Shown here in pieces: positions 1 to 43,405 of a DNA stretch of 43,405 nt. The position numbers and the translations under genes were made by a program. This DNA is from Acanthamoeba lenticulata. Its lineage: Eukaryota > Discosea > Longamoebia > Acanthamoebidae. Where the stretch lies: the NCBI GenBank assembly GCA_002179805.1, contig NAVB01000368.1:1-43405 (forward strand), given 5' to 3'. Position 1 is the first letter of the stretch; every line of letters begins with the position of its first letter. The notes under the pieces were generated by a model. That model saw only the letters and a program-made list of their open reading frames with translations, made no database searches and had not been told where the DNA came from.

Positions 1-20
1 TGAGGCAGGACCAGAGTTAC

Positions 21-251
21 CTCGCTGGCCAGCGCGGCCATGTCATGGTGGACCTTGTCGAAGGAAGTGTCAGCGGAGAAGCCCATGAGAGTGCGCAGTT
101 GTGCGGCGGTCTCTTCGGCAGCGGCCTCCAGCGTGAGCGCGAAAGCCACGTGAAGGCTGAGCGGCGAGATGAGCACGTTGTTGTTGTTGTTGTCATCTTC
201 GGTCATCTTGGTCAAGATCTTGTGCGCCATCGTGGTGCTTGCTTGCGCCAT
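21..251 (-). CDS. Serpin family protein, 5' exon (partial)
   Basis: The first exon reads from an ATG at 251 down to a GT donor at 20-19 and is exactly 77 codons. The protein contains NNNNVLISPLSLHVAFALTL followed by an EAAAEETAAQLRTLMGF segment. This is the N-terminal helix A/B signature of serpins (the 'N.l.SPlS...al.m...GA.g.Ta.ql' pattern). No signal peptide is visible, so a cytosolic (clade B-like) serpin is likely. A second Met eight codons in is a possible alternative start. The reactive-centre loop lies beyond the left edge, so neither protease specificity nor inhibitory capacity can be judged. The gene lies 135 bp downstream of the SMYD4-like gene on the same strand. Confidence 0.85.
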
Positions 252-386
252 GTTGAGTTTTTTCGTTCTTGCTTGTGCTACGACCGCGTTGTGTTCCGGA
301 CGAATAAACCGGGACCCATTTTTAAAGCATTTTTATGGGGCGAGTTTCTATTCGGTGAAGCCCCGACATTGCTCGCATTCTTTCTT

Positions 387-3109
387 TTATTTTTGTTTGT
401 GGGCGAAGATTGCTGCTCGCAGTTGGCGCAACTCCACAAAGACGCGCCGCTGGCGTGAAGAAGCCCTCCTCGCACCTTCTTCAAGCAGTGACGCCTCGCC
501 ATCTCCTTCTTCGTCACAGACCGGACCAGCCAACACCGCCCACACGCGCTCTGCCTTGTCAAGGGCGGCCTCGGCTCGTCGCTGGAGCGACTCGGCTTCT
601 ACTCGTCGTCGTCTGCCCTCGTCTGGTTCCTGCCGGCGCAGCTGCTCCAGGGCGTGCAGCCAGGCCTGGGCCAGCTTGGCGTACTGGTCGGCCAGCTCGA
701 AGGAAAAGGCCGGAAAGACCGACTCGAGCACCGCGACGGCCCGCTCGAGCTCGGCCGCGGCCTCGGCGAAGCGGCCCAGCCGCGCGTGGGCCTCGGCCAG
801 CGCGTCGTGTGTGCGGCCGAGCTCGCGGTGGAGCGGGTGGAGATGCGCCGCCCGCAAGCGCAGCGCGTGGGCGAGGCTCTGCGTGGCCCGTTCGAGCGCG
901 GCTGCGTCGGCGTCGCCCTCAGCGCCGTCCAACACGCGGCGCGCCCGGTCGTAAAACTCGCGGGCGAGCTTGACTTCGCGCTGCATCGTACGCAGGTCGA
1001 CCGCGGCATGGCCGCTGCGACCGCAGCGCACGGCAAAGTCGCCCCGCTGGAGCTGGGCCGGGTCGATCCGCAGCTCCTCGGTGCAGCCCTCGGCGCCGCA
1101 CACGAGGTAGTCGTGGCCTACCGTCGCCGCCTCGCCCGGCGCGCTGCAGGCCGGACAGCGACAGTCGAAAAAATACTGCTGCTCAAGGGCCTGCTGCCGC
1201 TGCTCGCGTGCGGGCATGTGTGCCACATGAGGCCCGTAGCAGTTGAACACTTCCGCACCCCGGGCGATGTCCTCGCACGCCCTGCCGTGCGCACGGCTGC
1301 CTTTAGCGCTTGCATTGCTGTTGTTGTTCGAGGAGGCATCACGTACCGGATGGTGAGGACGCGGCCGTCGTAGTTCAGGACCGTGTTGGGCCGGCACGAG
1401 TGGTTGAACAGGCTGCCCGTGGCGTACATGGCCTCGGCCACCCGCCGCTGGACCACCGTCGCCGCCGCCATCTTGTCGACATCATCGCCGTCGGCGTCGT
1501 CGTCAGCGTCGGCGATTTCGTAGATGGCGTAGACGTTGGTGTGGGTCTGGCAGAGGTGGCGGAAGAGCAGGTCGACGTCGAACCAGTCGGCCCATGCCGC
1601 TCGCTTGTCGGCCCAGGCCTGTGTGACGACGCAGTACCGCGCGTACTCGTCGAGCGTCTCCCGCGGCAGCTCGGCTGCGTGTGTCAACAGCGAGTTGATG
1701 TCGTCATAGTCCGCGCGCCACTCCAAAGCGTCCTGGTGCCTCGTCGTTTCAGCTTGCTCTGTTCGTTGGTGGCGCCGCATGAGGACCCGCGCGGCCAGCA
1801 CGAGCAGCGTGGGGGCCACCTCGAAGAAGGCGTCCCCGCACTCGCTGGCGTGGTACGCGGCGGCGGCCTCGTCCCGACACTGCTCCGAGCAATAGCGCGC
1901 CCAGCCGCACTGCCCGCGGCACCTGTAGGTGTCGACAGTTTGTTAGCAAAGGATTTCTCTTGAGGAAGCAGCGTGTGCGTCGGTGGTGAATGAATACGGG
2001 ATGAGCACCGCCTCGCGGGTGAAGCAGTGGTGGCAGTGCGTGCGCTCGAGCGGCCGGAGCAGGACGGCCGCGTAGGCCTCCTCGTGCATCACGGCCTCGC
2101 CGGCCTTGACGTCTCGCGCTGCCACGATGTAGCGCCCGGCCGGGCCGGAGCTTTGCCGCATCTCGATGGCATCCGAGGCGTGCGCGATCCGCGGGTTGGG
2201 CAGCATGCCGAGCCTTGGCCTGGCGCCTTGCTTTGGCTTCTGCTTCTGGTTTGGCTCTTCCTGCTTTTGCTTCTGCTCGGCCTGGGCCACCTCCTGCGCC
2301 AGCTGGGCCCTGACGGGCTTGAGGCTGGCGTCCTGCGCGCGGCCCCCACGATGCATGGCCAAGTCAGATTTGAGGCCAAAAAGGGCTTGACGATTGTCCA
2401 GTGCGGCAACCACCTGTGGCAGCCGGGCCTCGACGAGCTCGAGCGCCCGCCAGAGGTCGACGAGCGCGCGCGACGGCTGGCGCAGGCGCAGGCGACAGTT
2501 GCCCCGCCGCTGGAGCAGCTTGAACAGCTTGTCCTCGGGGTACCCTGCCCTGTTCCAAACGCGGGTGTGGGTGAGTGGTCTGCGAGCCGTTGTGCACGAC
2601 GGGCTTGGACCGCACCGCTGAGCTCGGTCGCAGTCATGGGCGGCCTCGGCGTAGCGCGCCTGCTGGTAGAGCACAGCGGCTCGGTTGGCGTAGACCAGGC
2701 CGTCCAGGCCCGCCTGCTGCGCTGCGGGCGGCGCGCCGCACAGCGACTCTGTGTAGGCGCGTAGAGCACGCTCGAGCAGCTGGGCCTGCCGCTGCTGGAG
2801 GTCGCCTTGGCGCGTCTGGCGCTGGGCCGTGAGCCACTGGCCGTACAGCTCGTCTCCCTCCTGTTTCCGCTGCAGTGCGGCCTGCACGTTGCCGCTCGAG
2901 GTAGAGGCAAGGGAGGAGTAGAGCGTGTCCCTGATCAGCGAAACAGTGTCGCCACTCGCCCAGCTAGAAGGAAAATCTGTTCCCGTGTCGAGGCGAAGAT
3001 GCTCGATTTGTGCATCAGACAGGCGAAAGTGTGAAGAAACACAAGCAAAGGCACGCTTAATGGCCTCTCGATACGGTCGGGCTGGCTCGCGTACCTCCTG
3101 CACCTCCAT
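387..3109 (-). CDS. SMYD4-like TPR / MYND / SET-domain protein
   Basis: Probable SET-domain lysine methyltransferase. Four exons join in frame: 3109-2611, 2544-1998, 1922-1347 and 1296-387, giving about 843 aa, close to metazoan SMYD4. An N-terminal TPR region (ANRAAVLYQQARYAEAAHDC, then KLFKLLQRRGNC...) is followed by the start of SET (GRYIVAARDVKAGEAV). Next comes an inserted MYND zinc finger (HCHHCF ... CGWARYCSEQC). The SET core has GSLFNHSCRPNTV and EVFNCYGPH, and the post-SET cysteines are FFDCRCPAC. C-terminal helical TPR-like repeats follow. The NHSC and NCYGP motifs needed for cofactor binding are present. The start is MEVQEV at 3109; reading further upstream meets only a TTG. It is divergent from the nucleotidase gene, with a 211-bp shared promoter region. 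Confidence 0.9.
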
Positions 3110-3320
3110 CTTGCGCCTAAAGAAAAGGCAAGGAATTGTTTTGCCCAAAGGGAAAAAGCCTTTTCGCTGCGATCTTCATATTCGAGTGCCCATCATTCGA
3201 TCTGTGCGCTCGTACTTTGTCGTGCGCTCGGTCCCAAACACAACTCTTCGCCCTCGTGTGTTTCGGTTCACGTCCTCCATCCCTTCAAGCTTCTCAGCCC
3301 GCTTCAGTTCCAGCTACAAT
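3110..3320. promoter_or_regulatory. Divergent promoter region between SMYD4-like and bisphosphate nucleotidase genes
   Basis: The 211-bp spacer separates two opposite start codons. It holds pyrimidine-rich tracts just before the nucleotidase ATG. No TATA box or named operator could be assigned. Confidence 0.4.
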
Positions 3321-4649
3321 ATGTCTTCCCCCTCGTCAACGTCTTCATCGCTCCCGTTCGCCCAGGAGCGACAGGTCGCTCTGGAAGCCGTCATTGGTGC
3401 CTGCCAGCTTGTGCGCCGCGTTCAGGCCGGCCTGGTCTCGCAGGAGACCCTTGAGAAGCGTGACCGCTCGCCCGTCACGGTGGCCGACTACGCCGCGCAG
3501 GCCCTCATCGTGCACCGCTTGACCCAGCACTTCCCCGCCTATCCCTTCATCGCCGAGGAGTCCAGCGGTGAGCTGCGCCGCGAGGGGAAGGAGGAAATGC
3601 GTGCCAGGCTGCTCGAGCACGTCCACGCCGTCATCCCGGCCATCCAGGATGAGGCCGCCCTGCTCGCCCTCATCGATCGCGGCGGCAGCGGCAAGCAGTC
3701 CCAGCAGGAAGGCGCCGAGCCCAAGTCGCCCTCGGGCCTCTGGTGGACGCTCGACCCCATCGGTCCGTCGTGAGAACCGCTTTGGGGGTTTGGTGTCGGT
3801 TGCTATGCCCATGACTGACTCAATGGCGGGAGGACAGACGGCACGCTCGGGTTCCTCAGGCGCGAGCAGTACGCCATCGCGCTGGCGCTGATGCAGGACA
3901 ACGAGCCCGTGCTTGGCGTGCTCGGCTGCCCTGCCCTGCCCCACAACCTCGCCGACGCCTGTACCGGCCCCGCCGCCCTTTCTCCTCTTTCCCTCAATGC
4001 CCACTTTTTATGCGCTGACGGCTGACGTCGGTGGGTCGCCAGCGTCGCCCGTGGGCTGCGTGCTGGTGGCGGTGAAGGGCCAGGGCTGCTTCATGCGCGA
4101 CGCGTCCGAGGAGGCAACGGCCGAGACTCGCGTGTCGACGTCGCCCGTGACGTCGCCGCAGGAGGCCAACTTCACCGAGAGCGTTGAGGCCTCGCACTCT
4201 TCGCACGATGTGAGCAAGCACATTGCCGAGCGGCTCGGAGTCACCGCCGCCCCGGTGCGCATGGACAGCCAGTGCAAGTACGCCATCGTGGCCCGCGGCG
4301 ACGCGTCCATCTACCTCCGGTTGACAAGGTCCTTGCATGTCCTGTGGCGGTGGCTTAAACCCGTTAAGGACGAGAAAGCGAGATGGACTTACGGTGAAGC
4401 GCGTGCGCGTGTGCGTGATGATGATGCAGTTCGTCGTATGCGGAAAATATTTGGGACCACGCGGCGGGCGCGCTGGTGGTGAAGGAGGCCGGTGGGGAGG
4501 TGACCGACTTGGAGGGCAAGCCGTTGGACTGGTCCCACGGCAAGAAGCTGTCCCACAACAAGGGCGTGGTGGCCACCAACGGCAGGCTGCACGGTGAGGT
4601 CCTTTCGGCCATCCGTGCGGTGCTCCAGAATGACTCTGGCCGGCTCTAA
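3321..4649 (+). CDS. 3'(2'),5'-bisphosphate nucleotidase (SAL1/HAL2/MET22 family)
   Basis: Inositol-monophosphatase-superfamily enzyme expected to hydrolyse 3'-phosphoadenosine 5'-phosphate (PAP) to AMP and phosphate in sulfur assimilation and turnover. Exons 3321-3762, 3838-3960, 4043-4328 and 4430-4649 join to 1071 nt (356 aa), the usual SAL1 length. Visible motifs are DRSPVTVADYAAQALI (substrate region), FIAEES (metal-ligand Glu), and DPI|DGTLGFLR split by intron 1 (the metal-binding DPIDGT loop). The C-terminal WDHAAGALVVKEAGGEVTD carries the last metal-binding Asp. All catalytic ligands are intact. The DPIDGT-GF-R form plus the size favours a PAP phosphatase over plain inositol monophosphatase. 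There is no obvious targeting peptide. Confidence 0.92.
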
Positions 4650-4914
4650 TCTCCGGACAACCTCGTCGTGTTGTTCACGCAACAACCGCTGTTCGGGCTC
4701 GGAAAAACCGCCACCAAAACCGTGTGGAAGGCCTAAAGTGGCCCTTTTGCTCCTTTGTGCCGAGTGGCTGTGATCCGGGGATTGCCTCCTGGTCCCGCGG
4801 GGCTCTCCCTGCAACACCGTGACGCTGGGTGAGAAGTGGAAGTTCCCCCTCTTAGAGCACCTGAGCGAAAGGAAAGCCACAAGCTAGCGGTTTCCGCGGT
4901 GGGGGCGGATTAAG

Positions 4915-7582
4915 ATGGAAGCGCAAGTTTGGGGATGCGACAAGTCTAAACCGCCCCGAAAAGAACGAAAAAAGCTTGCCCTCACGCCAGATTTGGTCTC
5001 CGCTGCGCTGCCTGAGGAAGAACTCGACCAAAATCTTTCGGTTCAGCTCCTTCCCTCTTTTTTCGTTGCATCTGCAATTCAGCAGATCCTTTACAGATCC
5101 CGATTTAAGTCCCCATTTTTCATTTCATTACAATGTGTGGGCTGTGCCCATCGTTCGCAAATCATCGTCGCTACTTTCAGAACGCGTCAAGCGTCGCTGC
5201 AGGGCACGCGACTTTTATTTTTAATCTCCCGCGAACGACACGAGGCGGCACAAGGCTCACGTGCGAACCCGCCCCGTGTTGTGTGGTGTGCGTGCGCAGC
5301 GCGTCGATGCGGTGTTGGCGACGGTCGAACAACCACTCCACCGGCGGCGTGACCGCAAGAGCTTTGATCAGGTCGTGGCTCGACTGGCCCAGCCGCAGCT
5401 GTTGCACCACAACAACAAGCAGCTGCGCGGGCGCGCGCTGGACTGCCTCGAGCAGATCGTCCGCATCTGTCAGCTCGAGAACGACGCCAAGGCGGCCGCC
5501 GCGGCCACTGCCGCCACCATCCTCGACGAGAAGAAGGACGAAAAGGTGGAGCAGGATAACGACGTAGACAAGAATGTCAAGCCCGTTGAAGACGATGAAG
5601 ATGATGATGGAGATGACGACGACAACGATGACGAGGGCGAGACGTATGGACGCGCCGAGGATGGAAGCGGAGGCGGCGATGATGGTGGAGGCGAGGATGA
5701 CGAAGAGGCCGACGACGAAGGTGATGGCCCTGCGGGCACCAGTGGCGAGCCGCTGAGCGACGAGGTCGAGCGGCTGGGCATCTGGTGCACCGCGCCCGGC
5801 GAGATGCCGCGCCTCATCAAGTGCGCGCCCTCCCTCTCCCCGTCTCCACCCTGGCCTCATTTTCTTTTCTCACGTGTTGATGCAATCGGTCGCATAGGGA
5901 GAAGGACTGGGCCAGCACGCCGCTGGGCCCGATCACGCAGTGGCCAAACACCCTCAAGATCGCACTCGCCATCTGCCTCTTCACCCGTTTCCCCTTTGTA
6001 CGCTCGCACACATTCTCAAGGCTCCTCTCGTGTCGGCAACAAAGAATGCCAGGCACTGACTGATGTTCTGCTGTTCGATGGACAGGTGATCTTCTGGGGC
6101 CGAGACTACCGCATGTTGTACAATGACGCCTACAGGCTGATCATGGGCAACAAGCACCCGCGCTACTTTGGCGAGCCCTACGCCGAGTGCTGGCCGACCA
6201 TGTGGGCGGAGCAGAACCTGGACGAGGTGGTCAAGTCGTCCCGGGCCAACTGGTTCGAGGACCAATTCTCGCCGATCGACCGCCACGGCTACATCGAGGA
6301 GGTCTACTTCACGTCGTCCTACAGCCCGCTCTTCATGGACGACGGCTCCGTGGGCGGCCTCTTTACCATTGTCTCCGAGACCACAAACCGCGTCATCGGC
6401 GAGCGCCAGCTCCGGGCCATCCGCGACTTGGCCGCGTCGGGCGCCGGCGCCAGCACGGCTCGGGACGCCGTTCGCATCGCCGCCGAGGTGATCGCCACCA
6501 CTGGCAAGTACGTGATGCTCTTCCTTGGCCATAGTCCTGCCTGGTCTTGGTCCTGACCCAGGCGGGCTGGGACAGGTGGGACATCTCGTTCGCCAATATC
6601 TACCTGCTGGACGAGCGCGCCCGGCGGGCGATCTTGGCTGAGACCGTGGGCCTCGAGAAGGGCTCGCTCCTATGCCCGCAGATGGTCACCCTCTTCCGCA
6701 TGAAGCAATCGTACGCCTCATTGTCGTTGTCGTCATCATCTTTGCTCGCCTCCTCGCTCACGCTGGCGTTGCGCCGCTCTGCAGGGACAGCGAGGACAGC
6801 CGGAGCGAGGACGACCGCGAGGAGGAACAAGGCGGCTTCTGGATCTCGTTCTTCAACGAGGTCGTGCAGAAGAAGTCGTCTCAGTTCCTCGACCTCGTCC
6901 AGTTTGGCAGCGAAGTCCCGCCCTGCAGCGCCTGGAACGAGAGCCCGAGGTCGTGCGTGATTCTGCCGATGATGTCTCGAACGGACGCCGAGAAGGTGGT
7001 GGGCATCCTCGTGGCCGGTGTCAACCCTCGCCACGAGCTCGACGACAATTACAAGTTCGTGGCCTCACAACATACCAGGAATGTGTGGAATGCTGATTGT
7101 TTTATTTGCAGGATTTTCTTCAACCTGTTCTCGGGCCATGTGGCCTCGATCATCACGACGGCGACGGCCCGTGAGGAAGAACGCAAGCGGGCCGAGGCGC
7201 TGGCCGAGCTTGATCGGGCCAAGACGATCTTCTTCTCCAACATCTCGCATGAGTTCCGCACGCCGCTCACCCTCATGCTGGGCCCGCTCGAGGACCTCCT
7301 CGACCAGGCCGAACTGCATTCCGAGAAGGAACAGCTGACGCTGATCCACCGAAACGTCTTGCGGCTGTACAAGCTGGTCAACTCGCTGCTCGACTTCTCG
7401 CGCCTCGAGGCCGGCCGCGCCCGCGCGGTCTACGAGCCCGTGGACCTGAGCACCTTTACACAGGACCTGGCCTCCATCTTCCGCTCGGCCACCGAACGCG
7501 CCGGACTCGAGCTCCGCGTCGAGTGCCAGGAGCTCGAGCAGCCGGTCTACGTAGACAAGGACATGTGGGAGAAGATCGTGCT

Positions 7583-7613
<31 letters not shown>

Positions 7614-10600
7614 ATGCACGGCCATATCCGCATTGCCCTCGGTCCGGTGGCCGAGGGCCAGGTGGAGCTGGTGGTGGAGGACACGGGGATCGGAATCCCG
7701 ACAGAGGAGCTGCCCATGCTGGGCAAGCGGTTCCACCGGGTGCAAACGCCCGGCGGGCGGTCGCACGAGGGGACGGGGATCGGGCTGGCGATGGTGTTTG
7801 AGCTGGTGCGGCTGCACGGGGGCACGGTCTCGGTCGAGAGCCAGCTCGGCCACGGTACCTAAATCCACCCATCATGCATCATCCGTCGTAGTCACGCCTA
7901 TGGCGCTAGAGTGATCTCATGTGCTCGTCTCGTGCAGGCGCAACGTTCCGGGTTCGAATCCCGTTCGGGATGGAGCACTTGCCCTCGAGTCAGATCAAGC
8001 GCATCGTGCGGACGATCCCGCCCTCGTTCGCGGCTGGCGCCGTCGGACCTCCAGCGACTACCGCAATGGTGGCGCCGACGAGGCAGCCCCCGCCCGCGGG
8101 CGCCGTTTCGTTCACGCCAGTAGGCACGCCCGGAACGGACCTCACGCTGCCCGAAGACCCTTCACACTCGTTTGCCGACGCGCGGCACTACTCCAAGACG
8201 GCCTCGTGGTGGCTTCCATCGTTGCCCATCGCAAGCTCGTCCTCGTCGGGCGTCTCGCAGCACTCGGCCTCATCGGCCTCGGGCTCGTCCACTATGTCGG
8301 CAGCGTCCTCGGCCTCGTCATCTTCATCGTCCTCGCCTGTCCGGTCCTACACGACGTCGCCGACGACGGGCTCACCGGAGATGCCCTCGTCGCCCCGCTC
8401 GCGCACGTCGTCCTCCTTTGCCGTCCTTTCGTCCTCCTCCGACCGGCAGTCCAAGCGGCGCCACAAGAAGCGGGCCAAGGACAACAAGGCGCGGATCCTG
8501 CTGGCCGACGACAACTTCGACATGCGCGAGTACGTGGCGCGCCTTCTCAGCTCCAAGTACGAGGTCATCAGCGTCTCCAACGGTATGTGCCGGGCCTTTC
8601 AGCAGCAATTGCATTCTTGGCATTCTTCAAAGTGCCAACGTCACCGTGGTGCAGGTTTGGAGGCGCTGAGCATGCTGCGATCGAGCCCCAAGCTGGTGGA
8701 CCTGGTGCTGACGGACGTGATGATGCCGTTCCTCGACGGGTTCGGCCTGCTCAAGGAGATCCGCGCACGCGAGGAGACGCGCACGCTGCCCGTCATCATG
8801 CTCTCGGCGCGCGCCGGCGAGGAGGCCAGCACAGAGGGCCTGGCCGAGGGAGCGGACGACTATCTGATCAAGCCCTTCACAGCGCGCGAGCTCCTCTCCC
8901 GCGTGGCCTCTCACCTCAAGATGGCCCGCATGCGCATGGAGGCCGCCAACACGGAACATGCCCTCCGCATGGAGGTCCACGACGTGCGCGAAAGGCTGGA
9001 GCGCATCCTGGCTTCCATTCAGGACGCCGTCGTCTCGCTCGACTCGCGCCTCCGCTACGTTTTTGTCAACTCCAACGCCGCCGTCCTGCTCGGCGCCAAG
9101 AAAGAGGGTATGCCTTTTATTTCTATTTCTTTCTTTTTATTATGTATTTATGTATTCATTTTCTTATCTCGGCATGTCGATACAGACATGATTGGCCACA
9201 ACGTGTGGCGATTTATGGTCGACACCGAGGACCGACTCGTGCGGCGCAACCTCGAGCGCGCCGTGAAGGAGCGCATCGACCTCGTGTTCGAGTACTACTA
9301 CGCGGCCCGCGATCGCTGGTACGAGAGCCGCATCTACCCGGGCTCCGATGGCGGAGCCACGATCTATACGATCGACGTGACGGCACGCAAGAAGTCCGAG
9401 CAGCGGCTGTCGCTGCTTGCCCAGGTCGGACGCTTGATGGCCGTGAGCGTCGATAGCCACTTGCCGACCCTGCTGGCCGAAGCGCAGAACATCATCGCCG
9501 GCTCGCTGGTCGCCGACTGGAGCGTGCTGGACCTCGTCGGGCCCAGCGGGGCCCTCCAGCGCATCGCCACGCCCCACGCCCCGGTCCACCTGTGGACGCT
9601 CCACAAGATCTCGCCCAGCGGCAGCAGCGAAGCTGAGAGCAAAGGTGGCGACAGCGGGGAGGGGACCGTCGTCGTGGCGCCGCGCAAGAACTTCGTCCGC
9701 GAGGTCGAGCTGTGCAATGGCGAGGTCGTCGGGATCGAGTGTGCCCTGCCCAAGAGCGACAACTTCGTGCTGTGCCTCCTGCAGGGCCACGGCAAGGTCT
9801 TTGGCACGTGGGTATTCACGCGCCAGTCCTTCCTCAACAGCCATTACATGGTACGATCCCCGTCAATCATGCTTGCCTAGAAAAGAATCTTTTTAATAAA
9901 TAAATAAATAAATCTTATTTATTTGTGGCGCAGGACGAGGACCGGGCGGTGTGCGAGGAACTGGCGCGACGAGCTGGAATGGCGATCGACAATATCCGGC
10001 TTTACCGCGCGGCCGAAAGCGCCAACCTGGCCAAGGACCACTTCCTCGCGGCGCTGTCGCACGAGCTGCGCACGCCGCTCACGCCCGCGCTCCTCCTCTC
10101 CGAGGCCCTCCTCGGTACTTTCTGCCACAACATCGATCATTCGGGTCCTTTGAGAGCTCACCATCTGCTGGCCTTGGGCGTGACAGGCGAGGGACTGCCA
10201 CCGCATGTGGAAGAGAACGTGCGGATGATCCGCGAGTCGGTGGAGCTTGAGGTGCAGCTCATCGACGACCTGCTCGACCTCACCAAGATCTCCCGGTACG
10301 TTCTCTAGCGGCTCAGCGTCGCGCATGGCTGGGCGTTGGAGGCTGACGCCGCAAGCGTGTATCATTTGACGCAGAAATAAGCTCAAGCTGCACCTGCAAG
10401 AGGTGAGCGTGCACGAGCTGGTGAATCGCACGCTCCAGATTGTGGCGCACGAGATTGGCGTCAAGAAGCTGCGCGTTTCTATGAACCTCGGCGCCACCTT
10501 TGACCGGCTCACGGGCGATCCGGCCCGTCTCCAGCAAGTGCTCTGGAACATCATCAAGGTATTTATTTTTCCTTTTATTATTGTTTATTTCAAATCATTT

Positions 10601-11921
10601 TTGTAACATAAAAAAAAAACAAAAAACAGAACGCGATCAAGTTCACGCCAGAGGGCGGCGCCATCACCATCCGCTCGGCCAACTATGAGGAAGACGAAGA
10701 GGACACCACGGCCGCTACGCCCGGCGGATCGTCCCCGTCCAAGCAAAAGGAGCGCAGCGGCAGCCGCATCAAGTCGGCGGAGGCCGTGGGAGGGAGCGGG
10801 ACGACGCCGTCGCGGCGACGACGAATGCTGCGGGTGGAGATCACCGACACAGGCATCGGGATAGAAGGTCACGTCATTCCGCACCTGTTCCGCGCCTTTG
10901 AGCAGGGCGATGCCTCCATCACGGTCCGGTTCGGCGGCCTTGGCCTCGGCCTCGCCATCTCCCGGTACCTCATCAGACTCCTTTCCCTTCCCAGTCTAGT
11001 GCCGCTTCTCGTCCATGTCTCACGCGTTGGTTACGTCAGATCGTTCGTGGAGATGCACAAGGGCCGACTACAGGCCTTCAGCGAGGGCAAGAACTGCGGC
11101 GCCACCTTCACCGTGCTTTTGCCAACGGTACATGCTCTGCTTTTTCACGTCCTATTGCCCAGCTGCTGTGCGGTGCGGCTGACACGTACGTGCGATGGGA
11201 CGGCAGTTGGACGAGACGCTAACAACGACGCCAACGACCTCGGGGACGCCGACACCGACAGGCGAGCGAGCGCAGACGCCCACGCCGCCGACGTCGCCGT
11301 TTGTGCTTCCGCCGACGCCGTCGGTGGCCGACCTGCAGACGATGCCTACGGCCCTGCTCCCGCTCCCACAGGCCGTGGCTTCGCCGGCGACGCTCGAGGC
11401 CACGGGCGCTCCGGCGACGGTCCCGCTGACGGCGCCCACGGCGCTCAAGGTCCTACTGGTGGAGGACAACAAGAGCACGCTCATGATCATGTCGCGCCTC
11501 CTGCGCCAGAAGCTCAACTACACCGTTGTCGTCGCGTCATCGGTTGCCGACGCCCTGCGCGTGGCCGACGAGGAACAGGGACTATTCGACCTCGTCATCA
11601 GTGACATCGGCCTGCCCGATGGCACGGGTCTGCAGCTCATGGTGGCCCTGAAGGCCAAGTACAACCTGCGCGTACGTCATCCCTTGCGACCGCCTTTTTT
11701 TACATTTTATTTTCGTTTTATCGACGATCCCGAGGGAAGAGTGATCACTAACGTGTGCACGTTTGGTGGGCTCATCGATAAAGGGTATCGCGCTGTCGGG
11801 CTACGGAATGGAGGAGGACATCAAGCGCAGCCGCGAGGCCGGCTTCGAGCTCCACTTGACCAAGCCTGTCCACTTTGCCTCGCTCTCCTCCGCCATCCAC
11901 GCCATCTTCCAGAGCAGCTGA
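4915..11921 (+). CDS. Double hybrid sensor histidine kinase, tandem copy 1
   Basis: Multi-exon gene for a phosphorelay kinase with two complete kinase-receiver units. Domain order by nucleotide: N-terminal helices about 5300-5500; acidic linker about 5500-5760; PAS about 5930-6400 ([17 protein letters not shown]); GAF-like 6420-7060; HisKA1 with SHEFRTP (His codon 7248-7250); HATPase1 with [11 protein letters not shown] and EDTGIGIP; Ser-rich linker 8060-8450; REC1 with LADDN, phospho-Asp codon 8714-8716 and KPF; PAS2 about 8990-9400; GAF2-like to about 9980; HisKA2 with SHELRTP (His 10060-10062); HATPase2 with TDTGIGI and [10 protein letters not shown]; Ser/Thr/Pro-rich linker; REC2 with VEDNKS, Asp 11603-11605 and KPV. 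The first exon (4915-5040) is inferred from similarity of its end to exon 1 of copy 2. No transmembrane segment is seen, so it is probably a cytosolic sensor. All phosphotransfer residues are intact. Confidence 0.88.
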
Positions 11922-12128
11922 TTGGTGGCGAATTCGAATCATGCGGTTCGCCAGCGGAGAAATGTAAAGAATGCTGCGTTGCGGAAAGCGTGTGCAAAAT
12001 GCATTTTTGAGAATTGTTTACTATACTTGAAATTCTGTAGATTTTATGATTGTTCGCCCTTAACAACTAGCACGGGGAGCTCTAGAGTTGCAGGGCGCGG
12101 GAACACCGCGGTCACAAGTTTTCATGCC

Positions 12129-15100
12129 ATGGAGGATGTGGTGGTGGGGCGCCAGCTGCTGCACTTGATTTCATGGAAGGACATGAACAAGGACTTGGTC
12201 AGCGAGGACGTTCCAGTCGAGCAACTCTCGCTTAACCTTCAGGTACCCTTCACACAGCGCCTTCCCTCCTTCTCTTTCATAAGCCGATAGTGCTCACCTT
12301 CCCTCCCCCGGTCTTGGTTCAGCGCATCGGCGCGACCCTGGCCTCGGTGGTGGTACCCTTGGCGCGCGAGTCTGAGGTGCAGGCCCTGGATGAGCTTACA
12401 CAAGTCCTCGTCCAAGAAAGGCTGCTCCACCACCAATCCAAACAACTACAAGGCCTCGTTTTGGCCTGCCTCCGGCATGTTGTGCGCATCTACCGGCTCG
12501 AGGCCAGGCGGGATGAGGTCACCGGCTCTTCCGCCCCCGGTTCGCCCGCCCCAGAGGCCTCCCCCACCACCACGACCTCGACTTCCTCCAGCCCAACCCA
12601 GGCTGACACCAGCGCCCGTGCCACGTCGCCTTCGCCGGGTGCCACATCAACAGTGTCGGCGCGTCGCCGGCTCTCCGGAGTAAGTGGCCACTTTCCTTTT
12701 CATTTTGCTGTCGCTTTTTTCGTTCTTCTGGGAGCTCTCCCCATTAACGGCAGGGCCGCAGGATCGAGGGCCTTCGTCACCACTACCGCTTGCCTCGTCA
12801 CGAGAGGTGTCGCCGCGGGCCTCGCCCGCTCCGGCAGGTGGAGAGATTTGGCTCACCGCCGGCGGAGAGATGTGTCAACTCATCAGGTTCGCCTCCAAAG
12901 CCGACCTCATTGAGATCCAATGAGACTCATTGATTTTTCTTTTTTTGTTTTGTTTTGTGTTTTGTTTTGTTTTTTAATTCAATTTTTGTTGTTATGTGCG
13001 GCAGTGAAAAGGACTGGTCCAACACCACATTCGGCCCGCTGTCGGAGTGGCCCCGCACCCTGAAGATCGCCCTCACCGTCTGCCTCTTCTCTCGCTTTCC
13101 ATTTGTACGCTACAAGATCCGCCTTTTGGTGAGGGCACAACACCAGCAACTCACCTCGTGGACCAACCAGGTAATATACTGGGGCCCAGGGTACTGCATG
13201 TTGTACAACGACGCCTACCGGCCCATCATGGGCGTCACCAAGCACCCGCGCTATTTGGGTTCGCTTTCCCGCGTGTAGTGTCTCTTCATTGCGCTTGAGG
13301 CTGATCTGCGAGAGAATGTCGACATTCATCACGCAGGGGACACGTATGCGGCCTGCTGGCCCACGATGTGGGAGGAGCAGGACCGACTGCTGAGCTCGGT
13401 GGCCAATTCCAAGCGGTCCAACTGGGTGGAGGACCACTACAACCCGATGGACCGCAATGGGTACCTGGAGGAGTGCTACTTCACCTACTCCTACAGCCCG
13501 CTGTTCCTGGACGACGGCTCGGTCGGCGGCCTCTTCACGGCCGTCACCGAGACCACGCTGCGCGTCATCGGCGAGCGCCAGATGCGCACGCTGCGCGACC
13601 TAGCCTCGCGCGGCTCTGACGCCAAGACCGTCAAGGACGCCATGCGCATCGTGCGGGACATCGTAACGACCACCGGGAAGTACGACATCGCGTTCACCAA
13701 CATTTATCTGCTCGATGCCCACGGCCGGTGTGCCTCGCTGGCCGAGACCGCCGGCGACCTCATTCCGGGCTCAATGCTCTGTCCGCCGCTCGTCACCATC
13801 ACGCGTCAAAAAACCTCGTAAGCTCCTTTCTTTTACTATTAATTGATTTATCATTATAATTTAAAATAAATATATCAGATAATAATACTAATTTCTATAC
13901 TAATATCCTTTTATTATATTATATTTACTTATTTTTTCAATCCTTGACAGAGGAGACAGCGATGACAGCAAGAGCGAGGAGGAGGAGGAGGAGGTGGGAG
14001 GCATCTGGTGCTCCGTCTTTCGAGAAGCCATCTCCAAGCGTGAGCCGCAAGAGATCGACTTGACGCTGTTTGGCGATGCCGTGCCGCCCTGCAGCGCGTG
14101 GAGCAATGCAGCATGCGACCGGACCCGGTACGCTGCCTCTCCCCCCTTCCCCTTTGAACGGCGCCTCATGACGCTCGTCCTGTCGTCTGCCTCTGGCGCA
14201 GGTCGTGCCTCGTTTTGCCTCTGCTGTCGCACACGGACAGCGAGAAAATGATCGGCGTGCTCGTGGCTGGAGTCAATCCCCGACACGCCCTCGACGACTC
14301 CTATCGGATCTTTTTCAATCTGGTCGCCAACAACGTGGCGTCGATCGTGATGAACGCGACCTCGCGCGAGGAGGAGCGCAAGCGGGCCGAGGCGCTGGCC
14401 GAGCTCGACCGGGCCAAGACGACTTTTTTCTCCAACATCTCGCATGAGTTCCGCACGCCGCTCACCCTCATGCTGGGCCCGCTCGAGGACCTCCTCGACC
14501 GCCCCGAGCTGCAGATCGAGCGCGAGCGACTGCTGTTGGTCCACCGCAACGCGCTGCGGCTGTACAAGCTGGTCAACTCGCTGCTCGACTTCTCGCGCCT
14601 CGAGGCCGGCCGCGCCCGGGCCACGTTCGAGCCCGTCGCGCTCTGCAGCTTCACGAAGGACCTGGCCTCCATCTTCCGCTCGGCCGTCCTGCGGGCCGGG
14701 CTGGACCTGATCATCGACTGTGACGACGACCTCGAGCAGCCGGTCGACGTAGACAAGGACATGTGGGAGAAGATCGTGCTCAACCTGCTGTCCAACGCGC
14801 TCAAGTTCACCATGCACGGCCACATTCGCGTCGCCATCAGGTCCGTCCCCAGCGTCGGCACGATGGCCCCGGGCCAAGTGGAGCTGGTGGTGGAGGACAC
14901 GGGGATCGGAATCCCGACAGAGGAGCTGCCCATGCTGGGCAAGCGGTTCCATCGGGTGCAGACGCCCGGCGGGCGGTCGCACGAGGGGACGGGGATCGGG
15001 CTGGCGATGGTGTTTGAGCTGGTGCGGCTGCACGGAGGCACGGTCTCGGTCGAGAGCCAGCTCGGCCACGGTACCACACTCGTCCTCTGCCCCAAAGGTC

Positions 15101-18100
15101 CCTTTTTTTTTTTTTTTTTGCCGACTGATGTCCGATGACGCCGTGTTGTGCCCAGGCGCCACGTTCCGCATTCGCGTGCCGTTCGGGGCGGCGCACCTGC
15201 CGGCCGATCAGATCAAGCGCTTTGTGGGCGGCCCTGCGCCATACGCCGAGCCGGCTCGGCGCGCACTCAAGCCGCTGCCTGCCTCGTCCTTGCCCGTGAT
15301 GGCCTTCTCGCCACCGCGGTACGATCCTCTTGCGGTGATCAACGCGGTCGCGGAGGACGAGGGAGAAGACGAAGAACAACAGCTCGTCGCAAAGGAAGCA
15401 GAAGAACGTTCGCTTGTCGAAGCGCGAAACTACTCCAAGTCAGTGTCGTGGTGGCTACCCTCGATCCAGATCAACCCGTCATCACACTCCTCGTCGATGG
15501 CAAGCTCGTTGTCGTCCTCCCTGTCTCATCAGTCCTCCATTCACGCGTCGTCCTCGTCCCAGTCGTCGTCGGCCTCGAGCTCGCCCACCAGCTCGACCGT
15601 GTGGGGCGGCCCGGGGTCGCCCGTCAGCGGCAGCTCGCCAGAGATGCCTTCCTCGCCTCGCTCGCGCACAGCCGCTGCGTCCTTTAGCGTCACTCCCCCT
15701 TCGAGCGCCACTGCTACTGCCAAGGGCTCCAAGCGCAAGCGTCGCTCGAAACAGGCACCGTCCCCCCCCCAAGCTTCGTTCTTTGTTTTTTCGATTTCGC
15801 TGACTTGAAGGTAATGACAGCGGGCAAAGGACAACAAGGCGCGGATCCTGCTGGCCGACGACAATTTCGACATGCGCGAGTTGTTTAGTTGTTTGGGCGG
15901 AGGATAGGCCTGGAGGCGCTGAGCATGCTGCGCTCCAACATCGACGCGGTGGACCTGGTGCTGACGGACGTGATGATGCCGTTCCTCGACGGGTTCGGCC
16001 TGCTCAAGGAGATCCGCGCACGCGAGGAGACGCGCACGCTGCCCGTCATCATGCTCTCAGCGCGCGCCGGCGAGGAGGCCAGCACAGAGGGTCTGACCGA
16101 GGGAGCGGACGACTATTTGATCAAGCCCTTCACAGCGCGCGAGCTCCTCTCCCGCGTGGCCTCTCACCTCGGCATGTCGCGGCTGCGCGCCGACGCCTCG
16201 CGCACCGAGAGCGCCCTCCGGCTCGAGGTCCAAGAGGGCAAGGAGCGGCTGGAGCGCATCCTGGCCTCCATTCAAGACGCCTTTGTCGCGCTCGACGCGC
16301 GCAAGCGCTACGCCTTTGTCAACGCTAACGCCGCGGCCCTGCTCGGCGCCAGGAAGGAGGGTATGCCTTTTTGATGAGTGGACTCGACAGCCTGTAGTCC
16401 GTCTCTGAGCTGCAGCTCACACTCTCGTGTGGCGGTGGTCTTTGCGGTCGCACAGACATGCTCGGACGCCAGGTCTCGCGGTACATGAATGTGCTCGACA
16501 CGGCCGACCGGCTGGTGGCGCGCGAGCTGGACCGCGCCGTGACCGACAAGGTCGACCTGGCCTTTGAGTTTTACAACGCCCGGCGCGACCGCTGGTTCGT
16601 CTTCCTCCAAGTCTTTGTCCTCGTCTGCGTTGAGTCCTCATCATCGTCATGTTCTTCGTCTTCGGCAGGTATGAGTGCCGGATCTACCCGGGCTCGGACG
16701 GCGGAGTGACGCTCTTCCTCATCGATGTCACGACCCGCAAGAAAGCCCAGGGCCGCCTTGCCCTGCTGGCCAAGGTGGGGCGCTTGTCGCCCAGCGTAGA
16801 GAGCCACATGCCCACGGTGCTGGCCTCGATCGTCAACCTCGTCGTCCAGGACTCGGTGGTCGCCGACTGGAGCATCGCGGACGTGGTGGACGACAGCGGC
16901 CGCCTGGAGCGCGTGGCCACCGCCAACGCCCGCACGGACCTGTGGCAGCTCCACATCCTGCCCGACACCGACGACGACAATGACAACGCGGATGCCGACG
17001 GTGGCGGTGGCGGCGGTGGAGCCGACATCGATGCGGAGAGCAAGTACTATCGCGTGCTGCGATTGAGCCGGGGCCTGCGCGTGGGGGTCGAGTGCCGCCT
17101 GCCGATGACGCAAGACCAGAGCTTCTTGGTCTACCCGCTGCAGGGGCGCGGCCGCACGTACGGCCTGTGGCTCTTTGTGCGCGACCCGCCGCGCGTTTTC
17201 CCCGTACGCTCCCGTCCCGCGCGCGCATTCCACACATTCTTGGGCTCACAGACGGGACCGGTGGCTGCGACGCAGGACGAGGACCGGGCGGTGTGTGAAG
17301 AGCTGGCCCTACGGGCCGGGATGGCAATCGACAACGCGCGGCTGTATCGTGAGGCCGACAGCGCCAACAAGGCCAAGGACCACTTCTTGGCGGCGCTGTC
17401 GCACGAGCTGCGCACGCCGCTCACGCCCGCGCTCCTCCTCTCCGAGGCCCTCCTCGGTACCATTGTGCTCCTTTTTGTCGACCTCATGGTTGAGTCCTCG
17501 TGAGCTCACTTGCTGCCTGTTGGGGGGGGGGCGTGACAGGCGAGGGGCTCTCGTCGCACGTGGAGGAGAACGTGCGGATGATCCGCGAGTCGGTGGAGCT
17601 TGAGGTGCAGCTCATCGACGACCTGCTCGACCTCACCAAGATCTCCCGGTACGCGTCGCACGCACGCGCACACACGACCGTGTGGGCGCTCTTCCGGCTT
17701 GGTGCTGACACCGGCGAATGACGCACACAACAGGAATAAGCTCAAGCTGTCGCCGAAGGAGCTGAGCATGCACGAGCTGGTGAATCGCACGCTCGACAGT
17801 GTGGCAAAGGAGGCCGCTGGCAAGAAGCAAGTCGTCACGTGCGACCTGCGCGCAGCAGCCGACTGGCTCATGGGCGATGCGGCTCGCCTGCAGCAAGTGC
17901 TCGCCAACATCATCAAGGTTCCTCTTTAATTTTAATTTAAATTTTATTTCTTTTTGTTGTTGAATTAAAATTGTACTTCAACAACAATTTTAAACAAAAA
18001 CAAAAACAAAAAACCAACAAAAAATCAGAACGCGATCAAGTTCACGCCAGAGGGCGGGTCGATCACGATCCGCTCGACCAACTACGAGACGCCTGCCAAG

Positions 18101-19210
18101 TCCCTTGCTGGCAGTCCGCAACAGCTGCCCAAGCTCGAGCAGCTCCGACCAAACGGCGACGATGACGAGAAGCCGACCGGCAACGATGTCCAGCCCGAAG
18201 AAAACGAGCTCAACAAATGGTTGCTGGCGATGCGAAACGACGATGAGCCCATGACCATGCTGCGGGTGGAGGTGACCGACACGGGCATCGGGATCGAGAG
18301 CCACGTGCTGCCGCACCTGTTCCGCGCCTTTGAGCAGGGCGACGCCTCCATCACGGTCCGATTCGGCGGCCTTGGCCTCGGCCTCGCCATCTCCCGGTAA
18401 TCAACACACTTTTTGGCAATCACGCACAAACGCATTAGCTCATGCATGACTGGCGTGGCGCAACATAACGACTACAGGGCGTTTGTGGAGATGCACGGAG
18501 GACGGCTGCAGGCCTTCAGCGAGGGCAAGAACCGCGGCGCCACCTTCACCGTGCTCCTGCCGGTCGTGCGCGCCCCACGCGGCGTTGTTGGTGTTGCTCC
18601 TGCTGAGGCGCCGGCGCTCGAGCGACCGGAGCCAGCTGAGCCGATCACGACGGCGACCATGACGACGGGCGTGGACAAGCCGAGCCAGCGGCCTCTGCGC
18701 GTGCTGGTGGTCGAAGACAACAAGAGCACGCTCATGATCATGTCGCGCCTCCTGCGCCAGAAGCTGGGCCACGACGTGGTCACTGCCTCGTCGGTGGCCG
18801 AGGCCCTGCGCGTGGCGCAGGACGAGGGCCAGCTCGACCTGGTGATCAGCGACATCGGGCTGCCGGACGGGAGCGGTCTCGACCTCATGGCGGCACTCAA
18901 GGCCAAGCACGACCTCCGCGTACGCTTCGTTTTCCCTTTGCACAAGGCGTACGACGCAACTCTCACACAATATGGACCATGTCCGGGGGTCAATGGCCGA
19001 CAGGGGATCGCGCTGTCGGGCTACGGGATGGAGGAGGATATCAAGCGAAGCCGCGAGGCCGGCTTCGAGCTCCACTTGACCAAGCCTGTCCACTTTGCAT
19101 CGCTCTCCTCCGCCATCAACCACCTGTTTGCTGCCTCTCCCTCTGCTTCCGCTTCCTCTTCTCCTTCATTCCCGTCGGCCTTCGATGCCCTTCATGCCCA
19201 ATCTCCATAA
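12129..19210 (+). CDS. Double hybrid sensor histidine kinase, tandem copy 2 (REC1 damaged)
   Basis: Paralogue of the upstream kinase in the same orientation, 207 bp after its stop, with the same domain order and mostly the same intron positions. It starts at [16 protein letters not shown]1 is split by introns ([17 protein letters not shown], then [15 protein letters not shown]). HisKA1 has SHEFRTP (His 14443-14445). HATPase1 carries the N and G boxes. REC1 keeps [10 protein letters not shown] and the Asp codon 15967-15969, but the sequence between them is disrupted at about 15881-15908 (see findings). HisKA2 has SHELRTP (His 17402-17404). HATPase2 has TDTGIGIES and [13 protein letters not shown]2 has VEDNKS with Asp 18851-18853. 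Unless an unseen splice rescues REC1, translation would stop at a TAG at about 15905. An AT-rich intron lies at 13818-13949. The stop at 19208-19210 is 49 bp from the end of the convergent NHL gene. Confidence 0.82.
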
Positions 19211-19259
19211 AGCTGGTGCGTCGTTGAAGAAGAACAAGTGCCTTGCATCACCATCTCAT

Positions 19260-21082
19260 TCAGGCCGTCTCTCCCGCGGCGGTGGTCCACTCGTGGACGC
19301 GGTGGGAGCCGTCATCAACAACAAACACATGGCCCGTGCGTTCGTCCACCGCCACGCCTGCTGGGATGCTCAACTGGTCCGGCACGGCGTCCGAAGCCGT
19401 CCCCCCGATCATCACCGGGAGGGAGCCAAAGGAACCAAGAAAGCGCTCTCCGCCAGCGCTCCACTCTTGCACGCGCTTGTTGTCCTGGTCGGCGACGAGG
19501 ATGTGGCCCGTCCGTGCATCCACCGCCACTCCCCTCGGCCTCTGGAACTGGCCAGGCCCGGTGCCCGGGAAGCCAAAGGAGCGCACAAAGGTGCCACACC
19601 TGCACCCGGTCGTTGCTGTAGTCGGTGACGATGATGTGGCCATCCGTTGCCACCGCCACGCCACACGGGTTCCTGAGCCGAAGGCGCGCAAGAACGTGCC
19701 ATCAGCGACGCGCCATACCTGCACCCGGTTGTTGCCCCAGTCGGAGACGATGTGCTCGCCCAAGCGCTCATTCACTGCCACTCCATGCGGGTACTGCAAC
19801 CCGTAGCCGAGGGAGCGCACGAACTGGCCGCCTCTTGTCCACACCTGCACCCGATGGTTGTCGGAGTCGGCGATGAAGACCTGGCCGGTCTCACCATGCA
19901 CCGCCACGCCCCAAGGGTACTTGAACTGGCCGGCTCGCCTTCCATGAGAGCCCACCAGGCGGAGAGGCCTCCTCCTCGGCACGGCGACAACAGCTTCACG
20001 CCTTCTTGCACCCTCAGCCTCTTCCTCTTGCTTCTTTTGTTCCTGCTGATGCTGTTTGGCATGATGGGGGTCAGGATGATGCACAAGCGTGCCTGTGGCA
20101 GCCCTTAGGACAGCCCGCATGGTCGCGTCTTGCTCCACGCCTTCGTCCCTTGTACTTCCCGCCGAGAAGGTGACCTGCCTCGCCGCAGCCTGCCGGACCA
20201 CCTTGGCCGCCGCCCCAACCACTTGCATCATCTGCTCCTCTTCGCTGTTGTTGCCTTGCTTCTCCTTCTGCTGCTGCTGCTGCTGCTGCTCGGCGGCCAT
20301 TGGCGCTCGCAAACTTTGCCGGAGGACGCGTCCAGCCGCCTCGAGCTTCTTCCTCATTCCCGCCAGCTGAGCCTCCGCCGTCTCTCTCGCCCGCTCTTGC
20401 TCCCACTCCACCAGCTCCTCCTCCAGGCTCTGCTCGCGTTCGGCCAACACGGCCAGCACGCGCTCTTGTTCCATGTGCGCCTTCATCGCTTTGCGCCTCG
20501 CTCGCGCTGGCCTGCTCGCGCTGGGCCTTTGCGCGCGCGCTCTCAGCCAAGGCCTCGATACAGGCCAGCGCGTCCTTGATCTCGACCAAGATCGCCTGGA
20601 CAGCGTCGCGTGCGCGCTTCTCGGCATCGGCCAGCGGGATGGCGTCGTGCGGCCATGGCACACTCCGAGCAGAATTGCGTGCCCGGCTTGGCTTCGCACT
20701 CACCACATGGCGAATAACTGTCCCGGCCCTTGTCCTCTTCCTTGTTTGTCGCACGAGGCTGGGACGATGGGGAAGGAGAGGACGAGACAACGAGGAGGAG
20801 GTCAAGGAGGGCAAAGTTGCGCGGCAACTCGAGCTCGTGGCCTCCGCCTCCTTCTCCTCGTCCTCCCGAGGCTTGCGCCAAGGGAGTCAACGCTCGGCAG
20901 CGTGGGCACCGCACACCGCCAACCTTGTTCTTCTCGTCCGCTTTCTTCTCGGCCTCAACTTTGTGGGTGAGGAGAAGGGCGGCGAGGCAGGCCGTGCAGA
21001 AGGAGTGGCCGCAACAGAGCAGGCGCGGCACGCGGTCGGCGGGCGCCGCTGCAAAGGCCTGGAGGCACACGTCGCACGCCAA
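19260..21082 (-). pseudogene. RING / coiled-coil / NHL-repeat (TRIM-NHL-like) gene with frame breaks
   Basis: The order is that of an E3 ubiquitin-ligase-like TRIM-NHL protein. The RING finger is CDVCLQAF...LLCCGHSFCTACL...CPRC. A short zinc-ligand cluster resembling half a B-box follows (CGECEAKPGTQFCSEC). A long Glu/Gln/Arg coiled coil includes a seven-CTG repeat at 20268-20288 (seven Gln). Five NHL repeats follow (for example YPWGVAVHGETGQVFIADSD, then GVAVDARTGHILVADQDNKR). The reading frame shifts by +1 near 20670 and again near 20490. It leaves frame in NHL repeat 3 and returns after it (about 19600-19660). The RING frame begins at TTG directly after an in-frame TGA, so no start codon is visible. 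Either the gene is decaying next to the retroelement, or this stretch contains sequencing errors; missed introns are less likely because the breaks are single-base and no good splice sites flank them. Confidence 0.72.
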
Positions 21083-21119
21083 TCAGCCCAGCTGTAGCCT
21101 GGCCCAACTCAGTGGTGCC

Positions 21120-22595
21120 AAGCAGGAGCATCAGAAACACTCCTCCAGTGGGCTGCAAAGGGGTTTCAGGTCCCCTTGAACAGCTGCCCACCACTGATCA
21201 AGCGGCACAACTTCAAGCTCAACAACCTCCAATGGATGTTCATCTCCAAGGAGGTCGCCTGGTTTCTGGTAAATCAGGGCTGCTGAGGATGATCATGGAC
21301 CTCTGCTTCCTCAACAGCTTTGTCCAATCACCCAAGTTCAAGTATGACAGGCTGTGAGAGCTGGCAGCCCTAGCCCAACCAGGTGACTAGGTGGTGACAA
21401 TTGACTTAAAGGACAGCTTTTACCATGTTGAAGTGCACCTTGAGAGGTTGGGCTGGACCATCAACTGGGACAAGTTGTCCTTGGAGCCAGCCCAAAACCA
21501 AGAGTTGTCAATGTCTTCTGTGTGATTGCAAGCAAGACCAGCTGGTCCAGCCTGGTCACGCTGACCAAGGACACCACCACCGACCTCTTCAAGTGATGTG
21601 ATGGCCTTCACCTGTGGGATGGCAATATGGCCTTGGAGAGGCCAACCGACATAGTGATCAACACCAACATGTCCCTCTCTGGCTGGGGAGTGATTACATC
21701 ATGCAAGACCCTTATGTTGGTTGGCTGGTGGCAACTTTCTCATTGGCACATTAATGAACTTGAACTTTGAGCTGTGTGGAACACCTGCAAGACCTTTGGT
21801 GATCAGCTCAAAGATCAGGCCATCATGTTTCAGTTGGACAATGTCATGGTGGTTGCCTATTTGAACAAGATAGGTAGCTGCAACCCTCATTTCAACTGAG
21901 TGATGGCAAAAATCCTGAATTGGGCCAAAGCCAAGAATGTGCAAGTGCAGGCAGTTCACCTGCCAGGCTCAGCAAACTCCAGCACCAATAGAGTAACTCA
22001 ACTTCACCACCACCATGAGTTTCACAACCAATTTGTGATGGCCAAGAACATGTTGCTTCCCTGGTTCAACAGCCACTTCATTAAGCGCAGCACCAAGGCC
22101 ACCAATGCACTCCTCCAGTGCTGGCACAAAGACAACAACTGGGCCACACCTCCCATCACACTCATTCCACACCTTCTTCACCTCATGCAGTACCAGCACA
22201 CACACCACCACACTGGCCCATCCCAGGCCAACTCCCAAATTGGGCCCCTCTGGGGATGGGTGGGGTGGTTGTGGCCAACAACAATTAGCTGCCAAAGCCA
22301 CTCAAGAACATGCAGTGGATGTGGGCAGCCTGTCAAATCTCTGGGCTACACACACCACTGGCTGGTCAGACAGGGCTGTCCAGGCTTTATCATCAGCACT
22401 AATGCTGTCCACATGGCGCCAGTACAAAGCAAACCTGCAGTGCTTCTGAGATCAGGGTCTCAGAAGCTGTGCTTCCCTATTTTGACCAAGTCAACTGAGC
22501 TTCCAGTGACATTGTGCTGGTCCTGGTTGTAGGCTACAAGAATGACTGCTTTGGTGAAGGTAACACTGTAACCCTCCACTGCACTTCACACCTGA
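21120..22595 (+). mobile_element. Decayed DIRS/Ngaro-like retroelement fragment (RT, RNase H, start of tyrosine recombinase)
   Basis: Broken plus-strand coding remnants read in order. An RT N-terminus has NFKLNNLQWMFISKEVAW. RT core fragments are LRMIMDLCFLNSFV and VVTIDLKDSFYHVEV. An RNase H segment has HWHINELEL, QLDNVMVVAYLNK and VHLPGSANSSTN. Near 22390 a segment LSSALMLSTWRQYKANLQCF resembles the N-terminal SAM-like domain of tyrosine recombinases. The order RT-RNase H-recombinase is typical of DIRS-group retroelements. Many stops interrupt it, mostly TGA where CGA would fit, plus one TAG in place of TGG in the RT. It lies directly upstream of the broken NHL gene and ends where the inverted-repeat element begins, so the younger element probably inserted into it. 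The exact left boundary is not visible. Confidence 0.75.
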
Positions 22596-22622
22596 ACATG
22601 GGCTTATTTGAAATGAGAGGTC
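22596..22622 (+). repeat. Left terminal inverted repeat
   Basis: Reads ACATGGGCTTATTTGAAATG then AGAGGTC. Its reverse complement matches 28732-28758 at 26 of 27 positions. Weaker similarity continues inward, where GTGAAATAAT on the left corresponds to GCGAAATAAA read inward from the right end. A short palindrome, CATTTCAAATG in the right copy, lies inside the repeat. Confidence 0.85.
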
Positions 22623-22952
22623 AAAAATGACTGGTGAAATAATATGGAATCAAAATTAACAATAAGGCAATAAACCTCCATTTGATTTATATAAAAGCAT
22701 TTTAACCACATTAAACTGATAATACAAGCATTTTTACGTTAGTGAAAATAATATTACATGCTTATTATGCATATTAAGTACAAAAATAAAATTACATAAA
22801 ATAAATTAAATGCATTTAGAAAAATAAAATAAAACGAGATTTATTATAAATATTTTAAATTAGGTAAGTTGTTTGATTGAAGATATAAAAACCAAAAAAG
22901 GATAAATTAGAGTTTATCAGAAAAGGTGGATGACGCGAATTGAATGTTTATT

Positions 22953-25320
22953 TCAAAAAGAAGAAAATTTAAAAATCGTGGGGGCCACAGGTAAAAAACG
23001 AGACCGCGTACGTGTACGTGGTGCTGACGCTGATATATTAACCAGACTGCGTATGCGTACGCGGTACCCAAATTCGGCTTGTTCAGTGAGTTGTAAAGAT
23101 GATAAAATAGACGCACCCAATTCATACATCTTCAGACCATTTTTTTCTAAATATTTCAAGACACACCATAAAGAAGGCCTGATGCGATTGTCAAGATCAA
23201 GGGCGACATCAGGATGAAGAAGAGTAGAATAAGAAACAAAGTCAGTGTCACCATCCATTCTTTGCCAAATGTCGTCGTCTCCTTTTTGCAGCCAGTTCAG
23301 ATAGATACGGGTGTGAGTGGTATGCTGGACAACACCAAGCCAAATCTCATCAGATTCACCAGCAACAGCAACAATAGCGCCTTTATCAGGTTTTTCCTTG
23401 GTGAGGTCTATTGTGGCATCTCCCGTCAAAACAAGGCTGGCTTCATATGGGGGATTAATTGAGTCCAACTGGGAAAAAGAAGCAGTGGTAAGGTCAGTAA
23501 TATAATTATAAACCCATTGAAATGGCTGACGAAGTAGAATCTCAGCTGAAGGATTATTGAATTTTGAGACCACGTCATCAAATGATTGTTTATAAATTGC
23601 AGAGTTGTTGAGCATGCTAAGAGCTGTGTATGTATCTTTAAGCATAGCAGCATCCACTTGAATGGGATCTTTAGGCATGGAGTAGTGGTTGGTGTAGTCA
23701 TCAAAAACTGAACAGGTCCCATCCATTTAGAATTAGAGGAATGATAATCTTTAGTATATAATTTGGCACAGTTATCTTCCCAGCAAAATGAAAATACATG
23801 AGGTCTGGATGTGCCTGAAACAGCTTGGATATAAGGATCAAGCCAAGATTTAAAATCCCATGATTCAACCAAATAGAGTACACTTGGTTGTTGTAGCATA
23901 GATGAATACCATTTATCTTTGACTCCTTTTGCAAAATCATCAACACTAAACACTCTTTTGTTACGTGCCATACCAATACAGAAAGTTGAAAACATTTGGT
24001 CAATATCTTCATGTGTATGGCCCACTGGTAGAAATGACATTGTGATATTTTTGAACACATTATTATGAACCAGCCAATGACAGTAAGCCAGCATGTATTT
24101 GTTTTTGTTTTCTTGACTGCAGTTGTCCATTTGTAAAAACAAAGTATGTGGTAGGCAGTCAGTGACAATTGGAGAAATGGGTAGATAAATGATGATGAAA
24201 AAGAGACAGCGCAAAATCAGGACCACATCCAAACTGTCCATGATGTAAATAAATTGAGCGTTTTTGTGTACCATGATTGATGATTCCGTAAACAGCGAGT
24301 TTATAAAGGTGCAGATCCTTCCATGCACTAGGTATCTTACAAAACTGGGATATGCTCAGAGGATGACTGGTGATGTAGGTGATCTCACGGATAGTAGCAT
24401 TATATTTTTTGTAAAGGTGTTCCTTTGTCATAATCATAGGCATGTAGATCTTGTAGGAATTAGGCGCATGGCAGCCATACTGTCAATGTTAATTAAGTCT
24501 GTAACGTATATAAGATGAGAATTACAAACCACCATCAAGCGCTATAGTATGACTACACGTACCGCGTACATGTACGTGGGCCACATCAGTATGTAAACAT
24601 TCAAAAATGTTGACAATATTTAGTAGAAGGGATCGCAAACGCATATGTGAAAAAGCTGTCAACAGACCACGTACGTGTATGTGGCAGCATAGCTTAAGAT
24701 AACCTACCATGTCGGTGTAGTCTTTGATCCAGGCATTCGCATAAAATGCAGCAGTAGACGTCATACGGCCGCAATGGAAACTTACCTCACTAGCGTAGTT
24801 ACACATTTTATTTTCAGATATACCATAGGCATTCATGAAGGCTGTTCTGCAAACAAGCGATGTGCAAGTTAAAATTAATCCATAAGATAAAACAAACAAG
24901 AACATGTACTCGGCGTTCAATGAAGAAATATCTCGTCGTGGCACTTTGATGCTCCATAATAATTCTTAACCATTGGCGTGAGGCGGCTTGGTTCATATTC
25001 TTCCATTTGAGACGACATGCCCAAATTATGGAATTATCGAATTGTCGTAAGCATTTTTGTAAGCAACAAGATTTCAACAATATCTTATCTATATCTAAAG
25101 AATTAACATGCTGAAGAGCCTTGCTTGAAGATACAGCGGATTGATTTCAGTGAGTGTTGGTGTAACTAAGCTCAGTGATATTATCAGCATTAACCAGAGC
25201 TGCATCCAGAATACTTCGTGGTATTGAAAGACTTTGCAATGGTTGAGGATCTTGTGGCCTTAGCTTGTAATTCCACCAAATAGCTGAATCGATAAAACTG
25301 TTGACGTGTAATCCGACCAA
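22953..25320 (-). pseudogene. Transposase-like gene of the inverted-repeat element (DUF7869-type), frame-broken
   Basis: Minus-strand exons carry, in order: a helical N-terminal segment (SFIDSAIWWNYKLRPQDPQ, then KCLRQFDNSIIWACRLKW); a VCRTAFMNAYGIS motif; a KLAVYGIINHGTQKRSIYLH stretch; then LFLQMDNCSQENKN and FLPVGHTHEDIDQMFS; and a C-terminal region (GESDEIWLGVVQHTT). The LDNC..ENKN plus GHTHEDIDQ pair is, from memory, the hallmark of a repeat-associated eukaryotic family (DUF7869), plausibly an RNase H-fold DDE enzyme with the D of DNC as a catalytic acid. That fold assignment is inference. The frame shifts near 24155, near 23725 and near 24930. One in-frame TGA lies at 25149-25147, where CGA would fit. 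Four palindrome copies fall in its presumed introns or downstream region. Confidence 0.62.
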
Positions 25321-27315
25321 ATTTAATGTTAGTTAGTGAACCACGTACGTGTACGCGGTACGTTAAGGATGCATTGCTAAACAGTGAGCACATTGAACAT
25401 GCTCTCGTGTACGCGTACACGGTACTTTAATTTGGTAAAACAGTTATTAAAATATATTAATAATTATGGATATATATTTCGTCTTCAGTTTTTCTTATTT
25501 CGATTAAAATGATATGTAATCGATTGGGTAGAGATAATTCTGCGAACCTGCATGTGATCGCTTGTTCCATTGCAAGGGTTAAACAACAATGACAGCAGCT
25601 TATGGTTCTGAAAGCGTCAATGAAAAGTCGACCAATCAACTGCCGAGATTTTAACAAACTCTACACAAGAATGCGTCTACAAATACTGCGTCTACAAAAA
25701 TTTGTGATTGGATGCCTCAGAAGTATTTGAAAAAAACTAGGGCCTTTGCTCATTTTTCTTATCCACGCCGAACCACACACACCTCGCCTTCACCCATGGA
25801 GCCAGAGCCAGACACGACACAGTCACCCAGTGGAATTCCGTCAATGGTGACTGAATCCTGGAACATCAAGACGTTGACGGGGTGGATGGTCAAACAACCA
25901 GCGTGGAAAAACGTGAAAGTCAGCGACCTGCGGAAAAAAAAGCTGGGAGAGCTACAAGAAATTTGCATAGTACGGAATCTACCCCTATCTTGCATTTTAA
26001 TAATTTTAAATCTAATAATAAAATATGTATTTTACAGGAGCACTACCACAAGCGCGCTCAAGAGGTATGTTTATCTCCACTGTGTACGCGTATGCGGTCA
26101 GTTCAGAAGACCGCGTACGCGTACGTGCTTTAGTTTTATAACCTTTATTATACTGCGTACGCATATGTGGTCAGTATGATTTGCATATACCGATGTTTTG
26201 ATAACTTTATTGAATTGTCCATATTTATGTTTATATCATTAAAATCATAAATGAGTATTTTAAAATGATTTTGATAATTAATTTGGCCACATACACATAC
26301 GTGATCCATTACTTATGATAATGCAACTCTATAACACAAAGAAGGGACAGCCATTTTGGTGCAAAATTCTCAGCCTGACCTACCTGGTGGAGAATCTGTG
26401 ACCCAGGAAGCCAAGGTATAATATTAGTCAATTTTTCATATGAGTACCTGCTGACTTATCTACAGGACAAGTCACCTTCACCAAGTGAGAATGAATGAGA
26501 AGAACCAGTTGAGGAGAATCCATTGGTATGTAGTGAACAAGATATTCCATTCCCTGCAGTTAAAACTTGTACTGCGTACGTGTATGCGGTCTGGTATTCT
26601 GATCATTTGTGGTTAATCAGACGTCAGTGGAGCTGGAAGAAATCATGAAGAAGAACCGTCTTGCACGTTATGAGGAGTTGATGAGAGAGCACATTAAAGC
26701 AAATGCTTTTGCTGTGGACATCCACCAGTTGATGAAAGCCGGCAATCTTCGTCCTGTCACAGCTCGTGGTAAATGAACTCTTAGCGCCGCAATGAAGGAA
26801 TTAGGAGTCATCGTCATGGAGCGTTTGCTTGTTCAAGAGTTACCTCCTTCGGAATGCGTTCTGAACAACGGCAAGCCTGAATATGTTGTCATCGATGGAA
26901 ATCACCACATTGCCGCTGCACGCTTGCTTTTTCTGGAGAAGCATTTTCTGTGGCTATGTGATCTTTTAGATGTACAGCTCTTCAATTATTTTGATTTGCT
27001 GTTTTTTGCTGATTTTGCTCCATACTTTATGCAGGACAAGGTGACTTCTGAGGAGGTCAAGTTGATTGCTTGGGCTAGGAACTACATGCATGATGAGGGT
27101 GCTGTTCATTGTGATGAGTGGGAAGACTTCTGGAATCTCAGGGATGATCTGAAGGACCCTTTGAATTGGATGACTGTTGAAAAGGGCAAAAAGATTGACT
27201 GGCCAACCTTGCTGTCAAAAATCGTATGTATTCTTATGCTTTGTCTTTATCAAGGAGCACGTACGTGTACGCAATGACATTGACATATGTTTATGTCTGC
27301 GTACGCATATGCGGT
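23003..27315. repeat. Dispersed 20-bp palindrome family (13 copies)
   Basis: Copies start at 23003, 23046, 24561, 24666, 25340, 25404, 26079, 26110, 26152, 26286, 26571, 27256 and 27296; each is 20 bp. The inferred ancestor ACCGCGTACGCGTACGCGGT is identical to its own reverse complement. Examples are ACCGCGTACGTGTACGTGGT (23003) and ACTGCGTACGCATATGTGGT (26152). Most differences from the ancestor are C-to-T or G-to-A changes inside CpG. Copies tend to be paired, 30-105 bp apart. As far as exons can be drawn, every copy lies in an intron or between the two genes. None was seen outside the inverted-repeat element. Confidence 0.85.
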
Positions 27316-28444
27316 ATATTATAGCCTGGTGTCAATTGCTACCACAAGGCGGAGCGTGATCGCGTGTACAACTGTTTACGTAACTACATGGGCGTTCTCA
27401 ACAAGTTCGAATCAGAATGGGAAGGCACAGGCCGGTTGCTCGAAAGCAAGTATCTTGAGAGTCTTGAACCAATGCTGATCAACCCTCTTTTTCTTCATGG
27501 AGTAAAAAGTGAAGACAACGTTGTCCTTGCAGCCTTGAAATACCTCTATCAACAAGACAAGCCCAAAATCACCAAAGCCCGTATGTTGCTCAGGTGCTCA
27601 AACATCTCTATTTGCTAACTTTTTGTTTAATTGTAGGTTTCTGTGATCTCATTGACATGATGGATAAATGGATTAGCTTCCTCTGTAAAGTCTCGACTGA
27701 TTGCCATAAGCTTTCATCATCTGCTTTCAACATTGTTAAGCACCTTGTGGCCGATGGATCATGGGTAATTATAAAGATTGGAGCGATTAAAAAGTGCAAT
27801 CCACACTTCGTTTATCATCATCCACATGTCAACCAGATCTGTACAATTTTTTACCCAATCAATCATGTAATATTGTCTTATTAACTTTTTCTTTTTAAGC
27901 GTCCCTGTTCTACCAGTCACTTCTTCTCACCTACTCGCAAGGCAAGTCTTCATGGATGGTTTTGGATTGGTCACCTCTTCAAGCCACACTGTTCCTGGCA
28001 GTGGAAAGAATCAGGTTCAGCTATTCAATGCTGATATCTTCGTCCAGGGCCAGTGATGCTGAGGTGAGGATGTCATTTTTACAGCCCAGCTTCAAAAAAT
28101 TGCCTCACTCAGCGCCTGGTCCTGCCTCCCGCAAGCGCGGTCGATCACCATCCTGTTCTCCTTCGCCTTTGCTTTCTCCTTCGCTTGACGAGTTTTCTGA
28201 CATCTCTGACCATGAAAAAAAACGTTGCCGGTCCCTGTCTCTGGAAAGATCGCCTTGAGCTAAGAAGCATCATCAACGATCAAAGAGTCGCCGTTCCTGT
28301 AGTAGGAGCCCGAGCTCATCACACCGGTCACGGTCTGCAGTGAGCACTCTGTATTCATCTTCCACATCCAGCACGTCCAGCTCACATGTGCAGAAGCGAG
28401 GAAAAATCACTGCAGATAGTTCCTTTGTGAATTTGCTTGTTTAG
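25796..28444 (+). pseudogene. ParB/sulfiredoxin-like protein with SR-rich tail, carried by the inverted-repeat element
   Basis: The start is MEPEPDTTQSPSG. Exons include 25796 to about 25974, a 27-nt microexon (26038-26064, EHYHKRAQE), about 26340-26415, 26466-26525, about 26623-26960, about 27030-27220, about 27350-27590, 27637-27763 and about 27900-28444. The core YVVIDGNHHIAAARLLFLEK, preceded by VIVMERLLVQELPP, matches the ParB/sulfiredoxin-fold pattern (V.DG.HR.AAA). A helical C-terminal half follows. The tail is Ser/Arg/Pro-rich (RKRGRSPSCSPSPLLSPS; KSRRSCSRSPSSSHRSRS) and would suit a nuclear protein. Three in-frame TGA codons (26496, 26774, 28256) interrupt otherwise open exons. Seven palindrome copies lie in its introns and two upstream. 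The function is unknown; DNA binding or nuclease activity is suggested only by the fold. Confidence 0.6.
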
Positions 28445-28731
28445 CAGCATTTGTATCACCTGAACAAGTGCATAAAAAATAAAAAAAAGATTTCCTTGAT
28501 TTTTCTTTTTTCATTATTCTAATCGCCCATTTTTAAACTTGCAAACAGTTTTTTGTTGTATAAAATGAAAGGTCAGAAGCATTCTTGCTGTAAATTATGT
28601 TTTTTGTAAATTTTCTTACGATTTTTTTATTTAATAAAGTCAAAAATGAGGATTGATTTTTTTAAATAAAATTGATTTTGATGTGCTAAAAACGACTTTG
28701 TTAAAATAAAATTTATTTCGCACAATGACTG

Positions 28732-28758
28732 GACCTCTCATTTCAAATGAGCCCATGT
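28732..28758 (-). repeat. Right terminal inverted repeat
   Basis: Inverted copy of the repeat at 22596-22622; the only mismatch is GAGCCC against AAGCCC. Just outside it the sequence reads TTTGATTGG. No clear target-site duplication longer than the shared CATG was found. Confidence 0.85.
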
Positions 28759-29334
28759 TTTGATTGGAAAATGTGGCTGACAAAAGAAACACTAATATTA
28801 GGGCCACACACATATAAGAATTGGGTATGTTTGGTGAAGTTCAAGTGGGGGTAAAGCTGAATGTTGATCCACAAGAGGTATATAAGTTGTTTATCACCTT
28901 CTTCATTGTACTTCAACTTATTAATGGCACAACATCAGCAAAACCTTCACTTTAAAAATACAAAATCAAAAATGGCCATATTGAAACCCATCCCACTTTC
29001 CCAGGAGAAATGTTGGGTCAGTGGCTCACCATTCCCAATACTTACCAAGCTGCTGTGAGACTCCATAGTAACACATGGCAACAAAAACACCAGCCAGATA
29101 CACTAACAAGCCAAGCCCAAGGCAACACACAAGAAAAAACAAACGGAACACCACAGCTTCTTGCAAGAGCAGCTCCTCACGCGCTCGTGCGCGAAAAAAC
29201 CAGAAAAACTGAAGAGGGCGCAGTCATGCGAAGTCCTACGACTGATGTAATTGGTGGATCCACTCGTGATGGTGGAGGACGCCATTCATACGTTCTACAA
29301 TTAGGACACGAGAGCCATTTTGGCGACGCCTCCG
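28759..29334. other. Gene-free flank right of the inverted-repeat element
   Basis: Moderately AT-rich sequence with no coding region I can recognise. Short open stretches (around 28861-29058 and 29010-29210) have no family signature. It may be the continuation of the retroelement interrupted at 22596, but no recombinase motif was found to prove that. The last 100 bp is the 3' flank of the GH5 gene. Confidence 0.4.
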
Positions 29335-32334
29335 CTAGAAGAAAGACTGGAGCGTGGCCATGATGCGGTTGCGGTCGGTCCCGTCGGCCTTGGGCTCGAG
29401 CAGGTACACGTAGTTGTCCGGCCACCAAGGCCCGGCCGCCCACCAGGCCCACCCGTTCCACACATCCTTGTTGGCCTGTCGTCCCCCAACGCGACTGCTG
29501 TCAAGATCTGGTGTGGGGCAACACCAACAACAGAACAGGAGCCAAAGAGGACACATACGTTGATGTAGGTCATGACCTTCCGCAGGAGCGCGAGGCAGTC
29601 GTCTGAGTCATTGACGCCAAAGGAGCCCAGGAACACCTTCCTGCTCTCGAAGCCACGCGCAGGGGCCACCAGGTCAGTTTTGGCCGCCTTGGGTGCATGG
29701 GGTTGGAATGGGCTAACGCACACGCCGAGGGAGCGCGCCCAGTTGGTGGTCGCCGAGAAGAGGCTGTTGACGTCGATGGCCGGTTGGCACACGGTCGTGC
29801 CGCCTTGGCCGTCGAAGAACTGGTGCATTTCGATCATCCTGCCCAACAGGGGTAAGAGGAGCACTTCCATGTAAGTGTGCTCATAAAGTACCAGTTGTTG
29901 AGCGGATCGGTGATGTTGCCCGGGCCCATGTAGGGGCTGTTCGTGCCCACCCACGAGCTCACCAGCGACGAGCCCGAGCCACTGATGAGCACCGGTTGCT
30001 GCCATGGCCATGTCGTCAGACATCTGCGCAAAAGAGATCGCGGACATCAACGAGCGCGTACCGTGGCCCCGGCGCCGCGCACGCCGGCGAGAGCGGCGTT
30101 GGCGCCCGTGAGAGCGTCCTGGGCCGACACGCCAGACGGCTGGTTCATGGTGCTGAACAGGACCCGAGGGTTGGACTTGAACACGCTGGCCAGGCGGTAC
30201 CACAGGTTCGTGATGGAGTTGTAGGGCACCGCCGACGAGCCCAAGACCTGGCCGCGGTAACGGGCCCCATTGTGGAGGTCGAGCACGCAGTACACGCCCT
30301 TTGTGTTGGTGATGTAGTTGACGCTGTCCGTCTGTTGTTTTTGTCGTCCAATGTCACGTCAGCATTGGCTATGCACACGTCAGCACACGTCAGCACGTAC
30401 GATGTAGCCCAGGTAGGTGGTGTCAAGGTTGCCGTAGAGGGCAGACTGAAGACGCTCCCAGAGGAAGGGCACGCGTATGGTGTTCATGCCCTTGGCTACG
30501 AAGTAGTCCACCGACGTCGTCGGGATGAGCGGGTAATTGGCCCACGCGGCGCCCGGGAGGACGTCGGGGGTCAGGGCGAGCGCGGCCTCGTTGACGCCAA
30601 AGTACTGCGTGCGGCCGGTGGAGGGCGTCTTGGAGGTCGCCGGGGTGGGCGTGCGGCTGACCGACGGTTTGGGCGAGTTGCTGGCCGACGGCTTGGGAGA
30701 GTTGCTGGCCGACGGGCTCGGCTGGCGCGAGGTCGACGGCGTCGGCGTGCGGCTGACGGACGGCTTGGGCGTGTTGCTGGCCGATGGGCTGGGTGATCTC
30801 GAAGACGACGGGCTGGGCAGTCTCGAAGACGACGGGCTGGCGGCCGGGAAGTAGGACTGGAGCAGGCCGATGATGCGATTGCGGTCGGAGCCGTCGTCCT
30901 TGGGCTCGATCAAGTTCACGTAGTTGTCCGGCCACCAGGGCCCGGCCGACCACCAGGTCCACCCTTGCCACACGTCCGAGTTGGCCTGGCGCAGAAAACC
31001 ACAGCAGAGAACACGGCGGAGGCCATGGTGCATGTCAACAACAAGACTGTTTCATCAAAGTGAGGAGATGTCGGGACCTTCAAGAGGTTCATGACGCGGG
31101 TGAGGACCGCCAGGCATTGGTCGGAATCGTTGAGGCCAAACTCGCCCAGGAAGAACTTGCTGCAACCCCGCAAAGACCTCGTGAGCTACACGCCAGCACA
31201 TGAAGGGAAAGAGAGGGCCGTCTAGAATGCGACGTACGCGTTGTTGTTGCGGGCCCAGGTTGTGGCCGGCAGGAAGTTGCCCTCCACGTTCCTGGTGGGA
31301 ATGGCCAAGTTCAGCGCCATGCGAGAGGAGAAGGAGGAGGAGGAGGAGGATTACAGCGCACCAGTTGGGGTCGCACACGTTGGTGCCGCCCTGGTTATCA
31401 AAATACTGATGCAATTCGTACATCCTGCGATCGGATTGGTTGGAATGACACGTCAAAGGCAAGAAAAAGCGACAAGGGCCTCTTACCAGTTGTTGAGCGG
31501 GTCGGTGATGTTGGAGGGGCCCATCCATTCGCTGTTGGTGCCCACCCACGAGTACACATTCGAGTAGTCGTTGCCGCTGATCGTGATCAGTTGCTGGAGA
31601 CCACCATGCCAGTCTCGCGTGAGTTTGTGCCCGAGAAAGAGGAACGAGGGCGGGGGACGCACGGTGGCCCCAGCGTCGCGGATGCCCTTGATGGCCGCGT
31701 TGGCCCCGAGCTGGGCGGAGAGGTAGGTGATCCCGTTGGGCTCGTTCATGGTGCCCCAGATCATGCGCGGGTTGCTCTTGTAGACGGTGGCCAGCTTGTT
31801 CCACACGTCGGTGAGCGCGGCGTAGGGGACCGAGGCCGAACCGACGGGCACGTTGTAGTAGCGGTGGTAGTTGTGGAGGTCGAGCAAGCAGTACATGCCC
31901 TTGATGTTGGTGATGTAGTTGACGCTGTCCGTCTGTTTCCAAAAAAACAGTGAAGAAAGTGAGAAAGAACCGGAATGAAGCCGAAGGGGCACTGTCGCGT
32001 ACGATAAAGGAAAGATAAGTGGTGTCGAGAGCCCCGTAAAGCGAAGGCTGGACGCGCTCCCAGAGGATGGCGACGCGGATGGTGTTCATGCCCTTGGTGG
32101 CAAAGTAGTCCACCGACGTCGTCGGGATGAGAGGAAAATCAAACCACACCTGGCCAGGCAGGTTGCCGAAGCTCAGGGCGGGCTCGTTCACTCCGAAGTA
32201 CTTTTGTCCGATCGCCCCTGGACCAGCGACACACCAGATTTCGGTTTGTTGGTTGGGAAGCAGCGCAGAGGAAGAGGAGAGCGAAGTGATTTACCGGCAA
32301 AGAACAGCGCCAGGACAAGGAAGAGCAGCTTCAT
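29335..32334 (-). CDS. Secreted two-domain GH5 glycoside hydrolase (active domain plus pseudo-domain)
   Basis: Starts MKLLFLVLALFFAG, a secretion signal, followed by an intron. GH5 domain 1 (about 32210-30850) begins GQKYFGVNEPALSF. It has the acid/base motif WGTMNEPNG and the nucleophile motif FLGEFGLND, so both catalytic Glu are present, and it ends WTWWSAGPWWPDNY...LLQSYF. The frame continues through a Ser/Pro/Thr linker of SxTP and SASNSPKP repeats (about 30845-30625) straight into GH5 domain 2 (TQYFGVNEAALALTP). That domain has STMNQPSG and FLGSFGVND, meaning both catalytic Glu are replaced (Gln, Ser). The stop is at 29337-29335. Members of this group are usually endo-glucanases or mannanases; the substrate is not determined here. 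Each domain is split by matching introns, which points to internal duplication. Confidence 0.88.
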
Positions 32335-32532
32335 CTTGAGCGAGGAGAGGACAAAAAACAAGGCGATGCACTCACTTCATGCTGGTTTTTGTTGGTCTGC
32401 TGGTCAGCCTATCCCCCCTTTGGACAACCGATCCTCGGAGTCACTCCGTTGATCCTCTAGTTGTGTCCATTTTGGCCAATGATAGAATGTCTGGCCAATC
32501 ACAATTCAAGAGGCTCCCAATCACACTGCACC

Positions 32533-33365
32533 TCACCTCGAGGTGAAGTGAAATGGCCACTTTAGTTGCCAACCCGCGGCCAACCACAAAGACTCCACGC
32601 GTGACATTGCGGACAGCGTGCGGTACACAGTGCAATATGCCGGTTTCGAGTGTTGCTGCTCCCTACGCTGTGGGCTACCAGCCTTCCGTGCCGGGACCTG
32701 GTGGACAAGTGGAGAGGCCTCTCTGGTCGTTAGCGCCGCCACGGGGTCAAACACCCTTGTTGGGGTTCTGGCAACGGTGACAGTCGTACCGCCCTTGACC
32801 AAGCCCTCGATGTCCTTGGTGACCCAACCGCCGTAGAAGGAGCCCGGCTGAGGTTGCACCTCTTCCCCGTCCACAAAGCAGCGGTAGTGCTCCCGGCCCG
32901 GGTAGAAGGCCACGTAGTCCTTGATCGCTGCGAACCCGGGAGTCGGGTCGGGATAATACCAGGCCGTGTTGTGCACCAGGACCACATCCTCGCTCTCGCC
33001 CTCGCCCGGGGCGACCAAGTCGTAGTAGCGCGCCTTGCCCTTCCACTCGCACCAAGTGGTTCGCGAGCTCGGGCGCAGCCTCTTCATGTCGATATCGTTC
33101 GGCGGGATGTAGTACGCTGCGCACAACAACAACTCTGTGTGAGCTTCGACCAACAGGAGGACGGGCATGAGAGGGACGTGCTAGGCGGATGATGGGTTTC
33201 GAGGACCCAATAGGCCGACGTCGAGTCGGCCAAAACAGCTTCGGCTTCGCCATGCGGCCTGCGCAGGGTTATCTTCACGTGGCGGCGACAGGGCTCGCAG
33301 GCAGGAGGACGAGGGAAGGTACTGACGTTCATGTTTCTGCAGCTGCTTTGAGCAAAGCGATGCAT
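32533..33365 (-). CDS. DUF427-domain protein
   Basis: Two exons, 33365-33182 and 33116-32533, join in frame to 255 aa if a GC-AG intron (33181-33117) is accepted. The join gives LETHHPPTYYIPPND, which agrees with the family pattern. The domain is unmistakable: SRTTWCEWKGKARYYDL, NTAWYYPDPTPGFAAIKDYV, AFYPGREHYRCFVDGEEV and PQPGSFYGGWVTKDIEG. DUF427 proteins are small and widespread in bacteria and fungi, and their biochemical role is not settled. The C-terminal 50 or so residues after the domain look unconserved. A start at the internal ATG 33332 is also possible. Divergent from the F-box/TLDc gene (158-bp shared upstream region). Confidence 0.85.
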
Positions 33366-33523
33366 CGCACTGCCCTAACCTGCGCGTTCGCAGTGGGCCA
33401 GTACCCCTAAGTCACCAACACGCAGCGCGTGCGTCACACCAATGGCAAAGAGCAGTTAAGAATTAAGAAATACCAAGCTTTGTTTTTTTCTACTTGTTTT
33501 CCTTCTGAAAGAGGGGGTGCCAC

Positions 33524-35717
33524 ATGATGGCCCAGCTAGAAGACCCCTTCTCTGTTCTACCTGTTGAAGCGTGCTGCCAGGTGTTGAGCTTCTTGCCCCC
33601 GCAAACTATTGCTCTTTGCTGCCTCGTCTCGACTCAGGCACAGTCCCTCCCCCCTTCACACCGTCACGCTCCCTAAAGACTTGGCAAGACACTCATCATG
33701 ACTCTTTGATTTCACACCATGCTTCTTTCTCTGTCGGCATTGCCACACAGTGGCGAGAGATCTGTAACGATGAAGCGTTTTGGTGCGTGCACGAAAATCT
33801 TTTCGCAGAGTACGACGACTCACCAGCCTCTTCTCGGTTCATTGCCGCGCTTCTTCTGCACTTGCCACACGAGCAGGAAGACGTTGTACATGAGGAGCAT
33901 GCGGCAAGACGGTCTCGAGAAGTACGCCAGCCAGCTTCAGGCCAAGAGTGGGACCTCCTGGAAGCAAATGTGCCTCAACATGAGTACAATAGCCCTTCTT
34001 GTTCATGATCATCGTCATCATCGTCATCGAGATTATCATCACCGCTCACGCAGCAAGGCGGGCGGCCGGACAGCGCTCAACTTTGGGGAGTCGGTCATTC
34101 TCGACAAGGCGCAGCGCCAGACTCTCATCGAGTGGACCGGCGCGCGCGAGGCGCGCTGGGTGCTTCACTACAGGTCAGTCAGAGAGCTTTCTTGCGTGCT
34201 GGCTTTGAGCGTATGCGTGGGTGTTGTCGTGGGAGTGGTGGTGTGCTGACTGGCGTGGTCGGACTTGGGGCGCCGCAGGGGCTCGCGGGACGGGTTCTCG
34301 CTCGAGGCCTTTCACCGATTCAACGACTGCGTGGGCCCGACCGTGACCGTCGCCCTATCCCAGCAAGAGTCCGGCGCGCCCCTTTTTTCTCTCTTTTTCT
34401 CTTTCTCTCTCATGCTTCGCCTCCCCCCCCAAACGCACACACGCGCGGCGACTGGCCTTGGCGAGCCTGACCCTCGTGTGTGGCGCCTCGCGCTCGTGCT
34501 CGTTTGTGTGCCTGTGTGCGTGTATGTGCGTGTATGTATGCTTTGTGGCGAAAAAGCTGCGTATTTGGCGGCTACAACGCGGTGTCGTGGATCACGCTCC
34601 ACGAGGAGCGAGACAAGCCCGACGTAATCGGAGACAGCGACAACGAGGACGAGGAAGAGGGCGAGGACAACGACGACGCCCGCCTCGATGATGACCATGA
34701 TGGCGCCGAGAAGAACAAGAAGAACAAGAAGGAAGAGGAGAATGACGCGACCTCTGGAAACAGTTCTGAGAAGACCAAGAAGCGACGGCAAAGCGGCAGC
34801 GAAACCGAGAGCGGCGATGACGATGGGGAGTCGGCCGAGCTCGTGCTGCAAAAGGCCAAGCGCGAGGTCAAGCGGGCCATGCGGGCACGCCGGGCGCAGG
34901 ACGCGCAGCGGGTGGCCGAGAAGCACCTGCCCGCGGATCCGTTCATCTTCTCCCTTCGGAACCTGTGGAGCAAGCCGCCCACCCAGATCTTCACCCGCCG
35001 GCAGGGCGACAAGAACGGCGTCCTCGTCCACGGTCTGTTCACCACACACACGCACACACGCCGAGACACACACACACGCGACGCACACATGAGCGTTGGC
35101 TCACGTGCGAGGAGCCAACAACACCACCACCACCAGGGTATTACGGAGCGCTGTGGGGGTCGGGATTCGATCTGGGCATCATCGGCCACCCGGCCGAGAC
35201 GCCGCCCTCGGCCTGGTACCCCTGCCATTCACTTGACATGCACGCCCGTGTTTCTGTGTTGTGTGTGTCTTGTGTGTTGTGTGACCGTACGTGTGTACAC
35301 ACGTCCTCTCCCCCCGGGGCGCTGACCTGGGCCGGGTCCCACACACGTGCAGGTGCAGGATCGGCACCACGTATGCCCCGCCCTACCCGGTAATTACTAC
35401 GGCCCCAAATGTGAACAGTCATCGGTGATGCGCGGTCAGGGCTAACACCACCTACCGGTGTGCAGGCTTCGGAGACGGGCGGCTCGGCACACAACTTCCT
35501 GGGAGGTGAACCTCGGTGGGTCTCTCCCGCTTCTTGCCCGAACGTCTGGGATCTGTCTCATATGTTGTGTGTAACTGGATGGGTGGCCAATGTGCCGATT
35601 TTCAGGGACTTTGAGATCAGCGAGCTGGAAGTGTTCGTGCTCAAGGAGGAAGAGGCCGAGTGGCACAACCCACCGGCCACGGTCCGTCTCACTCGCGCAG
35701 TCGTGAGCGGCAGCTGA
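33524..35717 (+). CDS. F-box and TLDc domain protein
   Basis: Starts MMAQLEDPFSVLPVEACCQV, an F-box (LPVEACCQVLSFLPPQTIAL, CLVSTQ|WREICNDEAFW) that would bind Skp1 in an SCF ubiquitin ligase. A segment ending AKSGTSWKQMCLNM follows. The TLDc domain is spread over several exons: FGESVILDKAQRQTLIEW, WVLHYRGSRDGFSLEAFH, CVFGGYNAVSWI, then FIFSLRNLWSKPPTQIF, YYGALWGSGFDLGI and DFEISELEVFVLKEEE. A charged insert of about 100 residues (34625-34935, Asp/Glu then Lys/Arg rich) sits inside TLDc between NAVSW and FIFSL. The first intron (33638-33750) looks like a GC-AG intron. The last exon boundary near 35690 is uncertain, so the stop at 35715-35717 is a best guess. Confidence 0.8.
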
Positions 35718-35732
35718 AACCGGTTTCAGCTG
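35711..35732. promoter_or_regulatory. Perfect 22-bp palindrome at the end of the F-box/TLDc gene
   Basis: The half-site CAGCTGAAACC is followed immediately by its exact reverse complement, with no spacer. It overlaps the proposed stop codon at 35715-35717. It could be a protein-binding site or an RNA 3'-end hairpin; the sequence alone does not decide. Confidence 0.6.
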
Positions 35733-36106
35733 GGCTTGAGCCACCCACCGATACGGCAGGATTGGCACACGCCAGTTCGGCTGTGGAATGCGCAGAATGT
35801 AAGCTATTATTTAGGAAGACTCCGTGCGCAGTATGGGGCAACTAGCGGCGCTACCTTTTTCGTTTTCCTCTTCTTCTTTCACGGGTGCAAGTCAGGCCTC
35901 CGCTGACCTTTCTCTTCCCTTCTGTCTGGTCTCCTGTACGAGGTGGGGTCGTGAAGGCATTTGTACGCTTCTCAATTCTCGGCATTTTTCGTCTCTGTCA
36001 AAAATTCATTGACAAATCTGCCATTCCGGGCTAACTTTGGTTTTCATTCTCTTAATTTATCTTCATCAAAAGGATCGTTCATTTGTGGCATTGAGGCAAA
36101 ACCATC
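35733..36106. other. Intergenic region upstream of the MFSD1-like gene
   Basis: 374 bp with pyrimidine-rich tracts around 35855-35900 and 35918-35945. No coding sequence or known regulatory motif was recognised. It presumably holds the promoter of the transporter gene. Confidence 0.4.
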
Positions 36107-39100
36107 ATGAAAGACTATTCGTCGATTGAGCAGGAGATTCCTCAGAAGAAGAGCTGCCTGGATGTGACGTACAGGTGGATTATCCTGTTCTTCATCATGT
36201 GGCTCACCTTTGGTATATTCACTTCTTGTTTGGCGCTCATTCGCCTCCAATTTTCTGACTCCCGATTTTGCCGCCACGGCACTTTGGGCATTTCTATTTT
36301 GTTTTCATGGCCCCGTTGGTGAAAACAAACAGGCAGCTATTGGGTGTTCGACACGCCCGGCGCGCTGTTCAAGCAGCTGCAGGTTTGGTTCGGTGGTGAG
36401 AAGGAGTACTCCTCTGCTGGTACCGTCCCTGCGCTCCCGCGTTCCCAAGCCTTGGCGCGCGAGCATAAAGGAGGCTCCACTAGTGGCCTGACGCACAGTC
36501 CTTTTTTTTTCTTTCCATTTTGACCAGACAACTTGAACTTGTATTCTGTCTACTCGTATCCCAACACGATCCTCTGCTTCTTCGGCGGTTTCATCATTGA
36601 TCGCATCACCGGCCTCCGCATGGGCGTACGGCTTCCTCCTCTCTCTGAATTCTTCTTCTTCTTCCTCTTTTTTGGGGTGTGGGGAAGCAGTGTCTCACTC
36701 CTCCTCTTCCTCCTCTGATGGCGCGTTCTTCTTCTTCTTCTTCTTCTTGTTGTTGTTGCTGCTGCTGCTGGCTACAGGCGCTGCTGTTCTGCGGTTTCAT
36801 CATGCTGGGCGAGTTGATGTTCGCCGTGGGCATCCAGATGAAAGTCTACTACCTGTGCCTTGCCGGCCGCTTCGTCTTTGGTCTCGGCGGTGAGTCGCTC
36901 ACCGTCGCGCAGAACAACTTCACGGCGCGCTGGTTCGACGGCCCCCAGCTGGCTCTGGCCTTTGGTCTCGTCCTCTCCTTCGCCCGTATCGGTACGCGGT
37001 GCACCTCTTTTTTATTTTATTAATTAAATAAAAATATTATTCTTTTATTTTCTACTTTTTATTACAACACCGCGTGGTGGGAGTACATGATGGTAATCTA
37101 TTTCAAGGTCTCTGAAAGCGGGGCAACTCTCTCAATGAGAGAGGGGCCTTTCGCGATGTAGACATCTATCCATTTGCTGATTCCTCTCCCACACTTCTTT
37201 CTGAGCTTCTTTCTTCTCGCATTAATGCCAAGGTGCGACCCATCGAGTAACTGACGCTCGCACTTCGTCTGTGTCGTGGGGCCTCAGGTTCGTCGGTCAA
37301 CTTTGCGGCGACGCCCTTCCTCGCCGAAGTCAGCGTGCCCTTTGCCGTGTGGTTCGGCGCCGCGACGTGCCTTATCTCCTTCTTTGGTCCGTATTTTTGT
37401 ATTTATTATTGATTTCTTTTATTCATGTCATATAATCAAGTTCTTTATTTCTGTCTGCGTTTGCTGCTCTTTGACGTGACCTAACCTCCTCCCTCTTGTT
37501 CTCGTTTTCCGCCTTTGATCATCACCAGCGTGCGTGATGCTGTCCTTCCTCGACAAGGCCGGCGAGCACCGCGCGGTGAACAAGGACCAGCCCAAGGAGG
37601 ATGAGTCCTTCCTCCAGATTCTGCTCTCCCTGCTCCAGGTCTTCAAGTTCCCCATCGCCACCTGGTTCATCTACTTCATCTGCGTCTTCTTCTACATCGG
37701 TGCGTTCCTCGCATTCCTTCCTTTTCCTTTCCTTTTCCTCCTCGTGCTGATGTCAGCGGGGCTTGTTTGCGGGTGCAGGTGTGCTCACGTTCTACACGGT
37801 GGCCTCGGACATCATGCAAAAGACCGGCTCCAAGTACTCGGAGAACATCGCCACCCTCTTCATCTCCATCCCCAACTTCGTTTCCATTATTGCCTCGCCC
37901 AGTACGCCTTCCTCCTCCTCCTCCCTGTCACACCAGTAACCACCACCAACAAGTCTTTGACTCACGTCCGTGTCTGCCTTCCCCCCCGGTGCAGCCTTTG
38001 GGTTCATGATTGACCGAATGGGCAAGGCCCTCTACTGGATGCTGTGGGCGTGCTTCATGGTGCGCTGCTCCCTCGTCCTCGCGTCTGTTCCTGATTTATT
38101 ATTCTTATTATTACTTATTATTATTTTTCCTCGCATTTCTTCCTCGTCTCTTACGCGGCAATTGCCATCGTCGTGACCACCGCCATAAATCAGCTGGTCG
38201 TGGCCCACCTGGGCTTCTTGGGCAACGCCAACGAGTGGTTCGAGATCCACCCGATCGTTATCATGGTCTGGCTCGGTGCGTCACCAACTGCCCGTTCACC
38301 ACGCCCCACTTGCATCCTTTCTCATCATCGTGATGCTCGTGTTTTTTATTTTTATTTTTTGCTTGGGGGGGGGGATCACGTGGCTGGGCACATCAGGCGT
38401 CGGCTACTCCATGTTCGCGGCCTCCATCTGGCCGCTTCTGCCGTTCATCATCCAGCCCAAGCACCTCGGCACCGCCTATGGCGCCATGACCGGTACTGCG
38501 CTTGCCTCCTCTCTTTCCCTCTCTTTTTCTCCGCGCCAAAAGCTGGAGCGTACGCCCGTGCTCACGCGTCTCTCTGTGTGTGTTTGTGTGTGTGCGCGCG
38601 CCTTGCGCAGCCATCCAGAACGCCGGTCTGGCCGTCTTCCCGCAGATCATCGGTGCTCTCCAGGGTACGGCATCTCCCCTCCCCTCCCCTACCACTTACT
38701 TCTCCCCCTCCCTCTGCGCCGAGTCCCGGCCGCCAATCTGGAGATCCTAACTCGCTCCCCCCCCCCATCCCCACAGGTGCCAGCGGCATCAAGGGCACCT
38801 CGTGGGAGTACACCATCCCCATCATGATCTTCGTCGCCTGTGCCAGCATTGCCGCCGGTCTGACCGGTGCGTGACATATTTTCTTGTTTGTTTGTTTTAC
38901 ATTATTTATTTTCTTGAAATTATCTTTATTTTCCAAATAATGTGAACTGACCAGTGCCGTCCTCTTGCTCGTGCACACAGTGCTCCTGGTCATTCTGGAC
39001 AACACGACCACCAACGGCAACCTGAACGCGTCGGGCGAGACGAGGCAGCAGCTCAAGGCGGCCATGCAGGCCGAGGGTGTCGTGCCTGTCTCCATCAACG

Positions 39101-39132
39101 ACGACACTGAGACCAAGAACCTTCTCGCCTAA
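36107..39132 (+). CDS. Major facilitator superfamily transporter, MFSD1-like
   Basis: At least twelve exons. The protein starts MKDYSSIEQEIPQKKSCLDV and then alternates membrane segments and loops: YRWIILFFIMWLTFG, YSYPNTILCFFGGFIIDRIT, LLFCGFIMLGELMFAVG, LCLAGRFVFGLGGESLTVAQ (the conserved GRFVFGLGGESL of MFSD1), WFIYFICVFFYIG, FTFGFMIDRMGKALYW, VGYSMFAASIWPLLPFI, and TIPIMIFVACASIAAGL. The C-terminal tail is cytosolic and ends TETKNLLA. The FIIDRITG and FMIDRMGK loops are the two MFS A-like motifs between membrane segments 2-3 and 8-9. Animal MFSD1 is a lysosomal transporter of small peptides. Lysosomal location and peptide substrate are inferred by family here; the LLA end could be part of a sorting signal. 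Confidence 0.9.
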
Positions 39133-39374
39133 AGCGTGTTTCTTCGGTCGGTGGTCGCGTGACCAAACAACAACAACACGGGTGTAAGCTTTTAAAACGG
39201 CGTTGGTCCCCCTTTTTTTGTTGAGGTGATACTGCTCCAGTTTGCTCTGTTTGTGGCCGTGTTGGTGTTCATCGGTGCTGGTGTGTATCAGATGACCACA
39301 GAAAGGAGGACCATAAAATGTTTGAATTTATCCAAAAATATTGTTCCACATCCACTACTTCTCGGCCTTGAACT

Positions 39375-41923
39375 TTACTCGACCTTCTTGGGCACGGGCA
39401 CGTGCGCAGCAGTAGAGGCGTCGGGGGCCTTCTTCTTGGGTCGGCGCAAGAGGCCGGTGGGGAGTGCGACGGCGTAGAAGAGGATGGCGGCGAGGCCCAG
39501 CCAATGGGGCAGGAAGTTGAAGGCCGCCCAGGCCTGCATCGCGTTGTCGAAGGTGAAGGTGCGGAAGATGACGATGTGGTAGTTGAGGCCGACAACCATG
39601 CAGAACAGCGACGCAGCGTCGTAGAGGTACTTCTTTGGGTAGTCGCCCGTGCGCCCGTCCGCGGCCATGAAGTAGGGCCGGATGTAGATCCGGTTCACTG
39701 GTTTGCGCAAGCAAGCAAGCGATCAGACACGATCGTGGACCATCATAATTCGATCGTCAAAGAGGAAGAGCGCCAGAAGAACGTACGACGACCAATCGCG
39801 CCAAAGCCGGCAAGCGAGAGGAAGAACAGGTAGTAGCCCGCATAGAAGCCCTGCCCGTACAACACACACAAACGTCCACAGAGAAGAGAGAACCCGATGA
39901 TTGAGCCTCGACCCCCCACTTGCAGGCAAGAGAGGGATGATGGGCTGTTTCGGAAGTGTAGAACAACAACGTACGTGCCACACCGCCGAGACGAAAAAGG
40001 TGGCGAAGAAGGGCAGGATCTGCCGCATGAAGCTGACCGCCTTTGGTGGGAGCGACGTCGCGTCCGGCGTGGGGCGCGCCGGCAGCAGTCGGATGTACAC
40101 ATCTGATCCATCCCCCCGATGCGCATTTTAGTCGTCGCAGGAGACCAAAAAAGGCTGTTGTTGACCATCAACGTACATCGCTTGAGCCAGTTGGCGGACA
40201 CAATGTTCCAGTTGGCGGCGAGCGTGGACGGGTTCTGGGCCAGCTTGAACGGCAGCAACCGCAGCATCAGCAGCCGGTCCCTGTCGTCCCACCACCGAGT
40301 TAGGCGCCCCGAGACCCGCCGCTCGACTCCTCTCCCATCATCCAGCAAGCGCGAAATGGAGCCTCCTCCTGTGCGCATGCGCGTACCAGAGGACGCGGCC
40401 GTTGGCGTCGCGGCCGTTGTAGCCCATCCCGGACAGCATGATGGCGCCCTCGCCCAGGAAGAACACCACGTAGTACTTGTCGAACCTGCGCACATACACC
40501 ACACGCGTGAGCGACCCATCTTTCGCCTCGCCCCCCCCCCCCTCAAATCCTCGAGGGGGTTGCGCCTCCCCCCAACGTTGGGGCGGCAAGGCGTTGACGC
40601 GGCCATGGCCGGAGAGGAGAAGAGGGAATGGAAGGGGCAGGAGAGGGGGGGGGGAAGGTTACCCGAGCTCGCAGGAGGCGATTACGTAGAGCCACCGGTA
40701 CCAGATCGACTGCTCCCTATTTTTGTGGAATGCGCATCACACGCCCCAATCGTGCATTTTTCCAGGTTATTATTTTTTGAATTATTTATTTAAAGATTTC
40801 TAGTTAAAATAAATAGGAAAAGAAAACAATGTATACGGTGGGGAAGGGAGGGGGGCAAGTACAGGAAGGCCGGGCTGAGAACAAAGGTCTCCGGCAGCTT
40901 CTTGTGGAGGTAGAAGAGGGGCACGGCCACGAGGGCCATCACGAAGCGCGTCAGGCCCGCCCTCCACGAACCCTCCGGGATGCGCCCGCCCTGCTCGTCC
41001 CCCAACCGCACACGCGCGTGTATGTGTCGTGTGTGTTCGTGTGTTCGTCGTGTCAGGACTGCGGCCGGATGAACGCAACCAGAGGCTCATCGATGATGAT
41101 GATGATGATGATGAAGGGGGGGGAGCAAGGCAAAGGGGGGGGAGGACCTTCTCCTGGGCAAAGAGCGAGCGGTCGGTGAAGGCCGCGTACTCGCGGTACT
41201 CGGGGATCGGACCGGTGAGGAAGCCCGCGAAGAAGAAGATGTAGCTGTAGTACTCCAGCAGCGACGGCAGCTTCCGGATGGCCCGCTGCTCCTGGCTCGC
41301 CAGCAGCTCCTGCTTCCCCCCCACCCCCCACCCGTGTGTGTGTGCGCGCGCGCGTGTGTTGCGGCGTCAGGCGTCATCGCACACAACACACGCGCGCGCA
41401 CGGGCGCGGACAAGAAAGAAAGTGGGCGTACGGCGGGCGGGCGGTGGCCGTCGTGGAGGGACCAGGCGAAGGAGGTGATCTTGATGATGAGGAGCATCTG
41501 CGGCGAGGTCCAGTGGACGACGGGCCCGCCCAGCGGGTTGGCGCCGTCAGGCCCGACGTAAAAGTACATGCGCTGGATGTGGCCCAGCCCGATGTAGACC
41601 ATGGAGAAGACGAACACGGCCACCGGCATGAGGCGCTGCCGCGGCGCGAGCGCGCAGAGGGCGTAGGGCACGCCGGCCGAGACCACAAAGTGGAGCGTGT
41701 CGAACCCAAAGTTGGCAAAGGCGAGGAAGAGGCCGGCGCTGAGGGCCAGCAAGTGTCGGGTCAGGGTCGAGGGCATGGCGCGGTGGAGCGCGGCCAGCGG
41801 ATAGACCAGGCCCAGGCACGCGAGGTAGCGCACCATCACGGGCAGTATACCGATGCGCCGCGCCAGCATCGCTTCCGCATCCAGCCACCACGACAGTGGA
41901 TCGATCAGCCCAAAATCGGTCAT
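39375..41923 (-). CDS. MBOAT-family lysophospholipid acyltransferase
   Basis: Membrane-bound O-acyltransferase that would re-acylate lysophospholipids at the ER (Lands cycle). About nine exons. Starts MTDFGLIDPLSWWLDAEAML; an upstream in-frame Met at 42061 adds sequence with no family likeness. Hydrophobic segments follow (YLACLGLVYPLAALHRAM, FVVSAGVPYALCAL). Then come YYSYIFFFAGFLTGPIPEYR, YVVFFLGEGAIMLSGMGYNG, the conserved WNIVSANWLKR (active-site Asn region), and FVSAVWH|GFYAGYYLFF with the catalytic His at an exon end. The C-terminus ends in a Lys/Pro-rich cytosolic tail (LLRRPKKKAPDAS...PKKVE). The pattern fits the MBOAT1/2/5 lyso-PL branch rather than DGAT or PORCN. Two introns carry (GAT)n (about 41093-41115) and alternating CG/TG repeats. 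Confidence 0.88.
41343..41401. repeat. Alternating CG/TG inverted repeat in an MBOAT intron
   Basis: The left arm at about 41343-41361 (TGCGCGCGCGCGTGTGTTG) and the right arm at about 41381-41401 (ACACAACACACGCGCGCGC, then AC) are near-perfect inverted copies around a loop of about 19 bp. Both arms are pure or nearly pure alternating purine-pyrimidine, the class of sequence that adopts Z-DNA. It lies in the intron between the exon ending at about 41455 and the exon starting at about 41310. Confidence 0.7.
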
Positions 41924-42139
41924 CGTCTGCGTTGTTTTTTGAAGCGATTCAAAAAGATTTTTCGCAAAGGGAAGAGGAACAGCGGCGATACGTTCTCTTC
42001 CCAAGCTTGGATGAACGAGGGCTGGCTGCTGTGCTGGTCCCTCCCGTGGTACGCGGGTCACGTGCTGTCAACTCCGCAAATTGCAAAATGCCTGGCATGT
42101 TACTAACTCCGTCATGATAAAAAACGCAAAGCTGGCGGC

Positions 42140-42180
42140 TGACGTCACGCCCGCTGACGTCACGGCTGCTGGTGACGTCA
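42140..42180. promoter_or_regulatory. Three TGACGTCA (CRE/ATF-type) sites in a divergent promoter
   Basis: Perfect octamers TGACGTCA at 42140-42147, 42155-42162 and 42173-42180, spaced 15 and 18 bp start to start. They lie 56-96 bp before the plus-strand ATG at 42236 and about 220 bp upstream of the MBOAT start. TGACGTCA is the consensus for CREB/ATF-class bZIP factors. The position between two divergent genes suggests shared control. Confidence 0.7.
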
Positions 42181-42235
42181 GCAGCGGCACAAGATGTGCT
42201 GCGGGAAAATTAGGTTCACAGATTAAGAGACCAAA

Positions 42236-43297
42236 ATGGAGGGCCGGCGTGCCACAACGCAGCGGTTTGGTCGGGTGGTTGTGGCAGTATACCCGATTCT
42301 ATTGTTCATCTTGTTCATCTTCGTTCTCGTCAATGCTGCCAACGCCACCTCGTACTCGATCGAAGCTGCATCAGCTCAAGATGAGGGTCACGTTGGAGCT
42401 CGTGCCGAGGCTGTAGCAGGCGAACGTCCAAAGGAGGGAGGTCCCTCCGCAACAACAAATCACATGCCACAGGAATCGCCACCGCCAAAAGTGCGGCCTG
42501 TGCCGCAACTGCACGTGCCAGTGGTGTCGCCCTTGCTGCAACAAGCACCTCCAACACAGCCACCATCACGTATGCCCTCCTTGTTCTCCCGCCCTCCGGT
42601 GCCTAGCTGACGCGAATTCGCAGCGATCCTGGAGAGCGAGACCTCTCCACCAACCCCACAATCCAAGGACAGCCATGGTGCCCCGTCTGAAGGAGTCGCA
42701 GAGGACCTGCGCCAGCCGGCAGCTCAGACCGCCGTGCGCCCCGCAGAGCCTGACAGCACCGGCGGTGAGCATGTCAACAACGGTGTAGCCTCCTCATCGG
42801 TGGTCGACGCCGAGACGCGGGGCTCGCGCGACATCACGACGCTCGAGGACCAGCCCGACCCCTCGCCGCACGTCGTTCCAGCCACTGCCGCCACGGCCTC
42901 GAGCCCACATGGCGCCATCATTGCGGCGGCAGACGCGGCTGCAGCTCCTCTGGAGGCGGCGGCCACGACGGCGGCGGCTGCAACAACGAGCGTCACCGCC
43001 ACTGCCAACGGCGACGCAGCTTCGCCTTCGGCCTCGGCAATGGCGCCAAGCGCCGCCGTCACGGCCGCCGAGACGACCCCGCCTCCAGGCCCAGGCGGGA
43101 CGCAGACGACGCCGCTTGTGGTCCAATCGGCTCAGCCGGCGCCCGCAGGCGACTCTGTTTCTGCCGACGCGGCCACGGCGGCGCAGTCGGCCAAGCAGCC
43201 GGCGGAGACGGACCACCACAAGGCCGAGGTGTCAGCCTCCATCTCGGCCTCCCCGGCGGCCACCAAGAACGACACTCAAACGGGCGACAAGAAAGAG
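42236..43297 (+). CDS. Membrane-anchored Ala/Pro/Thr-rich protein (partial)
   Basis: Not recognised as a known family. The start MEGRRATTQRFGRV is followed by one hydrophobic segment (VVVAVYPILLFILFIFVLV, residues about 15-33). With basic residues before it, this suits an N-terminal signal anchor with the rest extracellular or luminal. Exon 1 (42236-42569) and exon 2 (42624-43297) join in phase. The ectodomain is low-complexity: Pro/Gln/Glu first, then long Ala/Thr/Ser/Pro tracts that would be heavily O-glycosylated. A GT donor follows GDKKE at 43298, and the remaining sequence to the edge looks intronic or continues the gene. Any folded domain would lie beyond the window. Confidence 0.65.
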
Positions 43298-43405
43298 GTG
43301 CCGTGTGCCTCCCTCCCCCCCCCCCTCTTCGCACGCCTGCGCTGCCGGTTGTCGACCGGATGCGTCCTGTCGCCGACGCTCCTCCGACCCCCGATCACGC
43401 ACCCA

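What the first reader, a model, noticed from the sequence alone, without database searches (positions are those of the whole stretch)
22596..28758. Possible undescribed transposon class: transposase-like gene, ParB-like gene and dispersed palindromes between inverted repeats
Seen: matching 27-bp inverted ends, two divergent multi-exon genes and 13 palindromes confined between the ends. Known: ParB-family proteins act by binding short palindromic sites (parS). Inference: the element's ParB/sulfiredoxin-like protein, or its transposase, may recognise the palindromes, giving a self-tagging element (for partition, silencing or transposition-complex assembly). I know of no described eukaryotic transposon with this combination.
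Basis: partly seen in the sequence, partly recalled or inferred. Interest (0 to 1): 0.92.

Follow-up and report, generated by a model that had tools for sequence, protein, structure and literature searches.

The report
Amoeba transposon with ParB-like palindrome system
A repeated jumping element in an Acanthamoeba-like genome carries a gene for a predicted cut-and-paste enzyme, a second gene for a likely ParB-like DNA-binding protein, and up to 18 copies of a short palindrome that sits almost only in this element and outside the exons mapped, which the protein likely binds to tag the element and would perhaps shield it from host silencing.

Summary
In detail: 28-bp inverted ends (27/28), two divergent multi-exon genes, 13 CpG-rich palindromes between them. 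The host looks like Acanthamoeba. The family shows 14 left and 13 right ends at 98-100% identity plus older relatives; the window copy is decayed and shortened. Flanking 4-mers pair left and right ends far above chance, giving a 4-bp target-site duplication. The minus-strand gene is a DUF7869 protein whose predicted fold is a DDE/RNase H transposase. The plus-strand gene (13 exons, 893 aa, open in copy C1103) has a likely ParB-like domain; a methyltransferase-like second half is suspected but failed profile tests. Of 85 genome sites within three mismatches of the 20-bp palindrome, 83 lie in element copies; in C1103 all 12 inside the ParB-like gene are in introns. A diverged relative keeps one in the same intron. 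"Undescribed class" is not supported: a Sola1 transposon of Ectocarpus carries a ParB-methyltransferase gene opposite its transposase, with algal parallels. New here are the element-private palindromes as candidate binding sites, resembling the noncoding motifs of Arabidopsis VANC elements. Binding and anti-silencing are inferred.

The parts
22595..28759 (.). whole element (window copy, 6165 bp, shortened and decayed)
   Evidence: matches other contigs of the main family at about 92-99%
22595..22622 (+). left terminal inverted repeat AACATGGGC...
   Evidence: 14 further left-end hits, 13 at 98-99% and C581 at 84% over 62 bp
28732..28759 (-). right terminal inverted repeat
   Evidence: 12 further right ends at 98% and two diverged ones at 74%
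23120..24479 (-). transposase exon 3 (DUF7869 core); window copy lacks about 275 bp at 24333/24334 that hold the first predicted catalytic Asp
   Evidence: DUF7869 E 4.7e-42 in the window, 2.1e-49 in the 546-aa open exon of C1636; mapping; 3' end approximate
24480..24708 (-). transposase intron 2 with two palindromes
   Evidence: splice joins LVCRTA...YTDM|YGCHVP in frame in C1636
24709..24858 (-). transposase exon 2
24911..25160 (-). transposase exon 1 (CC..C region) by reading; 5' end not determined
   Evidence: open frame in C1636; 5' limit approximate
25796..25969 (+). ParB-like gene exon 1
26038..26064 (+). ParB-like gene exon 2
26338..26415 (+). ParB-like gene exon 3
26466..26525 (+). 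ParB-like gene exon 4
26621..26971 (+). ParB-like gene exon 5: NLRPVT...LSAAM.ELGVI...YVVIDGNHH.A.ARLL (one TGA in the window copy)
   Evidence: hhalign of this exon (other copies) to ParB proteins
27035..27223 (+). ParB-like gene exon 6
27325..27580 (+). ParB-like gene exon 7
27637..27764 (+). ParB-like gene exon 8
   Evidence: exons 9 and 10 and part of 11 are missing at 27772/27773
27773..27840 (+). rest of exon 11
   Evidence: 68 of 174 nt mapped
27900..28071 (+). rest of exon 12
   Evidence: 172 of 332 nt mapped
28085..28444 (+). exon 13, Ser/Arg-rich tail
23002..23023 (.). palindrome 1, beyond the transposase stop
23045..23066 (.). palindrome 2, beyond the transposase stop
24560..24581 (.). 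palindrome 3, transposase intron 2
24665..24686 (.). palindrome 4, transposase intron 2
25339..25360 (.). palindrome 5, between the divergent genes
25403..25424 (.). palindrome 6, between the divergent genes
26078..26099 (.). palindrome 7, ParB-gene intron 2
26109..26130 (.). palindrome 8, ParB-gene intron 2
26151..26172 (.). palindrome 9, ParB-gene intron 2
26285..26306 (.). palindrome 10, ParB-gene intron 2
26570..26591 (.). palindrome 11, ParB-gene intron 4; a counterpart is kept in the diverged relative C1764
27255..27276 (.). palindrome 12, ParB-gene intron 6
27295..27316 (.). palindrome 13, ParB-gene intron 6

Best explanation
This is a decayed copy of a roughly 7.4-kb DNA transposon family whose DUF7869 protein is predicted to be a DDE cut-and-paste transposase and whose second, divergently transcribed gene encodes a likely ParB-like protein that likely binds the element's own noncoding palindromes. 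Shown: matching 28-bp ends, a 4-bp target-site duplication by end pairing, a multi-copy family, both genes together in three copies (C318, C686, C1636), palindromes almost confined to the element and absent from the exons mapped. Inferred: the ParB-like protein, probably as a dimer, recognises the 20-bp palindrome and coats the element from its introns, its shared promoter region and its flanks. Inferred further: this keeps the element's genes open against host CpG methylation, or marks its DNA if the suspected methyltransferase-like half is active, as proposed for algal ParB-methyltransferase transposon proteins and as shown for the unrelated VANC proteins of Arabidopsis.
Against: No binding data. 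No Pfam ParB hit at E up to 10; no homologue of the second protein found in a collection of 5.8 billion sequences by word-based search; the ParB exon model failed (pLDDT 44); the ParB piece scored no better than shuffles against phage ParB-methyltransferases, and the single ParB proteins, also in the set, were picked from tblastn lists of E up to 10, so those figures are selected. The methyltransferase half found no support. CpG decay is the same in palindromes (128 of 607 cells) and elsewhere in the element (466 of 1964; Fisher p 0.19), so nothing shows that palindromes are shielded from or singled out for methylation. In A. castellanii DNA transposons as a whole show no methylation enrichment, though some inserts are highly methylated (PMC12344493 passages). 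C1103, with the open ParB-like gene, has lost the DUF7869 core. The remnant C330 shows no palindrome, though it keeps only part of exon 5 and the right end. The palindromes begin about 400 bp inside the left end. The phasing test has 9 spacings and was post hoc.
Confidence: 0.5

Rival explanations
1. The palindromes are operator or enhancer sites for a host or element transcription or splicing factor; the ParB-like gene does something else.
For: Two palindromes lie between the divergent genes and most others in introns, as regulatory sites do.
Against: A host factor's sites would be expected in host genes too, but 83 of 85 sites are in the element; two sites lie beyond the transposase stop.
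Confidence: 0.2
2. The transposase binds the palindromes (internal accessory sites for transposition-complex assembly).
For: They are confined to the element; other transposases use subterminal repeats (recalled).
Against: They are spread over the whole element, the outermost about 400 bp from the left end and about 710 bp from the right end of C1103. Short internally deleted copies, which could tell, were not searched for as such.
Confidence: 0.12
3. The second protein is a ParB-methyltransferase that modifies the palindromes (N6-adenine or N4-cytosine) rather than only binding them.
For: Precedent in Ectocarpus Sola1-1_Ec32 (PMC12477816 passages); my reading by eye of FDIIVCDLWPD ... TVLDWSPLRAAPFLAAERIG as degenerate motifs IV and I.
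Against: No Pfam, NCBIfam, PHROG or profile support; the usual catalytic DPPY/W and FxGxG motifs (recalled) are not present as such, so activity is doubtful.
Confidence: 0.2
4. The palindromes are neutral: mini-insertions or relics homogenised by chance with no binding protein.
For: CpG sites in palindromes decay like the rest.
Against: 18 sites share 20 bp but nothing beside it, all outside the exons; one is kept in a relative with 49% protein identity.
Confidence: 0.13

Closest known systems
Sola1-1_Ec32 of Ectocarpus and the green and red algal transposons with ParB-methyltransferase proteins (PMC12477816, passages; its refs Iyer 2011 and Petroll 2025 not seen)
   Same: DNA transposon with an accessory gene on the strand opposite the transposase; ParB-like domain; proposed to bind and modify its own element
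   Different: Here about 7.4 kb not 21.5 kb; 893 aa not 1104 aa; methyltransferase half not detectable by profiles; dispersed palindromes found here, none mentioned in the passages read; superfamily identity not tested
VANDAL/VANC anti-silencing transposons of Arabidopsis (PMC5735166 passages; PMC10398659 abstract)
   Same: Element-encoded second protein plus short element-specific motifs in introns, intergenic and terminal noncoding regions
   Different: VANC motifs form tandem repeats; binding and loss of methylation are shown there, inferred here; no sequence comparison was made; the transposase is of another type (Mutator-like, recalled)
DUF7869 (PF25273) proteins of Acanthamoeba castellanii and marine animals
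   Same: Same transposase family, 47-49% identical to two A. castellanii Neff proteins over about 72% of the query
   Different: Whether those genes lie in elements with a ParB-like gene was not testable
Bacterial ParB-parS
   Same: Likely ParB-like domain, palindromic sites grouped on the DNA
   Different: No ParA-like gene noted, no significant sequence match, eukaryotic intron-rich gene, site unlike parS (recalled)

Membership tests
Cut-and-paste DDE DNA transposon | Terminal inverted repeats shared by copies | tested here: met
Cut-and-paste DDE DNA transposon | Target-site duplication of fixed length | tested here: met
   4 bp by pairing of left and right ends across contigs; absent at the two copies held end to end, C318 and C686
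Cut-and-paste DDE DNA transposon | RNase H-like transposase with acidic triad | tested here: met
   predicted fold only; D212 nearly invariant, D252 and D254 invariant, E251 nearly so in 26 aligned proteins; D129 in the DG strand by my count; activity not tested
DUF7869 (PF25273) | Profile above curated cut-off | tested here: met
   168 bits against 26
Sola superfamily | 4-bp target-site duplication | tested here: met
   the Sola2 value is from PMC3627910 passages
Sola superfamily | Transposase homologous to Sola transposases | not testable with these tools
   no Sola sequence at hand; Academ not excluded
ParB/sulfiredoxin superfamily | Significant profile match | tested here: not met
   no Pfam ParB match at E up to 10
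ParB/sulfiredoxin superfamily | Profile-profile similarity over the GNHR core | tested here: inconclusive
   64-77% against selected ParB proteins, none against phage ParB-methyltransferases
ParB/sulfiredoxin superfamily | ParB fold | tested here: inconclusive
   model pLDDT 44
Transposon ParB-methyltransferase accessory proteins | N4C/N6A methyltransferase domain | tested here: not met
Transposon ParB-methyltransferase accessory proteins | Gene opposite the transposase inside the same ends | tested here: met
   C318 and C686 with both ends, C1636 with the right end only
VANC-type anti-silencing system | Element-specific motifs in noncoding regions | tested here: met
VANC-type anti-silencing system | Protein binds motifs and lowers methylation | not testable with these tools
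   needs binding and methylome data

The most novel reading that the evidence does not exclude
A eukaryotic transposon runs its own ParB/parS-like system: its ParB-like protein loads on up to 18 element-private, helically phased palindromes placed in introns and intergenic DNA, spreads over the element, and holds it open against host CpG methylation, the first such transposon accessory protein with its DNA sites in view.
Probability: 0.3. Interest if true: 0.86.

Novelty: new variant of a known kind. Interest (0 to 1): 0.62.

Why it matters
Transposon-borne ParB-methyltransferase proteins are in print as a possible new class of accessory proteins that bind and modify their own element (PMC12477816), and I saw no target site named in the passages read. 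This family offers a precise candidate site, ACCGCGTACGCGTACGCGGT, with up to 18 copies per element and almost none elsewhere, in a relative of an amoeba that methylates CpG in young transposable elements, retrotransposons above all (PMC12344493 passages). That turns a conjecture into a binding assay and a methylome comparison, and would give a protist counterpart to the VANC systems of plants.

Tried and rejected
Loose alternating pattern CGYRYRCGYRYRCG: 1166 genome matches against 1153 for the reversed control, useless. Homologues of the second protein: none in two protein searches. tblastn of the ParB/helical half against phages: nothing; of the second half: 4 records of 3 or fewer phages at E 0.3-0.5, none a methyltransferase by its label. 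tblastn of the ParB core: 2 plasmid and 7 phage records at E 0.4 to 10, of which one plasmid record and two records of one phage are annotated ParB; chance cannot be excluded. Methyltransferase half against 22 phage ParB-methyltransferases: below several of 30 shuffles. ParB structure: failed. Foldseek alone gave no match under E 0.001. Extra methylation decay at palindromes: not seen. Viral or giant-virus insertion: considered; the nine frames scanned with Pfam gave DUF7869 only above cut-off, no wider search for viral genes was made, and the ends, TSD and DUF7869 fit a DNA transposon. Palindrome as a genome-wide repeat: rejected. Sola versus Academ: not settled. Not answered because the tool was busy: whether the lone DUF7869 fragment on C1032 sits in a related element, and a genome scan for C>T/G>A-decayed palindromes.

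Rows dropped: C686 was left out of the alignment counts (inverted internal part), though its palindromes are in the 83; C581 and C330 were left out of the pairing test and C1764 was not entered (diverged ends). Contig stubs shorter than the distance to the first palindrome were not among the 15 copy stretches. One search counts 124 sites with up to 8 mismatches in those stretches; one in C1103 (position 4567, 8 mismatches, in an exon) and one out of register in C957 are chance or offset rows. The spectrum uses columns with four or more copies, that three or more. The model used 25 of the 120 listed (of 312) homologues. Two of the 85 palindrome sites were not located.
Full report
What was checked. 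The window is contig C318 of a 48.5-Mb, 1825-contig assembly. A profilin of that genome matches solved profilin II best (1f2k, E 3e-73; that this entry is from Acanthamoeba castellanii is recalled), and the nearest named relatives of the transposase are two A. castellanii Neff proteins, so the host is Acanthamoeba or close to it. The 28-bp ends (27 of 28) are at 22595-22622 and 28732-28759. The element is AT-rich (about 40% G+C) in a host at about 60%.

Family. The left 106 bp give 15 hits and the right 120 bp give 15 hits in the genome, the window included. 14 left ends are 98-100% identical and one is 84%; 13 right ends are 98-100% and two are 74%. Most contigs break inside the element, as repeats do in fragmented assemblies, so only C318 and C686 are held end to end. 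Relatives carry three segments that the window copy lacks: about 275 bp at element position 1740, about 925 bp at 5178 and about 270 bp at 5477; the intact length is therefore about 7.4 to 7.6 kb by sum, without my having built one. C686 has an inverted internal part and is 7639 bp. C1103 has lost the DUF7869 core but has an open second gene.

Target site. The outermost conserved bases are AACATGGGC and GCCCATGTT in the main family. The 4 bases outside 8 of 14 left ends recur outside a right end of another contig (13 right ends tested), 9 pairs in all; in 196 shifted comparisons the mean was 0.81 and the maximum 5. At 3 bases (3 pairs, null mean 3.5) and 5 bases (1 pair, null mean 0.2) there was no clear excess. 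This is the mark of a 4-bp target-site duplication seen on insertions split over two contigs. C318 (CCTG/TTGA) and C686 (AGTT/CTTG) have none, so they may be recombinant or misjoined.

Second gene. In C1103 thirteen exons with GT donors and AG acceptors join into an open frame of 893 codons. Exon 5 reads VDI...NLRPVT...LTAAMNELGVI...EYVVIDGNHRVATARLL. No Pfam family matches significantly; the best is GmrSD_N at E 0.22 on this stretch; among PHROGs an unknown family reaches E 0.02 and a ParB-like one E 0.1. hhalign gave 71%, 64% and 77% against a Streptomyces ParB, a phage ParB and a seven-protein set, 0.6% against the transposase set; these targets were chosen from weak tblastn lists. Against 22 phage ParB-methyltransferases neither half beat shuffles, and the exon model failed. 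So 'ParB-like' is likely, not proven; a methyltransferase half is my reading by eye plus precedent. The gene is a real protein gene: against relative C330 codon positions differ 25/11/44 over 64 codons, against C1764 37/28/58 over 85.

Palindromes. Across copies the sites converge on GACCGCGTACGCGTACGCGGTC, and one of 124 sites (in C1388) has it exactly. In C1103 the information sits in 20 bp, with flanks near random. Of 85 genome sites within 3 mismatches of the inner 20-mer, 83 are in the copies held; the 50 sites that the search listed with positions are all in element copies, and the reversed control pattern has 18 matches. All 18 sites of C1103 are outside the ParB-like exons, and by coordinates no window palindrome falls in the mapped transposase exons; inside the ParB-like gene 12 of 12 are in introns that make up 1162 of 3844 bases, a chance of about 6e-7 by simple multiplication. 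They occupy introns 2, 4, 6, 8, 10 and 12 and none of the odd ones. The nine neighbouring spacings up to 134 bp fit 10.5-bp turns (mean cosine 0.62, p about 0.004, post hoc). The diverged relative C1764 keeps a palindrome just upstream of exon 5, where intron 4 has its own, with 6 of 20 bases changed, all C>T or G>A; the remnant C330 shows none, but keeps only part of exon 5 and the right end.

Decay. Of 785 variable columns among 14 copy stretches 464 are C/T or G/A changes at CpG, as CpG methylation would leave. A. castellanii methylates CpG; young LINE and LTR copies are methylated most, DNA transposons as a whole show no such enrichment though some inserts are highly methylated (PMC12344493, passages). 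Palindromic CpG sites decayed in 128 of 607 cells and others in 466 of 1964 (p 0.19), so the palindromes are neither spared nor singled out. The window copy is among the most decayed.

Mechanism. The layout of transposase, second protein and element-private motifs in introns, intergenic and terminal noncoding DNA is that of VANDAL/VANC elements, where the protein binds the motifs and methylation is lost (PMC5735166, passages). The ParB-like domain and gene orientation match the Ectocarpus Sola1 element, whose ParB-methyltransferase protein is proposed to bind and modify its own transposon (PMC12477816, passages). I therefore commit to self-binding by the ParB-like protein for anti-silencing or marking. 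Shown: anatomy, privacy and placement of sites. Inferred: binding, spreading, effect on methylation.

Novelty. Transposon plus ParB-type accessory gene is known; a member in Amoebozoa with dispersed palindromes as candidate sites is, in what I could search, not described. Few subscription papers are in that library, and the two papers cited for algae could not be read.

Noticed in passing
L033 (C1103) 2352-6195: Palindromes occur in every even-numbered intron (2 to 12) of the ParB-like gene and in none of the odd ones, and (window copy) in intron 2 but not intron 1 of the transposase gene; unexplained.
   Followed up: partly
L032 (C1388:9100-16880): Two element copies lie head to head, joined inside the element; an inverted dimer or an assembly artefact.
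   Followed up: no
window 22590-28765 and C686: The two copies held end to end have no matching flanks, unlike the split copies, so both may be recombinants or misjoins.
   Followed up: partly
G000:C1032:32066-32191: A lone DUF7869 fragment with a stop, possibly another family; the fetch failed because the tool was busy.
   Followed up: no
L036 (C330) 7504-7844 and L035 (C1764) 304-1240: Old relatives of the element: ParB-like exon remnants near a 74% identical right end, 59% and 49% protein identity.
   Followed up: yes
window 21900-22532: AT-rich frame before the left end that by eye resembles a retroelement RNase H region (HLPGSANSSTNRVTQL); no Pfam match, so the element may sit beside an older repeat.
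   Followed up: partly
window 6642-9877: Sensor histidine kinase pieces with PAS and receiver domains (Pfam HisKA, HATPase_c, Response_reg); by eye similar frames recur up to about 19.2 kb.
   Followed up: no
L033 626-684: A 59-bp piece of the element is inverted at the deletion junction of the transposase gene in C1103.
   Followed up: no
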